Source of the DNA: Bacteroidia bacterium
GTDB taxonomy: Bacteria; Bacteroidota; Bacteroidia; J057
Length of the DNA stretch: 64,000 bases
Assembly (NCBI GenBank): GCA_022760475.1
Contig: JALEFZ010000088.1
Coordinates: forward strand, 186,001 to 250,000
Direction: 5' to 3'
Numbering within the stretch: position 1 is the stretch's first letter; the number at the start of each line of letters is the position of its first letter. The position numbers were made by a program, and so were the translations under genes. Below are positions 1 to 64,000 of the stretch, in pieces. Under the pieces are notes generated by a model. It worked only from the letters and a program-made list of their open reading frames with translations, was not told the DNA's origin and did no database searches.

Positions 1-375
<375 letters not shown>

Positions 376-402
376 TTCATAAAATTGGGTTTTATATAGA
401 CA

Positions 403-429
403 AAAAGGTGGCTCATTGAGCCACCTTTT
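403..429. terminator. Bidirectional intrinsic terminator
   Basis: A perfect 12-bp stem (AAAAGGTGGCTC / GAGCCACCTTTT) with a 3-nt loop lies between katG (+) and the convergent small gene at 442-699 (-). The stem ends are A/T-rich, so it yields a U-tract in both directions. Confidence 0.85.
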
Positions 430-441
430 ATATTTATTTAC

Positions 442-699
442 CTACAGCTGCATTTGTAATTCCCTTTCAAATCGCTTTCGTGAAATTTGTTCTTGTCGTG
501 TTTCTTCCTTCCTATGCTTCCTTGGATTTCCACATAGAGGACATGAGCAGACTTTCGGCGTATCAATTACCTTGTGGAATATCTTAGGGAAAAGATTCAG
601 GTCAACATTGTCTTCCAATGTCCTTCCCCAATAATGCCTGCGCTTCTTTAACAGCCTTTCCCTATGAGATCTCCTGATAGCTCTTTTGTTGTTCTTCAT
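442..699 (-). CDS. Small basic protein with CPLCGNPRKHR motif
   Basis: The gene encodes an 85-residue, strongly basic protein. Its N-terminus is rich in Arg and Lys, and the segment CSCPLCGNPRKHRK has closely spaced cysteines followed by GNPRK. Short proteins with a CGNPR motif are widespread in Bacteroidetes and Planctomycetes and have no assigned function. The cysteines suggest a small metal-binding site, and the basic character would suit nucleic-acid binding, but both are inference. It converges on katG and shares its terminator. Confidence 0.7.
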   Translation of the reverse strand: MKNNKRAIRRSHRERLLKKRRHYWGRTLEDNVDLNLFPKIFHKVIDTPKVCSCPLCGNPRKHRKEETRQEQISRKRFERELQMQL

Positions 700-715
700 T
701 TAAAATAAAAAAGAA

Positions 716-1246
716 TCAATTACTCAAATCCTTAAGCATTACATAAAAGTTAAAACTTTCCTTCCCAATATCAAATCCGTGCGTTCCAACATTTGAGAAG
801 CCATTCTTTACATAAAATGCAATGGCTCTTTTGTTGCTGTCCAAAACTGAAAGCCAGGTTTTTTCAAAGCCCAAATCTTTAGCTTCCTGGAGCAGGATCT
901 GCTGTAGTTTAAAGCCAATTTTCATTGAAAGGAAGTCTTTTAGAACATAAATTTTTTGTAATTGGCATATTGAGTCTCCTTCCCAAAATGCTGATTTTGA
1001 ATTAAGTTTCAGTTTGGCGTAGCCAACCGGAAGTCTATCTACGAAGGCCAGCCAGAAGAGATTTTCGGACTTTTGAAGTCCCCTCTCAATTTTGTCAACG
1101 GAAAAAGTCTTTTCAAAATAGTCGAGCAGGTCTTGTTTGTCTGAAAAAAGGTGTCCAAATGTTTCTCCAAATGTAATCCTGCCTAGCAAGGATATATATG
1201 CTGCGTCGCTGATATCTGCTCGCCTGATTTGGAGTGTTGTGGACAT
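716..1246 (-). CDS. GNAT-family N-acetyltransferase
   Basis: This 176-residue protein has the GNAT layout: an N-terminal strand (LQIRRADISDA), a central acceptor region, the acetyl-CoA loop region LQKIYVLKDFLSMKIGFKLQQ, and the late motif AIAFYVKNGFSNVGTHGF. The usual Q/RxxGxG/A loop is weak here: FLSMKIGFKL replaces the standard GKGIGSKL, so acetyl-CoA binding may be less tight or the fold slightly divergent. The substrate cannot be told from sequence. The gene stands in a run of reverse-strand genes (442-1747), with short gaps on both sides. Confidence 0.85.
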   Translation of the reverse strand: MSTTLQIRRADISDAAYISLLGRITFGETFGHLFSDKQDLLDYFEKTFSVDKIERGLQKSENLFWLAFVDRLPVGYAKLKLNSKSAFWEGDSICQLQKIYVLKDFLSMKIGFKLQQILLQEAKDLGFEKTWLSVLDSNKRAIAFYVKNGFSNVGTHGFDIGKESFNFYVMLKDLSN

Positions 1247-1303
1247 AAAAGGGAAGGTCTTGGAAAGTGATCACCTAATTTTAAGGCTTTCTTTTCTACT
1301 TTC

Positions 1304-1747
1304 CTACTCCTTCACAGCTACCCACATAGGGCCTACAGCCAGAAGTAAGACAAGGATGTTAAAAAATGCGTTTGAAGGATTTCCTGAGGCAATAGATCCA
1401 CCTGTATCGAAGACAAACCAAAACAAAACTCCAATGACCACTGCTTGCCTGATGGCTTCAGGTGCCTTGTCATAAACTTTGGTTGAAAGCATCCATATAG
1501 TAGCTCCCCAACCCATCAAAAAACCCCCAGCCAGGGCAGATAAAAAACGGGTGTCACCCGAGCTGTAGGTTGCCGAGCCATCTAATGGCCAGCTCAATAG
1601 GTCTAGGGTCCACCTGGCAGGTTCCATGCTTGCCTCCATGCTTCCTAGAAAGAATACTGGGCCAAATGATCCTACAACAATGGCTGTGATCTTTAACCAG
1701 AATTTGTAGAAATTGTGCGTTCTGAATGATTTTTTCTCCTTTGTCAT
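1304..1747 (-). CDS. Four-TM integral membrane protein, unknown
   Basis: The protein has 147 residues and about four hydrophobic helices: around residues 17-36, 67-86, 99-118 and 125-144. Between helices 1 and 2 lies a polar stretch with two Met/Glu-rich turns (SMEASMEPARW) and a Ser/Gly-rich segment. I do not recognise a functional motif. It is transcribed in the same direction as the GNAT gene, 57 bases upstream of it, so the two may be co-transcribed. Confidence 0.75.
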   Translation of the reverse strand: MTKEKKSFRTHNFYKFWLKITAIVVGSFGPVFFLGSMEASMEPARWTLDLLSWPLDGSATYSSGDTRFLSALAGGFLMGWGATIWMLSTKVYDKAPEAIRQAVVIGVLFWFVFDTGGSIASGNPSNAFFNILVLLLAVGPMWVAVKE

Positions 1748-1888
1748 AACAAATTGTTTGATACACTATTATTACAAAGGACAAGGAGACAAGATTTAAT
1801 CACTTGTTGTAGACGGAACCGTCTGATGTCCTAAGACATGTGATTTTCATCATTTTGAAATCAAAATTCGCATAACGAAATTTGAGGC

Positions 1889-3118
1889 ATGCAAGAGCTA
1901 AACAATCAATTCGATATTATTGTAATTGGAGGTGGAATCGTAGGACTGAGTTCTGCGTACAAACTTCAGCTTAGAAATCCCGATCTTAAGATCCTAGTAT
2001 TGGAAAAGGAGGATGTCCTCTCCAAGCATCAGACAGGGAGAAACTCCGGAGTGATCCACTCTGGGCTATATTATACACCAGGGTCCTACAAGGCTAAAAA
2101 CTGTGTAGAAGGGCGTAGAGAGTTGGTACAGTTTTCCAAGACTTATGGCGTAAAGCATGATGTCTGCGGAAAAGTGGTAGTTGCTACTGACGAAAGCGAA
2201 TTGCCCTTTCTGGAAAAGATTTTCAAAACAGGAAAAGCCAATGAGGTAGAGGGGATCGAAAAAATTACAGGTGATCAGATCCGCGAGATTGAGCCTTTCT
2301 GTGCCGGAATCGCTGGAATCTGGGTTCCTTGTACTGGAATCATTGATTATCCTGGAGTTGTGTACAAATTGGCAGAACTGCTGGAGTCCATGAGTCCTCA
2401 TAGCAAGGTGCTGACAGGACAGAAGGTAGTGGCCGTGAATCAAGGAGATGACATTTCCGAAATCGTTACTGAAAAAGGACGTTTTCAGGCTAAGCGATTG
2501 ATATTCTGTGGAGGACTTCATTCTGATCGCTTGGCAAAGGCTGATGGGATTACTCCTGAAGCGAGGATTGTAGGTTTTCGTGGAGATTATTATGACCTGA
2601 CTGCAAAAGCAGAGCATAAGGTTAAGAACCTTATTTACCCGGTTCCAAACCCTGCATTTCCCTTCCTGGGAGTTCATTTTACCCGTATGATTGAGGGGGG
2701 GGTTGAATGTGGTCCAAATGCTGTATTTACCTTCAAGAGAGAAGGTTACGGCAAGACAGATTTCAACTGGCAGGACACCACAGAGGCATTGGGTTTTAAG
2801 GGAACTTGGAAACTCTTTGCAAAGCATTGGAAGTTTGGAATCGACGAGTACCGCAGGGCCTTCTCTAAAAGAAGATTCCTGAAGCAGGTACAAAGGTTGA
2901 TCCCATCCCTGACAATGGATGAGATCGAGGAAGGTCGTTCTGGCGTACGAGCCATGGCCCTAGGTCCCGATGGAAACATGATCGAAGACTTCAAAATTGA
3001 GTATAAAGGCAATTCTATTCATATCCTGAATGCTCCTTCGCCTGCTGCAACCGCCTGCCTGGCAATTGGAGATGAAGTATCCAATATTGCCGAAGAACAA
3101 TTTGGCTTAAAAGTATAA
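1889..3118 (+). CDS. lhgO: L-2-hydroxyglutarate oxidase LhgO
   Basis: This 409-residue FAD-dependent oxidoreductase of the DAO family begins with a dinucleotide-binding motif (IVIGGGIVGLSSAY, about residues 11-24). The family signature GRNSGVIHSGLYY follows at about residues 50-62, and a C-terminal flavin-contact region contains GRSGVRAMALGPDG and the invariant-type ending NAPSPAATACLAIG. LhgO oxidises L-2-hydroxyglutarate, a by-product of 2-oxoglutarate reduction and of lysine breakdown, back to 2-oxoglutarate and passes electrons to the membrane quinone pool. The length matches the family (about 400). It is a single-gene unit: a divergent gene lies 141 bases upstream and a terminator lies just downstream. 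Confidence 0.93.
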   Translation: MQELNNQFDIIVIGGGIVGLSSAYKLQLRNPDLKILVLEKEDVLSKHQTGRNSGVIHSGLYYTPGSYKAKNCVEGRRELVQFSKTYGVKHDVCGKVVVATDESELPFLEKIFKTGKANEVEGIEKITGDQIREIEPFCAGIAGIWVPCTGIIDYPGVVYKLAELLESMSPHSKVLTGQKVVAVNQGDDISEIVTEKGRFQAKRLIFCGGLHSDRLAKADGITPEARIVGFRGDYYDLTAKAEHKVKNLIYPVPNPAFPFLGVHFTRMIEGGVECGPNAVFTFKREGYGKTDFNWQDTTEALGFKGTWKLFAKHWKFGIDEYRRAFSKRRFLKQVQRLIPSLTMDEIEEGRSGVRAMALGPDGNMIEDFKIEYKGNSIHILNAPSPAATACLAIGDEVSNIAEEQFGLKV

Positions 3119-3141
3119 GCAAATCTATTTCATAAAAAATG

Positions 3142-3175
3142 AAGAAGGCCAATTCCAAGTGGAATCGGCCTTCTT
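3142..3175. terminator. Intrinsic terminator after lhgO
   Basis: A 15-bp stem with one mismatch (AAGAAGGCCAATTCC / GGAATCGGCCTTCTT), a 4-nt loop and a flanking T-tract on the + strand. It sits between lhgO and the convergent pheS and could serve both. Confidence 0.8.
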
Positions 3176-3288
3176 TTATATTCTCTTATTTGGACTAAAG
3201 CAATAAAAAAATTGGATAAAGGTTCTTCAGGGAGAACTATAATCCAAGAGGATATATCTTAAACAGCCCCTAAGTAAAGTCAATTACA

Positions 3289-4314
3289 TCAAATACTGAT
3301 TCCTTCCCATTGTCTCAGGAATCTCACATCATTCTGCGAATACAGCCTTAGGTCAGGCACCCTGTACAACAATTGAGCGATTCGCTCAACCCCCATGCCG
3401 AAGGCGAAGCCTGAGTATTTTTCAGGGTCGATGTTGCAATTGGCCAATACATTTGGATCTACCATGCCACATCCCATGATCTCCACCCAGCCCGTGTATT
3501 TGCAAACATTACAGCCTTTTCCTTTACAAATAAGGCAGGTAACATCCATCTCGGCACTGATTTCTGTAAATGGGAAATAAGAAGGACGAAGCTGAATTTC
3601 GATATCAGCACCAAAAATTTCCCTTACAAAATAAAGCAAAGACTGCTTCATATCGGCGAATGAAATGCCTTCGTCCACTACCAGTCCTTCTACCTGATGG
3701 AAGAAGCAGTGTGCCCTTGCAGAAATAGCTTCGTTTCTGTAAACCCTGCCTGGAGCCAATACCCTGATGGGAGGCTCTTCGTTCTCCATGACCCTCACCT
3801 GAACAGATGAAGTATGGGTACGGAGCATGAAATCGGGATCTCTTTTCACAAAGAATGTATCCTGCATGTCTCTTGCAGGGTGATTCTCAGGGAAATTTAG
3901 GGCTGTAAAGTTATGAAAGTCATCTTCCACCTCAGGACCTTCGGCTATGGTATAACCCAGTCGCTCAAAAATGGAAACGATTTTATTCTGAACAATAGAA
4001 AGTGGATGCCTGGTCCCTGCCACTCCGGGCTCTCCTGGTAGGGTGAGGTCATGTGGCTTATTGGCCACTTGCTGAGAAGCCTTCAACTGACGTTGGAAGT
4101 CTTCTAGTCTACCCTTGGCAAATTCCTTTAATTCGTTTAAGGGTTTTCCTACCTCTCTCTTTACTTCTCCGGGCAGGCTGCGAAATTCAGTTACCAGATC
4201 GTTGATTCGACCTTTTTTATTGGTGAAATTTCTGCGAAAGTTATCAAGCTCCTCTTCGGTTTGAATCTGAAATTTTTTTATTTCTTCAAGGAGTGATTCT
4301 ATTTTCTCTTTCAT
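3289..4314 (-). CDS. pheS: Phenylalanyl-tRNA synthetase alpha subunit
   Basis: The 341-residue product has an N-terminal coiled-coil arm (about residues 1-90, rich in Glu/Lys/Phe heptads) that recognises tRNA(Phe). It is followed by the class II catalytic core: HPARDMQDTFFV, LRTHTSSVQVRVM (motif 1/2 region), GRVYRNEAISARAHCFFHQVEG (motif 2) and GFAFGMGVERIAQLLY (motif 3). Together with PheT it charges tRNA(Phe) in the cytoplasm. A Cys-rich insert (CLICKGKGCNVCKYTGW, about residues 257-273) looks like a zinc knuckle. Length is normal. An LRR gene lies 25 bases upstream on the same strand, so the two are probably co-transcribed. pheT is not in this window. Confidence 0.95.
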   Translation of the reverse strand: MKEKIESLLEEIKKFQIQTEEELDNFRRNFTNKKGRINDLVTEFRSLPGEVKREVGKPLNELKEFAKGRLEDFQRQLKASQQVANKPHDLTLPGEPGVAGTRHPLSIVQNKIVSIFERLGYTIAEGPEVEDDFHNFTALNFPENHPARDMQDTFFVKRDPDFMLRTHTSSVQVRVMENEEPPIRVLAPGRVYRNEAISARAHCFFHQVEGLVVDEGISFADMKQSLLYFVREIFGADIEIQLRPSYFPFTEISAEMDVTCLICKGKGCNVCKYTGWVEIMGCGMVDPNVLANCNIDPEKYSGFAFGMGVERIAQLLYRVPDLRLYSQNDVRFLRQWEGISI

Positions 4315-4339
4315 GCTTGCTTAGCGGAAGACAGTATGG

Positions 4340-4957
4340 TTAATGAATAATTTCACAGCGTGGAAGCTGGTATTCCAACAACTTAATGTCATACGAAGTG
4401 AGGTTGTTGCTGGATACATTTAAGGTTCGAAGTTTGCTGAGCCCTCCAAGCCATGCAGGGAACTCAACCAACCTGTTGCTGGCGACAAACAACGTATGAA
4501 GGTTTTGCATTTCCTTCATTTCTTCTGGGAGAAAACGCAGTTTATTACCAGTAAGGATCAATACTTGAAGGTTTTTAAGCTGCGCTATTTCAGAGGGCAG
4601 CAACTTGATCTTATTGTCTCCAAGGTCGAGGACCTGAATATTTGAAAAGTAGAAAACCTGATTAGGTATAGAAGTCAATTTTTGGCCTGTCAAGGTAAGT
4701 TTATACACTTCCTGAGGCTTTGCCATTGCTTCCTGAACACTGGTATACCACTTCTGTCGCTGAAGCTGGGTTGGGCCAAGGATGGGTCCTGCTTCAGGGA
4801 TAATTTCGGGATTTGGGATGATTACCTCTGTGGAGGTATCAATCATCACTACTTCCGAAGTATCAACGGGGACAACTTCCATGGTACTGTCTACCTGTGC
4901 GAAAATTTCTGCTGCCATACTAAAGAAGAAGGCAAGGAGGACGATACGGTTCAGCAT
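4340..4957 (-). CDS. Secreted leucine-rich-repeat protein
   Basis: I place the start at the ATG whose complement ends at 4957, which gives 205 residues beginning with a clear signal peptide (MLNRIVLLAFFFSMAAEIFAQ) with cleavage expected after AQ. The longer reading to 5014 would bury this signal. The mature part opens with an acidic, Val/Thr/Pro-rich segment of about 55 residues. About five leucine-rich repeats of the LxxLxLxxNxLxxLP type follow (for example LQVLDLGDNKIKLLPSEI and LQVLILTGNKLRFLPEEM). Such proteins mediate protein-protein contacts at the envelope in Bacteroidetes; no enzyme domain is present. It probably shares a transcript with pheS downstream, but no functional link is evident. 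Confidence 0.8.
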   Translation of the reverse strand: MLNRIVLLAFFFSMAAEIFAQVDSTMEVVPVDTSEVVMIDTSTEVIIPNPEIIPEAGPILGPTQLQRQKWYTSVQEAMAKPQEVYKLTLTGQKLTSIPNQVFYFSNIQVLDLGDNKIKLLPSEIAQLKNLQVLILTGNKLRFLPEEMKEMQNLHTLFVASNRLVEFPAWLGGLSKLRTLNVSSNNLTSYDIKLLEYQLPRCEIIH

Positions 4958-5044
4958 ATTTTTTAGCGTAAGATTCCGCCAAAGATAAGGAAAGGCGGGT
5001 AAAAGTTTCAACAAAGTTTCATGTTCTAAGTTATTCTTTTTCCC

Positions 5045-5070
5045 TTGAAAGCTAGCAATTATCCTTTCAA
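5045..5070. repeat. Short inverted repeat, operator-like
   Basis: TTGAAAG and CTTTCAA are separated by 12 bases in the divergent gap between the LRR gene (-) and the DUF2805 gene (+). It could be a protein-binding site or chance; no T-tract makes it a terminator. Confidence 0.3.
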
Positions 5071-5115
5071 ATGAAACAAAATGGCTTTTTCAATGAGATT
5101 TAAGGCTTTATTACA

Positions 5116-5406
5116 ATGAAAAAAAATAGGATTAAAGATCTTTCCATTGAGGAAATAGACCGAATTGTCGAAATGGCCTGGGAAGATCGGACCACTTTTG
5201 ACTCCATTAAGGCTCAGTTTGGACTGAGTGAAGGTGAAGTGATCAAATTGATGAGGAGAGAAATGAAACCCTCAAGTTGGCGGATGTGGCGTGCACGCGT
5301 CCAGGGGAGAAAAACCAAACATGCCCATCAAAGAGGCGAAGATGTAGACAGGTTCAGGTGTAGCCGTCAAAGACCAATCAATAACAACAAGATTTCAAAA
5401 CGTTGA
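5116..5406 (+). CDS. DUF2805 / TIGR03643 family small basic protein
   Basis: The product has 96 residues. The first 65 match a conserved small-protein family known from Bacteroidetes and some Proteobacteria: an N-terminal helix pair (LSIEEIDRIVEMAWEDRTTF), then IKAQFGLSEGEVIKLMRREM, which resembles a helix-turn-helix, then the signature PSSWRMWRARVQGRKTKH. The C-terminal 30 residues are basic and low in complexity. The HTH-like segment and high positive charge make nucleic-acid binding plausible, but this is inference and no function is established. It is a single gene with its own upstream region. Confidence 0.85.
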   Translation: MKKNRIKDLSIEEIDRIVEMAWEDRTTFDSIKAQFGLSEGEVIKLMRREMKPSSWRMWRARVQGRKTKHAHQRGEDVDRFRCSRQRPINNNKISKR

Positions 5407-5490
5407 GAGGGTAATAACTTGATAGCCTTCAAAAATGACAAGACTTGCATATTTCAAATTGTAAAGCTAGTTTTAAGAACTCATAAAAGA

Positions 5491-5562
5491 ATGCTACTTT
5501 CTTTGTTATATTCTGAATTTAATATACTGAATTTTGTGATAATTATTACTCCTGCCCGCTAA
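5491..5562 (+). CDS. Candidate ilvA leader peptide, 23 residues
   Basis: An ATG-initiated 23-codon frame reads MLLSLLYSEFNILNF-VIIIT-PAR and stops at TAA (5560-5562). It has five Leu, four Ile, one Val and one Thr codon; three consecutive Ile codons (5539-5547) preceded by Val and followed by Thr come just before the first hairpin, and the stop codon lies in that hairpin's loop. This is the arrangement of attenuation leader peptides of branched-chain amino acid operons, where stalling at scarce charged tRNA selects an antiterminator. It lies 81 bases upstream of ilvA, the committed enzyme for isoleucine. Translation is inferred from this architecture only; there is no strong ribosome binding site, which is usual in this phylum. 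Confidence 0.7.
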   Translation: MLLSLLYSEFNILNFVIIITPAR

Positions 5563-5637
5563 CCAGGCAGGAAAAGGATTCAGTGGACTCATAGATCATC
5601 GGCCTTTTCCATTATTGGGAAAGGCCGATTTACTTTT
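5551..5637 (+). promoter_or_regulatory. Transcription attenuator upstream of ilvA
   Basis: Three mutually exclusive pairings can be drawn. Hairpin 1:2 is CCTGCC (5551-5556) with GGCAGG (5566-5571). The antiterminator 2:3 is GGAAAAGG (5570-5577) with CCTTTTCC (5603-5610), eight perfect pairs. The terminator 3:4 is 5598-5610 with 5617-5629, 13 pairs with one G-U wobble and loop ATTATT, followed by a T-rich tract (TTACTTTTG). The antiterminator uses the whole CCTTTTCC part of the terminator's left arm and the last two bases of hairpin 1:2. A ribosome stalled on the Ile codons at 5539-5547 would cover the left arm of 1:2 and free the antiterminator, allowing ilvA expression when isoleucine is short. 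Confidence 0.72.
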
Positions 5638-5643
5638 GATGTT

Positions 5644-6915
5644 ATGCAAGATACCCGGACAGATAAAATTGTGGAAGTTTCTCTGGATAATGTTGTACAA
5701 GCTTCTAGAAAACTTCAAGATGTTGCTTTTCGGAGCCCACTCATGCGAGCCGATCTGCTCTCAGAACAGCTTGGTGCAGACATTTTCTGGAAAAGGGAAG
5801 ACTTACAGCAGGTCAGGTCCTACAAAATCAGAGGGGCTTACAATAAAATTACTTCTTTGTCTGAATCAGAACTCCAAAATGGAGTGGTTTGTGCCAGTGC
5901 CGGGAATCATGCCCAAGGAGTTGCTTATTCCTGTTCGCAGAAGGGGGTCAAAGGAGTCATTTTTATGCCTCATCCTACTCCCAATCAAAAAATCGAACAA
6001 GTTAGGATGTTTGGCGGGGATTATGTAGAGATTCGTTTGGAAGGAGACTCCTTTGACGATGCTTCTCTGGCTGCAAGGACTTACTGCGAAGCGAATCATA
6101 TGACCTTCGTACATCCCTTCGATGACATGAAGGTAATCGAAGGGCAGGCAACAATCGGGCTTGAAATCCTCGATCAGGTCAAAGAAGGACTGGATTATCT
6201 TTTTTTACCTGTAGGTGGGGGAGGACTTGCAGCAGGAGTCTCATCCATGGTAAAGAAGTTGTCGCCTGAAACAACAATCATCGGTGTTGAACCTGAAGGC
6301 GCGCCTTCCATGTCTGAAGCCCTCCGCCTGGGTTACAACCTGCAATTGCACAGCATTGATAAGTTTGTGGATGGAGCAGCTGTAAGGCAGGTAGGAGAAC
6401 TCAATTTTGCCATTTGCAAGCAATTCCTAGATCGTATGGTGAGGGTGCCAGAAGGGAAGATCTGCCAAACCATCCTACAGTTATACAATAGAAATGCCAT
6501 CGTAGTAGAACCAGCAGGGGCATTGACCACAGCAGCCCTGGATTATTTTGCAGATGAAATCAGAGGTAAAAAGGTCGTGGCCTTGATCAGTGGCAGCAAC
6601 AATGATATCGGGAGGACGGAAGAAATTCGGGAGCGTGCGCTGATTCATACGGGTAAAAAGCATTACTTTGTCGTTCGCTTTCCTCAGCGAGCAGGGGCTT
6701 TGAGGGACTTTTTGACCCATGTACTAGGCCCTCAGGATGATATCACATTCTTTGAGTATAAAAAGAAACACAACAGGAACGAAGGTCCTGCTGTGGTCGG
6801 TCTTGAATTGGCCAGACCTGAGGATCTGCCTTTGTTGGTAAGGCGAATGAAGGAGCTCAACTTTTTCGGTGAGTACCTCAATGACAAGCCTGACTTTTTC
6901 CAGTATATACTTTAA
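5644..6915 (+). CDS. ilvA: Threonine ammonia-lyase (threonine dehydratase)
   Basis: The 423-residue fold-type II PLP enzyme deaminates threonine to 2-oxobutanoate, the first step of isoleucine synthesis, in the cytoplasm. The PLP lysine lies in SYKIRGAYNKI (about residue 61), the phosphate loop partners are SAGNHAQG and the glycine loop VGGGGLAAG. The C-terminal part (about 335-423, starting HYFVVRFPQRAGALRDFL) is a single ACT-like regulatory domain, so the protein is the short form rather than the about 514-residue two-ACT E. coli form. A single regulatory domain still usually allows isoleucine feedback. The ATG at 5644 follows the attenuator's T-rich tract by 6 bases. Other ilv genes are not adjacent; the gene is alone here and converges on the YciO-type gene. 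Confidence 0.95.
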   Translation: MQDTRTDKIVEVSLDNVVQASRKLQDVAFRSPLMRADLLSEQLGADIFWKREDLQQVRSYKIRGAYNKITSLSESELQNGVVCASAGNHAQGVAYSCSQKGVKGVIFMPHPTPNQKIEQVRMFGGDYVEIRLEGDSFDDASLAARTYCEANHMTFVHPFDDMKVIEGQATIGLEILDQVKEGLDYLFLPVGGGGLAAGVSSMVKKLSPETTIIGVEPEGAPSMSEALRLGYNLQLHSIDKFVDGAAVRQVGELNFAICKQFLDRMVRVPEGKICQTILQLYNRNAIVVEPAGALTTAALDYFADEIRGKKVVALISGSNNDIGRTEEIRERALIHTGKKHYFVVRFPQRAGALRDFLTHVLGPQDDITFFEYKKKHNRNEGPAVVGLELARPEDLPLLVRRMKELNFFGEYLNDKPDFFQYIL

Positions 6916-6935
6916 AAAAATATATTTCTCGTTCT

Positions 6936-7571
6936 TTATTCTACAACAAGTCCTATTTCTTCCAGGCTACCTGCTCCTTCACGGAGAACCTCAATGTCGT
7001 TTTCCCCCTGGCTGGCATCGATTACAGTAGATGGTACAAGGTTGCCATAGCCCCCATCGACCATCATGTTGACCTGCTTTCCAAAGCGTTCATAGATGAG
7101 TTCGGGATCAAGGTTGTTTTCCATGATCTCATCATCAAAGGGAAGGGAGATCGAGGCAATGGGATTTCCAAGGAGTTCGACCAGCCTGCGGGTGATGTTG
7201 TTTCCGGCAACACGGATTCCTACGGTATCCTTATGGCGAAAATGCTTGGGAATGTTTTTCGAGGCTTCTACGATGAATACATAAGGACCAGGGAAAGCGC
7301 GTTTCATCATCTTAAATACAGGAGTAGGAACCTGGTTGGCATATTGACCTAAGATGGTCAGGTTTTCACATACACAGGTCAGGTGCCCTTTTTGGGGATC
7401 TATGCCCTTGATCTGGCAGATTTTTTCTACAGCTTTTTTCTTGGTGATGTCGCAACCCAGGGCATACATGGTATCAGAAGGATAGATAATTACCCCTCCA
7501 GCCCTAAGCACATCCACAACCTTCATTAACAACCTGTCTTGAGGATTATCTGGATGAATACTTATTAGCAT
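6936..7571 (-). CDS. YciO/YrdC/Sua5-family protein
   Basis: Starting at the internal ATG (complement ending 7571) gives MLISIHPDNPQ and about 211 residues, the natural start for this family; a longer frame to 7610 adds an unlikely hydrophobic tail. Family marks are GGVIIYPSDTMYALGCD, QIKGIDPQKGHLT, FPGPYVFIVEAS, TVGIRVAGN and PIASISLPFDD. Sua5/YrdC members make threonylcarbamoyl-AMP for the t6A37 tRNA modification. The YciO branch shares the fold and its exact role is less clear. The usual KRxxxKPL motif reads KGIDPQKGHL here, which favours the YciO-like branch over true TsaC/Sua5. The gene converges on ilvA with a 20-base gap. Confidence 0.85.
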   Translation of the reverse strand: MLISIHPDNPQDRLLMKVVDVLRAGGVIIYPSDTMYALGCDITKKKAVEKICQIKGIDPQKGHLTCVCENLTILGQYANQVPTPVFKMMKRAFPGPYVFIVEASKNIPKHFRHKDTVGIRVAGNNITRRLVELLGNPIASISLPFDDEIMENNLDPELIYERFGKQVNMMVDGGYGNLVPSTVIDASQGENDIEVLREGAGSLEEIGLVVE

Positions 7572-7776
7572 ATGTGATTCTTGGTAGGTTAAAAAAATTA
7601 GTGGTAACATTTAATCTAAGAAAAATGCTGTTTAAAGGAAATAGGAAACTTGATAATTCATCCAGTGAACTGAAATGGGGAGAGTTTTTATATGAATACA
7701 TGATAAACTTTTCCTGTTTCATCATTTTCAAAAAAAGATTTCTCTGGATAATTCAGGATTTTGAAAACAAATCCTA

Positions 7777-7784
7777 TATTTTTG
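7777..7784 (+). promoter_or_regulatory. Candidate Bacteroidetes -7 element
   Basis: TATTTTTG matches the TAnnTTTG element of the primary sigma factor in Bacteroidetes and lies 19 bases before the ATG of the barrel protein at 7803. No convincing TTTG -33 box lies at the usual distance, so support is weak. Confidence 0.3.
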
Positions 7785-7802
7785 ACGGTAAATCCGATTG
7801 CG

Positions 7803-8600
7803 ATGAAAAAAACTCTACTATTTATTTGTTGCTCCCTCCTTTTTGTTAGCGCATTCGCTCAAAAGGGGTTGAAACTTGGGGTGTTTATTGGCCCACAACT
7901 AGGCTATCACCAAAATTCTTCCGATCAGTCATTGAGCGAAGACATCTATCAGAACTCAAGGTTGTGGGGTTTGAATGCAGGAGCATCTATAGGATATAAC
8001 TTTGTGGACATGTTTGGCATCCGTGTCCAGGCTTTTTATTCTCAGCAAGGAAATTCTTACCTGCGTACAGTCGACGGAGTTGAGACCCGTTTTGTAGACA
8101 GGCTGGATTACCTGAAGCTACCTCTTCTGATAGGCTTCAATACAGCTACAGAAAGGCGCAAGACCAGCTTGAGCGTTTATGTTGGACCTCAATTTGCCTT
8201 GTTGACCAGGGTCGCTGAGTACAATGACAACCCTTCATTTGGTCTGTTAGAGGGAAGAGACGATCCTAAGTTGCTGTTGTCGAATGGAGAAGAAATTCTT
8301 CAAAGGCCTGGTACTGATCTATACATGCCAAGTCTATTTGGACTTGTAGGTGAGATCGGCATTGATGTACAACTTCCACCGGATAACCTGGTCATGAACT
8401 TAAGGGTTCGTCAAGATCTTTCTTTCGGAGACCTTGAAAACAAGGATGCAAACGCCACAACCTTTCAGGATGGGGTTTCTTCTACCTTCTCTTACTGGAG
8501 AAATGCCTTCGGTGCCGCTAATAACAGAAGTACAACTACTGCAGGTCTTACCTCCAGCATTTTGATAGGGTTAACCTATACCTTTCCAGCTGGTTACTAG
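7803..8600 (+). CDS. PorT-like outer-membrane beta-barrel protein
   Basis: From the ATG at 7803 the product has 265 residues and starts with a signal peptide (MKKTLLFICCSLLFVSAFAQ) cut after AQ. The mature part has the alternating pattern of a small barrel of the outer membrane beta-barrel (OMP_b-brl) type: GVFIGPQLGYHQ, WGLNAGASIGYNFVDMFGIRVQAFYSQQG, KLPLLIGFNT, LSVYVGPQFALL, and a C-terminal strand ending in SSILIGLTYTFPAGY. It would sit in the outer membrane. The family includes PorT, but many members have other or unknown roles, so the link to type IX secretion here is only suggested by the nearby sprA. The upstream ATG at 7761 would mask the signal peptide. Confidence 0.8.
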   Translation: MKKTLLFICCSLLFVSAFAQKGLKLGVFIGPQLGYHQNSSDQSLSEDIYQNSRLWGLNAGASIGYNFVDMFGIRVQAFYSQQGNSYLRTVDGVETRFVDRLDYLKLPLLIGFNTATERRKTSLSVYVGPQFALLTRVAEYNDNPSFGLLEGRDDPKLLLSNGEEILQRPGTDLYMPSLFGLVGEIGIDVQLPPDNLVMNLRVRQDLSFGDLENKDANATTFQDGVSSTFSYWRNAFGAANNRSTTTAGLTSSILIGLTYTFPAGY

Positions 8601-8638
8601 GTCTTTAGGGTAAATAAGAAAATACTGGTATTATACAG

Positions 8639-8662
8639 GGGGCGATACTTTTCGCCCCTTTT
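8639..8662 (+). terminator. Intrinsic terminator after the barrel gene
   Basis: Stem GGGGCGA / TCGCCCC (7 bp, 6-nt loop) followed by TTTT, 38 bases after the stop codon at 8600 and just before ruvA. Confidence 0.75.
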
Positions 8663-8675
8663 AAGATATATAGGG

Positions 8676-9266
8676 ATGATTGCCTTTGTAAGTGGAAAAT
8701 TGATTGAAGTTGAACCCACCCATGCCATTGTCGAATGTGGTGAGATTGGGTATTTGGTCAAGATTTCTTTGAATACTTTTAATGGGATCAAGGAAAAAAA
8801 GGACGTAAAATTGCATACCCATTTTCTGGTAAGGGAAGATAGCCAACAACTTTATGGTTTCGAATCTCCTCAGGAAAAGCAACTTTTTGAACAATTGATT
8901 GGAATATCAGGTGTAGGTGGCAACACTGCTTTGATGATCCTTTCCAGTATTTCGGCAGAAGATCTCTACCATGCGATCAGGTCTGAGGACAGTTTGGCCT
9001 TGACGAGAGTAAAGGGAATTGGGGCCAAGACTGCTGCGAGGATAATCCTGGAATTGAAAGATAAAATCAAACTGGCAGAAGGTAGCGCAGGAAGTGCAGT
9101 TGCTGGGGGAGGAGGACAGAAAAAGGCTGAGGCCCTTACTGCATTGACGAACCTTGGTCTCAATAAGGCCACCATGATCAAAAGGGTAGATAAAATCCTG
9201 AAAGACAATGGATCTGACATTTCTGTAGCTGAAATCATCAAACTGGCTCTAAGGAATCCTTCTTGA
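8676..9266 (+). CDS. ruvA: Holliday junction branch migration protein RuvA
   Basis: The 196-residue protein has the three RuvA domains: an N-terminal OB fold (MIAFVSGKLIEVEPTHAIVECGEIGYLV), a central tandem helix-hairpin-helix region (LIGISGVGGNTALMIL and LTRVKGIGAKTAARIILELK) and a C-terminal three-helix RuvB-binding domain (about residues 150-196), joined by a Gly/Ala-rich linker. RuvA tetramers bind four-way DNA junctions and load the RuvB motor. Length is normal for the family. The gene is followed by sprA, a neighbour order I recall from other Bacteroidetes. Confidence 0.96.
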   Translation: MIAFVSGKLIEVEPTHAIVECGEIGYLVKISLNTFNGIKEKKDVKLHTHFLVREDSQQLYGFESPQEKQLFEQLIGISGVGGNTALMILSSISAEDLYHAIRSEDSLALTRVKGIGAKTAARIILELKDKIKLAEGSAGSAVAGGGGQKKAEALTALTNLGLNKATMIKRVDKILKDNGSDISVAEIIKLALRNPS

Positions 9267-9314
9267 CAGGAGAGATTTTTTTCGTCCTTTGATTAAAGGA
9301 GAACAATATCGTCA

Positions 9315-9331
9315 TTGGCATAACAATAGCT
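9315..9331 (+). promoter_or_regulatory. Weak sigma-54-like GG-N10-GC site before sprA
   Basis: TTGGCATAACAATAGCT has GG (9317-9318) and GC (9329-9330) at the exact 10-base spacing of a -24/-12 promoter. The -24 half (TTGGCA) fits well; the -12 half reads TAGC instead of TTGC. Possibly chance. Confidence 0.2.
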
Positions 9332-9394
9332 AGTTTTCCTTATATGAATGCAAGTATCCATAAAAAATGGCCTTTTATCCTTAGGAATATTTCC

Positions 9395-9402
9395 TAGTTT
9401 TG
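9395..9402 (+). promoter_or_regulatory. Candidate -7 element of the sprA promoter
   Basis: TAGTTTTG fits TAnnTTTG. It overlaps the right arm of a small inverted repeat (TAGGAA at 9382-9387, TTCCTA at 9391-9396), and lies about 70 bases upstream of an ATG (9471) and 126 bases upstream of the TTG start used for sprA. The -33 region is TTTTA rather than TTTG. Confidence 0.35.
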
Positions 9403-9527
9403 CATCAACAACAATCACTAAAAAGTTTTTACCCTTCCTTTAAAAGCATCAGAATTCTCCATTTCTGCCTATGAAGCAAGCTCTACGCTGGATTTTTTAA
9501 ATAGGAAATTACCAAAAACAACGCGCT

Positions 9528-12500
9528 TTGTCGAAGTTTAGCATCGCACTACTGGTGTCTGCAATAGTATCACTATTCTACACCCAGCCGGAGTCTTCGT
9601 CTGCTTTATCTGAAAACTATTTCACGGATAAAGACAGCCTTATCGTCAAAAATCTTGACCCTGAAAATGATACTTCAAAGGTTAAGAAAAACCCCAATGA
9701 CCATGCAGGTGACCCTACCCAGCAGAAGGAGATTACTCCTATGCATTTGGATTACCCGGGTTCATATAAGGTGATCTACGAATTAGAAGACAGCCTTACT
9801 GGTTACAACATCTACGAAAAAATGGGCAACATAGATATGCGCCGCCCATCTCACATCAGCTTTGATGATTACGTAGATTATCGCCTGAAGGAACTGAGAA
9901 GAAATCACTTCAGAGAAATGGCCGATGCTGCCAGTGGTGGTGAGCAAGATGGACTTTCTTTGGACATCAACATTGAAGAACTCTCGGACATCTTCGGTGG
10001 AGGGACCATCTCAATCCGACCCACAGGCTTTGCGACCCTGAGGTTTTCTATCGATAGAAACGTAAGTAAAAATCCACAGCTTTCTTCCCAACTTCAAAAA
10101 ATTACCCTCTTCAATTTCGACCAGAATATCCAGGTTGGGGTAATTGGCCAAATCGGTGAGCGCCTCAGAATGAACGTAAACTTCGACACCCAGGCGACCT
10201 TCGATTTTGAAGATGAATTGAAGTTGGAGCACAATGGTACCGAAGATCAAATCCTTCAAAACATTGCTGCAGGTAATGTGAGCATGCAGGTGGGTAACTC
10301 CTTGATTGTCGGTCGCCAGAACCTTTTGGGACTGAAAACAACCCTCAAGTTCGGACCTGTTTATGTAAGTGGGATCGCTTCCATTGAGCAGGGACAGGTT
10401 CAAACCTTGAAAGTCGCTGGAGGTGGAGCAGTTGAAACCCCATTTGAAAAAGAAGTAACGGAGTACGATGCCAACCGCCACTTCTTCCTGAACCACTATT
10501 TCCGCTCTCAATACGAAACGGCTCTTCAAAATCTACCTGTGATTCAGTCCAGGCTTCAGATTCAGCAGGTGGAAGTATGGGTAGAAAGACAAGGTTTTAC
10601 CAGAGATAATAGAAATGCATTGGCTTTGGTAGACCTGGGGGAAAACGACAATCCAGGTCAAGGCCGTATTTATAATCCAACAGCTGTTACCTCAGAACCC
10701 AGCCAGCCATTTCCCGGTAATGACGCAAACGACCTTTACCAATTCATGGATGACCTACCTGGCGCAAGAGATGTAACCTCGGCTCAGCAGTCTATCGAGA
10801 GTTTAGTAGATAAAAACTTTGTCAATACTGAAGATTACGAGGTGGTTTCCAATATGAGGAAGCTGCAAGCGAATGAATATACCATCAATTCTGCCTTGGG
10901 ATATATCTCTCTGAATACGCCCATCCAGTCAGATCAAGTACTGTGTGTGGCTTATAGATATACATTAAATGGACAGGTTTATCAGGTAGGGGATCTTTCG
11001 AATGATGTTCCTGCCAATGCGGAGAACACCAACGTCCTTTTCCTGAAGATGCTAAAGCCTTCGGTACTGAGGGTAGGAGAGTATCCCGCCTGGGATTTGA
11101 TGATGAAGAATATCTATCAAATTCAGTATGGGATCAATAGGGATGGATTTTTCCTGGATGTAAAATATGAGTCCGGTACCAGTGCTGGTAAAATCAATTA
11201 CCTTCCTGAAGGTCCTGTCAAAGATAAGCCATTGATTCAGGTATTGAATATTGACCGCCTGACCAACCACACCGCTCCTGGCCCGGATAACTTCTTCGAT
11301 TTTGTCGAACCTTTTACCATCCTCCCACAGCGAGGGCTGGTTATTTTTCCTGTTTTGGAACCCTTTGGTAGCCACCTTGAAAGCAAACTTCAGGGAGACG
11401 AAGAAGCCATTGAGCAATACGTCTTCCGGCAACTGTATTCTAACACCCAAGCAAGTGCCCGGCAGAATGGACCGCAATTCAGGTACTCGCTTGAAGGGTA
11501 TTTCCGATCCTCGAGCAATGCAGAGATTCCCCTGAATACATTTAACCTCTCGGAAGGAGGAGTAATTGTAAGGGCAGGAGGCCGCCAGTTGACCGAAGGT
11601 ACAGACTATCGAATAGACCAAATTGCGGGGAAGATCATCATTACCAATGAAGCCATCCTTACTTCCAACCAGGACATTGAGGTATCTTTTGAAAGTTCTT
11701 CCTTGTACCGCCTGCAAAATAAGACCCTTTTGGGATCGAGGATTGAATATAGTCCTTCCCAAGACCTTTCTTTGGGAGGCACCATCCTGAACCTGAGAGA
11801 ACAGCCTTTCAACAACAAAACCATCCTGGGTGATGAACCTGTAAACAATACCCTTTGGGGCTTTGATGGTACTTATGACAGGGAAGCACCATTCCTGACC
11901 AAAGTTTTGGATAAATTGCCTTTCTATACCACCAAAGCCAGCTCGCAGATAACTGCGGCAGGTGAATTTGCCCAATTTCTTCCCGGTGTGCCACGTGCCA
12001 TCAGAAACTCCACAGATAGAGGAATCGTCTACCTGGACGACTTTGAAGCGGCGGCTACTCCTTTCACCCTGATGGGTTGGCAGCGCTGGAAGGTAGCTAC
12101 TTATCCCGAAGGAAACGATCGGCTCTTTGATCCGAGAGAACTTTATACCAGCCCATTGGCAGAGAACTATAGCCGAGCCAAACTTTCCTGGTATACCATT
12201 GACCAGATATACTACAACAGGTGGAGAAACAGGGTTCCTGAGGAGGATCAAAACAGCAACTATACCCGTCAGATTACGCCAAATGAAATTTTCCCCACGG
12301 CTCAGCGTGCTTTCGGTAGCCAGTTGTTGCAGCCAACCTTTGACCTGCGATACAATCCACTGGAAAGAGGCTTTTACAATTTTCAGGTGGATAAGAACAG
12401 GGTCGAACCCAATGGTAATTTCTCAAATCCCGAGGAGAACTGGGCAGGTATCATGCGCTCCATCGACGTGAACAATGACTTCGAGGCGACCAATGTAGAG

Positions 12501-15500
12501 TTTGTGGAGTTTTGGTTGATGGACCCATTTGACCCTACGGATGGCAATCCTGCTTCACAAGGAGGGGAGTTATACTTCAACCTGGGACTTGTAGATGAAG
12601 ATGTCCTACCGGATGGAAGATTATTTCGCGAGCATGCCTTGCCAAATACGGAGGTCCCAACGGCAGTTACCCTTCCCGATACTACATTTTGGGGACCTAT
12701 TGTGAACAATGTACCTGCGGCAGAAACCTTTGCGAATGATCCTCAGGCAAGGCTGCTACAGGATGTCGGTTTGGATGGTCTTCCATCTGATAAGGAGGCA
12801 ATTTTCTACGAAAATGTCATCGATACCTTGACAGGTTATTTAACACCTCAGGCCTTGGCCAAATTATCTGGTGACCCGAGTTCGGATGATTATCGAAGTT
12901 TTAGAGATCCCTTCTATGACAGTTTGACTGCACCACTTCTCGATCGATATGAATTCTGGAACGGCATGGAAGGAAACTCTCCAACCGCAGAAAATAATAC
13001 CAATACAGAAGAATCCCTTCAATCTACCAACAGGCCTGACATTGAAGATGTGAATAGAAACGGGAGTTTGAACCAAAGTGAGCAGTATTGGCAATATAGA
13101 ATCAGGCTGCACCCTGACTCCCTGGAACCTGGGAATAACTTTGTTGTGGACCAGTACAGAACACCACCCATCCCTGTAGGACAGGGTACAAGAGAGGTAA
13201 CCTGGTATCAGATCAGGATTCCTATCCGTGCAGGTACTTCAATCAACGGTATTACCAACTTCCAGAGTATCAACTTCATGCGCATGTACATGACAGGTTT
13301 CTCGGAAGAGGTGATCCTTCGTATGACTGAGTTTCAGTTGATTTCTTCTAACTGGATTCGCTTCCCTGGAACTTTGGCTGAGGAAGGTACGGTAGTTACG
13401 CCTATTGAAGAATCAGGAACTCAGTTTGAACTTGGAGCCTTGTCCTTTGAGGAGAATTCAAGGAAAGAACCCTTCAACTACGTACTTCCTCCAGGTATTA
13501 TCCAACAGAATATCAATGGTAACCTCGCTTCAAATGTAAGGCAGAATGAGCGCTCTTTGACACTCAGAACCTGTAATCTTGAAGAAGGAGATGCGAGGGG
13601 TATCTACAAAATCGTAAGGCAAGACCTTCGTCAGTACAAGCGCCTAAAAATGTTTGTCCATGGAGAACCGCTCGATGATGGTTTTGGTAGCAATCCCAAC
13701 TTTGAAGAACGAGGGGATGCTAAGGTATTTATTCGATTGGGTCTGGACAATGACGAGAATTACTATGAATACGAAATGCCGCTTACTCCTTCAAATCCAT
13801 TGGGAGGACCAAGCGATCCGTCGAATGTCTGGCCATTGGAAAACGAATTTGACATCGATCTGGCCTTGCTGGCCCAGGCAAAAGGAAATCGTAATGCGGC
13901 TAACTTCGGTTTGATATATCGCTACCGGGATACCACAGGCCTACCCGAAGGGCATGCCATCATAGTACGTGGTACACCCAAGTTGTCTGATGTCAGAAAC
14001 ATCATGATAGGGGTGAGAAACCCCGAGGACCCCGGAGGACAACCCATCTGTCTTGAAGTCTGGGTCAATGAGTTGCGCCTGACCAACTTTGACCGTAAAA
14101 AAGGTTTTGCATTCAATACCAATGCCTCATTTAAATTGGCAGATCTAGGGACTGTGAATGCCACAGCTTCCTACAAGTCCGCAGGCTTTGGCCCACTTGA
14201 ACAGAAGTTGAGTACCCGATCACAGGAAGAAAATTTCCGCTACAACATCAACGCAAACTTGAGCCTTGATAAGTTCTTACCTGAAAAATGGGGCGTTTCG
14301 GCGCCTGTTTCCGCCACCTATGGGGAGGAGCAAATTACGCCACTCTTTAATCCACAGGAGGAGGATGTTACGGTAGACCGGCTCAGGGAAATCCTGCCGC
14401 CAGAGGTAGTCCAGGATACCATCCGGCAGATTCAAGACTATCGACGGTCGAGGTCTATCTCACTGAACAACTGGAAGGTGAATCCCGGTGGGGCAAAGAC
14501 CAACTCCGCCAGACCAAGTGCCAGACCTACCAGGCCTACCCGAACCCCTCAAAAAGGGAAAAAGGAAAAGCAGAAGGCGAAGATGCCATGGTCGATATCC
14601 AACTTTGACTTCACTTTCGCTTACAGTGAGCAGGAAGCAAGGAATTCAACCATCCAAAGGCAATACAATACCCAGCACCGCGGGGCAGTAAATTACCGCT
14701 ATAACTTCCCCAAAGTATCTTTGAAGCCCTTCAAGTTCATGGAAACTTCCAAGTTCTTGCAAAAGAATGCAGGTTTCCTGACCCGATTTGAATTGAAACC
14801 CTTTCCTTCAAATATTTCTGTAGGGGTACTTGGAGATAGAAGATTTGAAGAAAGAATACTTAGACCCATTGGCTTGAGTGAAACTTCTATCGAACCTCTT
14901 TTTGCCAAAAACTTCCAATTAAACAGAAACTATAACCTTACATGGCCATTGACCCGAAATCTTCAGCTAACTTTTAATGCTGCCAATACTGGTCGTGTGG
15001 ATGAAGTGCGGGGATACTGGGAGACTGCCAGCCAAAGAGAAAGGGATTCCATTGGTACCTTGAGGGATAACCTCTTGTACATAGGGAAAGATACAGCCTT
15101 GGGACATGACCGCTATGTGAATTTTGGAAGGAACATTGGTTACCAGCATAACCTGAATGTTGCCTACAAACTTCCATTTTCGCAAATAAAAATTCTGAGT
15201 TGGATCAGTGGGACATTGAATTATACAGCTACCTTCAACTGGCTGCAAGCGCCAGAAATTCTGCCTAGCCAGGGGGGAACCATCACGAATAATCAGACTA
15301 TCCAGGCAGTTACGAGGCTAGATCTAAATTCAGTTTATCGAAAGGTAAAACCCTTCCAGAAGATCTTAGATGGGGAGAAGAACTTCAGTAAGTACCTTGA
15401 ACCCAAGGAACCGAAGAAAAAAGAGGAAGAAACGAAAAAGCCCATTACCCCAGGAAAGGAAACCAAGGAGGAGGTTGCTCCTAAGGATACCGCCAAGCGA

Positions 15501-16997
15501 ATTGATCCGCTTTGGTTTCCCAAGCGAATAGCCAGGGAGGTTACAAGGATTGCCCTTAGTGTGAAGAATATCGACCTGAACTTTAATAGGACTGCAGGAA
15601 CGATATTGCCAGGTTACTTGCCGAGTACAGACAATTTCGGTCTTGACTGGGAGTACCTCAACCAGGGTACGCAGATGTTTAGCGGGATTGTACCCCCTAC
15701 CTGGCAGTTTGTCTTCGGAGGGCAGCAAGACGTACGGGGAATTGCGGCTGAAAATGGTTGGATTACTCAGGATACGACGCTCTCCAAGCTATTCCAACAA
15801 AATGTCTCGGACAACCTGACTGCCAGGACATCTCTTGAATTATTCAAAGGATTCAGGATAGACCTGAATGCAAACAGGACCAGTACCCTGAACAACTCTG
15901 AGTATTTTCGTTTTGATCCTGCAACCAATGGCTTCAACAGTTTTGATCCATTGACAACAGGGAATCTGAATATGACTTATATATTCATCAACTCAGCCTT
16001 TGATCCTGAAGATCCTGAATTGCCTTCTTCCAGGTTCTTGAGAGAGTTTTCAAATGCTCGAACAGTCATCTCAAGGAGGTTGGCAGAAAGGGATCCTGAG
16101 TTTGCGAATAGAGACGACGAAACGGTATTTGGTTTCCGAAATGGATACCTGGGGTCGAATCAGGATGTATTGATTACCTCTTTCCTTTCTGCCTACGGCA
16201 TCGTGGGGCCAGAAAATATCGAGCTGTCAGCCCAGCCTTTGATTCCTCTTCCAAACTGGAGCATCAACTACAATGGCCTTTCACAATTACCATTTATCAA
16301 GGATCACTTTAATTCCATTACCCTGCGGCATGCCTACCGCTCTACTTATACGGTTGGTACATTTAATAACAATCTGCTGTTCAGGGACTTTGATATGGAT
16401 GGTTTTGCGGACGAGTTCCAATTGATTGATACTTTCCAGACTGTAGGTTTCAACGTCTTTGATACCTACTCTCAGTTCTTTATTCAAGGAGTTCAGATAT
16501 CGGAAAGTTTTTCACCATTGATCGGTGTCAGCCTTACAGCCAAAAATGGTTTGCAGGGAACCTTTGAATACAAGAAGTCGCGTCAATTGACCCTGAACAT
16601 CGGTAACCTCCAGGTGATTGAAACACGAAATCAGGACATTAGCTTTGACCTACGATATAGAAAGAATAAGCTCAACCTCTTCTTTAGGGCGTTTGGGCGA
16701 GATTTTGACCTGCAAAATACAGCCAACTTCGCATTGAATGTGACTTACAGGCAAAATTACGAGGTAAACAGGCGTTTGCCAGGCGATAGGGTGGGAGGAC
16801 CGACAGACTTTATAGAACAGACAACCAGGGGGGCTGCAACCCTTATCCTTGGTCCGTCAATCGAATATGTTGCGAATAAACGTCTGAATATCAAAGCCTT
16901 CTTTGACTTTAACTGGAATAACCCTTATACACTTGCAACCATTGAAACAAGGTTCTCAAGTGGAGGTATTCAGTTAAGGTTCTCCTTGGCTAACTAG
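9528..16997 (+). CDS. sprA: SprA, type IX secretion outer-membrane translocon
   Basis: This 2489-residue protein is the largest in the window and has the size of SprA/Sov. SprA forms the very large single-chain outer-membrane barrel through which type IX secretion cargo leaves the cell, and it is needed for gliding in gliding species. Seen here are a signal-peptide-like start (SKFSIALLVSAIVSLFYTQ), a conserved early block (NIYEKMGNIDMRRPSHISF), many long alternating strands with R/N/F-rich turns, the plug-type block GIVYLDDFEAAATPFTLMGW, and a barrel-type C-terminal strand FSSGGIQLRFSLAN. Two Lys/Pro/Glu-rich linkers occur near residues 1660-1690 and 1955-1990. The start is a TTG: an ATG in the same frame at 9471 is cut off by a TAA at 9498-9500. 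ruvA precedes it. Confidence 0.95.
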   Translation: MSKFSIALLVSAIVSLFYTQPESSSALSENYFTDKDSLIVKNLDPENDTSKVKKNPNDHAGDPTQQKEITPMHLDYPGSYKVIYELEDSLTGYNIYEKMGNIDMRRPSHISFDDYVDYRLKELRRNHFREMADAASGGEQDGLSLDINIEELSDIFGGGTISIRPTGFATLRFSIDRNVSKNPQLSSQLQKITLFNFDQNIQVGVIGQIGERLRMNVNFDTQATFDFEDELKLEHNGTEDQILQNIAAGNVSMQVGNSLIVGRQNLLGLKTTLKFGPVYVSGIASIEQGQVQTLKVAGGGAVETPFEKEVTEYDANRHFFLNHYFRSQYETALQNLPVIQSRLQIQQVEVWVERQGFTRDNRNALALVDLGENDNPGQGRIYNPTAVTSEPSQPFPGNDANDLYQFMDDLPGARDVTSAQQSIESLVDKNFVNTEDYEVVSNMRKLQANEYTINSALGYISLNTPIQSDQVLCVAYRYTLNGQVYQVGDLSNDVPANAENTNVLFLKMLKPSVLRVGEYPAWDLMMKNIYQIQYGINRDGFFLDVKYESGTSAGKINYLPEGPVKDKPLIQVLNIDRLTNHTAPGPDNFFDFVEPFTILPQRGLVIFPVLEPFGSHLESKLQGDEEAIEQYVFRQLYSNTQASARQNGPQFRYSLEGYFRSSSNAEIPLNTFNLSEGGVIVRAGGRQLTEGTDYRIDQIAGKIIITNEAILTSNQDIEVSFESSSLYRLQNKTLLGSRIEYSPSQDLSLGGTILNLREQPFNNKTILGDEPVNNTLWGFDGTYDREAPFLTKVLDKLPFYTTKASSQITAAGEFAQFLPGVPRAIRNSTDRGIVYLDDFEAAATPFTLMGWQRWKVATYPEGNDRLFDPRELYTSPLAENYSRAKLSWYTIDQIYYNRWRNRVPEEDQNSNYTRQITPNEIFPTAQRAFGSQLLQPTFDLRYNPLERGFYNFQVDKNRVEPNGNFSNPEENWAGIMRSIDVNNDFEATNVEFVEFWLMDPFDPTDGNPASQGGELYFNLGLVDEDVLPDGRLFREHALPNTEVPTAVTLPDTTFWGPIVNNVPAAETFANDPQARLLQDVGLDGLPSDKEAIFYENVIDTLTGYLTPQALAKLSGDPSSDDYRSFRDPFYDSLTAPLLDRYEFWNGMEGNSPTAENNTNTEESLQSTNRPDIEDVNRNGSLNQSEQYWQYRIRLHPDSLEPGNNFVVDQYRTPPIPVGQGTREVTWYQIRIPIRAGTSINGITNFQSINFMRMYMTGFSEEVILRMTEFQLISSNWIRFPGTLAEEGTVVTPIEESGTQFELGALSFEENSRKEPFNYVLPPGIIQQNINGNLASNVRQNERSLTLRTCNLEEGDARGIYKIVRQDLRQYKRLKMFVHGEPLDDGFGSNPNFEERGDAKVFIRLGLDNDENYYEYEMPLTPSNPLGGPSDPSNVWPLENEFDIDLALLAQAKGNRNAANFGLIYRYRDTTGLPEGHAIIVRGTPKLSDVRNIMIGVRNPEDPGGQPICLEVWVNELRLTNFDRKKGFAFNTNASFKLADLGTVNATASYKSAGFGPLEQKLSTRSQEENFRYNINANLSLDKFLPEKWGVSAPVSATYGEEQITPLFNPQEEDVTVDRLREILPPEVVQDTIRQIQDYRRSRSISLNNWKVNPGGAKTNSARPSARPTRPTRTPQKGKKEKQKAKMPWSISNFDFTFAYSEQEARNSTIQRQYNTQHRGAVNYRYNFPKVSLKPFKFMETSKFLQKNAGFLTRFELKPFPSNISVGVLGDRRFEERILRPIGLSETSIEPLFAKNFQLNRNYNLTWPLTRNLQLTFNAANTGRVDEVRGYWETASQRERDSIGTLRDNLLYIGKDTALGHDRYVNFGRNIGYQHNLNVAYKLPFSQIKILSWISGTLNYTATFNWLQAPEILPSQGGTITNNQTIQAVTRLDLNSVYRKVKPFQKILDGEKNFSKYLEPKEPKKKEEETKKPITPGKETKEEVAPKDTAKRIDPLWFPKRIAREVTRIALSVKNIDLNFNRTAGTILPGYLPSTDNFGLDWEYLNQGTQMFSGIVPPTWQFVFGGQQDVRGIAAENGWITQDTTLSKLFQQNVSDNLTARTSLELFKGFRIDLNANRTSTLNNSEYFRFDPATNGFNSFDPLTTGNLNMTYIFINSAFDPEDPELPSSRFLREFSNARTVISRRLAERDPEFANRDDETVFGFRNGYLGSNQDVLITSFLSAYGIVGPENIELSAQPLIPLPNWSINYNGLSQLPFIKDHFNSITLRHAYRSTYTVGTFNNNLLFRDFDMDGFADEFQLIDTFQTVGFNVFDTYSQFFIQGVQISESFSPLIGVSLTAKNGLQGTFEYKKSRQLTLNIGNLQVIETRNQDISFDLRYRKNKLNLFFRAFGRDFDLQNTANFALNVTYRQNYEVNRRLPGDRVGGPTDFIEQTTRGAATLILGPSIEYVANKRLNIKAFFDFNWNNPYTLATIETRFSSGGIQLRFSLAN

Positions 16998-17018
16998 GAC
17001 ATTTAGGCGATAAGTCAT

Positions 17019-17047
17019 GGGCAGGGAAGCTTTCCCTGCCCTTTTTT
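17019..17047 (+). terminator. Intrinsic terminator after sprA
   Basis: Perfect 10-bp stem GGGCAGGGAA / TTCCCTGCCC with a 3-nt loop followed by a run of seven T, 21 bases after the sprA stop codon. Confidence 0.9.
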
Positions 17048-17077
17048 TATGTAAATTCAGGCATTAGCATAAAAAAT

Positions 17078-17920
17078 ATGGACAACCCAAAAGCACTACA
17101 CACTCATATTCTTGACATGGTAGTTCAGGAGGAGTTTTCAAAAGCCCTCAAGGAGATCTCCAAAAGCTATCCCCAAAGAAAATGGTGGAATCTTTTTGGC
17201 AAGTTGGAGAGGCAAAAGGGGGAATATGCCTTTGAATTGCTGGCAGCCCTGCTTCAAAAGAAAGGATTTCAGGCTGTTCAATACCTGGAGTGGAGGAATG
17301 ATTTTGTAGGAGAGGTGGCCGAATTATTCAAAGCATTTGAGTACCTGGAAAAAAACAAGGCTTCGAAGGAAATCATAGAGCCGATGGGTAATTTTCTTGT
17401 AGATTTTACCGAATCTGCTGCTACTTATATAGAAGAAAGCATTGAGCAGAGACCTCCTCATAATCCTTATCCCAAAACATGGTTTGATGGTTCTGTGGTG
17501 AGAAGTTGGGCTGAATATCTTGCCACTTATTTAAAAGATATTGATCCCCAAAAAGAAGAAAAAGTTCGCCTTTCAAAAGCCAGGATAAGTGCAATGATCA
17601 TGGGGCATTATCCTGAACAGTTTGGCCCGGATTTAGCCAAAGCAGCAGATCTTGTCGAAAGGAATGGCCAAACGGACTTTGCAATTACCCTTTACGAGGA
17701 CGTGATAAAGGTCATTTCCCCTTCTTTTGATCGGTTGGAAGTAGAGTTGGGGCAAGGTATAATTGAATGGACAGCGGAAGGAAGGATAATTGCAAATTGT
17801 CTTAGGACCACAGTTTTGGCCTTGAAAAGGCTCAACTCCTATAATGATCCCAATTCCTATCTTGAAAGGTCTGAGTCTATCATCGAAAGGCTCAAGGACT
17901 CATCAAAAGGTCAGGCTTAG
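17078..17920 (+). CDS. Unknown helical cytoplasmic protein
   Basis: I do not recognise this 280-residue protein. It has no signal peptide or membrane segment. The sequence is strongly helical, with a conserved-looking motif RKWWNLFGKLERQKGEYAFELLAALL near residues 46-71 and an aromatic segment NPYPKTWFDGSVVRSWAEYLATYL near 134-157. The later region (about 175-275) has the helix-turn-helix periodicity of TPR-like repeats (QTDFAITLYEDVIKVISPSF). Its 3' end overlaps the convergent beta-lactamase-type gene by 29 bases, so the two mRNAs are complementary at their ends. Confidence 0.7.
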   Translation: MDNPKALHTHILDMVVQEEFSKALKEISKSYPQRKWWNLFGKLERQKGEYAFELLAALLQKKGFQAVQYLEWRNDFVGEVAELFKAFEYLEKNKASKEIIEPMGNFLVDFTESAATYIEESIEQRPPHNPYPKTWFDGSVVRSWAEYLATYLKDIDPQKEEKVRLSKARISAMIMGHYPEQFGPDLAKAADLVERNGQTDFAITLYEDVIKVISPSFDRLEVELGQGIIEWTAEGRIIANCLRTTVLALKRLNSYNDPNSYLERSESIIERLKDSSKGQA

Positions 17921-20009
17921 CCGAAGCTCTTAGCGGTTTAGGCTCTTTTTTCTCCTCGGGAGGGGTGCGCCATTCTTTCCCGATCGCATCGTAGACTACC
18001 TGATGGATTCGCTGTCGGATACGATATTCATTGATTCTCGAATTGGATACCGATGGATAAATTCTATTGGAGAGGAAAATATAGACCAGTTCTTCCTCTG
18101 GATCTACCCACATACAAGTACCGGTAAAGCCAGTGTGGCCATAGGATGCCAAGGAGGCAGATTCACCAACGATATACTCGGTATGCCTTGGGGGTTTGTC
18201 AAAGCCAAGGCCTCTATGACCATAATGCCTCCTGGTGAATTTATTCACTGTGCTATCCTGAAAGTACCTTCGGCCGCCATATTCTCCTCCATCCAACCAC
18301 ATTTGAGCCAGGATGGCGAGATCATTGGCATTTGAGAAAAGTCCTGCGTTTCCTGAAACACCTCCCATCATCGCAGCAATTGGGTCATGAACTGTACCGT
18401 GTATAAGCTGACCTCTCCATCTATCTGAAGCTGTCGGGATGATCCGATAGGTTGGATAGGTATTCATGGGGTTGTAGGAGGTGGCTTGAAGTCCCAGTGG
18501 TTTATAGAATGTTTCGGGTAGGTATTCTGCCATAGAAAGCTGATTGAGGCTATCAATGGCCCTTTGCATCAGCAACATATTGACACAGCTGTAACAGTAT
18601 CGTGGAGAGTCTACATCCAGACTTTTGGTTTCATTCCAAAGGCTATCCATGTACCTAGACGGGAGAAAACTTCCTTCGGAAGATTGAGAAACCCTGTATG
18701 CCCTGAACTGCTGTTGATAATATCCTATGGGAAGGGTAGCAGGAAGGCCTGAGGTATGGGTCAAAAGGTCTTTTACCTTGATGTCAAAAACCGGACTTAA
18801 GTCTCTTCTTTCGCCTCGGCCTCGGCTCCATCTACCGATGAGGTATTGGGTATCCTGATAGCGAATGGTGTCTTTGCTGAGGCTGAAACTTTGGGTAGAA
18901 TCCATAGCCATGGAATCCAATAGTGCATGATACTCTTTTACTGCAATGGTATCATAAACCTTCACTCGGGTTGGCATGTAGGAGTTATCCTCAAAAAAAT
19001 TGTTGAGGTTATCATCCAGCGCAATTTTTTCTTCCTCATACATCTTCATCGCTGCCAGGGTTGTGGCAGCAATTTTTGTGATAGAGGCAATGTCGTAGAG
19101 GTCGCTTCTCCTCACAGGCCTGCGTCTTGAATAGGTATGGTATCCATAGGCCTTGTGAAAGATCACTTGGCCTTTTCTGGCGATAAGCACTTGACAGCCA
19201 GGAAAGGCGTATGCGCCCATGCCTTCGGCTACGATCTCGTCGATCTTCCGAAGGGAGTCGCCGGGTATGCTTACCCGCTCAGGTTCGCAGTAGCCAAGTC
19301 TGATTTTATCGGTGAAATAGGACTTCTCTAATTGCAAACGTTCTGCCAATTTGTCTGGGGCAGCGCGGTTGATGGCAACACCTCCAAAAAGAGACTGTGC
19401 AGCGATCATCTGGGCCACACTTTGGCTGGACGGTACCTGAATGATGCTTGGAAAGTCTGAAACTTCTTCCAATTTATCTGGACGGGTAAAGTTCAGGATA
19501 ACCAACTCGGTTTTTTTCCTGAGCTCAAAAAGTATTTGCGAAATCCTAGATGGACTTGCAGAGGGAGTGTTAATAGCTACAATCAATGGAGAGCAACTTT
19601 CCCAGTCAATTTTGGGTAATTTATTGAGATTTTGAGCCTGGGAGACTTCAACCTTGGCATAGTAATTCAGGTATTCTTCGAGATATGGTAGCCTCGAACC
19701 AAGGGTCAAGAGATGAAAATTGCTGTGTTCAAGGTCATTGAAAGGAATCCTGTTGCTTCGGTTTTGAAGCAGCATAATGGAAGCCCTGATTGATTCCAGT
19801 TCGGAGAGTTGCACCATGCGGACAGATGCGGGATTGGACAGATTGGTGCTGTCTCCCCAAACGGTAAATTCATAATTCTGAAGCTGATCCATATTGATGG
19901 AAACAGCTCCATTTGCTAGCCCTACCAATTGCCACAAGCCTACCATCCCTAATCCAATGAGGAGAGGGAGCCATAAGGTACGTTTAAGCTTTGGACTAAA
20001 TATAGACAT
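17892..20009 (-). CDS. Beta-lactamase-fold hydrolase with GH3-like N-terminal remnant
   Basis: The protein has 705 residues. A membrane anchor or uncleaved signal lies at about residues 10-34 (LWLPLLIGLGMVGLWQLVGL). Residues about 60-240 resemble the C-terminal sandwich domain of GH3 glycosidases (ELVILNFTRPDKL, AAQSLFGGVAIN). Residues about 255-690 are a class C beta-lactamase/DD-peptidase-type domain with SITK (SxxK, Ser about 309) and a YGHTG motif (about 623-627). The expected YxN/YSD motif reads YSC near residue 470, so the second catalytic element is altered. Bacteroidetes often carry a full GH3 plus beta-lactamase fusion of about 1000 residues; here the GH3 catalytic barrel is missing. 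A role in cell-wall or muropeptide processing outside the cytoplasm is plausible but unproven. Confidence 0.8.
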   Translation of the reverse strand: MSIFSPKLKRTLWLPLLIGLGMVGLWQLVGLANGAVSINMDQLQNYEFTVWGDSTNLSNPASVRMVQLSELESIRASIMLLQNRSNRIPFNDLEHSNFHLLTLGSRLPYLEEYLNYYAKVEVSQAQNLNKLPKIDWESCSPLIVAINTPSASPSRISQILFELRKKTELVILNFTRPDKLEEVSDFPSIIQVPSSQSVAQMIAAQSLFGGVAINRAAPDKLAERLQLEKSYFTDKIRLGYCEPERVSIPGDSLRKIDEIVAEGMGAYAFPGCQVLIARKGQVIFHKAYGYHTYSRRRPVRRSDLYDIASITKIAATTLAAMKMYEEEKIALDDNLNNFFEDNSYMPTRVKVYDTIAVKEYHALLDSMAMDSTQSFSLSKDTIRYQDTQYLIGRWSRGRGERRDLSPVFDIKVKDLLTHTSGLPATLPIGYYQQQFRAYRVSQSSEGSFLPSRYMDSLWNETKSLDVDSPRYCYSCVNMLLMQRAIDSLNQLSMAEYLPETFYKPLGLQATSYNPMNTYPTYRIIPTASDRWRGQLIHGTVHDPIAAMMGGVSGNAGLFSNANDLAILAQMWLDGGEYGGRRYFQDSTVNKFTRRHYGHRGLGFDKPPRHTEYIVGESASLASYGHTGFTGTCMWVDPEEELVYIFLSNRIYPSVSNSRINEYRIRQRIHQVVYDAIGKEWRTPPEEKKEPKPLRASAKPDLLMSP

Positions 20010-20285
20010 GTAAACGAACGGTCTAGCAGGTAAAACGAATCAGAATGTTTATAGGGATCTAAATCTTGTACCGCAATTTGGCTGCCAATCTTCAATTCCC
20101 AAGGCAAAATTGAACCAGATGAAAAGATTAAGGTCTGAACAGGATTTAATGGCTCCTTAAGCAGTTAAGTGTCAAAAAATGTGTAAGGGAACTCTAATTG
20201 GATGTAGTAAAAATTAATCAAAATTGTATCTTGATACTTGTATCTGCATCTAAATTCAAAATAGACCCCTAAATGGCTCCAATTC

Positions 20286-21200
20286 ATGGAGGATAATGAA
20301 ATTTCGGTAGAGCTCGATAAGAAGAATATTCCTCGCAAGGATGAAGGTTTCCTTGGTGAGGTAAAAAAGTTTTTCCTGAAGGAAGATCGGGAAGTGCAGG
20401 ATGATATAAATGAGCGACTTAATAAGATCGAGCAAATTTTTCATGAGCGAGAAAGGTTTGATGACAAGTTGGAGCCTTATGTAAATGAGCGACTTCAGGA
20501 GCATGTGAATTACCTACAGGAAAATTACCCCAAATTGTTTGGCCAATACCTGGGGGAGGCCATCAAACAACAAATCAAGGATTCCCAGGAAAGCATCATT
20601 GATGCACTTTACCCTATCATTGGTAAACTCATTGGGAAATTTCTGAGGATGGAACTTGAAAAGTTATCCCAGATCATCGACCAAAGGCTCCAGGATCCCT
20701 TTTCTTTTTCCAATTTAAAATTACGTGTAAAGGCATTCTTTTCAGGAGTTAAATATGAAGATCTACTCATTTCTCAAATGGGAAATCCCAGTATAGAGGA
20801 GATTTTTCTTATTAATAAGCAAAATGGGCTTCCGCTTGGGCACTTTTCGCTCGACTCTGTGATCAAGCCTCAGTTGGTATCTGGTATGCTCACAGGAATC
20901 AAGGATTTTGTAGAGCATGCCTTTGAAAAGGAAGACACCGAACTGGAAACCCTTCAGTACGACAAATACGAGATTATACTTTTTAATTTTGAGACCTTTT
21001 ATTTTGCCACAATTGTAGAAGGCCAGCCCCATGCCGTCTTCAAAAAGGAATTGTATGACCAGGCCCTCTCATTTTGTGAAGCCCATCCTGTATGGGCCAA
21101 GGAGGCCGTTACCAGCGATTCACAGGCACAGGTCTCGGCCGCTTTGAAGAAGCATTTCAATGAAATCAACAATCAACAAAAAAATAGCCCTGTTGGGTAG
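20286..21200 (+). CDS. Coiled-coil protein with roadblock/LC7-like domain
   Basis: This 304-residue protein is the first gene of a three-gene overlapping set with a Ras-like GTPase and a PAS-like protein. The N-terminal half (about residues 1-160) is helical and charged, with repeated ERL/ELEK heptads and a segment IIDALYPIIGKLIGKFLRMELEKL. The C-terminal half (about 165-270) reads like a roadblock/LC7 domain: IEEIFLINKQNGLPLGHFS, then QLVSGMLTGIKDFVEHAF, then LQYDKYEIILFNFETFYFATIVEG. From memory, the same block sits in front of OmpA domains in some cyanobacterial proteins; here no OmpA domain follows. Roadblock proteins such as MglB regulate small GTPases, so it is likely the partner of the next gene product. 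The 3' end overlaps the GTPase gene by 41 bases. Confidence 0.75.
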   Translation: MEDNEISVELDKKNIPRKDEGFLGEVKKFFLKEDREVQDDINERLNKIEQIFHERERFDDKLEPYVNERLQEHVNYLQENYPKLFGQYLGEAIKQQIKDSQESIIDALYPIIGKLIGKFLRMELEKLSQIIDQRLQDPFSFSNLKLRVKAFFSGVKYEDLLISQMGNPSIEEIFLINKQNGLPLGHFSLDSVIKPQLVSGMLTGIKDFVEHAFEKEDTELETLQYDKYEIILFNFETFYFATIVEGQPHAVFKKELYDQALSFCEAHPVWAKEAVTSDSQAQVSAALKKHFNEINNQQKNSPVG

Positions 21201-21666
21201 CCACGGTGTGGGCAAAACCTCACTGATTAGCAGGTTTGTGGAGGGAATCTTTCCAGAAAAATACCTTTCTACCATTGGTTTGAAGGTCGACAACAAAGAA
21301 GTCGATCTGGGAGATACAATCATGGATCTGGTGATTTGGGACATCGCAGGTCAAGATGATCCTACCAGGATTCCACATTACTACCTCAACGGCTGCCATG
21401 GCTATATATATGTGGTAGACCTTAGCCGGCCATCAACTTTTGAAGACATGATTTCGCGGATGGAAATCCTGAAAGGAATGCTTCCGAAAGCAGAATATGT
21501 TTTGGCTGGTAACAAAATGGATTTGTTGTCGTCTCAAGAGCAGGAAGACATCAAAGAGCAACTTCCGATACCCCTGGATATTTACACCAGTGCCAAGACA
21601 GGCGAATTTGTAGAAGACTTATTCACCAAACTGGCCCAGCAACTGCTTCAGGATCATGGAAATTGA
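21160..21666 (+). CDS. Ras-superfamily small GTPase (Rup-like)
   Basis: The 168-residue protein is a compact small GTPase. G1 is GSHGVGKT (residues 13-20), the G2 region contains YLSTIGLKVDNKEV with the expected Thr, G3 is WDIAGQDDP (with the catalytic-type Gln), G4 is NKMD and G5 is TSAKTG. It has no C-terminal lipidation motif and no extra domain, so it resembles Rab/Ras-type core proteins found in prokaryotes rather than MglA. It is translationally coupled on both sides: it overlaps the roadblock gene by 41 bases and the PAS-like gene by 11. The set suggests a nucleotide-dependent switch controlled by the roadblock protein; the output is not known. Confidence 0.9.
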   Translation: MKSTINKKIALLGSHGVGKTSLISRFVEGIFPEKYLSTIGLKVDNKEVDLGDTIMDLVIWDIAGQDDPTRIPHYYLNGCHGYIYVVDLSRPSTFEDMISRMEILKGMLPKAEYVLAGNKMDLLSSQEQEDIKEQLPIPLDIYTSAKTGEFVEDLFTKLAQQLLQDHGN

Positions 21667-22072
21667 CAAATTAAAAGTCCGATATGCCAATCGCTTTCTC
21701 CAAGTGATTATCTTTCATGAAAATGGTTTGTTTCATTCTTCGTGCAATAGCCTGGTGGATACACGCCTGTGGGATGGAAGTAACCTTTACGAAAAATTTC
21801 CCATACTCTCCAGCCTCAAAGACCCAGTAAGGCTCCTTGATCAGGCTGCGATGCCTATTTCCCTCCCGGCTGTGGACATGGATATGGAAGGATTTACAGG
21901 TATATTTGACCTGGATATCTTTGCACATCCTGATATTGATGAATATAGGGTCTGGATGATCCGGGACAATACAGACTTGTACAAATACCTGCAGGAAATC
22001 CAGCAGGAAAGAAACGTTCTCCGGATGGAAATCGAAGATATCCGAAACGGAAAGAGCATCCAACGCCGCTAA
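21656..22072 (+). CDS. Stand-alone PAS-like signalling protein
   Basis: The product has 138 residues and no transmembrane segment. It reads like a PAS-type sensory domain: LWDGSNLYEKFPILSSLKDPV resembles the early helices (around FPFLESI in related sensors), GFTGIFDLDIFAHPDIDEYRVWMIRDNT the central strands, and DLYKYLQEIQQERNVLRMEIEDIRN the terminal helix that normally connects PAS to an output domain such as a kinase, cyclase or phosphatase. Here there is no output domain; the chain ends about 10 residues later. Overlap with the GTPase gene suggests the domain signals to or from that GTPase. lpxK begins 2 bases after its stop codon. Confidence 0.65.
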   Translation: MEIDKLKVRYANRFLQVIIFHENGLFHSSCNSLVDTRLWDGSNLYEKFPILSSLKDPVRLLDQAAMPISLPAVDMDMEGFTGIFDLDIFAHPDIDEYRVWMIRDNTDLYKYLQEIQQERNVLRMEIEDIRNGKSIQRR

Positions 22073-22074
22073 TT

Positions 22075-23130
22075 GTGAAATACCTTCGCTTTTTATTGCT
22101 TCCATTTTCATGGATTTATGGTTCTATCATGGGCATAAGGTATTTTTTGTATAAAAATGAACTCCTAAAATCATTCAAGGCATCCATTCCTGTCATCTCT
22201 GTAGGCAATATTTCTACAGGAGGCACAGGCAAAACACCCTTTGCAGAATATTTGCTTTCATATGCTCATGCCAAAGGCTTACGACCAGCCTACCTGAGTC
22301 GCGGATATGGGCGCAAGAGTAAGGGCTGCTTTAAACTCAACCCCCAAAAAGTGGATGTAGAGCGCTATGGAGACGAAGCAAGTCAGGTGAGTATGAAGTT
22401 TCCACAGCTAGAAGTTTGGGTGAGTGAAAGCCGGAAAGAAGGAATCCTGAAAATTCAGGAGGAAGGTAAGGCGGACATCATTATTCTGGATGATGCCTTT
22501 CAACATTTGAAGGTGAAAAGGGATTTTGATATTGTTATGATAGATGCTCAACGACTGCCTTATCAAGATCATGTGTTGCCCGCAGGTAACCTCCGAGAGT
22601 TCCGCTTCCAACTGAGGAGGGCAGATCAGCTGATTATCAATAAAATATCTGATCCTGATAGCATTATAAATATCAAGCAAAAGTTGGAAAGGTATCACAA
22701 AGCCATTTCCTTTTGCAGACCTGTTTTTAGCAATCCCAAGGCCGTTGGTGAAGGCGGAAAATTGCCTAATACCCTCAATGGTCTTCCAGTTGTACTGTTT
22801 TCAGGAATTGGGAATAATGAATATTTTGAGCAAATGATAGTTGAATCTGGGGCGAATATCCTGGAGAGCTTTAAGTTTGGAGACCATTATTCCTATAAAA
22901 AGGAGGATCTTGCTAAAATTTCCCTGTCTCAAAGGCATTGGAGTGAAAAACTTAATGAGGAAGTTTGGGTCCTGACCACCGAAAAAGACCGAATGAGGCT
23001 GCTAGGAATGAAGGGAGGTCAGTTTAATTCCTGGATTTATTTTCCCATAAAACTTGAATGGTTGGGAGAAAAAGAAGCATTTTTGCAAAAATTTGAAAAA
23101 TACCTTGATCAGGTTCGTTTGCCTGAATAA
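22075..23130 (+). CDS. lpxK: Tetraacyldisaccharide 4'-kinase LpxK
   Basis: The 351-residue membrane-associated P-loop kinase phosphorylates the 4' position of the lipid A disaccharide. It has an N-terminal hydrophobic helix (FLLLPFSWIYGSIMGIRYFLY, residues about 6-26), a Walker A segment VGNISTGGTGKTPF, the LSRGYGRKSKG block, the DDAFQHLKVKRDFDIVMID block and the late TEKDRMRL motif, all typical of LpxK. The start is GTG at 22075, two bases after the PAS-like gene's stop, so it is likely on the GTPase-module transcript. Length is normal (about 325-350). Confidence 0.95.
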   Translation: MKYLRFLLLPFSWIYGSIMGIRYFLYKNELLKSFKASIPVISVGNISTGGTGKTPFAEYLLSYAHAKGLRPAYLSRGYGRKSKGCFKLNPQKVDVERYGDEASQVSMKFPQLEVWVSESRKEGILKIQEEGKADIIILDDAFQHLKVKRDFDIVMIDAQRLPYQDHVLPAGNLREFRFQLRRADQLIINKISDPDSIINIKQKLERYHKAISFCRPVFSNPKAVGEGGKLPNTLNGLPVVLFSGIGNNEYFEQMIVESGANILESFKFGDHYSYKKEDLAKISLSQRHWSEKLNEEVWVLTTEKDRMRLLGMKGGQFNSWIYFPIKLEWLGEKEAFLQKFEKYLDQVRLPE

Positions 23131-23142
23131 CTCTACTACCAC

Positions 23143-24246
23143 ATGAGGTTTAGCATATTTCTAAGCGTATCTATCGCTCTATTTGTCCTTGGGTGTAATT
23201 CAGGGAATGTCGAACAGGCCAAGCCAGGATTTACCGTGAAGGCCTCCATAGAAAGCACACCCGTACAAAGTGCAGGTGATGCCGCAGATGACCCTGCTAT
23301 TTGGTTACATCCTAGCAAAAAAGAAAAGAGCCTAATTTTCGGGACGGATAAGCAATCGGGCATATATGCTTACGGCCTGGATGGCAAAAAGAAGGCTTAT
23401 TATCCCCTCGGCAACATCAACAACATTGATGTTGGTTATGGATATATGCTTGATTCCCAGTTGGTTGATATATTGGTCGCAACCAATAAAAGTTCAAATA
23501 CCCTTGAGATCTACACCATCAGCCCGAAAAATGGTCTTCTTAGAACTATTACTTCAGAACCCATTTATTCAACTGTTTCAGGTGTATATGGAATTTGTAC
23601 CTACAAGAGCAGGGAAGATTCCCAGATGTATGTATTCCTGAGTGGCAAGGATGGCATGATCGAGCAGTGGAAGATCATTGAGCAGGCAGATCAGTTGGTG
23701 ACGGCTTCGAGGGTAAGGAAAATTCAGATGGAGTCGGTTTGTGAAGGTCTGGTAGCTGATGAAGAACTGGGCTTTGTGTATGCCGCGGAAGAAAACCAGG
23801 CCATTTGGCGTCTTTATGCCCATCCTGATTCCAGCGATGATTATTTTTTAGTAGCCAGTATAGAAGGGAATGAAAATTTGACTGCTGAAATAGAGGGTTT
23901 GGCTTTGTATACAGCCTCTAATGAAGAAGGATTCTTGATCGCTTCCTCTCAGGGCAATAGTAGTTTTGCTGTTTTCAAGAGAAAAGCCCCTTATCCTTAT
24001 TTGGGTAGTTTTCACATTTCAAATGGAGAGCATACCGATGAGACAAGCGCCACAGATGGCATCGCGGTATTAAATGTCAATTTAGGCAAGGACTTTCCCA
24101 AGGGGATATTTGTCGCTCAGGACGATAGGAACCTGAATGCCGAAGGCAAGTTGGAGAATCAAAACTTCAAGTTTGTGAGATGGGAGCAGATAGCAGACTC
24201 CCTTGGCTCGGCCGGGATTGTTGATACCAAAAACTTTGTAAGATAG
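23143..24246 (+). CDS. Beta-propeller phytase lipoprotein
   Basis: The product has 367 residues and a lipoprotein signal (IFLSVSIALFVLGCNS, lipid-modified Cys at about 18), so it is probably exported and anchored in the envelope. The beta-propeller phytase family marks are clear: DAADDPAIWLHP near residues 46-57, NINNIDVGYGY, VCEGLVADEELGFVYAAEE, AEIEGLALY, TDGIAVLNVNLG with FPKGIFVAQDDRN, and FKFVRWEQIADSL near the end. These enzymes use calcium and release phosphate from phytate or similar phosphomonoesters. It follows lpxK by 12 bases and may be read through from that operon, though a functional tie is not obvious. Confidence 0.93.
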   Translation: MRFSIFLSVSIALFVLGCNSGNVEQAKPGFTVKASIESTPVQSAGDAADDPAIWLHPSKKEKSLIFGTDKQSGIYAYGLDGKKKAYYPLGNINNIDVGYGYMLDSQLVDILVATNKSSNTLEIYTISPKNGLLRTITSEPIYSTVSGVYGICTYKSREDSQMYVFLSGKDGMIEQWKIIEQADQLVTASRVRKIQMESVCEGLVADEELGFVYAAEENQAIWRLYAHPDSSDDYFLVASIEGNENLTAEIEGLALYTASNEEGFLIASSQGNSSFAVFKRKAPYPYLGSFHISNGEHTDETSATDGIAVLNVNLGKDFPKGIFVAQDDRNLNAEGKLENQNFKFVRWEQIADSLGSAGIVDTKNFVR

Positions 24247-24375
24247 GGGGATAAGTTTTTGAGTCGCTGCTTATATAGATCCTTTGCTTCCACTCAGGAC
24301 GACATGCTGTTGGATGGCATGCTGTGTTGTAGGGGGGAATCATTAGCTGTGGAACATCTACCTTTCACACCTGTT

Positions 24376-24480
24376 GTCATCCAGAATGAAAGCGAAGCCT
24401 GAATGACGAAGGGTCTTTCTGCTGAGATGTTTCTTGCCATACATTCATATGGCAAAAAGCGCATCCACAAAAAGACCCTT
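24376..24480. repeat. Nested palindromic intergenic repeat block
   Basis: The gap after the phytase contains GTCAT...ATGAC (24376-24406) with GTCATCCAGAATGAA and CCTGAATGACGAAGG, a type of sequence seen as interspersed intergenic repeats in Bacteroidetes. It runs into a long inverted repeat AAGGGTCTTT (24409-24418) / AAAGACCCTT (24471-24480), which encloses an inner one TTGCCAT (24434-24440) / ATGGCAA (24449-24455). A direct repeat CATGCTGT lies upstream (about 24303-24327). No credible gene is present between 24247 and 24509. Confidence 0.55.
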
Positions 24481-24509
24481 AGGCAATACAATATTTAAAA
24501 AAGTCCAGC

Positions 24510-25901
24510 CTAGACAGAAACTCCAGACGCTACTACCTCTTCTTTATGCATCAGTTTTCCGGTAAGCTGCCAGAATCTCCAGGTCAGGAAAACGGCTGTC
24601 AGGAATAAACTGATCACAAAGCCATACCAGATCCCATAGACGCCCAAGCCCATATTGAAACCAAGGAAATAGCCAATAGGAAGATTGATGATCCAGTAGG
24701 CAATAAAAGTGATCACCGTAGGTATCATCACATCCTGAATACCTCGTAGGATTCCCACTCCTACCCCCTGTATGCCATCAAACAAAGCAAAAGCTCCTGC
24801 TATGAGCATCAACTTTGAAGCTACATCTAAGACAAAGGGGTCGTCGGTAAAGATTCTGGGGAAGGCATGTTGGCCTAACACAAATAACACGGCTGCAAGA
24901 ACCATAAAGCCTGCTGCGAGGTAAATTCCTGTCAGCCCGGCATACCTTACATTTGCGTAGTCTTTTCGGCCTAAGGCGTTGCCTACGCGGATAGAAGCTC
25001 CCGCAGAAAAGCCCAATACGACCATGTAGGCCATGGCAGCCATCTGAATAGCAATCTGATGAGCTGCACGGTAAGCAGAACCGTTGTCCAACAAACCAAT
25101 CATCAAGGTTGAACCTCCAAAAGCTGCCACTTCAAAGAAGTATTGAAAGCCAGAAGGGACTCCCAGGTAAAGAATCCTGCCAATGGGCTTGGACTTCAGG
25201 CTAAGCCAACCTTCTCTAAGAGAAAAGTCCTTGAATCTTTTGTTGTAAATGATGTACACCACCATCAAAATGGCCATCAAAGACCTACTGGCAAGGGTGC
25301 CATAACCTGCGCCATCTAACTCTAGACGGGGAAAACCCCAATTACCAAAAATCAGGAGCCAGTTGATAAAGGTATTGAAAACCAGTCCTATGAGCGTAAT
25401 GATCATAGCCGGAAGGGTAAGAGAAAGTCCATCAGTCCATTGCTTGGCCACCAAGAAGAGCAACATCGGAAAGACCGAATAGCTCAGAATTTTGGTGTAG
25501 GGCAAAGCAAGGGCTACGTCCTCTTCAGGTTGGTCCATGAACTTCATCAGGTCTGCGGCAAAGTATACCGCCAGACCCAGGATGATGCTGGAGAAAAAAG
25601 CAACCCAGACCCCTTGCACAAGGTATTCTCCTGCCTTCTTCTTATCGCCAGCCCCATTGGCTTCAGCTACCAGAGGCGAAATAGCAAAGGTGATTCCCAG
25701 TCCAAGAATCGTCAATACAAAGTAAAAGATGTTTGCCAGCGATCCTGCTGATAGGTGGACATAACTAATCTGTCCAATCATGAGGTTGTCAATAAAACCC
25801 ATGAGGTATTGCCCTACTTGCCCAATAATAACCGGAATAGAAAGTTGTAGGGTTGCAATAAAATGTTCAGAATAAGACTTACGGGTAGAAATTGAAGTCA
25901 T
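24510..25901 (-). CDS. MATE-family multidrug/Na+ antiporter
   Basis: This 463-residue polytopic protein has about 12 transmembrane helices in two related halves, as in NorM-type MATE exporters. Marks include IPVIIGQVGQYLMGFIDNLMIGQ in helix 1, the PLVAEANGAGDKKKAGEY loop, the second-half equivalent GFSAGASIRVGNALGRKDYANVRYAG, and GIQGVGVGILRGIQDVMIPTV. MATE exporters expel cationic compounds in exchange for Na+ or H+. No regulator is adjacent; the gene is a single unit with a repeat block downstream and a 276-base divergent gap upstream. Confidence 0.93.
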   Translation of the reverse strand: MTSISTRKSYSEHFIATLQLSIPVIIGQVGQYLMGFIDNLMIGQISYVHLSAGSLANIFYFVLTILGLGITFAISPLVAEANGAGDKKKAGEYLVQGVWVAFFSSIILGLAVYFAADLMKFMDQPEEDVALALPYTKILSYSVFPMLLFLVAKQWTDGLSLTLPAMIITLIGLVFNTFINWLLIFGNWGFPRLELDGAGYGTLASRSLMAILMVVYIIYNKRFKDFSLREGWLSLKSKPIGRILYLGVPSGFQYFFEVAAFGGSTLMIGLLDNGSAYRAAHQIAIQMAAMAYMVVLGFSAGASIRVGNALGRKDYANVRYAGLTGIYLAAGFMVLAAVLFVLGQHAFPRIFTDDPFVLDVASKLMLIAGAFALFDGIQGVGVGILRGIQDVMIPTVITFIAYWIINLPIGYFLGFNMGLGVYGIWYGFVISLFLTAVFLTWRFWQLTGKLMHKEEVVASGVSV

Positions 25902-26177
25902 TGGTGTTTGGTTGGATGGTGAAATTACTAGGCGGGAAAGGAGAATACAATTTTAAAAAAGGCAAAACCCTCCATGAGCCAAGTGAGAACCTGACCTGAA
26001 GGGTGGTATGGCTGTAACGATAATTTATCCCATGAGGTTCTTCTCAAATGGAAGTTTTACCTTTCCTTAATATGACAATTGAATTTTTTACCTGAACTTG
26101 ATCTTACTGAGGCAAATCCTTTCATACACTTGGTATTTGGAGAAACTACTCTGGCCATTATCATAAAAATCTGACCT

Positions 26178-27446
26178 ATGAATAGAAGAGATGTTGTAAA
26201 AAGCTTGGGAGCAGGCCTTCTTTCAGTCCCTCTTTTGAACCTGCCCTTTGGAGAAAATGAAGATATTTTAAAGTTTACTCCTGCTGAAGAGCTGAGCGAT
26301 GATGAAAAATTCTGGAAGAAATTCAGCAAGAAGTATTATAAGCTTTCCAAAGATTTCATCAACCTTGAGAATGGTTATTTCGGCGTCCAGCCCAAGCCCG
26401 TATTGGAGGCCTACCAAGCCAATATTGAAAAGGTGAATTCTCTTTCGTCGAAATTTATGCGGCAGAACTTTTATAAGGAAGACTACCCCAAAATCAAACA
26501 GATGCTGGCGGAGATGACCGGAGTCTCAGAAGATGAATTGCTTATAACAAGGAATGCGACAGAGGCATTGAATATCCTCATACAAGGGATCGACTGGAAG
26601 AAGGGTGATGAGGTAATCCTGCAATACCATGACTATCACAGCATGATTGAGACCTTCAAGATGCTTGAGAAGCAAAAAGGAATTGTCTTAAAGTTTCTGG
26701 ATGTCCCCTTGAAACCAAAGAAGCAGGAGGAGCTTGTAGAGTTGTACAAAGCTGCCTGTACCTCCAATACCAGGGTCATTTTGCTTACCTACCTCACCCA
26801 TTTGACTGGGCAAATCATGCCTGTACATGCCATCGGAAAGTTCGCCCGCTCAAAAGGCATTGATGTCATCGTGGATGCAGCCCATAGCTTTGCCCAGATT
26901 CATACGGACTTTCCCCATATGAATGCTGATTTCATAGGCGTTAACCTCCATAAATGGTTAGGAAATCCTTTGGGAGCAGGTCTCATGTACATCAAAAAAG
27001 ACCGAATCAAAGAAATTAAGCCCTTATTTGGCGATTTTAAAAGGAATGAAACCAGCATCAACAAACTGGGGCACTATGGCACTCCTGCTACGCCCATTGT
27101 GATGACCATTGCAGAAGCTGTAAGGTTTCATCTCATGGTGGGAGGGGATGTAAAAGAGGAAAGACTAAACTACTTAAAGCATTATTGGACGCGTCAAGCC
27201 AAGGAGATAGACCGGGTTGAAATCACCACTCCGCTGGGTAGTGAGCAATCCTGTGCCTTGGCCAGCTTCAGGCTAGATGGCGTACCAGCTGAGAAGGTAG
27301 TTGAGAGGCTGGATAAGGAGTTTAATGTGTTCACTGTCATCAGAAGGCTGCACAATTCAAATGTAGTGAGGGTAACCCCAAACCTTTATAATAGTACCAA
27401 GGACCTAGATCGGCTCTTGGAAGGGATTGCTAGTATTTCAAGGTAA
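26178..27446 (+). CDS. Tat-exported class V aminotransferase-like protein
   Basis: The protein has 422 residues. The N-terminus MNRRDVVKSLGAGLLSVPLL has a twin-arginine motif followed by a hydrophobic stretch, so export by the Tat path is likely. Residues about 60-415 form a fold-type I PLP enzyme of the isopenicillin-N-epimerase / cysteine-desulfurase-like (class V) group: ENGYFGVQP, ITRNATEALNILIQGI, YHDYHSM, DVIVDAAHSFAQ and the PLP lysine in GVNLHKWLGNPLGAG (about residue 259). The active site looks intact. The substrate is unknown; secreted members of this group occur in Bacteroidetes. It stands alone, with an unknown membrane protein 82 bases downstream. Confidence 0.88.
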   Translation: MNRRDVVKSLGAGLLSVPLLNLPFGENEDILKFTPAEELSDDEKFWKKFSKKYYKLSKDFINLENGYFGVQPKPVLEAYQANIEKVNSLSSKFMRQNFYKEDYPKIKQMLAEMTGVSEDELLITRNATEALNILIQGIDWKKGDEVILQYHDYHSMIETFKMLEKQKGIVLKFLDVPLKPKKQEELVELYKAACTSNTRVILLTYLTHLTGQIMPVHAIGKFARSKGIDVIVDAAHSFAQIHTDFPHMNADFIGVNLHKWLGNPLGAGLMYIKKDRIKEIKPLFGDFKRNETSINKLGHYGTPATPIVMTIAEAVRFHLMVGGDVKEERLNYLKHYWTRQAKEIDRVEITTPLGSEQSCALASFRLDGVPAEKVVERLDKEFNVFTVIRRLHNSNVVRVTPNLYNSTKDLDRLLEGIASISR

Positions 27447-27528
27447 GCCTGAGAATTTGTGCTAAAATTTGAAACATGTATTTACTTTGAACTTCTTCTC
27501 AACTAAGCATTGACATAAAAAAACAACC

Positions 27529-27894
27529 ATGAAAGTAGCTTTGATTATATCCAAGCTAATACAAGCCATTCTTTTGATTCTGATGGGAATTGAAGAGATA
27601 ATAGTCCTACAAAGTGGCCTTGGATACAGGTATCATTATCTCCTGATCTTATACTTTGTATGGCCTTTTTTGGTACTCTTATGTATTTTTGAGTTCATTG
27701 GTTTTCGGAAAATAGGCTTTGGCGTAAGCTATATCCCCTTATATCCAGTCATTAGTATTTTATTGATGGTCCTTGGATATGTATATGGCTCAGATCCAAA
27801 GGGACAAAGCGTCTTGCTCACCATCGGTTTTTTCATTTCAGCCATTATGGCATTCTGGGGTGCAAGGAAACTATACCTTTTTACACCTAACTAA
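27529..27894 (+). CDS. Small four-TM membrane protein, unknown
   Basis: The 121-residue product is nearly all hydrophobic, with four predicted helices (about residues 4-25, 34-55, 63-85 and 93-115) joined by very short loops. Such DoxX-like or DUF-type small membrane proteins are common; I see no diagnostic motif. The stop codon is only 7 bases from the stop of the convergent M16 peptidase gene. Confidence 0.7.
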   Translation: MKVALIISKLIQAILLILMGIEEIIVLQSGLGYRYHYLLILYFVWPFLVLLCIFEFIGFRKIGFGVSYIPLYPVISILLMVLGYVYGSDPKGQSVLLTIGFFISAIMAFWGARKLYLFTPN

Positions 27895-27901
27895 TTAAGG
27901 C

Positions 27902-29149
27902 TTAGATCGCCTCACCGACAGGAGAGTAGTATAGGGTGGATGAATTGTCTTCTCTGAAATAATCCTTTACTGCCGCCTTGACTTCATCCAATTTGATGTT
28001 TTGATAGATTTCGGGTGTGGTGTTGATCAATTCGATATCACCCAAGGCATCTGACATGGCGAAGGCTATGGCCTTGTTGAGGAAATTCGTTTTCTGAAGC
28101 ACAAATGTGGCCTGAAGCTTCCTTTTGATCCTGTCCAGGTCTTCCTGACTGGTGGCTTCCAGCATTTCAATGGCTGTTTTAAGCCCCCCTTCGAATTGCT
28201 CGAAACTCACTCCTTCAGCCAACTTCCCATCTATAGAGATGACTCCGGGATCATGAAGCCCCCAGGAGAAGGCCTGCGTTCCTGAACTCAATTGGGTATT
28301 TTTAACCATGTGTTGAAACAGGATCCCACTTTTTCCATTGGAAAGAAGATCGGTCAGAATATCTGCCACATAGTAGTTTTGGTCTACATTACCGGGAATG
28401 TGGTACATTTTATAAATCGCAGGGATGGGCACATTGCCTTGATGATGGGCTTTTCGAACCTCTTCTTGCCTGGGTTCTTGCGTAATCGGATGCTTTTTGA
28501 GTTTTCTGGATGGGATGGGACCAAACCATTTTTCTGCCAAATCAAAAACTTCTTCAGGAACCACATCACCAACAACTACCAGGGTAGCATTATTCGGAGC
28601 ATAATAACCAAAGAAGAAGTCCTTCACATCCTGCAAAGTTGCCTCCTCTATGTGTCTGATTTCTTTACCAATGGTAGGCCACTGATAGGGATGTGCCTTG
28701 TAGTGCAATGCTCGGAGCTTTATAAAGGCATCTCCATATGGCTGATTAAGGTATCGCTGTTTATATTCTTCGATCACGACCTTCTTCTGGATTTCCAATT
28801 TTTCTTCAGAAAAAGCCAACTCCAACATTCGGTCAGACTCCAACCAGAAGGCAGTTTCCAATTGACTGGAAGGGAGAGATATGAAGTAATTGGTTACATC
28901 CGCCGTAGTAAATGCATTGTTTTCGCCTCCTACACGCTGCAGAGGGATATCGTATTGTGGAATATTTTTACTTCCCTCAAACATCAGGTGCTCAAATAGG
29001 TGAGCAAATCCCGTCCTTTCAGGATCCTCATCCTTGGATCCCACCTTGTAAATGATGTCAACTACTGCTTTGGGTACGGAATGATCTTCATGGACAAGTA
29101 CATGGAGTCCGTTGTTTAGTACCCTGGATTGATAAGCTAGCTTTTGCAT
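27902..29149 (-). CDS. M16-family zinc metallopeptidase
   Basis: This 415-residue protein carries the inverted zinc motif HxxEH as HLFEH (His50, Glu53, His54), with a third ligand Glu in the expected region about 75 residues later (VVIEEYKQRY). The substrate-binding block is GGENNAFTTADVTNYF. It has no signal peptide, unlike the secreted members of the family. Length fits a single peptidase plus inactive-half domain as in bacterial PqqL/YmxG-like proteins that pair with a second subunit; no second M16 gene lies next to it here. It is the last gene of the reverse operon adk-obgE-(Lys/Pro protein)-M16, with a 3-base gap upstream. Confidence 0.92.
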   Translation of the reverse strand: MQKLAYQSRVLNNGLHVLVHEDHSVPKAVVDIIYKVGSKDEDPERTGFAHLFEHLMFEGSKNIPQYDIPLQRVGGENNAFTTADVTNYFISLPSSQLETAFWLESDRMLELAFSEEKLEIQKKVVIEEYKQRYLNQPYGDAFIKLRALHYKAHPYQWPTIGKEIRHIEEATLQDVKDFFFGYYAPNNATLVVVGDVVPEEVFDLAEKWFGPIPSRKLKKHPITQEPRQEEVRKAHHQGNVPIPAIYKMYHIPGNVDQNYYVADILTDLLSNGKSGILFQHMVKNTQLSSGTQAFSWGLHDPGVISIDGKLAEGVSFEQFEGGLKTAIEMLEATSQEDLDRIKRKLQATFVLQKTNFLNKAIAFAMSDALGDIELINTTPEIYQNIKLDEVKAAVKDYFREDNSSTLYYSPVGEAI

Positions 29150-29152
29150 GAA

Positions 29153-29797
29153 TTAATCTTCTGGATTGGGATCTGAAGGTGAATCCTCCTTTGGTTTCAA
29201 AGGTATCTTTTTTAGGGGAAGTTTCTTCTTTGGAGGGGGAGGCTTTTTTACTTTTTTTTCTGACTCTTCTCCACTTGTAATGTCTTCCTGAACTTGGGGA
29301 TTCACGGTTTTTAGGCGATTTTTTTTCTTTGGGAGGGGAGGTTTTTTTATCTCCTCTGAGTTACTGCTTTGATTGTCAGTGTCTTTCTGTGTGCTGGCTG
29401 TGATTTTTTTTAGGGGAAGCTTCTTTTTGGGTAAAGGGGCTTTTTTGATTGCTCTTGTAGAACCTTCTTCATTTGAAGGACTTTTCTTCTTTAAGGGGAG
29501 CTTTTTTTTAGGTAATGGAGCTTTGTTGGCAGCTTGTTTTTCTTCCGTTTTGCTAGAAGGAGAAATCTTCTTTAGTCCGAGTTTTGGTTTGGGCTTGGCT
29601 GTTGTTTTTGCTTCAATGGGTTTTTGGGAGGGAAAAGAAAGTCGGACAGGGTTGAAATCGAATTTTTTTTGCTGGTCAAAAGAAACTTCACCTACAAGCT
29701 TGAAAAGCTCATCCCATTCACTCCAAAGTTTGGGCAGGGATGTTTTAAGCCTTTCGACATCAATCCTTTTTTTATCTAAAAATTCTTCGAGTGTCAT
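29153..29797 (-). CDS. Lys/Pro-repeat disordered protein between obgE and M16
   Basis: The product has 214 residues. The first 50 form a short ordered region (MTLEEFLDKKRIDVERLKTS and EWDELFKLVGEVSFDQQKKF). The rest is a low-complexity basic tail with four repeats of the type KKAPLPKKKLPLKK (with variants such as KPPLPKKKNRLK and KPPPPKKKLPLKK), spaced by Ser/Glu/Asp-rich linkers of about 20 residues. The repeats suggest an RNA-, ribosome- or membrane-binding tail, which is inference. It directly abuts the obgE stop codon and sits 3 bases from the M16 gene, so it is certainly part of that operon. I do not recognise a named family. Confidence 0.8.
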   Translation of the reverse strand: MTLEEFLDKKRIDVERLKTSLPKLWSEWDELFKLVGEVSFDQQKKFDFNPVRLSFPSQKPIEAKTTAKPKPKLGLKKISPSSKTEEKQAANKAPLPKKKLPLKKKSPSNEEGSTRAIKKAPLPKKKLPLKKITASTQKDTDNQSSNSEEIKKPPLPKKKNRLKTVNPQVQEDITSGEESEKKVKKPPPPKKKLPLKKIPLKPKEDSPSDPNPED

Positions 29798-30805
29798 CTA
29801 CTTCATGAAATCCGGGACCTCATTCAATTTTTCCCAAAGCCTGTCCTTCAATTCAATCAAGCCTTTCTGGGCAATGGAGGAAATGAATACTACATCAATA
29901 TCCAGATCTTCTACCTCTTCCGCAATTTCTGCCTTAAGTTCCTCATCGATCATATCCGATTTGGTGATGGCGAGTAGGCGAGGAGTTTTCAGCAATTCAG
30001 GGTTGTACAACTCGACCTCATTGAGTAGTACTTTGTACTCCTTACAAATATCGTCTGAGTCGCAGGGTACCATGAATAGCAGGACATTGTTTCTTTCGAT
30101 ATGTCTGAGAAACTGAAATCCGAGGCCTTTGCCTTTATGAGCATCTTCAATGATACCGGGGATATCTGCCATGACGAAGGATTTGTGGTCTCGATAAGCC
30201 ACAATTCCCAGGTTAGGGACAAGGGTAGTGAAGGCATAATCAGCCACTTTGGGTCGAGCTGCGCTCACAACAGATAGAAGGGTGGATTTCCCGGCATTGG
30301 GAAAGCCTACTAGTCCTACATCTGCCAGGGTTTTCAACTCCAGGATGACGGTTTTTTCCTGGGCATAACCGCCGGGAGTGGCATATTCAGGAGATTGGTT
30401 GGTCGCAGACCTGAAGTTCCAGTTACCTCTACCTCCGTAGCCTCCTTTCAAAAGGATGATTCGTTCGTTGTCCTGGGTTACCTCTCCGAGGAACTCACCT
30501 GTTTCGGAATCACGAGCAATGGTGCCTAGTGGTACTTCCAGGACCTGGTCCTTGCCACTCTTTCCAGTCTTTTTTTGACCTGCTCCATTGCCTCCTGATT
30601 CCGCCTTGATGTGTTTTCTATATTTAAGGTCAAGGAGGGTCCACATTTGGGTATTGCCCTTCATGACTATGTCTCCACCTTTTCCACCATCACCTCCATC
30701 CGGCCCTCCCTTTGGGACGAACATTTCCTTCCTCCAGGAGATGACGCCGTCGCCTCCCTTGCCGCTTGTTAGGTAAAGTTTTACGTAATCAACGAATGAT
30801 GCCAT
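29798..30805 (-). CDS. obgE: GTPase ObgE/CgtA
   Basis: The 335-residue protein has the glycine-rich Obg fold at the N-terminus (about residues 1-158; GGDGVISWRKEMFVPKGGPDGG and GGNGAGQKKTGKSG). A G domain follows with G1 GFPNAGKST, G3 DIPGIIE, G4 TKSD and G5 SSIA. Obg proteins bind the large ribosomal subunit and take part in its late assembly and in stress control. The C-terminal OCT extension is absent, as in many species. It is flanked by adk (62 bases upstream) and a Lys/Pro-repeat gene directly after its stop codon. Confidence 0.96.
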   Translation of the reverse strand: MASFVDYVKLYLTSGKGGDGVISWRKEMFVPKGGPDGGDGGKGGDIVMKGNTQMWTLLDLKYRKHIKAESGGNGAGQKKTGKSGKDQVLEVPLGTIARDSETGEFLGEVTQDNERIILLKGGYGGRGNWNFRSATNQSPEYATPGGYAQEKTVILELKTLADVGLVGFPNAGKSTLLSVVSAARPKVADYAFTTLVPNLGIVAYRDHKSFVMADIPGIIEDAHKGKGLGFQFLRHIERNNVLLFMVPCDSDDICKEYKVLLNEVELYNPELLKTPRLLAITKSDMIDEELKAEIAEEVEDLDIDVVFISSIAQKGLIELKDRLWEKLNEVPDFMK

Positions 30806-30867
30806 ATCCCCCCTTCTTTTTTACCTTACTATCAGGTAAATCTTCCTTAAATAAGTTGAATTGAATC

Positions 30868-31440
30868 TTAAAGATGATCTTTTAGTGCGCCTGAAATTCG
30901 GTCAGCGATTTCTTCGATGCTGCCGATTCCTTCGATCTCAACCAGTTTGCCTTGTGCTTGATAAAAATCTGCGACGGGCAAAGTTTTGTTTTTGTATTCG
31001 GAGATCCTTGCTGAAATGGTTTCCTCATTGTCATCGGAGCGTCCGCTTTGCTTACCTCTTTCTAACAAACGAGAGATCAATTCAGTTTCGGGAACTGAAA
31101 GGCTCAACATACATGAGATAGACGTATTTTTGGAGTTGAGCAATCCATCCAATGCTTCGGCCTGCGCCACTGTCCTTGGGAATCCATCAAAAATGAACCC
31201 GTTTGCATGAGGGTGGTTCTCGATCCTTTCTGCGATCAAGGCAATTACAATTTCGTCGCTTACCAGTTTGCCGGCAGCAATGATGTCCTTAACCTGTAGC
31301 CCTAACTCGGAACCCGAAGCCATCGCAGCGCGAAGCATGTCGCCAGTAGAACAGTGTACCAGTTGATGATTCTTGATCAATAGACCTGACTGAGTCCCCT
31401 TACCAGCACCTGGAGGGCCAAAAATTACAATGTTAAGCAT
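30868..31440 (-). CDS. adk: Adenylate kinase
   Basis: The start at the ATG whose complement ends at 31440 gives 190 residues beginning MLNIVIFGPPGAGKGTQ; an extension to 31497 would add 19 residues in front of the P-loop and is unlikely. Features are the P-loop GPPGAGKGT, the AMP site VHCSTGDMLRAA, the DGFPRTVAQAEAL block and a short LID region (LLERGKQSGRSDDNEET) without zinc cysteines. The enzyme equilibrates AMP + ATP with 2 ADP in the cytoplasm. It is the first gene of the reverse operon with obgE. Confidence 0.96.
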   Translation of the reverse strand: MLNIVIFGPPGAGKGTQSGLLIKNHQLVHCSTGDMLRAAMASGSELGLQVKDIIAAGKLVSDEIVIALIAERIENHPHANGFIFDGFPRTVAQAEALDGLLNSKNTSISCMLSLSVPETELISRLLERGKQSGRSDDNEETISARISEYKNKTLPVADFYQAQGKLVEIEGIGSIEEIADRISGALKDHL

Positions 31441-31829
31441 CTTGAGGAGTTTAAAAAAAGTGATTTTCCAAGAATAACAGATCGTGAAAGTACACAATAT
31501 TTTACAAAAGGAGGAAATTCTTGATGAATGTTAGTCCTTATATATACTGATCATGACATAAATCATTAAGCAAAAACATCTGACAATTCAAGACCTCGAT
31601 TCTGAACAGTAAAAAATAACCTTTATTCCTTTAAAAGCTAAATATTTGCAATTAGCGAACAAAATTTTCCTCTTGGCGCAGAATCTGGCCTTTGGCATAT
31701 AGATTGCGTATGTTAGTTGACAGATAAAACAGTCCAAAATATTATTATGATGAATAGTTAATTTTTTCCTCTTTTTTAGGAGGAGGTTTAGTTTTGTTTT
31801 TGTAATTTTTGACAAGTCCTTTTATCCCG
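31441..31829. other. 389-base divergent gap, no gene
   Basis: Between adk (-) and the secreted protein at 31830 (+) I see no coding frame with convincing sequence. The gap is AT-rich and must hold both promoters; a sigma-54-like site (31693-31708) is the only structured element noted. Confidence 0.6.
31693..31708 (+). promoter_or_regulatory. Candidate sigma-54 (-24/-12) promoter
   Basis: TTGGCATATAGATTGC matches the sigma-54 consensus TTGGCAC-N5-TTGC at the core positions: GG at 31694-31695 and GC at 31706-31707, exactly ten bases apart, with TTGGCA and TTGC halves. It points to the secreted-protein gene that starts at 31830. A chance match is possible in an AT-rich gap. Confidence 0.35.
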
Positions 31830-32921
31830 ATGAAGATATTACGCCTATTTGCATTCATTCTGCTCTTGATCTCTGTTGCTCCCTCGTGGGCCAAAAATTA
31901 CACAGAGGATTTACCGCTTGAAAGACTGATCAATGATCGTATATATGCCTATCCATTCAGTTCGGATAACCTCCTTCGATTGGCTGCATATTACGAGATG
32001 AAAGGCATATACAATGCTGAATATGACCAAATGGAGTTTAGGTTTGGCGGTTTAGGAACGGTTTCAATCTTTAAGGACAGGTTTTTCATTCGTACGAGGG
32101 ATCAAAAAGTCTATCACCTGAAACCGGATTATCCTGATCCTGAACTTCTCGGTTTGGTGAATGATGCCTTGAGAGACTTGTTCGAACAAATTCCATTGAT
32201 GGGAAATTATGGAAGTCATCCTTCCCTGATTGATTTCGTGGATCGAAATCTGGCTGGAAAAAACCTAGAGCCTTTCGATAAGGTTTACCTGAGATACATT
32301 TTATTGAAATTTGGCCGTCTTGACAAAAATGGGTCAAAAGTGGAGTTTCACACTTCATGGTTGCCAAGGATAGATCACGAGGCGATGAACAAATCAGAAA
32401 ATTTGTTGATCAGGAAACATAAGACCCCCTTGGTTATTTACCTATATCCTGCCGTGATCAGAGGCTATTATGAGAAAATTGGAGGTACTGTTTTTGTAGA
32501 AGAAAAGCATAAGTTAATTGGTAAATATGCCATTGGGCACACATCTCAGCCTAATGTCGCCTCCTTCAAGTTATTTATCCAAAAGCTCTTTGTACAGTCT
32601 ATCAGGTACATTGCAGATGATGAGAATGATCGCCTTGGTGAAAAGGTCTCCCTTCAAAATGACATCACTAGCAGCACCTTAACTGCCAGTAACTCAAGTG
32701 TTCGCCCTGTGAAGTTGGTAAAAGTTGAATGGCAGCATCCTTATCATACCGACAGTTGGATGATCATGATGTTGACCATACTTAGGCAAAACAAAACATC
32801 TATTGGAGATCCGGAAATCATCAGATACTTTGTCGATGAGCCTTATTTTGAAAGGCTGTATAGCTACATGACTGAGAAAGAGCGTAGCCAGGTTGACAGA
32901 TACCTCCTAAGAAAAAAATAA
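31830..32921 (+). CDS. Secreted protein of unknown function
   Basis: From the ATG at 31830 the product has 363 residues with a signal peptide (MKILRLFAFILLLISVAPSWA). An upstream TTG would add seven residues before it. The mature protein mixes strands and helices, with motifs RIYAYPFSSDNLLRLAAYYEMKG, FEQIPLMGNYGSHPSLIDFVDRNL and the aromatic block VEWQHPYHTDSWMIMMLTIL. No family is recognised and no membrane segment follows. A strong terminator lies directly after it, so the gene is a single unit, possibly under a sigma-54-type promoter. Confidence 0.75.
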   Translation: MKILRLFAFILLLISVAPSWAKNYTEDLPLERLINDRIYAYPFSSDNLLRLAAYYEMKGIYNAEYDQMEFRFGGLGTVSIFKDRFFIRTRDQKVYHLKPDYPDPELLGLVNDALRDLFEQIPLMGNYGSHPSLIDFVDRNLAGKNLEPFDKVYLRYILLKFGRLDKNGSKVEFHTSWLPRIDHEAMNKSENLLIRKHKTPLVIYLYPAVIRGYYEKIGGTVFVEEKHKLIGKYAIGHTSQPNVASFKLFIQKLFVQSIRYIADDENDRLGEKVSLQNDITSSTLTASNSSVRPVKLVKVEWQHPYHTDSWMIMMLTILRQNKTSIGDPEIIRYFVDEPYFERLYSYMTEKERSQVDRYLLRKK

Positions 32922-32940
32922 GCTCCATCCATATTCATGA

Positions 32941-32976
32941 AAAAAGGGCAGCACTTTATTTGTGCTGCCCTTTTTT
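32941..32976 (+). terminator. Strong intrinsic terminator
   Basis: Stem of about 14 bp (AAAAAGGGCAGCAC / GTGCTGCCCTTTTT) with a 7-nt loop, continuing into a T-run, 20 bases after the stop of the secreted protein. Confidence 0.9.
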
Positions 32977-33205
32977 TTATCCCTATATCTGAATTCCTTA
33001 TTTGGACCATCTGGTCATAGACATTGGATTTGTTTTTTTGTGGCTTTGCTCTAATAGGTAATTAGAGCCAATACACGGAAGATTGGCTTTTGTCTGGGTA
33101 GAAGGCAGCAAGGCATACAAATAAAAAAACTGTATATTTAGTTTTTTCACCTCATCCTTGACACCGATGTGTGAGTAGTAGTTGAGGTTGTGGTTTATCA
33201 AAAAA

Positions 33206-33985
33206 ATGGAGAAGAAAACCAACATTACCGAACTAGACGGGCTGGAATCACTTCAAGTCAGAAATCAAAAAAGTGATTTTCCTGAACACTATCACGATAC
33301 CTTTTGTATCTCCCTGATTCAATCGGGTATGGAGGCAATTAAAATGCATGGCAATATCATATACACTGAAACAGGTCATATTTCGATAAATAATCCTTTA
33401 GAAATTCATGCCAATCCATTAATAAAAGAAAGCCCAGATAACAGTTTTACAACACTTTATCTATCTCCGGACTTGGTAAATTCCATTTTAAATAAAAAAA
33501 GGGTTGTTTTTGAGCATCAGCAAGTAGTCAATAAGGACTGCGAAGCAATGTTCTTGAAAATCCTCAAAAATATCGAGTTAGATAATATTTCAGATTTAGA
33601 AAAAAACCTAAATATACTTTTAAAGGGGTTTAACCAACAAGCTGACTCTAAACAGCATGATAAAACATATACAAACAGAAAGTGGGACGAGCTAATTACG
33701 TACATTGACAATCATTTAGAACAAAAGATTTCACTAGATTTTCTGGCGAAATTTATGAACATGAATAAATTTAATTTTGCGAAAGAATTTAGAATGATAC
33801 ATGGTCTTTCCCCAATCAATTACGTGCTGATGAAGAAAGTTTTTCGGGCCAAAAGTTTAATTACCCCTGCATCAAGTCTAACCCATATTGCTTACCAATT
33901 TGACTTCACTGATCAAGCCCACTTTTCAAAACATTTCAAGAGATTTGTTGGAGTATCTCCAAGAGAGTACCAACGTCAAATTTAG
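33206..33985 (+). CDS. AraC-family transcription regulator
   Basis: The start at ATG 33206 gives 259 residues. The N-terminal half (about 1-140) is a cupin-type sensor domain (FPEHYHDTFCISLIQSGMEA, TGHISINNPLEIHANP). The C-terminal half (about 160-259) has two helix-turn-helix motifs of the AraC type: KISLDFLAKFMNMNKFNFAKEF and SSLTHIAYQFDFTDQAHFSKHFKRFVGVSPREYQ. The second is the family signature and is complete. The regulator likely controls the two genes that follow (34064-35752). The gene is AT-rich compared with its neighbours, together with the next two. Confidence 0.92.
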   Translation: MEKKTNITELDGLESLQVRNQKSDFPEHYHDTFCISLIQSGMEAIKMHGNIIYTETGHISINNPLEIHANPLIKESPDNSFTTLYLSPDLVNSILNKKRVVFEHQQVVNKDCEAMFLKILKNIELDNISDLEKNLNILLKGFNQQADSKQHDKTYTNRKWDELITYIDNHLEQKISLDFLAKFMNMNKFNFAKEFRMIHGLSPINYVLMKKVFRAKSLITPASSLTHIAYQFDFTDQAHFSKHFKRFVGVSPREYQRQI

Positions 33986-34063
33986 AAAGACCAAGATTGT
34001 ACAAGTTTGTTTCTCCTTCCATCCTCATCTTTGTCCTAATTAAAAAGTAAAAGGACATTAGCG

Positions 34064-34645
34064 ATGAAAACATTTCTTTTAGTTCTGCTGATATTCATTC
34101 CAGCAGCTAGCTTAAAAGCTCAAAACTTTGAGCTTCCCAAATTTCAAATATCATTATCATACTTTGGCGAGATGGCCACACATGGGGGTATTCGAATAGG
34201 GCTCACCACACCAATCTCTCAAATGATCAAGGAGAAGGGAGAGGAGACTTCTGTAAATAAAGCGTGGATAGTAGGCGGATGTATCACCTACTATAAGCAT
34301 CCTCGTAATCATAAGGGGCTGATGGTTACAGGGGTAATTGGTAGACAACGAGTGGGTAAAAATGGCTTTCAAACGTCTTTGAATTTAGAAGCAGGTTACA
34401 TGCTTTCAATTTTAGATGGTGAAACCTACGAATGGAATGATTCTGAAATAGTGGAAAGCAGCAATAAGGGCAGTTCGCATATCGTATTTGGATTGAATGG
34501 AGGATTTGGGTGGAATTTTGATAAGAAAACAGATCTACCCTTATCATTCATGATTCAACCTCATTTATATTTTCAAGCACCCTATAACACGACAATTGTC
34601 CCAAGATTGGCATTGGAAACTAAATTATCCTACAACTTAAAATAA
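34064..34645 (+). CDS. Secreted or outer-membrane protein, unknown
   Basis: The product has 193 residues with a signal peptide (MKTFLLVLLIFIPAASLKAQ). The mature part has alternating strands and a Gly-rich pattern (GGIRIGLTTPIS, GLMVTGVIGRQRVGK, LNLEAGYMLSIL, VFGLNGGFGWNF, ending RLALETKLSYNLK), which would fit a small outer-membrane barrel. No named family is recognised. It lies between an AraC regulator and a lipoprotein hydrolase, six bases upstream of the latter, so it is probably in one operon with it. Confidence 0.65.
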   Translation: MKTFLLVLLIFIPAASLKAQNFELPKFQISLSYFGEMATHGGIRIGLTTPISQMIKEKGEETSVNKAWIVGGCITYYKHPRNHKGLMVTGVIGRQRVGKNGFQTSLNLEAGYMLSILDGETYEWNDSEIVESSNKGSSHIVFGLNGGFGWNFDKKTDLPLSFMIQPHLYFQAPYNTTIVPRLALETKLSYNLK

Positions 34646-34651
34646 AAGGTC

Positions 34652-35752
34652 ATGAAAATATATACTCAATATTTGTTATTCGTGCTTCTAGCTTTTTTTA
34701 GTATCTCGTGCATCGACGAAAACGATTTACTGTCGGAAGGCGATATGCTTTTTGTAAAACACAAAGGAGCGTCCATGCCAGTTTTAGTTAGGGGAAATTT
34801 TGACTCTGATGTCATTATTCTATTTCTGCATGGTGGTGCTGGTGGTACTTCAGCAACACATATTGAAGATTTTTCAGGGATGGTGGAAAAGGAGTATGCT
34901 GTTGCATACTGGGACCAACGCCATGCAGGCAGTTCTCAAGGAAACTTTGCCAAAGAAGACTTGACGATAGAACTCATGTCAGAGGATATGCAAATGGTTA
35001 TCAACATGCTCAAACACAAATATGGAGATGAAAAGAAAATATTTGCAATGGGACATAGCTGGGGGGTGATTTTAGGGACGCATTATTTAATAAGCCAGGA
35101 GAATCAGCTTCATGGAGCTATATTTTCCAATGGAGCCCATAGCAGCGAGCATGAGTACAGTGCAAGAATGGATTACATTAGGGAATTCGCTAAAGAAATG
35201 ATTGATAAGGGACTTTCTATCTCTGAGCCGATTAATGTTGAGGGAGAAACATTCAAGAGTTTAGAAGAAATTGTCAACTGGACAGAGCAAAATGACCCGA
35301 TTCAAACTTGGAAGCAATTAAAAATCCAAGTAGAACTTGTGCCTGCTGTAGAGTCTTATGTTGAGAATACCTATTTCCAGAATCCTGATGCAATTGGAAA
35401 CGTATCTTTTCAGGAACTGAGATTCCAATCTCCCTATTTTACGATTGGCGGCGAAATAAACCAAGTCTCAACAGCGAGGATCATCAATAATTTTGCTGCA
35501 GAAACCAGTATTCAGGAATTTTATGATTTTACCCCAGAGATGATAAAGATTGATATTCCGATAAGTCTGATTTGGGGGAAATATGACCCTATAGTAGGCC
35601 TAGAAGTTGCTGAGGACTATTACGAGGTCATTGGTACCCCTGAGGAAAGCAAAGAGCTGACTGTTCTGGAAAATTCTGGACACAGTGGGATCTACAGAGA
35701 GAATATCAAATTCAGCCAGACATTGATTGATTTTATCGAAAAACATAGGTAA
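34652..35752 (+). CDS. Alpha/beta-hydrolase lipoprotein
   Basis: The 366-residue protein has a lipoprotein signal (YLLFVLLAFFSISC, Cys at about 20) and an alpha/beta-hydrolase fold. The oxyanion region is LFLHGGAGGTS, the nucleophile elbow is GHSWG (Ser about 135), the acid is in WGKYDPIV (Asp about 312) and the His in NSGHSG (about 344), so the triad is complete. HGG-type oxyanion motifs plus the YWDQRHAGSS block resemble proline iminopeptidase-like peptidases (S33), but the substrate is not known. It is the last gene of the AraC-linked AT-rich cluster. Confidence 0.88.
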   Translation: MKIYTQYLLFVLLAFFSISCIDENDLLSEGDMLFVKHKGASMPVLVRGNFDSDVIILFLHGGAGGTSATHIEDFSGMVEKEYAVAYWDQRHAGSSQGNFAKEDLTIELMSEDMQMVINMLKHKYGDEKKIFAMGHSWGVILGTHYLISQENQLHGAIFSNGAHSSEHEYSARMDYIREFAKEMIDKGLSISEPINVEGETFKSLEEIVNWTEQNDPIQTWKQLKIQVELVPAVESYVENTYFQNPDAIGNVSFQELRFQSPYFTIGGEINQVSTARIINNFAAETSIQEFYDFTPEMIKIDIPISLIWGKYDPIVGLEVAEDYYEVIGTPEESKELTVLENSGHSGIYRENIKFSQTLIDFIEKHR

Positions 35753-35764
35753 GCTGAGGAAAAG

Positions 35765-35798
35765 GCCAGTAGTTGACAGCATGGAGGCAACTGCTGGC
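35765..35798. terminator. Hairpin between convergent genes
   Basis: GCCAGTAGTTG (35765-35775) pairs with CAACTGCTGGC (35788-35798) with one G-U wobble, between the hydrolase (+) and anti-sigma gene (-). No U-tract follows, so termination is uncertain. Confidence 0.4.
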
Positions 35799-35813
35799 TA
35801 GATCATGGAAAAA

Positions 35814-36437
35814 CTACTTATTCTTACTCTCTGCAAATTGAGGGCAATAAGATGTGAATATTTCTTCCAGCATGCTTCTTCTCTTTTGCTCGAAGAGGAT
35901 CAGGCTGTCATTCCAAAACTCAGGTTGTGTTGCCTGTCTTTGCAGTTGTAAGAAGTTGTCATGGCGAGTGGCTAAAGAATAATATGCTGCCACTTTTGGC
36001 CTGGCTTCCCGGGTTTCATCCGAACTCATGGAGAGGAGACAACTAGCAAGGTCTTTTTCCAAATAGATCAATTGAGTTTCGTACGTGGCCTGAGCTGCCG
36101 GAGTAAGAACCGGTGCAACTTTGAGTTCCCTTTCTAGAGAAATAGGAGTGGTCGCGACCATTTTATCTCCTTCTCCTGGGATAAGGATCAAAAAGAGGAT
36201 GGTTGCTGCAATCCCCAAGCCTATCCACAAGTAGGTGGCAGGTTTGCGCTTCCTTTCCAACTGGGATGCAATGTTTGCCCATGCATCTGCTGGAGCTTTA
36301 TAAAGCGGGAGCTCTCCTAGTAATTTTTCTCGTCCAGAAAGCTGGCGTTGAATGTCTTCCCAAACCTTTGACGGAGCAAGGTAGCTTGGAAGATTTTTCA
36401 GTGCCTCTTTTAGAACATGATAATTTTTTTCTTTCAT
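35814..36437 (-). CDS. Putative anti-sigma factor (membrane)
   Basis: Start chosen at the ATG whose complement ends at 36437, overlapping the sigma factor's stop by 4 bases (ATGA type); the product has 207 residues. The N-terminal 80 residues are soluble and helical with two repeats (LPSYLAPSKVWEDIQRQL and LPLYKAPADAWANIASQLERK). A single transmembrane helix follows (YLWIGLGIAATILFLILIP, about 86-104), then a region of about 100 residues that would lie in the periplasm. This layout and the coupling to an ECF sigma gene make an anti-sigma role likely, although no zinc motif is present and I do not recognise a standard anti-sigma domain. Confidence 0.7.
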   Translation of the reverse strand: MKEKNYHVLKEALKNLPSYLAPSKVWEDIQRQLSGREKLLGELPLYKAPADAWANIASQLERKRKPATYLWIGLGIAATILFLILIPGEGDKMVATTPISLERELKVAPVLTPAAQATYETQLIYLEKDLASCLLSMSSDETREARPKVAAYYSLATRHDNFLQLQRQATQPEFWNDSLILFEQKRRSMLEEIFTSYCPQFAESKNK

Positions 36438-36964
36438 CTGTCTATACCCCAAGCTCTTAATTGTTTTTGAAGGTGCTTCTTTGCGTGAAACAGTTGAGAT
36501 TTTGACGTCCCAACGGATATGCTCATGGTCTCAGCTACTTCTTTATGGCTATAGCCCTCTATTTCAATCAGAATAAAAACGGTTCGATATCCCGAGGGCA
36601 AGCCTTGGATCGCCTTTTCCAAATATTCGGGGGAGAGGTACTCACCCCAAGACAAGAGGTTTTCCTCGGGCACATTGTCCAGGTTTTCAAAAAATCGAAC
36701 CTCTTTCTTTACCTTTTTATAAGCCGTCCTGACTATAATTGTTTTAATCCATGCCCCAAGCGTAGATTGTCTCCTAAACTTTTCGAGGCCCCTAAAAACG
36801 CCTACAAATCCTTCTTGCAAGGCATCTTGAGCCAATTCGAAGTCATTGGTAATCCTATAGCACAAGGTGTACATGGCATCCTTGTACCTGTCATACAACT
36901 CCTTCTGTGCCCGTGGGTCTTGCCCGAGACAGCGTTCCAGGAGATTTTCCTCCAGGGGGTTCAT
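36434..36964 (-). CDS. ECF sigma factor (RpoE-like)
   Basis: The 176-residue protein, starting MNPLEENLLERCLGQD, has sigma region 2 (AQKELYDRYKDAMYTLCYRITNDFELAQDALQEGFVGVFRGLEKF, including the DALQEGFV core) and region 4 (GYRTVFILIEIEGYSHKEVAETMSISVGTSKSQLFHAKKHLQKQL), the HTH that reads the -35 element. The longer frame to 37015 adds an improbable N-terminus. It overlaps the putative anti-sigma gene (35814-36437) by four bases, so both are made together. The target promoters cannot be told from here. Confidence 0.93.
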   Translation of the reverse strand: MNPLEENLLERCLGQDPRAQKELYDRYKDAMYTLCYRITNDFELAQDALQEGFVGVFRGLEKFRRQSTLGAWIKTIIVRTAYKKVKKEVRFFENLDNVPEENLLSWGEYLSPEYLEKAIQGLPSGYRTVFILIEIEGYSHKEVAETMSISVGTSKSQLFHAKKHLQKQLRAWGIDR

Positions 36965-37002
36965 GGTATATTTTGCAATACTTTTTTTCACAGTCAATGT
37001 TG

Positions 37003-37044
37003 GAGGCATTCCCACACTTTTTATAAAAAGTATCGGAATGCCTC
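37003..37044 (-). repeat. Nested hairpin upstream of the sigma operon
   Basis: GAGGCATTCC (37003-37012) and GGAATGCCTC (37035-37044) form a 10-bp stem that encloses an inner ACTTTTTATAAAAAGT palindrome (37016-37031). It lies between the TPR gene's stop (37082) and the sigma start (36964), on both genes' strand. It may be a terminator without a U-tract or a regulatory hairpin in the sigma mRNA leader. Confidence 0.45.
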
Positions 37045-37081
37045 AAATTGGTTGTATGTAAATATAAAAGTTATTGAAAAA

Positions 37082-40000
37082 TTACTGTGGATGGCTGGCA
37101 ATCAGATCTTTCATTCGAACATCCTCCGAATAGTTCTTGAATACCGGATCAAAGGAGAGTTCTATCGCCGGGTATTTATGTTGAAGAGCCTGCTCCAGGT
37201 AGTAATACATCTTATTTTCATCTCTTTTGGAGGCATAAATTTTTGCCAAAGTGCCATATGCCAGACCATTTTGAGGATCTGCCTTGAGGGAGGTTTCAAG
37301 GTCAATGATGGCGGATGGGTAATTCTTATCAAGGTATTTTAGGAATCCACGCTGGTATAAGGCGTCTGCTTGTCTTGGATTGAGCCTGATAGCTTGTGAG
37401 AAGTAACCAAAGGCCTGCTTTAGCCTTCCTGATTTTTTGGCTTCATTTCCAAGGTTGGTGTATACCTTGGCGTTGTTAGGATCCAGAGAAAGGGCTTTTT
37501 GGAAATCTTCGAGCGCTTTGTCAGGTTTTTCCATCAGTACATACAATTCTCCTCGCTTGTTGTAAGCATCTGCATTTTTGGGAGAAAGATTGATCGCCAC
37601 TTCAGCAGATTCAAAAGCCTGTGCCTCGTCTTCAAGTTGCATAAACAAGTCTGCCTTTCTCAAGTAGGGAAGTGGCGACTGGGGATCTGCTTCTGTGGCT
37701 TTGTTGTAATCCTCAAGCGCTTTTTTGGCTCTTCCCATTCTTTTATACAAATCACCTCTTGTGCAATAGCCTTCGATCCATTTGGGAGAAAGAAGAATGG
37801 CTTGGTTAAAATCTACCAATGCCTGGGTGCGGCTGTTGTTTAGCAGGTAAAGTTTCCCTCTCTTTAGGTAATCTTCTGCTGTTGCCTCTCCCTGTAGCTC
37901 GATCAACTTATCATAATCCTCCAGGGCTTTGGTGATGTCGTTTTGGTAAATGTAATATTCAGCTCGGTGCCTGTAAGGCTCAGGAGATTCAGGTGCATAA
38001 TCAATTGCTTCATTGAATCTGTTGAGGGCTTCAGAGATTTTCCCAGATTCAAGGGAGGCATCTCCTAGAAAAAGGAAGGCATCCAATTGTGCGCCACCGA
38101 GAGATACTGCTTTGTCAAAGTCTTTTTCTGCCTGACTTGGATTTCCTGCCTGCATATTGGCAATCCCTTGATAATAGTATGCATCTGAGTAATAAGGATC
38201 CAGCTTGGTTACTTTGTTGAAATCAGAAAATGCCTTGTCGAAATCTTTCTGTGCAGTGTAGATCCTCGCTCTGACAATTAGCGTATTAGGGTCATTGGAC
38301 TTGATGGAAGAGGCTTTGTCTGCATCTATTAATGCCTTGGAATACTCTTTCTGGGTGAGGTATAAAAGCGACCTGCCATTGAGGGCTTTGGTGGAGTTTG
38401 GTGCGATTTCTAGGGCACGGTTATAGTCTGTCTCTGCTTCGTTATAACGCTTGAGTTTGGTATAAACCTCCCCCCTTAGACAGAACAGATCTGCTTGGCC
38501 TGACCTAAGATCAATGGCTCTTTGATAAGCATTCAGGGCTTTTTGAGTTTTGCCCTGATCCAGGTTGATTCGTCCTATGGCAATCCAGGAGTTGATGTTG
38601 GATGCGTCAGCTTTGCTTGCCGCTTCGTAATCCTTCAGAGCCTTGGCTCCCATACCGGCATCTTCGTTGAGTCTGCCGCGCATGAAATATGCCTCTGGAG
38701 AAGGATACCTTGAAATGACAATTTCAAGCTCATCCAGGGCTTCAGACTTTCTGCCTTGCTCTTCGAGCAATTTGGCGGCGAATATATTCGCTTCTGGATG
38801 AGAGGCCTCATGGCTCAATGCCTGATTGATGGCTCCTTTTGCTCCTTCGATGTCTCCTTTTGCTCTTAGGATATTGGCACGTCCGACATAGGCGTTGGCA
38901 TTATTTGGATCCAGGCTGATTGCCTTTTCATAATCTAATTGTGCATCTCTCAGCTTGTCCATCTCCTGATAGATCTTGCCACGAGTCATGTACAACTCTG
39001 GGAGTTGATCAAATTTCTCAATCAGTTTTTCAATATCTCTAAGCGCTTCTGAGTACCTTCCCATTTCTGAGAGGGTCTTGGATCTATAGATGGGGGCCTG
39101 TGTATTTTCAGGAGAAAGGCTCATGACTACGTCAAAGTCTTCTAACGCTTTTTGGGGCCAACCCATTTTACTTCGAATATATCCCCTTTCCAGGTAGAAC
39201 TTTTCATTTGTTGGTTCTTCATCGATCAACTGGTCGAAATAAGCAATTGCCTGCTGGAAGTGTCCCCCTTTCACCAGACTTTTGGTCATCATGAGCACAA
39301 TTAGCGATTGTAATTCGGGGCGAGAAGCCTCTATTTTCTCAAGGGCTGATACCGCTTCGTCATAATAACCACGCTTCATGGCTCTCATTGCCGCTGCCCA
39401 ATAGACGAAGTTTTTGACATCTTCCAATAGAATTGCACTTGCGGGAAGGGTTTCCGTACCGTGAATTTCTTTACGGATGCCCTTTCCTTCTACCAGTACT
39501 TCTTCTTCAGAACCCTTAGCCAAAACATATGACATTTGTAGATGGGTTTCTGCTTCGCTTACACCCTGACGCCAGATTCCTCCCAGGACTAGGTCTGCAT
39601 GGCAATTGTCCACAAGTGCATCCAGATTTTGATCGTCTTCCAGGCAAACATCTGCTTGATACCTGACAGATATCCTCAAATCATCCTTTTTCTTAATCTT
39701 TTGAATGGTTTTAATGACGTCAGTTACAAATTCTTCTTTTTGTACGCCACAGTTCCCTTCTTTATGAAAGGGGGTAACCAATATCTTATATTCTCCTTCG
39801 TCGCTTGGGAATGGACATGGAGGGACACCCGCAGAGGTGGTGTTGTTCCCACTGTTCTGTAGACCAATCCAGGCTGCCCCCAGTAAAATGATGCCTCCTA
39901 TGGCACCTAAACCAAACATCATTCTTCTGCGACGCTTATGCTTGGGACCTTTGACGGGATTTGCTACTGCTTGTGGTTTCTCCTTGTTTACGCGCTGGCG

Positions 40001-41728
40001 ATTGGGCCTGGACCGGCTACTTTTTTCTTCGGTTTTTTTCGCCGTAGTTTCCTGGCTGCCGTTTTTCGTAATTTTATTCTCGACTGGCTTGACTTCCTTC
40101 TGGCCATTTGCAGCTTTATTAAATGCCAGGATGGTATTTTTTTCTTTAGGCTTTTCTTCTTTTGGCCTGTTTTTAGAAACCAGATCTTGTTTCTTCTCCT
40201 CAGGTGGAATAAATGAGGTATTGGGGGTAATCAAATCCTCGTGAGCTGATTTTCTGATTTTGGGTGAACGTCTTACCTTATTTTCAGGTCTTGTTTGAGG
40301 GATATTTTTGAATAGCCCTTTGCTTTCAGGAGACTCTTTTATTGGCTCTTTGGGAGTCGTGTCCCTTTCCACCCTCGCTATGGGTTCAATAGAGATGACC
40401 TTTTCGGCTTCTTTTTTCTCTTCAGGGATACTTAATACTGGGACTTCGGTCTTTGGAAGTACCAGCTTAGTGTCTTTTTCCTCTTCCGGAGCCTTTGCCT
40501 CTATATTTAATGCTTTTTCCTCGACAGGGGTTTCTTCCTTCGGTGAATTATCAGGTTTGCCATTATGCCCATTATGTTTGTCCAACCCATTGATAGAAAC
40601 AATTGGTTCCTCCTTTGATGAAAGCGAAACTTCTTCTACAAAGGGCTCAGGTTTTAAATCCTCAGTGGGCTTATTGTCATCCTGCTTTAGCTCTTCCTTT
40701 TTATCAATGGCAGGAAGAGGCGTTGGAATAATTTCAGTTTCAGGCTCTTGCTGAATTGGAGTTGTCTCTACGGTTTTTGGAAGGGGAGTTTCCTTAGGAA
40801 ATACAGGCTCAATTTTCTCGGGAACTACCAATGATTCCTGAGCTTCCTCCTTCACTGGAGGAACTGTTTCCGTCTTGACAGGATCAAGCTTGTTGAGGAC
40901 CTTCTCCTCAACCACTGGATTGGGAATAGGCGCATTTTCTTTTGGAGTAACTGCTGTTTCTTCCTGCTTAGGCTGACGTTCTTTTAACAGCGAAGGTGAA
41001 TAATGAGACAAATCAGCCACCACCTCGCTTAAAGACTTTATGCCATAGGCATCTTTTTTGATGAACTCAGGGTTTTTTAGCCTCCAGATCAACCTGTGCT
41101 TATCCAGTCTTCGAACAAGCAGGCCGTTTGTCCAATCAGGATTTTCTCCCAATTTTCTTTCATCCCACTTCAAAGCCTTTTGAATGGGATCTATGCTAAA
41201 TTCCTGGTAACAAATGGGGAGTTTTTGTTCTTCTGCTAATTTGACAAAAGTCTCCTGGAGACTTTCTCCCGCAAGTAAGGAATTGTAAAATAGAGGTAAG
41301 TTTTGCTGGGGTTCAAGGGCTTCGTTAAAGGCAAAAATCAGCGGAACTTTGTTCTTTAAAAAAACATTTACAACTGCTTGATCATTGACATTGCTCAAAA
41401 CGAGCGCTTGAAATCCTGGAAGTTTGGCCAGTTTCTTGGCCAGCTGAGCATTAGTTAATTTAGTTTGATTATTCTGCGTATGGAAAGTGAAATCATCACC
41501 CCTTACCTGCGAACAATCTATATGAACTATGGGTACTTTTCTAGCCGGGATATTGTCATCCACTAGCAATTGTTCTTCCCAATCAAATCCTAGTTGAACT
41601 GCTCGCCCCTCTCCATCTTCCCATATCTTTTTGATAAGATCCAACGACTCCGAAGAGGAGGGAGCTCCTCCGGATTTGGGAGCCAGGGATATCATCAATA
41701 AATATGGTTTTAGTAAACTCGAGCTCAT
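37082..41728 (-). CDS. Giant TPR protein with CHAT-like and TolB-like regions
   Basis: The protein has 1548 residues. Residues about 1-250 resemble a CHAT (caspase-like) fold: LVLSNVNDQAVVNVFLKNKVPLIFAFNEALEP and FYNSLLAGESLQETFVKLAEE follow the typical end of that domain, but the catalytic NAC-type Cys reads LSNVND, so it is likely inactive. Residues about 255-600 are a Pro/Glu/Lys-rich disordered linker. A transmembrane helix (FGLGAIGGIILLGAAWIGL) lies at about 603-621. A TolB/FlgO-like region follows (EYKILVTPFHKEGN, SVRYQADVCLEDDQN, GGIWRQGVSEAETHLQMSY), then about 22 TPR repeats to the end (about 795-1548). The orientation suggests a cytoplasmic N-terminus and periplasmic TPRs. It is followed on the same strand by the ECF sigma gene, 117 bases away. 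Confidence 0.8.
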   Translation of the reverse strand: MSSSLLKPYLLMISLAPKSGGAPSSSESLDLIKKIWEDGEGRAVQLGFDWEEQLLVDDNIPARKVPIVHIDCSQVRGDDFTFHTQNNQTKLTNAQLAKKLAKLPGFQALVLSNVNDQAVVNVFLKNKVPLIFAFNEALEPQQNLPLFYNSLLAGESLQETFVKLAEEQKLPICYQEFSIDPIQKALKWDERKLGENPDWTNGLLVRRLDKHRLIWRLKNPEFIKKDAYGIKSLSEVVADLSHYSPSLLKERQPKQEETAVTPKENAPIPNPVVEEKVLNKLDPVKTETVPPVKEEAQESLVVPEKIEPVFPKETPLPKTVETTPIQQEPETEIIPTPLPAIDKKEELKQDDNKPTEDLKPEPFVEEVSLSSKEEPIVSINGLDKHNGHNGKPDNSPKEETPVEEKALNIEAKAPEEEKDTKLVLPKTEVPVLSIPEEKKEAEKVISIEPIARVERDTTPKEPIKESPESKGLFKNIPQTRPENKVRRSPKIRKSAHEDLITPNTSFIPPEEKKQDLVSKNRPKEEKPKEKNTILAFNKAANGQKEVKPVENKITKNGSQETTAKKTEEKSSRSRPNRQRVNKEKPQAVANPVKGPKHKRRRRMMFGLGAIGGIILLGAAWIGLQNSGNNTTSAGVPPCPFPSDEGEYKILVTPFHKEGNCGVQKEEFVTDVIKTIQKIKKKDDLRISVRYQADVCLEDDQNLDALVDNCHADLVLGGIWRQGVSEAETHLQMSYVLAKGSEEEVLVEGKGIRKEIHGTETLPASAILLEDVKNFVYWAAAMRAMKRGYYDEAVSALEKIEASRPELQSLIVLMMTKSLVKGGHFQQAIAYFDQLIDEEPTNEKFYLERGYIRSKMGWPQKALEDFDVVMSLSPENTQAPIYRSKTLSEMGRYSEALRDIEKLIEKFDQLPELYMTRGKIYQEMDKLRDAQLDYEKAISLDPNNANAYVGRANILRAKGDIEGAKGAINQALSHEASHPEANIFAAKLLEEQGRKSEALDELEIVISRYPSPEAYFMRGRLNEDAGMGAKALKDYEAASKADASNINSWIAIGRINLDQGKTQKALNAYQRAIDLRSGQADLFCLRGEVYTKLKRYNEAETDYNRALEIAPNSTKALNGRSLLYLTQKEYSKALIDADKASSIKSNDPNTLIVRARIYTAQKDFDKAFSDFNKVTKLDPYYSDAYYYQGIANMQAGNPSQAEKDFDKAVSLGGAQLDAFLFLGDASLESGKISEALNRFNEAIDYAPESPEPYRHRAEYYIYQNDITKALEDYDKLIELQGEATAEDYLKRGKLYLLNNSRTQALVDFNQAILLSPKWIEGYCTRGDLYKRMGRAKKALEDYNKATEADPQSPLPYLRKADLFMQLEDEAQAFESAEVAINLSPKNADAYNKRGELYVLMEKPDKALEDFQKALSLDPNNAKVYTNLGNEAKKSGRLKQAFGYFSQAIRLNPRQADALYQRGFLKYLDKNYPSAIIDLETSLKADPQNGLAYGTLAKIYASKRDENKMYYYLEQALQHKYPAIELSFDPVFKNYSEDVRMKDLIASHPQ

Positions 41729-41906
41729 AGAAAAAATTACTGGTTCTGACGCTATTAAATCAAAATAAAGGTAAGCAATAATCTTCTTTTTCAGGCAGAT
41801 ATGAGATTCAGTGGTTAGATCGAGGGGGAGTTTGGCAGCAATTTTTGGGCAATGGAATATACAAGACGAATTTCATTTGCCACTTTTATGCCAAAGATCA
41901 ATTTAT

Positions 41907-41936
41907 TTTCATTTTTGGTCATATGACTAAATGAAA
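41907..41936. repeat. 30-base near-perfect inverted repeat
   Basis: TTTCATTT (41907-41914) mirrors AAATGAAA (41929-41936) around the perfect palindrome GTCATATGAC (41918-41927). The spacers differ by two bases. It lies 179 bases upstream of the TPR gene and could be an operator. Confidence 0.45.
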
Positions 41937-42006
41937 GCTTTTGAGTGATTTTTACCTTTGAATACTTAATTTATAGATAATTACGCCCTTCATCCAACTA
42001 GGTAAT

Positions 42007-42323
42007 ATGAAAAAGGGCATCCTAATCCCGTCTTCTCTTTTCGTTTTTCAAGTCATTCATAGTTTGATCGCCTGTTCCTGTGTTATAAGCTCTTTGTAGA
42101 AAAAAATCGAGTATGCAGATAATATTTTCCTTGAGAGAATTGTCATGATTCAGGATTTTCATAAACCATTCTTTATCCAAAGTTTCAGATCAAAAAAGTC
42201 GACAAAACAGGAGAAGCCATAGAGGATAAAAAATGGATGAATTGGAATTTTCTTTCTATTATTTCCATGATGACCATTTTGTTGATCCCTAAGCTATATA
42301 GGCAAAGTGTGGTCAGGAAATAA
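42007..42323 (+). pseudogene. Possible gene remnant (two fragments)
   Basis: Fragment 1 (42007-42099) reads MKKGILIPSSLFVFQVIHSLIACS and stops after 30 codons; it looks like a lipoprotein-type signal peptide. Fragment 2 (42165-42323) has no start codon and reads KKVDKTGEAIEDKKWMNWNF then a hydrophobic helix LSIISMMTILLIPKLY and a short basic tail, like the C-terminus of a membrane protein. The frames differ. Either could be chance; together they suggest a decayed gene for a small exported or membrane protein. Confidence 0.3.
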
Positions 42324-42469
42324 AATATTTTACTTTGATCTTTCGTCATAAGGCTCAGAACTTTTATTAATATTCCAATACTGTTAATTTGTTTTTAGGG
42401 AACCGGATGAATAATTTCCATTCGGTCAATACTTTATTTGCAAGAGACTTTTTTTAATTATCCTAATAT

Positions 42470-44410
42470 ATGTCCAACGAAACACAAGAAAAACCCAAGT
42501 TAGTTGTTCCAGAATGGGTTTATGAGATCAAGCGTAAATACATGTCAGAAAATGTTGCCCAATTTATTGTTCATGGCAACATCAATGACTTTGTGCGTGT
42601 AGAGCGCGATGGTAAGCCTGAGTATCTGAGAATCAGGGAGTTCATTAATCAGGAACTATTCAGGGGTAAGGATATTGTAATCAATTACGACAGGGCAGCG
42701 GGGATCAGATTCAAGGATGACACAAGGTTTGGTGGAGAGAGCAAAATGAGACATGATGTGGAATCCACACTTGAAATGTTGGCGGAGCTATCCGGCGGTT
42801 CCGGAACCAACCTGGGGAGGTCGCCCGGAGATGCATTTTATGCATTGGACAAGTATTTTGATGTGACGCTCAATCAAAATACCATCCGCTACCTCATTCA
42901 ACATTTGAAGAAAAGAATCAGGGCACTTTCTGGTAAAAAGGAGGAGGAGAGCGACATTGATCGCTTTATGAGCATCAATTTGCCAGAATTCAATACCAAG
43001 GACAATAAGTCCAAAAAGAAATATGAAAACCGCATCCAAAAGCTGGAAGCACAGCTTGAGAGGCCCAAGTCAGTGGCCTTGACGGTGGATTATGCAGAAA
43101 CACTGATTTCACAAGGGGAAAGCCTTCGTCCAGAGGAAAAAATGGCCTTGGTATTCTTACAGAAATGGGCAAAGGACGAACAATTCCTCAACTCAGATAT
43201 GATGGTTGTTGTCCTGGTCGAAAATTTGACTGGAATTGATGATCAGTATGTCAGAAACCCTTATACCTTCGAAATCAACATTCCTTATCCCAAGGAAGAT
43301 GATCGTTTGAAGTTCATTGATTACTTCTTTGACCTCAATCCTGGTGCCAGGGAGTATTTTGAAATGAGTTCGCAGGTTCTGGCTAAAAATACAGCCGGTC
43401 TAGGCATTGTTCACCTTAGGACAATTATGTCTGAGGCCGCTAAAAATAAACTTCCATTTACCAATGAAGAGCTGACCAAGAAAAAGAAGCAGATGATTGA
43501 GTCTGAGGCAGGAGGTTTACTGGAATTTGTAGAGACAAAGTTTACCCTGGATGATGTTGCTGGACACACCCAAGCCAAAAAGCACCTTCGGGATGCTTCC
43601 AAGGCTTTGCTGAATGGTCGCCCTGATGTTATGCCCATGGGTTACCTGGTTTCAGGACCGGTAGGTACAGGTAAAACCTTTATGATCAGGTCATTTGCCA
43701 ATGATGTAGGTGTGCCAATGGTAATCCTGAAAAACTTCAGAGGAATGTATGTCGGGCAGTCGGAAGGCAACCTTCAAAAGGTACTGAAGATATTGAAGGC
43801 CATGGCTCCGGTTGCAGTAATGATTGACGAGGCAGATGCCTACCTGGGTAACCGTGGTGATTCGGGTGGATCAGGAGTGAATAACCGTATATTCTCCATG
43901 ATTGCCAGCTTCATGAGTGATACTGACAACCGTGGTAGAATCATTTGGTTCCTGGTTACGGCTCGTCCTGATTTGATGCCTGTTGACTTCAAAAGACAGG
44001 GACGCGCAGAGGAGCACATTGGCCTTTTCTATCCAGAAAGCCTTGAGGATAAGCAAGAACTGCTCAGGGTAATGCTTCGCAAAACAGGAATCAATTACCT
44101 GGATGAATCAGAGTTTGATGAAGACTTCTTCGAAGACATTACGATAAAATCTGGAGCAGATATGGAGGCGGCACTTACCCGGGCCAAGTTCAAAGCTGCA
44201 AGTTTGGGACTGGATGAGGTAAACCTGGACATCATCGTACAGGTATTCAACGACTTCTTGCCTCCGACCTATCCAGAAGAAATTGAGTTGATGGAGTACT
44301 CTGCGGTGCTTGAATGTACTTCCAAGGAATTGCTTCCTCCTCGCTTTAGAGAAATGGACAGACAGGATGTCCTTGAGAAAGTTGAGGAACTGAAGCTCAG
44401 AAGACGTTAA
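42470..44410 (+). CDS. AAA+ ATPase with degenerate first module
   Basis: The 646-residue cytoplasmic protein has two parts. Residues about 15-345 resemble a first, degenerate AAA-like module (AQFIVHGNINDFVRVERDG, IVINYDRAAGIRF, SVALTVDYAETLISQGESL, ENLTGIDDQYVRNPY) without a Walker A motif. Residues about 350-600 are an active AAA domain of the FtsH/Cdc48/Ycf46 type: DVAGHTQAKKHLRDA, Walker A GPVGTGKT (about 396-403), the pore loop region RGMYVGQSEGN, Walker B VAVMIDEADA (about 447-456), and a second-region-of-homology-like stretch around ARPDLMPVDFKRQGRAEEHI. No protease domain follows. A terminator is next, then a small DUF3052-like gene. The substrate is unknown. Confidence 0.88.
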   Translation: MSNETQEKPKLVVPEWVYEIKRKYMSENVAQFIVHGNINDFVRVERDGKPEYLRIREFINQELFRGKDIVINYDRAAGIRFKDDTRFGGESKMRHDVESTLEMLAELSGGSGTNLGRSPGDAFYALDKYFDVTLNQNTIRYLIQHLKKRIRALSGKKEEESDIDRFMSINLPEFNTKDNKSKKKYENRIQKLEAQLERPKSVALTVDYAETLISQGESLRPEEKMALVFLQKWAKDEQFLNSDMMVVVLVENLTGIDDQYVRNPYTFEINIPYPKEDDRLKFIDYFFDLNPGAREYFEMSSQVLAKNTAGLGIVHLRTIMSEAAKNKLPFTNEELTKKKKQMIESEAGGLLEFVETKFTLDDVAGHTQAKKHLRDASKALLNGRPDVMPMGYLVSGPVGTGKTFMIRSFANDVGVPMVILKNFRGMYVGQSEGNLQKVLKILKAMAPVAVMIDEADAYLGNRGDSGGSGVNNRIFSMIASFMSDTDNRGRIIWFLVTARPDLMPVDFKRQGRAEEHIGLFYPESLEDKQELLRVMLRKTGINYLDESEFDEDFFEDITIKSGADMEAALTRAKFKAASLGLDEVNLDIIVQVFNDFLPPTYPEEIELMEYSAVLECTSKELLPPRFREMDRQDVLEKVEELKLRRR

Positions 44411-44421
44411 AAATTTGTTGT

Positions 44422-44458
44422 TGCCCTGCTGGAACCTAATCTGGCAGGGCTATATTTT
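44422..44458 (+). terminator. Intrinsic terminator after the AAA+ gene
   Basis: Stem GCCCTGC (44422-44428) / GCAGGGC (44443-44449) followed by TATATTTTTT, 11 bases after the stop codon. The next ATG is at 44465, so it may be partial and regulate read-through. Confidence 0.75.
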
Positions 44459-44464
44459 TTATGT

Positions 44465-44926
44465 ATGAATCCAATCTTCAAAAAACTTCAATTCAAGGAT
44501 CAGGAAAAGATTGTCATTTTACAAGCACCTGAGTCATTCAGGTCTGCGATGGAGGAAATGAAGGCTTTGACGCGTATCATGGAAGAAGTAAATGAAGAAG
44601 CTATCTCCTGGATTCTTGCCTTTGCCGAAAAAAGTCCTGTTTTGGACGGCATTTATCAATCCATTGAGGGGAAAATGTCAGCGCATGATCCTGTGCTATG
44701 GATTGCCTACCCCAAGAAATCTTCAACAAGATACAAGTCTGACATCCACAGAGATTCCGGACACTGGGCTCCTTTGGGCAAAATGGGTTTCGAAGGTGTG
44801 CGATCAGTTGCCATAGATGAAGATTGGTCTGCCCTTCGTTTCAGGCAGGTGGACCATATCAAAAAAATGACTCGCAATCAAAAACTTGCCATGAGTAAAA
44901 AAGGCAAGGAGCGAACGGGTGATTGA
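44465..44926 (+). CDS. DUF3052-like small protein
   Basis: The 153-residue soluble protein starts KLQFKDQEKIVILQAPESF and has the block VLWIAYPKKSSTRYKSDIHRDSG, then MGFEGVRSVAIDEDWSALRFRQVD. This order resembles DUF3052-type proteins, in which a nucleotide-like fold region precedes an AYPK motif; the assignment is from memory and moderate. Function is unknown. It lies 55 bases after the AAA+ gene with a terminator between them, and its stop codon is 7 bases from that of the convergent oxidoreductase. Confidence 0.65.
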   Translation: MNPIFKKLQFKDQEKIVILQAPESFRSAMEEMKALTRIMEEVNEEAISWILAFAEKSPVLDGIYQSIEGKMSAHDPVLWIAYPKKSSTRYKSDIHRDSGHWAPLGKMGFEGVRSVAIDEDWSALRFRQVDHIKKMTRNQKLAMSKKGKERTGD

Positions 44927-44933
44927 GCCTTCC

Positions 44934-46355
44934 CTAGAATAATTTCATGGCACTTTTTGCTGCCCAATAGCCACACATCCCGTGTACTCCACCTCCTGGA
45001 GGCGTTGAGGCGGAGCATATAAAAATCCTTGGATCAGGAGTAGAGTAGGGGTTCCACCTGGCTACTGGTCTGGTAAAGAGTTGACTTATATCTGCTGAAC
45101 CTCCTGTAACAGCTCCACCCCAATAATTGGGATTGTAGGCATGGAAGGCCTTCGGACCTGTGCTGCTTTTTGCCAAAATCACCTCTTTGAAGCCTGGGGC
45201 AAATCGCTCAATTTGATCTTCGATTTCTTGGGACATGTCTCTTTCAGAGTTCAAAGGCAGGTGGCAATAGGCCCAGCAACTGTGTTTGCCCTCTGGACTT
45301 CTTGCGGGGTCAAATTGACTTTGTTGAGCGAGGATGATATATGGTTTTTCGTTGTATTCCCCCTTCCAGGCTCGTTTTTCACTGAGGGATATTTCTTCAA
45401 GGCTCCCGCCAAGGTGTATGGTCGAGGCTTTGAGGCAGTTTGGATCTTTCCAGGGAATGGGCTCACTGAGGGCATAGTCTATTTTGAATGTTCCCATGCC
45501 ATAATTGTATCTCCTGAGGCGTTTCTTATAGTTTTCGGGTAGTTCTTTTTCGGCAATGCTGACCAATTGAAGGGGGTCTGTATCAAAGAAATAAGCTTTG
45601 GCAGGAGGTAGTTCCTTAAATTGATTGATTTTTTGGGAATAGATGATTTCCCCGCCGGCATTTGTGAAACAATTGAGCATGGCATCAGCGATCGCTTGAG
45701 AACCGCCTTTTGCTACTGGCCAATCTACCGCATGGCCGCAGGCTTGAAATACAAGCCCAAGGGCAGCTGTAAACATTTTGTCAAAGGGCAGGACACTATG
45801 CCCCGCGCAGCCTGCAAAAAGAGCTTTTGCCCGCTTCTCTTTGAAAAACCAGCGGGCAAAGAATTGGGCGGGAAGGGCGGCTTTCATTCCAAAGTTTGCC
45901 AGGAAAAGTGGATGTTTGGGGATGCCCAAGGGCTTCAAACTATCCTCAAGCAACCAGTCTATGTGATCTGCAAGTGGTTTCATCAAGCGTTTGTACGTCC
46001 TTTGATCCAGGCCTAGTCCTGCCGCTGTTTCCTCAACGGATTGAGATAAAATGACGGCATCCTCTCCATCTAGTGGATGTGCCACCGAGACTTCAGGAAA
46101 TATCCATTCTAGGCCATGATTTTCCAACTGCAGTTCTTTTAGGTAGGGAGATAGGTAGCCCATGGGATGAACTGCGGAACATATGTCATGACGAAAACCT
46201 TCCAGTGTCAGCTCGGCGGTACGCATGCCTCCGCCTGCCGTTTCTTTGGCTTCAATGATTAGGACTTTCAGCCCTTTTTGGGCAAGGAAAATGCCTGCAC
46301 TCAGTCCATTGGGGCCAGAACCTATGATGACCGCATCATAATTTCCTTTCATCAT
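44934..46355 (-). CDS. Phytoene-desaturase-like FAD oxidoreductase
   Basis: The 473-residue flavoprotein begins with a Rossmann motif (YDAVIIGSGPNGLSAGIFLAQKGLKVLIIEAKETAGGGMRT, residues about 5-46, with GxGxxG at 12-17) and ends with the flavin-binding block IFICSASTPPGGGVHGMCGYWAA. It belongs to the CrtI/PYROXD2-like family. The substrate is unclear: the classic carotenoid desaturase neighbours (crtB) are absent. Its ATG overlaps the stop codon of the upstream polytopic membrane protein (ATGA), so the two are translationally coupled and probably act on the same membrane-bound compound. Confidence 0.85.
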   Translation of the reverse strand: MMKGNYDAVIIGSGPNGLSAGIFLAQKGLKVLIIEAKETAGGGMRTAELTLEGFRHDICSAVHPMGYLSPYLKELQLENHGLEWIFPEVSVAHPLDGEDAVILSQSVEETAAGLGLDQRTYKRLMKPLADHIDWLLEDSLKPLGIPKHPLFLANFGMKAALPAQFFARWFFKEKRAKALFAGCAGHSVLPFDKMFTAALGLVFQACGHAVDWPVAKGGSQAIADAMLNCFTNAGGEIIYSQKINQFKELPPAKAYFFDTDPLQLVSIAEKELPENYKKRLRRYNYGMGTFKIDYALSEPIPWKDPNCLKASTIHLGGSLEEISLSEKRAWKGEYNEKPYIILAQQSQFDPARSPEGKHSCWAYCHLPLNSERDMSQEIEDQIERFAPGFKEVILAKSSTGPKAFHAYNPNYWGGAVTGGSADISQLFTRPVARWNPYSTPDPRIFICSASTPPGGGVHGMCGYWAAKSAMKLF

Positions 46356-48031
46356 GAGTTAGATTCCTGTTTCCATTCTGGCCATGGCATCCTTTCTTTC
46401 ATGTCTTTGATCAGCCCACGACCTTCTTCGATCAGGCCTGTTTTGGCATCATGGATTCGCCAGTGCATACTTCCATTGTGAAATTGGGGAGATTCAACCA
46501 TGATGACACGTAGTTCTCCCTCTTCAAAGTGACAGCGTTTCTGTACAGACTCCAAAAGTCTCTCCGAGTGAAGGTGGGCATCACCAAAATTCCATCCCAC
46601 AACCTCGCCCGCCATGAATTCGCCTTCCAGCCAATAATAATCATCAATGTTGTCGACAGCTTTGGGAAGAACGTCATGCAAGACCCTGCTCGGAAGGTGC
46701 ATCAACCTGAAGGAAATGCCTCTGGAAAGAACCGAGTCTACGGTCTTTTTATCATAAAACAAGGCCAACTGTTTTCTAAGGTCGGGAGATATCTTTCTAA
46801 TGTTGGGCTCCAGTTTTTCCATTTTCTTGCCCTTTTTGAATAACCAGATAGAAAAAGGCCAGGTTCCAGCATAGTACCGCATGGATAATAAAAAAGAGAT
46901 GTGTTTGGGGAATAGGTTACCAAGAATGGGAAGTGCAAAAAGACTCACTGAGAAGAGGGCAATGATGAGGGGGTTGCTCACCTCTGTAGGCAAAACATCA
47001 GGACTGAATCCAAAAAGCATCCATCCTCCATATACCATGATCACATTCCACTCCATGGGTACTCCCATGGGGAAGTTGATGAAGATAAAAGCATGAAATG
47101 CAGTCATGCCAATAAGACAATAGAACATGACATCCGGAGACCAGCCAAGGAATGTCCCAAGCATTAGGAGAATGGGAAGTGAAAACTCAACTAAGGTACC
47201 AAAATGGGAAATGTAAATGGCCGTTTTACTCAGCCTTAAATCTTCGGGATAATTCTTAAACATCAATTTCTTTAGCCATTTAAACCTCAGAAATGGACTG
47301 TTGCAGATCATTACACTAACCACGGAAGTGAAGGTGGGAGTGAGTTTGGAGAATGCTGCCCAAAACCATATGGCAAACCAAACAATTTGGAGGGCACCCA
47401 TGGTCTCAAGGGGAAAAAGGAACACAAAAATAGCTGGATAATAGACATCGGCCCTTGCAGCCAGGTAAATTGATCTATCAAGAATACCCAGGATGGGGAG
47501 CAGAATCACTACTGGAAGCACAATTGTTGAGGTTACTTCAGGAGCAATACATCCTACAAAAAGGAAATATAAAAGTGCGCCATAGAGCAGGATATCAATG
47601 ATGTTGCGCTTGTCGCCTAGGAATCGGAAGACTGGAACCTTGATGGTACCTGGTACAAACCAATAGGTACTTGCCCCGATGGGTGGGAGGTACCTCGCTG
47701 TAAGTGGCCCGCTTGCTCCACCCAAGCCAATGACCTCCATTAGCATGGTCCACAGCAGGGCCTTGCCCATGGCTTCCTTTTTGAACCACCATTCTCCTAT
47801 GCTGTCTAGCCCACCCAACTCAGTTGAAAATGAACAAAATATGGTCCAGATCCAGACATAGAAAAAGATTTTTAAGGTGTAGAAAATGACAGCGAATGGA
47901 GGGGCACCAAAGCCTTGTAGACCCCATGCCTGGCATACTTTCCTTGCTCTTTCTGGAAAGGGCAACTTTTGCCATTCATCAAAATCATAGGGGAGGCTGG
48001 TGGGTTTCATCAAGAGGTTATAAAGCCACAT
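46352..48031 (-). CDS. DUF3556-type polytopic membrane protein
   Basis: The product has 559 residues (552 if the internal ATG at complement 48010, MKPTSLPYDFDEW, is the start). Residues about 40-400 hold about 10 transmembrane helices, with conserved-looking aromatic and Pro-rich turns (LPPIGASTYWFVPGTIKVP, INFPMGVPMEWNVIMVYGGW). The last 160 residues are soluble (LRKQLALFYDKKTVDSVLSRG to GRGLIKDMKERMPWPEWKQ). I assign it tentatively to DUF3556, known from mycobacteria and some Bacteroidetes and without function. Coupling to the flavin oxidoreductase suggests a two-component membrane redox or lipid-modifying system. A LytTR regulator is divergent upstream. Confidence 0.7.
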   Translation of the reverse strand: MWLYNLLMKPTSLPYDFDEWQKLPFPERARKVCQAWGLQGFGAPPFAVIFYTLKIFFYVWIWTIFCSFSTELGGLDSIGEWWFKKEAMGKALLWTMLMEVIGLGGASGPLTARYLPPIGASTYWFVPGTIKVPVFRFLGDKRNIIDILLYGALLYFLFVGCIAPEVTSTIVLPVVILLPILGILDRSIYLAARADVYYPAIFVFLFPLETMGALQIVWFAIWFWAAFSKLTPTFTSVVSVMICNSPFLRFKWLKKLMFKNYPEDLRLSKTAIYISHFGTLVEFSLPILLMLGTFLGWSPDVMFYCLIGMTAFHAFIFINFPMGVPMEWNVIMVYGGWMLFGFSPDVLPTEVSNPLIIALFSVSLFALPILGNLFPKHISFLLSMRYYAGTWPFSIWLFKKGKKMEKLEPNIRKISPDLRKQLALFYDKKTVDSVLSRGISFRLMHLPSRVLHDVLPKAVDNIDDYYWLEGEFMAGEVVGWNFGDAHLHSERLLESVQKRCHFEEGELRVIMVESPQFHNGSMHWRIHDAKTGLIEEGRGLIKDMKERMPWPEWKQESNS

Positions 48032-48034
48032 AGT

Positions 48035-48059
48035 AGTAGTCGGTTAGTACGAGTAGTCG
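48035..48059. repeat. Direct repeat AGTAGTCG in divergent promoter region
   Basis: AGTAGTCG occurs at 48035-48042 and 48052-48059, 17 bases apart, between the DUF3556 gene (-) and the LytTR gene (+). LytTR regulators usually bind paired direct repeats, so this may be the operator, though spacing is shorter than the typical 21-22 bases. Confidence 0.35.
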
Positions 48060-48190
48060 AATAGATATAATTAATATAATGAATGAAAATTAATTATGGA
48101 TCTGTGTGGCCACCAACGATACGGATTTTGAGTTCAACGCTATTTTTAAATTGTATATATCTGGTTATCTTATGTTTACAAGACTTTTTT

Positions 48191-48943
48191 ATGGACCGCT
48201 CCAGCACCCTTTATTCCAGTAGTTACCTGGACATTCACTTTTTAAAGGAAAACCTCATTCACCTGGATTGGAAGGGCTATATAAGTGTGGAGCAAGTCAA
48301 GGAAGGCTGTGAGTTGGGGCTAAAAGAGATCTACCAGACAGGCTCTTCTTTGATTATCAATGACAATCGCAAAGTGAAAGGGAGCTGGACACAGGCCATC
48401 AGATGGCTTGAGGAGGACTTTATGCCGCGGCTGGTTGAGCTAAGGCCGGTAAAAATAGCATTCCTTTATTCTCCCTTCGAATCTGCAAGGTATTCTGTCA
48501 ATAGATTACTAGAAGTAAATGACCAATACTCAGCTCAGAGCTTCGAAGACTTTGAAGAGGCGGGAAAGTGGCTTACAGGAAATGAGAATTTTTCAGACAT
48601 ACATTCCGGTACGCTATTTATCAAAACCCTGGCCGATTATTCCAGAATTGAGCTTGAAGAAATATGCTACATTTCTTCAGATAAAGGTAAGGCGGTCATA
48701 CACAGCCTGGATAAGGACTATTCGACCAGGATGACATTGGTAGGAATAAAAGAACTTCTTCCTTCAGCTATGTTTTGTAGAATTCATAAATGTCACATAG
48801 TTAATGTCTCCAAGATTCTTAAAATCAAATACCATGCAGGAGGAGCCTATCACCTATATTTGAAAGGTTTTGGGAAGGTTTATTTGCCTGTAGGAAGGAC
48901 GTATGCCGGGGAACTAAAAATGCTTTTGCAGACCCAAGACTGA
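48191..48943 (+). CDS. LytTR-family DNA-binding protein with STAS-like domain
   Basis: The ATG at 48191 gives 250 residues; a longer frame from 48083 adds a hydrophobic stretch that is probably not translated. Residues about 10-130 read like a STAS / SpoIIAA-like domain (YLDIHFLKENLIHLDWKGYISVEQ, SLIINDNRKVKGSW, VKIAFLYSPFESARYSVNRL). Residues about 150-247 form a LytTR DNA-binding domain (FIKTLADYSRIELEEICYISSDKGKAVIH, FCRIHKCHIVNVSKILKI). It has no phosphoreceiver, so the STAS-like region is the likely input. It probably regulates the divergent DUF3556/oxidoreductase operon. Confidence 0.85.
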   Translation: MDRSSTLYSSSYLDIHFLKENLIHLDWKGYISVEQVKEGCELGLKEIYQTGSSLIINDNRKVKGSWTQAIRWLEEDFMPRLVELRPVKIAFLYSPFESARYSVNRLLEVNDQYSAQSFEDFEEAGKWLTGNENFSDIHSGTLFIKTLADYSRIELEEICYISSDKGKAVIHSLDKDYSTRMTLVGIKELLPSAMFCRIHKCHIVNVSKILKIKYHAGGAYHLYLKGFGKVYLPVGRTYAGELKMLLQTQD

Positions 48944-49306
48944 TTCCGGGAAATTTGAGCATTATTCTCGATTTCAACCCACCCATTGAGCATGAACATG
49001 CAATTAGGGGTCTTTTAATGCTTTTTACCTGATGTTCTAAGGAAAGAAAGAGCCTGATTTTCAGGATTTTGGGTTCTGTTGGAATACAACTAAACTATAC
49101 TGTTCTACGGTATATGTGGACTGAAATTTAAATTTGACTTGTAGTGATAATTAGCTCAAGTCGATTTTTTCATATTGTAGGAACTCCAATGAAATTTTGA
49201 GAGATTTAATTAAAATACTGCATATGGGAATTTTGTTCAACAATGATTGGTGGGGCTGAGGTTCAGGTGTTGAATAGAATTTTCATTTCGCCACAACAAT
49301 GACAAA
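48944..49306. other. 363-base gap, no gene seen
   Basis: The gap between the LytTR gene and the glycosidase-like lipoprotein gene is AT-rich with only very short frames. I see no clear hairpin, tRNA or repeat; it should hold the promoter of the lipoprotein gene at 49307. Confidence 0.6.
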
Positions 49307-51964
49307 ATGAAACAATTACGCTACTTGATTTTTCTTTTGGTGCTATTTGTAGCCTGCGAACAATCCCAACCAAATTCTCAAGTGTTATACCAGTCAGATC
49401 AATTCTCAATTTACAAGGACAAAGTTGTACAAGGCGACAATATCGCAGAGGTTATAAGCCCAATCCATTTAAAATCCAGCTACAAAAGTCCAGCCAGTAC
49501 CACCTTTTCACGCTTGATCAAATTTAAGTTTAGCATCAATGAAAAGGACAACGAATTGCCACCAGGTGCTGATCACTGGTTGATCATCGGTGAGGAGCAT
49601 GAATCTCCTTTGATCAAATTTGGTGAGACTCCTTCTCCTGTAGCAGAGCAGCCCGGTACCTTCCTGCCCACGAATTATGATTACACCTTCAAAGTTGATG
49701 TTTCTCCTGTTCTCGCGTCTTTTGAGGAAAAAGGCTATTATGAGGCATTTGATGGAACACGGGTAGCGAAAGATGATTTTAAAGGAATATATCTAGCAGG
49801 TGGATCGGAGCCTCTTTCCTGGGACTTTGTTAACCTCGCAAACAAGGGGCTTAAACTTGAACCTACGGAAGAGAAAAATATATACAGCCTTACTGTAAAA
49901 CTCAATCCTTATGATGAAGCCAATTCCCAAGAAAAGGAATGGCAATTATCTGAGGATATCTCCAATCGACCAGTCTACAAATCTCAACAACCCATTGTGG
50001 ACGCCCTTTTTAATCTTTCTTTGGAAGAAGCCATCAAAAATATTGAACCGGACAGTACCCTTCGTACTGGGGCCAAGTGGGGTGGTGTTTGGACACGGGA
50101 TGTGAGTTATTCTATCCTCTTGGCATTTGCGTATCATGAGCCTGAAGTGGCGAAAATCAGCCTTCGAAGAAAGGTAAAACAAGGTCGAATCATTCAGGAT
50201 ACGGGTTCAGGAGGGGCATGGCCTGTTTCTTCGGATAGGACAACTTGGTGTCTGGCTGCATGGGAAATCTATAAGGTAACGGGGGATGAGGCATGGTTGG
50301 ATGAAGTGTACCCCATCATTAAAAATAGCCTGGAGGATGATTATAAAACCATTTATGATCGGGAGCAATCAATGTATTCGGGGGAATCTTCCTTCCTTGA
50401 TTGGCGTGAGCAGACCTATCCCAAATGGATGGACAATCGAGACATCTATGTTTCTCATAACCTGGGGACAAATGTGGTTCATTATCAGGCGCATCGCATC
50501 CTTGGGATGATGGCGGAGCTGAAGGGGGAGGATGCAGAGGTGTACAATGAAAGAGCCGAATTGATCCGAAAAAATATCAATGAAAGGCTTTGGATGGCTG
50601 AAAAGGGCTATTATGCTCAATTTCTATATGGCAGGAGTGAGTTTATCCTTTCTCCGAGGTATGAGGCTTTGGGAGAGGCCTTGGCGATTCTGTTTGAGGT
50701 TGCAGATGAAGAGAAGGCTGCTTCCATCATGGCAAAATCGCCTTTGACGGAGTTTGGAGTTACTTGTATCTATCCACAAATTCCTGGAATTCCACCATAT
50801 CACAACAATGGCATTTGGCCTTTTGTACAGTCTTACTGGAACTGGGCTGCTGCTCGAACCGGCAATGAAGCCGCCTTGAATCATGGGCTAGCCAGCGTCT
50901 ATAGGGCTGCAGGTCTTTTCCTGACGAATTATGAGAACATGGTCGCCGAATCGGGCGATTTTTTGGGAACAGAAATCAATTCACATAGGATGTTGTGGAG
51001 CATGGCTGGAAATATGGCCATGGTTCACCGCATATTTATGGGAATTGAGTTTGAAAGAGATGGTTTATCTCTCAATCCTGTCGTACCCAAGGCTTATGGT
51101 GGCGAAAAAAGCCTTAGCAATTTTAAATACAGACAAGCAACTCTGAATATTGTGGTGAAGGGACATGGGAATAAAATAGCCAGTGCCACCGTAAATGGAG
51201 AAGCCGTAGAGCAAGTCTTCATCCCTGCAGGTGCAGATGGGGTTCAGGAGGTGGTCATTCAACTGGCAAACAATGATTTTCCATATAATGAGATCAATAG
51301 GGTAGAAAACCACTTTAGCCTCCCTACAGTCCTAGCGAAAAAACAGGGAGATATGATTATGTGGAAGTCTGTAGAAGGAGCTCAAAATTACCGAGTTTAT
51401 AAGAACGGGCGATTAACAGCCACGACCAATGACCCTCGGTACAAGCCAGAACCCGGAAAATTCGCTTCTTATATGGTCACTGCTGTTGATGAGAAAGCTT
51501 ATGAAGGCTTTGCAAGTGAGCCTGTTGTTTTTGCTGAAAATATCCAACTCTTCGAAGCGGAGAAGGCCAGCCGCCGGTCGAGATTGCCTTACAGCAACTA
51601 TTCTGGGAAGGGATTCATTGAACTTACCAAAGATAAAAATACGGATGTAAGTTTCAATGTCAAGGTAGACCAGGCTGGGCGATACTTGCTAGATTTCCGC
51701 TATGCCAATGGCAGTGGCCGTTGGAATACAGATAACAAGTGTGCCATTCGTAGCCTTTCAGTGAACGGGAATTATGAAGGAGTGGTAGTCATGCCTCAGA
51801 GGGGAATGGACGAGTGGTCTGATTGGGGCTATTCCAATATTCGTGAGGTGGAGTTGAAGAAGGGGCGAAACAAGGTGAGGATTCATTTTGAGGACTGGAA
51901 TAACAACATGAATGTGGAGGTGAATACGGCTATGCTGGACTACCTGCGGGTAATTGAGTTATAG
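49307..51964 (+). CDS. (alpha/alpha)6-barrel glycosidase-like lipoprotein with CBM
   Basis: The 885-residue protein has a lipoprotein signal (YLIFLLVLFVAC, Cys about 17). An N-terminal beta domain (about 30-215) precedes an (alpha/alpha)6 barrel (about 220-605) like GH63/GH78-type six-hairpin glycosidases: GAKWGGVWTRDVSYSILLAF, DTGSGGAWPVSSDRTTWCLAAW, SSFLDWREQTYPKWM, YHNNGIWPFVQSYWNWAAA. Acidic residues in TRD and DWRE are candidate catalytic acids. A linker and fibronectin-like segment follow (about 660-745), then a C-terminal CBM6/35-like module (FEAEKASRRSRLPYSNYSGKGF to NTAMLDYLRVIEL, about 747-885). It likely degrades polysaccharides at the cell surface; the substrate is unknown. No SusCD pair is adjacent. 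Confidence 0.85.
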   Translation: MKQLRYLIFLLVLFVACEQSQPNSQVLYQSDQFSIYKDKVVQGDNIAEVISPIHLKSSYKSPASTTFSRLIKFKFSINEKDNELPPGADHWLIIGEEHESPLIKFGETPSPVAEQPGTFLPTNYDYTFKVDVSPVLASFEEKGYYEAFDGTRVAKDDFKGIYLAGGSEPLSWDFVNLANKGLKLEPTEEKNIYSLTVKLNPYDEANSQEKEWQLSEDISNRPVYKSQQPIVDALFNLSLEEAIKNIEPDSTLRTGAKWGGVWTRDVSYSILLAFAYHEPEVAKISLRRKVKQGRIIQDTGSGGAWPVSSDRTTWCLAAWEIYKVTGDEAWLDEVYPIIKNSLEDDYKTIYDREQSMYSGESSFLDWREQTYPKWMDNRDIYVSHNLGTNVVHYQAHRILGMMAELKGEDAEVYNERAELIRKNINERLWMAEKGYYAQFLYGRSEFILSPRYEALGEALAILFEVADEEKAASIMAKSPLTEFGVTCIYPQIPGIPPYHNNGIWPFVQSYWNWAAARTGNEAALNHGLASVYRAAGLFLTNYENMVAESGDFLGTEINSHRMLWSMAGNMAMVHRIFMGIEFERDGLSLNPVVPKAYGGEKSLSNFKYRQATLNIVVKGHGNKIASATVNGEAVEQVFIPAGADGVQEVVIQLANNDFPYNEINRVENHFSLPTVLAKKQGDMIMWKSVEGAQNYRVYKNGRLTATTNDPRYKPEPGKFASYMVTAVDEKAYEGFASEPVVFAENIQLFEAEKASRRSRLPYSNYSGKGFIELTKDKNTDVSFNVKVDQAGRYLLDFRYANGSGRWNTDNKCAIRSLSVNGNYEGVVVMPQRGMDEWSDWGYSNIREVELKKGRNKVRIHFEDWNNNMNVEVNTAMLDYLRVIEL

Positions 51965-51992
51965 GTGGCTTTTAGCCAGTTTAGTTAATTGG

Positions 51993-52024
51993 AACCCTGA
52001 CAGGGTTATAAGCCTGTCAGGGTT
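51993..52024. repeat. Palindromic intergenic repeat CCCTGACAGG
   Basis: AACCCTGACAGG (51993-52004) and CCTGTCAGGGTT (52013-52024) form a perfect 12-bp stem with an 8-nt loop. There is no T-tract. From memory, such CCCTGACAGGG palindromes recur between genes in many Bacteroidetes, so this is likely one copy of a genome-wide repeat, which may also act as a terminator. Confidence 0.6.
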
Positions 52025-52042
52025 AAAATAAAAAATTTCAGC

Positions 52043-52570
52043 ATGAAGCAAAGTGGACGATTCATATATTTATCAATTGCCATAATGGCCTTCTTTCTCC
52101 TTTCCTGCGAAAACTTCAGCGGCGAAAGCCTGAAAGGCTCCAACTGGACGGCCTCTTTCAAAAGAGGAAGCTCTGATACAAGCTCGCTCTCCCACAACTG
52201 GGTCGAACCTGAACTCATTATCAAAATGAAAAATGAATCGGATACCGCCTGTATATATCCATATTTTGAGTTCTATCCCATTGAATACAAGGCTTTTATT
52301 GAAAAAAAGCTGATGAGCTATCTCGTACTTAGGGCCACTACCTTTCCGCCAGCCCCTCGTATTTTTGTTAATGAGAACAGCCTTGTCTTTGCATGGATCA
52401 TGTTCTCTGACAGACGTTTGCGCATTGACAAGGATTTGAGGGATTACTTGAAAACCACAGATGTCATCAACGCGGAGTGTTGCTATTGTGAAGAAATCCT
52501 GGATGCTGTCCAGGAGAAGTATGCCCTCAAGGAAGAGGACAATGTTGGAGAGAAATCAAAATTCTGGTAA
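52043..52570 (+). CDS. Lipoprotein, unknown
   Basis: The product has 175 residues and a lipoprotein signal (FIYLSIAIMAFFLLSCEN, Cys about 24). The mature protein has a stretch ESLKGSNWTASFKRGSSDTSS and later paired Cys residues (NAECCYCEEILDAV, about 149-162). No family is recognised. Its 3' end overlaps the next gene (start 52542) by 29 bases. Confidence 0.7.
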   Translation: MKQSGRFIYLSIAIMAFFLLSCENFSGESLKGSNWTASFKRGSSDTSSLSHNWVEPELIIKMKNESDTACIYPYFEFYPIEYKAFIEKKLMSYLVLRATTFPPAPRIFVNENSLVFAWIMFSDRRLRIDKDLRDYLKTTDVINAECCYCEEILDAVQEKYALKEEDNVGEKSKFW

Positions 52571-53069
52571 CTTACTTTCCATGACTTATTTCCTCATTAC
52601 TGGCTTACTCTCCATTCCGGTGGTAGTTTTCGGTTGGGATCAGAACCGGAGACGTAAGGCAATGAAACGAATTCTCGCTTCGCTTCAGCAGCTTGAAAAG
52701 AGGTACGAAAATCTCAGAAATCAGCACATGGCCATTGCCATGACTTCAGATGGCCAGGAAATAGAGAAAATGAAAGGCTTTATCGAAAAGGTTTTGTTGA
52801 TCATGAAGCCTGAAATGGATGCCTTTATCAATGAGGCCATGCTGCTGGAAGGCTCTGGAATTCACCTCCAATCTCCCAATTCTCTTTTCCCAAATGTCGT
52901 TTCCTTGGTAAATAAATATATCGTCAGGAGAAATAGGGTTTCCCCAAAGGAGCGAAGCAAAGCATCTGAAGAATTTCATTTAGAGGCTAGCGCTGCTTTC
53001 AAGGATTCGATCAGCGCAGATATCGAAAATCGCATCCTCAATTGGGAAGCTGGTAATCCCATAGGCTAG
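52542..53069 (+). CDS. Single-TM coiled-coil protein, unknown
   Basis: Start at ATG 52542 (MLERNQNSG; another in-frame ATG lies shortly after) gives 175 residues. A single transmembrane helix (MTYFLITGLLSIPVVVFGW, about 14-32) is followed by a basic RRRKAMKR segment, a coiled coil (LASLQQLEKRYENLRNQHMAI) and a helical C-terminal domain. The basic residues after the helix suggest that the C-terminal part is cytoplasmic. It overlaps the upstream lipoprotein gene, so the two are likely functionally paired across the inner membrane. Confidence 0.65.
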   Translation: MLERNQNSGNLLSMTYFLITGLLSIPVVVFGWDQNRRRKAMKRILASLQQLEKRYENLRNQHMAIAMTSDGQEIEKMKGFIEKVLLIMKPEMDAFINEAMLLEGSGIHLQSPNSLFPNVVSLVNKYIVRRNRVSPKERSKASEEFHLEASAAFKDSISADIENRILNWEAGNPIG

Positions 53070-53271
53070 GCATTTTTTTTAAAGAGCTATTTCTATCTGA
53101 TTTACATTTTTTTCTGCTGAAAATTCATTTTGCAGTACATAAGCCTATTTGTTGTAAGAATTGGCCTCAAATGGAAATAGACTACTGGATATATTGTAAT
53201 TAATTGTATTTGTAAAGTATCGATAATTGAAATAAATCAATGCTAAATAATACGATTAATAGTTTCGCCAG

Positions 53272-54750
53272 GTGAATAAGACCCTTATAACGCCACCAAA
53301 GAATCCGATTGTGATGATTCTGCAAATTGCAGGACTCATAATAATCCTTTTGGGCATGGGGTTCATCATGGCAAAGGCAGGACTATTGGCCGCTATGGGA
53401 TTTGCAGCCTTGCCATTGGTGGGAGCATATCTGGTTTGGCATTTCACACAGCCTCAAATTGGGTTGTGGATCGCACTTGGATTGTGTACCGTATCAGCAG
53501 GACTAACAAGATATATTCCTCTGCCATGGGGCTTATTTATAGATATTTTTTTAGCGCTTACCTGGTTGACCTTCATTTTCCAAAAATTTTCTTACACCGA
53601 TTGGTCGCCACTGAATCATGACTTCATGAAGTTTACCCTGGTTTGGTTCGGCTTTATGTGTTTTGAGTTGGTCAATCCAGAAGCCAAAAGTTTTGTCGCA
53701 TGGTTTTATGCGATGCGTAGCATTGGGATTGATATGATCATGACTATTGGAATGATTTTCCTTTTGTTACCGCATCACAAAAATCTGACAAAGTTTATCA
53801 ACTTTATTTGCTGGATTTCTATCCTCGCAGCGATCTGGGGAATGAGGCAAAAATTCATTGGAACTGATGCCGCAGAAAACAGATGGCTAGCCAAGGAAGA
53901 AAATGGTTCTACCCATATCCTCTTTGGAAGCCTGAGGACTTTCTCCTTTCACAGTGATGCTGGACAGTTTGGGGGAAATATGGCCATGATGACCCTTGTT
54001 GCAGGTATTTTGGCCATGGGACCAGGTAGTATTTGGAGGCGAGGCTTCTTTGCTATTACCTCTGTATTATGCTTGGTAGGCTTTGGTATTTCCGGTTCAA
54101 GGGGAGCTTTGGTTTGTCCAGCCGTGGGAGGAATTGTCTTCCTGTTTATGAAGAAAAATTTTAAAATCCTGATACTGGGATTTATCGTAGGGGGAAGCCT
54201 GTTTTATACCTTGAAATACACCTTTGCCCTACAAGGCGTGGAGGCAGTCAGGAGGATGCGGACCGCCATGGACCCAGATAATCCTTCCCTACAAACCCGT
54301 TTACGGAACCAAAAGACCTACCGCCGCTATTTGGCAACAAGGCCAATAGGAGCTGGAATTGGGTCGGCTGGTTATTGGGGAAAGCGTTTCAGTCCTGGCT
54401 CGGTGCCAGCAGAAACTGCCACAGACTCATATTATGTCCGAGTCTGGGCAGAAATGGGCATCATTGGTCTTTTGTTCAATATCGCTTTCCTGGGCTATTG
54501 GATTGGAAGGGCTGGAAACATTATCTGGCATCTGAGAGATCCTGTACTCATTGCCCAAACTACAGCCATCTATTGTGGAGCTATAGGCATGTTTTTTAGC
54601 AGTTATGGAAACCAAATTCTAAGTGGATTTCCTACCAATATGTACATCTATTTTGGCATGACATTCACCGTTATGGCCAGAACATTTGAACAACAAAAAA
54701 TAGAGGAAAATTTGTTTCAACCGGAAGAATTAGAGCATGCAAAGACCTGA
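53272..54750 (+). CDS. O-antigen ligase / Wzy-type polymerase
   Basis: The start is GTG at 53272. The 492-residue polytopic protein has about 11 transmembrane helices and a large extracytoplasmic loop (about residues 315-400) that carries QTRLRNQKTYRRYLATRPIGAGIGSAGYW. This Arg-rich loop with a GxGxGS-type turn is typical of the Wzy_C / O-antigen ligase family, which joins undecaprenyl-linked sugar chains to each other or to lipid A. Which of the two it does cannot be told. It heads the 53-64 kb polysaccharide locus and overlaps the following glycosyltransferase gene by 14 bases. Confidence 0.85.
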   Translation: MNKTLITPPKNPIVMILQIAGLIIILLGMGFIMAKAGLLAAMGFAALPLVGAYLVWHFTQPQIGLWIALGLCTVSAGLTRYIPLPWGLFIDIFLALTWLTFIFQKFSYTDWSPLNHDFMKFTLVWFGFMCFELVNPEAKSFVAWFYAMRSIGIDMIMTIGMIFLLLPHHKNLTKFINFICWISILAAIWGMRQKFIGTDAAENRWLAKEENGSTHILFGSLRTFSFHSDAGQFGGNMAMMTLVAGILAMGPGSIWRRGFFAITSVLCLVGFGISGSRGALVCPAVGGIVFLFMKKNFKILILGFIVGGSLFYTLKYTFALQGVEAVRRMRTAMDPDNPSLQTRLRNQKTYRRYLATRPIGAGIGSAGYWGKRFSPGSVPAETATDSYYVRVWAEMGIIGLLFNIAFLGYWIGRAGNIIWHLRDPVLIAQTTAIYCGAIGMFFSSYGNQILSGFPTNMYIYFGMTFTVMARTFEQQKIEENLFQPEELEHAKT

Positions 54751-55699
54751 TATACAAGAAAAAAACTGGCCACTGGTGTCTATCGTTTCTGTGAACTGGA
54801 ACCAAGCAGGTCTTACCAGGATAATGCTGCAGTCCCTCAAGGAATGTAGCTATCCTGCCCTGGATATATGGGTCGTAGACAATGGTTCTTCCAAGGGCAA
54901 CCTAAAGGAATTGAAGTCCGATTTTCCTGAAACAAATTTCGTCATCAGTCCTGAGAACCTGGGCTTCGCAGGGGGCAACAACCTCGCCCTTTCAAGGGCA
55001 AGGGGCAAGTATGTACTCTTGCTCAATAATGACACCGAAGTAGATAGAGACTTCCTTCAGCCCATGGTGGAATTGATGGAAAAGGATGAGAACATCGGTA
55101 TCGTAAGCCCCAAAATTTTCTTCTACGACGATCCTGAAACCCTTCAATATGCAGGTACAACCCTGATCCATCCCATCACCAATCGAGGGAAAAAGTTTGG
55201 ATATGGAGAAAAAGATACCGGAAAGTACGACCACATAGTCGAAACAGGTTTTCCGAATGGTGCTTGTATGTTGGTGCGGGGCAAACTCTTTGAAGAGTTG
55301 GGCTTGCTCTACGAAAACTACTTCCTCTATTACGAGGAGCACGATTTTGCACACAAGGTAAGGGTCGCTGGCAATAAGATATTCTTCCAGCCCAAGAGCA
55401 AAATTTACCATAAGGTGTCTGCAAGTACAGGTAAAGCAAGTCCATTGAAGACCTATTACTTGCATAGAAACAGGCAATTATTCAATCGAAGGAATTTTAA
55501 AGGATCAACATTTCTTTTGAGTAGTCTCTACTATTTCCTGGTAGCGACTCCCAAAGCCTTGTTGACTCACTTGCTTTCCATGGATACCAAAAGGGCTTCA
55601 GCTATTTGGAGGGCTACCTTTTGGCATGGAAAAAATCTGAGTACTCCCAAGGAGCAGCCTTCATCACTAGTTAAACCGGAAATCATTTTGTCGAGATGA
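54737..55699 (+). CDS. Family 2 glycosyltransferase
   Basis: The 320-residue cytoplasmic enzyme has the GT-A fold of the rhamnosyltransferase-like GT2 group: VSIVSVNWNQAGLTRIML, WVVDNGSSKGN, ENLGFAGGNNLALSRA, the LLLNNDTEVD acidic motif that coordinates the metal and sugar nucleotide, and a later GFPNGACMLVRGKLFEELG block. It adds one sugar to the lipid-linked repeat unit. It overlaps the upstream polymerase gene by 14 bases and the downstream glycosyltransferase by 4 (ATGA). Confidence 0.92.
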   Translation: MQRPDIQEKNWPLVSIVSVNWNQAGLTRIMLQSLKECSYPALDIWVVDNGSSKGNLKELKSDFPETNFVISPENLGFAGGNNLALSRARGKYVLLLNNDTEVDRDFLQPMVELMEKDENIGIVSPKIFFYDDPETLQYAGTTLIHPITNRGKKFGYGEKDTGKYDHIVETGFPNGACMLVRGKLFEELGLLYENYFLYYEEHDFAHKVRVAGNKIFFQPKSKIYHKVSASTGKASPLKTYYLHRNRQLFNRRNFKGSTFLLSSLYYFLVATPKALLTHLLSMDTKRASAIWRATFWHGKNLSTPKEQPSSLVKPEIILSR

Positions 55700-56877
55700 A
55701 CATAATTTTGAGCATCATAGAATGGCTGGTATTGCTTCCCCTCCTTTTTACAGCTGGCTATCTTTTCTTTTTTGCTGTGGCAGCCTTTATCAACAAAAAA
55801 GTAAGTATTGGAAGCAATGAGCTTTTAGATAAGCAAGTCGCTTTGCTCGTTCCTGGATACAAAGAAGATGCTGTAATTGTAGACACAGCTTCCAAACTCC
55901 TGGAGCAAAGCTATCCGGCAGAGAATTGGGATCTAGTAATCATTGCGGACTCTTTTCAGTCCGATACCCTTGAAAAACTCAGGGAAATGCCATTGGTTTT
56001 GCTTGAGGTATCATTTGAAAAAAGTACCAAGGCCAAAGCTCTGAATGACGCCATGAGACGGCTGGGGGACAGTTATGACATTGCTGTAGTCCTCGATGCC
56101 GATAACATCGCAGAACCCGATTTCCTTTCCAGGGTAGTAGAGGCCTGGGAGGATGGAACCTGCGCCCTTCAATGCCATCGAACGGCCAAAAATGACCAAA
56201 CTGCCACCGCCATGCTTGATGCCATTAGTGAGGAGGTGGCCAATCACATATTTTGTAGAGGACATCGAAACCTAGGGCTTTCATCCCGCCTGGTAGGTTC
56301 AGGAATGGCCTTCGATTACTACATTTTCAAGAAATTCATGTCAGAGATTGATGCAGTTGGGGGCTTTGACAAAGAATTGGAGTTCAGGCTATTGCAGTCG
56401 GGGTATACCATCGAGTACTTGTCTGATGTCTGGGTCTATGACGAAAAAGTCAGCAAAGCCGAAACCATGCAAAGACAACGATTGAGATGGATTGCAGCCC
56501 AATACCATTACTTGAACAGGTTTTTTAAGGTTTCTATCCTGGACTTTTTTAAGAAAGGAAATGCAGATTTTCTGGACAAAACCCTTCAAATGATTTTGGT
56601 TCCAAGGTTAATGCTCATTGGCCTTTCTTTCATGGGCATGCTGGCTTCCCTCATTTGGGGAATTCCTTCCTTTACCGCTGGCTGGCTGGCCAGTTTTGCG
56701 CTGGTTTTCGCTGCTTACCTCATCGGAACTCCTGGAAGATATTTTACCCTAAAAAGCCTGAAGGCTCTATTGAGCTTACCCAAGCAAATCATCCTGATGC
56801 TGATTGGCATGAGGAAGGTCGGCTCTGCAAATAAAAAGTTTATCCATACGCCTCACGGCAATGTTTCCTCCCAATAA
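55696..56877 (+). CDS. Membrane family 2 glycosyltransferase
   Basis: The 393-residue protein has an N-terminal helix (IIEWLVLLPLLFTAGYLFFF), a GT-A domain with the acidic motif AVVLDADNIAEPDF, a QRQRLRW motif (QxxRW, about 255) typical of processive or integral GT2 enzymes, and two or three C-terminal helices (MILVPRLMLIGLSFMGMLASL, WLASFALVFAAYLIG). QxxRW favours a cellulose-synthase-like chain extension or a glycosyltransferase that works at the membrane. It overlaps the previous gene by four bases and precedes the acyltransferase by 9 bases. Confidence 0.9.
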   Translation: MNIILSIIEWLVLLPLLFTAGYLFFFAVAAFINKKVSIGSNELLDKQVALLVPGYKEDAVIVDTASKLLEQSYPAENWDLVIIADSFQSDTLEKLREMPLVLLEVSFEKSTKAKALNDAMRRLGDSYDIAVVLDADNIAEPDFLSRVVEAWEDGTCALQCHRTAKNDQTATAMLDAISEEVANHIFCRGHRNLGLSSRLVGSGMAFDYYIFKKFMSEIDAVGGFDKELEFRLLQSGYTIEYLSDVWVYDEKVSKAETMQRQRLRWIAAQYHYLNRFFKVSILDFFKKGNADFLDKTLQMILVPRLMLIGLSFMGMLASLIWGIPSFTAGWLASFALVFAAYLIGTPGRYFTLKSLKALLSLPKQIILMLIGMRKVGSANKKFIHTPHGNVSSQ

Positions 56878-56886
56878 CTACTGAAA

Positions 56887-57534
56887 ATGAAGGAATTAAT
56901 TTCTAAAGAAAGAGAAAAAATCGCCCTTGCCAATGGTCTTTCAATCGGGAGCCTGAAGGTAAGTTTTCTTCTGCTGTCCAGGCTGTTGGAACTGGGGTGG
57001 AATTTTGCTTTGAGCAGATGGAGACTGCGTCGTGTAAATGAGTTGGGCAAAATTGTTTTTACAAGAAAAAAGCCGACCATCCTCAATTCAGGAACCATAA
57101 AAATCGGAAATCTGGTCAGGATCTGGTCTAATGTAAACCGTGTCAGGCTGGCTGTAGGAAAGGGCGCAGAACTGACAATAGGAGCAAATACCAGATTAAA
57201 TGGTCCTACCATTTCTGTTAGCCACAAGGTACATATCGGCAAAAACTGTCGGATAGCTCCTCATGTGATCATCATGGACAGCGATTTCCATGATGTGAAT
57301 GACAGACTCGCCGAAGGCAAGGGGGGAAGTATTGTCATAAAAGATGGCGCATGGGTGGCTACAAGGGCAATGGTCCTGAAGAATGTAACCATAGGAAAGG
57401 GGGCAATTGTAGCCTCTGGTGCCGTGGTTACCAAAGATGTACCGGACTATTGTGTCGCAGGAGGGGTACCAGCGAAAATCATCAAACGGCTGGAAGTACC
57501 TGCTGAAGGTGAAACTGAAAAAGTGCTAGGCTGA
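56887..57534 (+). CDS. Hexapeptide-repeat O-acetyltransferase
   Basis: The 215-residue protein carries left-handed beta-helix hexapeptide repeats (for example IKIGNLVRI, LTIGANTRLNG, VHIGKNCRIAP, SIVIKDGAWVATRAMVLKNVTIGKGAIVASGAVVTKD) and ends with the usual CVAGGVPAKIIKR block. Such enzymes transfer acetyl or other acyl groups from acyl-CoA to sugars. A basic N-terminal region of about 60 residues precedes the helix. Its stop codon overlaps the start of the 46-residue membrane protein by one base. Confidence 0.92.
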   Translation: MKELISKEREKIALANGLSIGSLKVSFLLLSRLLELGWNFALSRWRLRRVNELGKIVFTRKKPTILNSGTIKIGNLVRIWSNVNRVRLAVGKGAELTIGANTRLNGPTISVSHKVHIGKNCRIAPHVIIMDSDFHDVNDRLAEGKGGSIVIKDGAWVATRAMVLKNVTIGKGAIVASGAVVTKDVPDYCVAGGVPAKIIKRLEVPAEGETEKVLG

Positions 57535-57674
57535 TGTTTGGAGAAGGCTTTCCCTTTGACCTTGTGCTATTTACCCTGACGATCTTTACCATTTTTGGAG
57601 TAAATGTTTCCAAGGCTGAACGTCAGAAAATGTTGGAAGAAAAGGAAAAACAAGAATTAGAGAATGAAATTTAA
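57534..57674 (+). CDS. 46-residue single-TM small protein
   Basis: This short gene starts at ATG 57534, overlapping the last base of the upstream stop codon (TGATG), and ends at TAA 57672-57674, overlapping the start of the flippase gene (ATG 57664). The product begins MFGEGFPFDLVLFTLTIFTI, a hydrophobic helix (about residues 6-25), followed by a basic and then acidic tail (SKAERQKMLEEKEKQELE). The tight overlaps on both sides make chance unlikely and suggest translation coupling. Its role is unknown; it may bind or stabilise the flippase or a glycosyltransferase. Confidence 0.75.
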   Translation: MFGEGFPFDLVLFTLTIFTIFGVNVSKAERQKMLEEKEKQELENEI

Positions 57675-59004
57675 AAACATCCGAATACCAGAAAGCGCAT
57701 TTGCCATGATGGCGCAGGCTGCCCAGATGCTGGGAGCACTGCTTGTCATGCTGATGCTGGTCAGGATGTTTCCCAAAGATATTTTTGGACAATGGGTCTT
57801 GTATCAGTCTTTGGTTGCACTGGCAGAGATGGCACGGATGGGTTTTGTCCAAAATGGAATGGTCAGGTATGCACAGTCTGAGCCAGGGCAGTACCGACAA
57901 ATCCTATCTGGAGGTTTGACCTTGCATTTTTTGGTGGGACTGGGACTTTGGGGATTATTGGTAAGCTGCTCCCCCTACTTAGCGGGAATCTGGAAGAGTG
58001 AAATGCTCCCACAACTGTGTATGGCGTATGGTTTTACCCTATTTAGCCTTGGTAGCCTCAGGTTTCTTGAATACGTTCAAATGGCCAATAAGGATTTCAG
58101 GGGAGTTTTTGGGGGAAATATGATAGCGGGTTTGAGTTACGCCTTAATGGTGGCTTATTTCTTTTTTTCGAAGAATGAGATGAGCCTTGTTTGGGTCATT
58201 TTTATGCAGGGCATTGCTGCACTCTTCGGCTGCTTTTTTGTCCTCTTCTTCCGAAAAAGATTTTTCACCTTTGGTTCCTTGAAATTCGACTGGCTGAAAA
58301 AGCTGTTTCACTACGGGAAGTTCTCCCTGGGAACCAATCTGAGCTCCATGCTTTTGCAGCGCGTGGACATCGCTATGATTGCCTACTTTATCAATCCAGC
58401 TGCCGTAGCTGCCTACAACATCGCCGGAAAGGCACCAAATTATATGGAAGTTCCACTAAAAGGAGGTGCGCAATATTTTTTCCCAAAGATCGCGGAAGTT
58501 TACAAGAAAGAGGGGAAAAAGGCTACGGGTGATATGTATGCGCAAGCCATGGGCATGATGCTGGCGATCAATATTCCCATATTTCTGGGAGCGCTTTTAT
58601 TTGCCGAACCCATTCTATGGATACTGGGAGGAGCGGATTATACCGCTTGGGAAGTCAAAGTCATCTTGTATGTATTGTTATCCAATACATTGATCAAGCC
58701 ATTTGCACGGATGTTCGGAACCGTCCTGGACGCCATTGGTAAACCAGAGGTTAATTTCCGCATGGTGGCAGGTTCGATTTTTCTGAATGTTGGAATGAAC
58801 CTTCTTTTTGTCCCCGCTATGGGGGCTTTGGGGGCAGCCATAGGAACCATTCTGGCTATGATTCTGATGAACATAATTTCTATTCAAATTCTTAAAAAAC
58901 ACATTCACATTAATCTTCAACTGATCTTTCACTGGATCAGAAATTATTATTCGAGAGCATTGAGCATCATTCGTTTACGGACAATTGGGGCTCCCAAAGT
59001 CTAG
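57664..59004 (+). CDS. Wzx-type polysaccharide flippase
   Basis: The 446-residue protein has about 12-14 transmembrane helices and the layout of the polysaccharide-export (PST, MATE-like) family. Marks are an early SAFAMMAQAAQMLGALLVML helix, a central KKLFHYGKFSLGTNLSSMLLQRVDIAMIAYF block, and the second-half repeat with GAQYFFPKIAEVYKKEGKKA. It flips undecaprenyl-linked repeat units across the inner membrane in Wzx/Wzy-dependent assembly. It is encoded after the 46-residue membrane protein, overlapping it by 11 bases, and six bases before another glycosyltransferase. Confidence 0.9.
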   Translation: MKFKNIRIPESAFAMMAQAAQMLGALLVMLMLVRMFPKDIFGQWVLYQSLVALAEMARMGFVQNGMVRYAQSEPGQYRQILSGGLTLHFLVGLGLWGLLVSCSPYLAGIWKSEMLPQLCMAYGFTLFSLGSLRFLEYVQMANKDFRGVFGGNMIAGLSYALMVAYFFFSKNEMSLVWVIFMQGIAALFGCFFVLFFRKRFFTFGSLKFDWLKKLFHYGKFSLGTNLSSMLLQRVDIAMIAYFINPAAVAAYNIAGKAPNYMEVPLKGGAQYFFPKIAEVYKKEGKKATGDMYAQAMGMMLAINIPIFLGALLFAEPILWILGGADYTAWEVKVILYVLLSNTLIKPFARMFGTVLDAIGKPEVNFRMVAGSIFLNVGMNLLFVPAMGALGAAIGTILAMILMNIISIQILKKHIHINLQLIFHWIRNYYSRALSIIRLRTIGAPKV

Positions 59005-59010
59005 ACATCT

Positions 59011-60189
59011 ATGTTTAAGTTGTTGTTTTGGGTATCCCTGCTTCTGTTATTGTACACCTACCTCGGCTATGGCCTTGTGCTTTGGCTATTGAGGAAATTA
59101 AAACCAGCAAAGGAAGTTCCTCCAATAGAAGAGGAGGAACTTCCTGAGCTTACCTTTCTTGTTGCTGCTTACAATGAGGAAGACATCATTAAGGAAAAAA
59201 TTGAAAACACCTTCACCCTGGATTATCCCAGGGAGAAGATACAATACCTCTTTGTTACGGATGGATCCAATGACCGCACAGGGGAGATCATCTCTTCCTT
59301 CCCGGAGATCCAATGGGAACACCGGGATGAACGCAAAGGCAAGATCTCAGCGGTAAACCGTGTGATGCCCCTGGCAAAAACATCCATCACCATCTTCTCA
59401 GATGCCAATGCGATGTTGAATAAGTCTGCATTACGAAACATTGTCAAGCATTACCAAAATCCACAAATAGGAGCAGTAGCAGGGGAAAAGAGGGTAAATG
59501 CCCTTGAAAAAGACAGTGCCAGCTCTGCCGGGGAAAATCTATATTGGCGCTATGAGTCTACCCTTCGAAAATGGGATGGTGAGTTGAATTCAGTCATGGG
59601 CGCTGCCGGAGAGTTGTTCTCCATCAGGACTGAGCTCCATGAAGATGTAGCTGAAGACAGCCTGATAGAAGATTTTATCATGACCATGAAGCTCCTTCGG
59701 AATGGCTACAAAATCGCCTACGCCCCGGATGCTTTCGCTTCAGAAGATGCCTCGGCAAATACTTCCGAAGAATTAAAACGAAAAGTGAGGATTTCCGCAG
59801 GAGGCCTTCAAGCCAGTTGGCGACTCCGCGACTTAATGAATCCTTTCAAATACCCCCTTACTTCTTTTCAGTTCTTGTCGCACCGTGTTTTTCGGTGGAC
59901 CCTGGCACCTTTGAGCTTGTTGGTGCTACTCATCGTGCATCCAATCCTGGCGATCAATGAAGGAGGTTTTTACCTCTATACCCTGATTGGTCATGCCTTG
60001 TTTTATGTGTTGGCTCTGCTAGGGGCGCTGCTGGCAAGGAAAAATATCAAAATCAAAGTAGCATTTGTCCCCTACTATTTCCTGATGATGAACACATCGG
60101 TATTCATGGGGCTAAATAGACTGATTCGGGGGCGTCAAACGACGATCTGGGAAAAAGCCAAGCGGAAGAATCTTGCCGCTAATCGATAG
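59011..60189 (+). CDS. Family 2 glycosyltransferase with C-terminal TM helices
   Basis: The 392-residue protein has an N-terminal anchor (LFWVSLLLLLYTYLGYGLVLWLL), a GT-A domain (LTFLVAAYNEEDIIKEKIENT, FVTDGSNDRTGEIISS, TIFSDANAML) and late motifs EDFIMTMKLLRNGY and RKVRISAGGLQASWRL (QxxxW-like rather than QxxRW), then three C-terminal helices. It resembles BcsA/IcaA-like or membrane-bound glycosyltransferases that build repeat units. Its substrate is unknown. It closes the contiguous block, with a 98-base gap to the receiver gene. Confidence 0.9.
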   Translation: MFKLLFWVSLLLLLYTYLGYGLVLWLLRKLKPAKEVPPIEEEELPELTFLVAAYNEEDIIKEKIENTFTLDYPREKIQYLFVTDGSNDRTGEIISSFPEIQWEHRDERKGKISAVNRVMPLAKTSITIFSDANAMLNKSALRNIVKHYQNPQIGAVAGEKRVNALEKDSASSAGENLYWRYESTLRKWDGELNSVMGAAGELFSIRTELHEDVAEDSLIEDFIMTMKLLRNGYKIAYAPDAFASEDASANTSEELKRKVRISAGGLQASWRLRDLMNPFKYPLTSFQFLSHRVFRWTLAPLSLLVLLIVHPILAINEGGFYLYTLIGHALFYVLALLGALLARKNIKIKVAFVPYYFLMMNTSVFMGLNRLIRGRQTTIWEKAKRKNLAANR

Positions 60190-60287
60190 GAATGTAAGTT
60201 CTTCCCTAAGAAAAAGGGGTTCCATCGAATTTAACATAAATCTAATCCGACCTATTCTAAATTTTGCAATTATAATAAAACACAGTT

Positions 60288-60740
60288 ATGTCAGATAAGA
60301 ATGTAGAAAGTCAACATCAGGTCCTTGTGATTGATGATAGTCCTATGATGAGAAAGTTCTTGCAGGGAATGTTGAGAAGGGATTTTCAGGTTATAGAAAA
60401 AGAATCTGCCGCTCAAGGCCTGGAATGGATCTACTTCAATGATAAGCCCGACCTTGTAATTCTTGACCTCAACATGAAGGGAATGAATGGGCATGAGTTT
60501 CTAAAGCGCATCCAGTCAGACCCTGCCGTCAGTGGCCTGAAGATCCTGGTGCTTTCGGGAGAGAAAAAATCTGCCGAGAGAATCAAATGCCTGGAGTTAG
60601 GAGCGATGGATTATGTCGTCAAGCCATTTAATCCCAAAGAACTTTACCTAAGAATCAAGAAGCTAATAGCCGAACCAGAAGTATTTATCAGTTCAGAACA
60701 AAAAGCCAAAAGCGACGAATGGACGCAGCAAAAAAATTAA
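60288..60740 (+). CDS. CheY-like single-domain response regulator
   Basis: The 150-residue protein is a complete receiver: acidic pair in VLVIDDSPMMRK (Asp16-17), phospho-acceptor Asp60 in LVILDLNMKGMNG, the Ser/Thr position in ILVLSGEKKSAERI and the conserved Lys in YVVKPFNPKE. There is no output domain; about 20 charged residues trail the fold. Its last 22 bases overlap the following sugar-transferase gene, whose own N-terminus also reads like a receiver without the acceptor Asp. This suggests that phosphorylation regulates initiation of polysaccharide synthesis. No histidine kinase is in this window. Confidence 0.93.
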   Translation: MSDKNVESQHQVLVIDDSPMMRKFLQGMLRRDFQVIEKESAAQGLEWIYFNDKPDLVILDLNMKGMNGHEFLKRIQSDPAVSGLKILVLSGEKKSAERIKCLELGAMDYVVKPFNPKELYLRIKKLIAEPEVFISSEQKAKSDEWTQQKN

Positions 60741-61870
60741 TAAACCCTACGCAGACATTGATATTTATTGGTGAGGAAGTAAAAAAATTGATCCCTCTTT
60801 TCAAGGATGAATTTCAGTGTTTCTATAGCCAAGACCATGATGAGGTACTGGAAAAACTCAGTACCTGGGGAACTGATGATGAAAAGCACTTAGGCATCAT
60901 CACCCATCCTTTCGATTTGGACCTGGATGAATGGAAAACCATTGAGCCATATGTCTGTAATCAGAAGAACATTAAAATGATTCTCTTGATCGAAAGTTCA
61001 TTGAGGAAAGATGCCAAAGAACTCAGAGAGATTTACAAATGTGCTGATTTTGTATTGGCTAATGATGATAAACTGTACTTGAGTGTTTCTATCAAGGAAA
61101 AACTTGCCGGGCGGATTGATCCCCATGAGTACTTTAAGTCAGGTAGAAAGATCCATCCAATCAAAAGAGCTTTTGACATCCTCGTTGCGGGAACAGCCCT
61201 CCTACTTCTATCGCCCTTCTTATTAATCATCGCCCTTTTGATCAAGCTGGAATCCAAGGGACCTATTTTCTACATCTCCAAGAGAATTGGAATGAACTAT
61301 CAGGTCTTTGATTTCTACAAACTCAGGTCCATGCGTGTGAACGCAGACAAAATGCTGGATCAACTGAAAGATCAAAATTCTTATGCCAAAGAAGAAGAGA
61401 AACTTGAGGCCCACATGGAAGACTTTTTCAATGGAGTCGATCTGATAGGTGATCAAGGCATTGTAGATGAAGGAGGGTATGAGTTTGTTCAGGAAAACTC
61501 CGAGTCATCCTTCGTCAAAGTTGTTGATGATCCAAGGATAACCAGAGTAGGGAAGTTCATCCGCAATACAAGTGTAGACGAGCTGCCACAACTTCTCAAT
61601 GTACTGAAGGGAGACATGTCGCTGGTCGGAAACCGCCCCCTTCCCCTTTATGAAGCCGAAAAACTTACTTCCGACCAATGGGTCGAAAGGTTCATGGCGC
61701 CAGCTGGAATTACAGGCCTCTGGCAAGTTACTGAGAGAGGAAAGTCCGGCGTTTCTGAAGAAGGAAGGATGAAACTTGACATTACCTATGCAAGAAATTA
61801 CTCCCTTTGGATGGACCTGAAGATCATTTTTATGACCCTGCCCGCAATGTTCCAGCATGAAAATGTCTAA
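60719..61870 (+). CDS. Initiating sugar-phosphate transferase with pseudo-receiver domain
   Basis: The 383-residue protein has two parts. Residues about 10-135 look like a receiver fold (TLIFIGEEVKKLIPLFKDEF, KHLGIITHPFDLDLDEWKTI, KMILLIESSLRKDAKELRE) but the acceptor Asp position is not conserved and the acidic pair is missing. Residues about 140-383 are a bacterial sugar transferase (PF02397): HPIKRAFDILVAGTALLLLSP with its membrane hairpin, GPIFYISKRIGMNYQVFDFYKLRSM, DPRITRVGKFIRNTSVDELPQLLNVLKGDMSLVGNRP and the late PAGITGLWQV. A roughly 60-residue acidic insert sits between KLRSM and DPRIT. The enzyme transfers a sugar phosphate to undecaprenyl phosphate, the first step of the pathway. 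Confidence 0.9.
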   Translation: MDAAKKLINPTQTLIFIGEEVKKLIPLFKDEFQCFYSQDHDEVLEKLSTWGTDDEKHLGIITHPFDLDLDEWKTIEPYVCNQKNIKMILLIESSLRKDAKELREIYKCADFVLANDDKLYLSVSIKEKLAGRIDPHEYFKSGRKIHPIKRAFDILVAGTALLLLSPFLLIIALLIKLESKGPIFYISKRIGMNYQVFDFYKLRSMRVNADKMLDQLKDQNSYAKEEEKLEAHMEDFFNGVDLIGDQGIVDEGGYEFVQENSESSFVKVVDDPRITRVGKFIRNTSVDELPQLLNVLKGDMSLVGNRPLPLYEAEKLTSDQWVERFMAPAGITGLWQVTERGKSGVSEEGRMKLDITYARNYSLWMDLKIIFMTLPAMFQHENV

Positions 61871-61936
61871 ATGGCCATAATCTAAGCTGTGTAATAACTG
61901 CTTTTACATGGGTTTATTTATTTCATTCAGTAAATT

Positions 61937-61944
61937 TATTTTTG
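61937..61944 (+). promoter_or_regulatory. Candidate Bacteroidetes -7 element
   Basis: TATTTTTG fits TAnnTTTG and lies 70 bases before the ATG of the TolC-like protein. A -33 TTTG box at the usual distance is not clear. It may drive an internal transcript for the export genes. Confidence 0.3.
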
Positions 61945-62013
61945 GGTATAATAATTTAAATGGAAATAACGGATCGTCATATTATTTCATTTAATCTGTC
62001 AAAAATAACTCGG

Positions 62014-62796
62014 ATGAAGGATGGATGGAGAGTTTGGGTATTATGCTTTTTGATGGGACTGTCTACCTCATTTTCCCTGGGTCAAGACATGGCAGTGGAC
62101 AGCACTACGCTTGATAGCATGGCAGTAGACTCAGGAGTCCAAAGGATTGTATATGTCTCCGACATGAGTTTTGGCAAATTGGCACCTTTGGAGGTCTTGA
62201 TAGACCGGGCAATCGAGCACGCAGCCAGCTTGAATTTTCAGAATGAAATCCTTAGCGAACAGCGAATCAAATACAGAATTGAGCGTCGTCAATGGGCACA
62301 GTTTCTCAGCCTACAGGCTCAGACATCCTATGGAACTGGCTCTGGTCTGACAGCCATTGACAATGGTACTGTGGTAGCCTCAAGGGTAACGAACCAAACC
62401 AATTTGCTTTACAATGGAGGGGTGGCCTTGAAAATCAATCCTGAATACTGGCTTAACAGGAAGGATAACCTCAGGGTCCTGGAAGCTCAAATGGCTCAGA
62501 CCAAGGCAACCAAACAAATGCTGATTCAACAGATCCGGGAGATTGTGGTGGAGCGCTATCAAGCTGTTATCAATAGCAATCGACTCGTCAGGCTACATGC
62601 CCATGCACTGGAGAACAGCAGGATCGAACATGAGACTACCAAGTTATTTTACGAGAGAGGAGACATCACCATTTCTGAATTTGATGCTTCTCTCAGGTAT
62701 TTGTCTGCAAATGAAGCCAAATATGAAAAGGCCAGGGGGGAGTATCACATGGCTTACAGGCTATTAAAAGAAATATGTGGAGGTAACCTGAACTAG
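62014..62796 (+). CDS. Short TolC-like outer-membrane protein
   Basis: From ATG 62014 the product has 260 residues, with a signal peptide (RVWVLCFLMGLSTSFSLGQ). The mature part has one outer-membrane-efflux unit: a helical stretch (LEVLIDRAIEHAASLNFQNEIL), barrel strands (LSLQAQTSYGTGSGL, QTNLLYNGGVALKINP), and a long coiled coil (NLRVLEAQMAQTKATKQML, ALENSRIEHETTKLFYERGDITISEFDASLRYLS). Full TolC proteins have two such units and about 430-480 residues, so this is about half size. It precedes the Wzc-like gene by 6 bases and may serve as the outer-membrane part of export; no Wza gene is seen in the window. Confidence 0.75.
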   Translation: MKDGWRVWVLCFLMGLSTSFSLGQDMAVDSTTLDSMAVDSGVQRIVYVSDMSFGKLAPLEVLIDRAIEHAASLNFQNEILSEQRIKYRIERRQWAQFLSLQAQTSYGTGSGLTAIDNGTVVASRVTNQTNLLYNGGVALKINPEYWLNRKDNLRVLEAQMAQTKATKQMLIQQIREIVVERYQAVINSNRLVRLHAHALENSRIEHETTKLFYERGDITISEFDASLRYLSANEAKYEKARGEYHMAYRLLKEICGGNLN

Positions 62797-62802
62797 TTTC
62801 TC

Positions 62803-64000
62803 ATGAAAATCGCTGAAGTAATCCGTCTTATTGGGAAGAATTTTCCTTGGATCGCGTTTTGTGCGATCCTGTTGGCAGCTTTGGTGTTTAAGTTGACCGA
62901 AAATGATAAGCCTGCCTATTCTTCTTCTACGCTCATAAATACAGGTTTTATTTCAGGCTATAGTCCGGAAAGGAATGCAGGAGGGAAAACCGACCAGGTA
63001 TATACCAATGCTGAAATAGAAAACCTCCTGAAACTGGCTGAAGCCTACGAAACCAAGCAGGAGATTGGTGTTCGCTTACTGGCAGAAATCTGCGTCAAGG
63101 GAGGAAAGGATAAAAAATTGATCAAGGAAAGAGGTTTAGATGAAATCAGGGAAGCACTGGGGCAGGATTTGATGGAGGAATTGACAGACATTACCTCCTA
63201 CCAAAAGACCCTTCAAAACTTGAAGAGGTACCGCGATAATGGAGAACGAAACAAGCTATACGAACTCCTTTATTCGTCAAATGACCTCGTAGGCGTCAAG
63301 CACCTCAAAGACCTGAAGGTAGAGCGCCAAGGACGAAGCGATGTTATCTCTGCCAAATATGCAACTTCCGATCCCGGAATATGCCAGCGGACATTGGAAA
63401 TTTTCATAGATATACTTTCCGAGAAACATCAAGACAACAAATACAGACAATCATCAGGGGTAGTGGATTACTTCCGGCAGGTAACAGATAATTCAGCCCT
63501 CCAACTTGAGCGAGCTGAATTGAAACTCAAGAACTTCCGGGAATCCAATAATGTCATCAACTACTACGAACAGACCCGATTCATTGCGCATAAGCGTGAG
63601 GACATCAAAGAAAAATACGATGAAGAACGTATGATTTTGGCTGCTGCTGATTCTGTCGTCAGGGCCTTGGAAGATGAAATGAGTGCCCGGATAGATCTGG
63701 GAACCCTGAATCAAAACATTGGTATCCTTAGGGATTCTTTATCGTTGTTGTCAGAGCAAATGGCTGTATATCAGCTCAGTGGATTGGATTCAGCTCAATC
63801 TCAAGCAGACTACTTGAGGGTAGAAGAATCCTATAACCGGCTGCGAAAGTCTGTATCCAAATACAATTTTGAGGTGGCGAGCATCCAAAGCACTCCTAAA
63901 GGGGCAGAATTGGAGAAAATCATAGAAAAGTGGTTGATGAACATCATCACCATGGAGGAAACCCGAGCAAAAATCAGGATTGTGAAGGAGAGGATGGAAT
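62803..64000 (+). CDS. Wzc/Wzz-like chain-length determinant, 5' part
   Basis: The gene starts at ATG 62803 and runs off the window end after 399 codons. It begins with an N-terminal transmembrane helix (FPWIAFCAILLAALVFKL, about 14-31), followed by YSSSTLINTGFISGYS, the Wzz-type entry motif region. A long periplasmic coiled coil then follows (for example LELERAELKLKNFRESNNV and SLSLLSEQMAVYQLSG). This is the polysaccharide co-polymerase architecture that sets chain length. Whether a C-terminal tyrosine kinase domain follows cannot be seen. Its position after the TolC-like gene suggests that the two form the export path. Confidence 0.85.
   Translation, partial: MKIAEVIRLIGKNFPWIAFCAILLAALVFKLTENDKPAYSSSTLINTGFISGYSPERNAGGKTDQVYTNAEIENLLKLAEAYETKQEIGVRLLAEICVKGGKDKKLIKERGLDEIREALGQDLMEELTDITSYQKTLQNLKRYRDNGERNKLYELLYSSNDLVGVKHLKDLKVERQGRSDVISAKYATSDPGICQRTLEIFIDILSEKHQDNKYRQSSGVVDYFRQVTDNSALQLERAELKLKNFRESNNVINYYEQTRFIAHKREDIKEKYDEERMILAAADSVVRALEDEMSARIDLGTLNQNIGILRDSLSLLSEQMAVYQLSGLDSAQSQADYLRVEESYNRLRKSVSKYNFEVASIQSTPKGAELEKIIEKWLMNIITMEETRAKIRIVKERME

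Follow-up and report, generated by a model that had tools for sequence, protein, structure and literature searches.

Introduction

Ribosome-mediated attenuation is a classical form of gene control. In the enteric ilvL-ilvGMEDA, trpL, and hisL systems, a short leader open reading frame with tandem control codons is followed by mutually exclusive antiterminator and terminator structures and a U-rich tail before the first gene. The stretch of DNA analyzed here (the window; 64 kb, G000:C49:186001-250000) comes from a 6.86-Mb Bacteroidota genome and carries a solitary ilvA gene preceded by a short Ile-rich frame and a hairpin, which raises the question of what controls this gene and to which amino acids it responds. 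The initial annotation proposed enteric-type leader-peptide logic at the lone ilvA, a proposal now supported by folding of the RNA at successive ribosome positions, by the behavior of the thrL leader in the same model, by the ilv leaders of relatives, and by trp and his leader peptides elsewhere in this genome. In the reading favored here, the locus is very probably a ribosome-mediated (leader-peptide) transcription attenuator that acts on a monocistronic ilvA, includes a protector of the kind found in the three-hairpin model, and is predicted to be selective for isoleucine (and threonine).

Architecture of the ilvA Leader

The ilvA gene (5644-6915, plus strand) encodes a threonine ammonia-lyase and is monocistronic; its product scores far over cut-off against NF006390 (599 bits) and TIGR02079 (588 bits). 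It stands alone, as first described; a TIGR03643 gene ends upstream at 5406, and a convergent gene of the tsaC/Sua5 type (threonylcarbamoyladenylate synthase) lies downstream. Between 5407 and 5643, a leader frame, a protector, an antiterminator, and a terminator follow one another on the plus strand ahead of ilvA. The leader frame (5491-5562, with ATG at 5491 and TAA at 5560-5562) has 23 codons and encodes MLLSLLYSEFNILNFVIIITPAR. The three consecutive Ile codons between Val and Thr noted at the outset are present: Val16 (5536-5538) lies directly ahead of Ile17-19 (5539-5547), which are followed by Thr20 (5548-5550), the control codons Ile-Ile-Ile-Thr (ATA ATT ATT ACT) thus spanning 5539-5550. 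The peptide also has four Leu codons after the start, plus Leu13 and Val16.

The protector is composed of two helices. Stem 1, the anti-antiterminator, is a 7-bp helix at 5550-5556/5566-5572 (-10.7 kcal/mol, P 0.97 without a ribosome). The initial annotation had recognized this stem and placed it at 5551-5571, coordinates that were right within one base and are corrected here; it had missed the outer helix of 11 bp (5525-5535/5575-5585), which encloses stem 1 in both the minimum free energy structure and the partition function. The leader frame ends inside this first hairpin, as claimed, with its stop codon (5560-5562) in the loop of stem 1. Jointly, the outer helix and stem 1 cover both ends of the antiterminator strand 5570-5577. 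The antiterminator pairs GGAAAAGG with CCTTTTCC (5570-5577/5603-5610) in eight Watson-Crick pairs, the number given initially. The intrinsic terminator (5598-5611/5616-5629; element 5598-5639) has 14 pairs, one of them G-U, and a stability of -23.1 kcal/mol; its tail, TTTACTTTTG, is T-rich with an interrupted T tract, and the ATG of ilvA follows 14 nt past the terminator, at the distance originally reported. The antiterminator and terminator are mutually exclusive, and folding returns protector, antiterminator, and terminator as alternatives, in keeping with the three exclusive stem-loops first proposed.

A candidate promoter, TTG-N20-TAGTTTTA (5445-5475, plus strand), has one mismatch to the Bacteroidota -33/-7 pattern TTG..TAnnTTTG. 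It is a weak candidate, since each strand of the 64 kb contains 9-10 matches this good. It is overlapped by a CATATTT box (5448-5454) that resembles a box upstream of the ilv leaders of several relatives.

The Arrangement Is Rare by Chance

The 166-nt region has a folding z-score of -5.6. The arrangement was captured in an automatic search pattern consisting of an Ile/Leu/Val-rich frame, a stop before a terminator, and a near-stop strand pairing with the left arm of that terminator. None of 20,000 dinucleotide shuffles of 5407-5643 combined a terminator of at least 10 bp, an antiterminator of at least 8 bp, and an ILV-rich leader, settings that are still looser than the observed values; at much looser settings, 22 of 4,000 shuffles matched. 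A background scan of 464 kb of the same contig on both strands (928 kb) gave nine matches at loose settings, and a terminator of at least 12 bp with an antiterminator of at least 8 bp and an ILV-rich leader was found only at the window site.

These frequencies bear on a simpler account, in which the hairpin mainly affects how the mRNA is translated or how stable it is (or serves as a constitutive terminator or insulator) and the Ile-rich frame is incidental. With just 14 nt between them, the hairpin could overshadow the start of ilvA; the terminator is much more stable than the antiterminator; and AT-rich DNA readily yields ATA and ATT, with Leu, Ile, and Phe codons common there. However, the conjunction of an ILV-rich frame, a stop in the loop of the protector, and an exact 8-bp helix competing with the terminator did not arise in any of the 20,000 shuffles, the layout recurs ahead of the ilv operons of relatives with both helices covarying (see below), and a constitutive terminator immediately upstream of a biosynthetic gene makes little sense. 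This simpler account is improbable.

Ribosome Position and the Choice of Structure

The nascent RNA was folded with a ribosome masking it as far as 16 nt downstream of the first base of the P-site codon. When no ribosome is present, the two protector helices (outer helix and stem 1, together -21.5 kcal/mol) have P 0.97 and the antiterminator has P 0.01. With Leu2-Ser8 in the A site, the antiterminator has P 0, and stalls at Leu2-Leu6 leave the protector closed. A stall at Val16 frees the antiterminator partially (P 0.5), and stalls at Ile17, Ile18, Ile19, and Thr20 raise it to P 0.98-1.0. When the ribosome sits at the stop codon, the antiterminator falls to P 0.14 with the 16-nt footprint. Selectivity for codons 17 or 18 onward persists across footprints of 13-18 nt, with Val16 joining at 18 nt; the stop-codon state varies with the footprint, and at 13 nt a parked ribosome would free the antiterminator. 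The E. coli thrL leader, taken as a control in the same model, gave P 1.0 at most Thr and Ile codons, declining over the last of them to 0.03 at the stop, which indicates that the folding method recognizes a known attenuator. As folding of the window leader switches fully only at codons 17-20, the device is predicted to sense isoleucine first and threonine second; the former is the product of the pathway opened by IlvA, and the latter its substrate.

The antiterminator (8 bp, about -8 to -10 kcal/mol) is far weaker than the terminator (14 bp, -23.1 kcal/mol), and at equilibrium the terminator is favored in every ribosome state once its 3' arm has emerged. Antitermination must therefore be kinetic. 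The terminator bases that are not shared with the antiterminator form its foot, the last part to emerge, an arrangement that would fit a kinetic delay.

The proposed mechanism builds on the frame and its codons, the exclusive helices and their dependence on ribosome position, and the covarying leaders of relatives; it supposes a leader that is both transcribed and translated, and an efficient termination that limitation for isoleucine or threonine relieves. Transcription would start shortly before 5491. When charged Ile- and Thr-tRNA are plentiful, the ribosome would reach the stop at 5560 and either cover 5570-5577 or release it into the protector, and the terminator at 5598-5629 would halt RNA polymerase 14 nt ahead of ilvA. 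A shortage of charged tRNA-Ile (or tRNA-Thr) would make the ribosome stall at codons 17-20 and open the protector; 5570-5577 could then pair with 5603-5610, the terminator would be delayed, and ilvA would be transcribed. Under this scheme, ilvA is probably read only when isoleucine is scarce.

Leaders of Similar Build Precede ilv Operons of Bacteroidia

Among the sampled genomes, that of the window is alone in its genus, and 13 belong to its family. In nearly all sampled Bacteroidia (37 ilvA loci), ilvA follows ilvC or ilvE. The initial annotation had looked to conservation of the leader ahead of ilvA in related genomes; this expectation was not borne out, a window-type leader being present in none of the 37 Bacteroidia ilvA upstream regions scanned. 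Lone copies of ilvA in relatives (G091, G294, G270 behind a HIT-family gene, and possibly G031) are without a leader.

Leaders are instead placed ahead of other branched-chain genes. Within the family, they precede ilvE in G001 (MKKLQVIINLIVGVVVSDHEQ), G003 (MQTLQIIIIRILLVVLLVPSE), G006 (MSMKLRIYQIIFRLLGVNVFPVTIR), and G009 (MPLSIGIEVVLLEGLIVVNHPGEKA), and ilvD in G002 (MLLWVINNVIIVLVGLIPHP) and G005 (MKILQSILSIIINVVSIILRN). In other Bacteroidia, they are found ahead of ilvD (G068; G070, Aquimarina; G072, Ancylomarina; G141; G344; G383), ilvB (G127 and G189), and ilvE (G402). In the Aquimarina sp. (G070; L116 ~900-1250), a tandem pair of complete Ile/Val leader attenuators lies ahead of ilvD; their peptides are MNKTKQNSINVINIEVIISS and MNLKNAIIINVISIIEVIISP, and both attenuators have an antiterminator and a terminator of their own.

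Covariation was assessed in 14 leaders of relatives, with the window excluded; this set was used in place of a MAFFT alignment of nine leaders without the window, in which the 3' arm was misaligned. In the 14 leaders, the antiterminator and the terminator are each 89% paired. The covariation of the antiterminator is 0.236, versus at most 0.105 with slid partners, and that of the terminator 0.320, versus at most 0.136; one column common to both helices varies in step with both partners. Covariation of both helices indicates that the architecture is under selection in Bacteroidia. A covariance model of the 14 leaders places its best window site at 5570-5632 (21.3 bits, E 0.047), the next scoring 14.5 bits. 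Genome-wide, the same model finds 19 sites above 24.9 bits that outscore the window site, and the ten best of these sites resemble ordinary terminators. The model was therefore rejected as a genome-wide detector, as it mostly returns ordinary terminators.

The window leader and the ilv leaders of relatives have similar antiterminator and terminator sequences (a GGCC-WTTCTC core, with GGCC-WTTC in the terminator), a distance of ~30 nt from stop to terminator, and the same repeat logic of segments 2, 3, and 4. They differ in what they precede: ilvE, ilvD, or ilvB operons in the relatives, and a solitary ilvA in the window. The case for common descent of the window leader with the ilv-operon leaders is suggestive only.

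The same leaders bear on the nature of the signal. Metabolite- or tRNA-sensing riboswitches, T-boxes, and protein-binding leaders also act through a terminator that has an alternative fold, and any of these could govern the terminator here in place of a translating ribosome. Against this, neither the window nor nine loci with related leaders gave an Rfam match, there is scant space for an aptamer beside the open reading frame, and what relatives keep is the Ile/Leu/Val codons and the helices, not a complex fold. Control of this kind is scarcely credible here, and a riboswitch or T-box identity was rejected for want of an Rfam match.

A more serious alternative concerns how the leader-peptide attenuator operates. 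Without a ribosome, the antiterminator of the relatives' leaders forms with P 0.43-1.0 in 13 of 15, the exceptions being G001 (0.06) and G199 (0.26). In the folding model, most of these leaders are induced by a stall at almost any codon, and they terminate only when a ribosome has reached the end of the frame. The window leader may act likewise, with antitermination as the default, induction by any Ile, Leu, or Val stall, and an unimportant protector; most relatives and the E. coli thrL control do so in the same model, and the window peptide has its four early Leu codons, Leu13, and Val16. In the window, however, the protector (P 0.97 without a ribosome) holds the antiterminator at P 0.01, and it stays closed during stalls at Leu2-Leu6. 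Default antitermination is accordingly unlikely. The window leader is the one with a strong protector, default termination, and a response limited to codons 17 onward, whereas most relatives are without a strong protector.

The Branched-Chain Pathway and Other Leaders of the Genome

The genome of the window has a leuACDB-ilvDBNC operon without ilvA, and no leader is visible ahead of this operon. IlvA groups with Flavobacteriales, outside its own family (99/97 support for the set in the tree), and IlvD (G000:C77, L101) groups with Chryseobacterium, also outside its own family (quick tree, SH-aLRT 99). As the two proteins group with different flavobacterial lineages, the branched-chain pathway has seemingly been rebuilt by horizontal transfer. 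One tentative and rather doubtful scenario is that, in this rebuilt pathway, the solitary ilvA acquired an attenuator of the family's ilv-operon type together with a protector, by which a default-on sensor of Ile, Leu, or Val became a default-off sensor of Ile and Thr.

Leader peptides appear to be a habit of this genome, since trpE and hisG also have them. The trpE leader, MNNVRVNTAWWWLANSDS (WWW), is followed by a strong 13-bp terminator (G000:C44 18914-20284, minus strand; L176), and hisG is preceded by the His-rich leader MKKTFLHIPSFPCLISAGHHSHTHHHSS (..HHSHTHHHSS). No Thr leader was found at thrA in the family. The hisG leaders of the family (L073-L078) end in ..HHSS and a stop, or in a closely similar sequence, and a conserved hairpin, ATTCCTCC-loop-GGAGGAAT, contains their last codons and the stop. 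The arms of this hairpin resemble an SD/anti-SD pair, in a phylum where SD sequences are hardly used, and in most of L073-L078 a TATATCACCC-like stretch comes after it. The hisG upstream regions of L073-L078 showed no clear antiterminator/terminator pair, and the logic of the his leader may therefore differ from classical attenuation.

Asn-rich leader peptides, for example MKTNFNNNFYFNPKN, MKSLKNNFFNYNSNNNIRAERLFY, and ..FFSNNFFLNNSNNNNLF.., precede asnA (L221, L230, L234/L181, and L235). They occur in 4 of the 21 Bacteroidia genomes with asnA above the family cut-off (G093, G219, G304, and G340); several have an antiterminator/terminator pair, and two genomes have tandem copies. The sequences point to an apparent asparagine-codon attenuation of asnA, and no paper on an asnA leader peptide was found. 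Outside the phylum, a Deltaproteobacteria/Myxococcota MAG (L024 2785-2955) has an ilvA without adjacent ilv genes that is preceded by the leader MSNHKFHNIMVNGIIISGASPGRHPIVD, which contains three Ile codons. Just upstream of this ilvA lies a 14-bp terminator that ends in a long T tail; the antiterminator is weak in the folding model.

Comparison with Known Attenuators

In direct comparison, E. coli thrL-thrABC and the window share a leader frame with tandem codons, an exclusive antiterminator and terminator, and a U-rich tail. In contrast to the enteric attenuators, the window device precedes the single gene ilvA, is predicted to be Ile/Thr-selective in place of a multivalent response to Ile, Val, and Leu, and resides in a Bacteroidota host.

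Within the phylum, leader-peptide attenuation of amino acid operons was proposed from a transcriptome map of Flavobacterium psychrophilum (2021; PMC9723704). That paper names no ilv leader, the terms "ilv" and "isoleucine" being absent from its main text (PMC9723704), and no report of an ilvA-specific leader was found in the open-access literature. The Bacteroid-trp motif (RF01692), a cis-regulatory motif of the same phylum, was described in 2010 from comparative genomics (PMC2864571); no Rfam family, this one included, matches the window above its gathering score.

The protector has its counterpart in Corynebacterium glutamicum, where a three-hairpin attenuator of ilvBNC is supported by mutations (PMC11857589). 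Both ilvBNC and the window combine a terminator, an antiterminator, and an anti-antiterminator at branched-chain amino acid genes (PMC11857589). They differ in phylum and gene, and the C. glutamicum device was tested experimentally, whereas that of the window is known from sequence and folding.

The window adds a clean, testable case of attenuation in a phylum largely without Shine-Dalgarno initiation, in which such regulation is hardly documented, and the collected leaders show such attenuators recurring ahead of ilv operons across Bacteroidia. Comparison of the leaders suggests that how broadly they respond to amino acids (any of Ile, Leu, and Val, or Ile and Thr only) is governed by whether a protector stem is present, and that this breadth may be retuned once a gene leaves its operon. 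The central prediction is that ilvA responds to isoleucine and threonine and not to leucine. Leader-peptide attenuation in Bacteroidota has already been published; what would be new is its target, a lone ilvA, and the protector that is predicted to narrow the switch to isoleucine and threonine.
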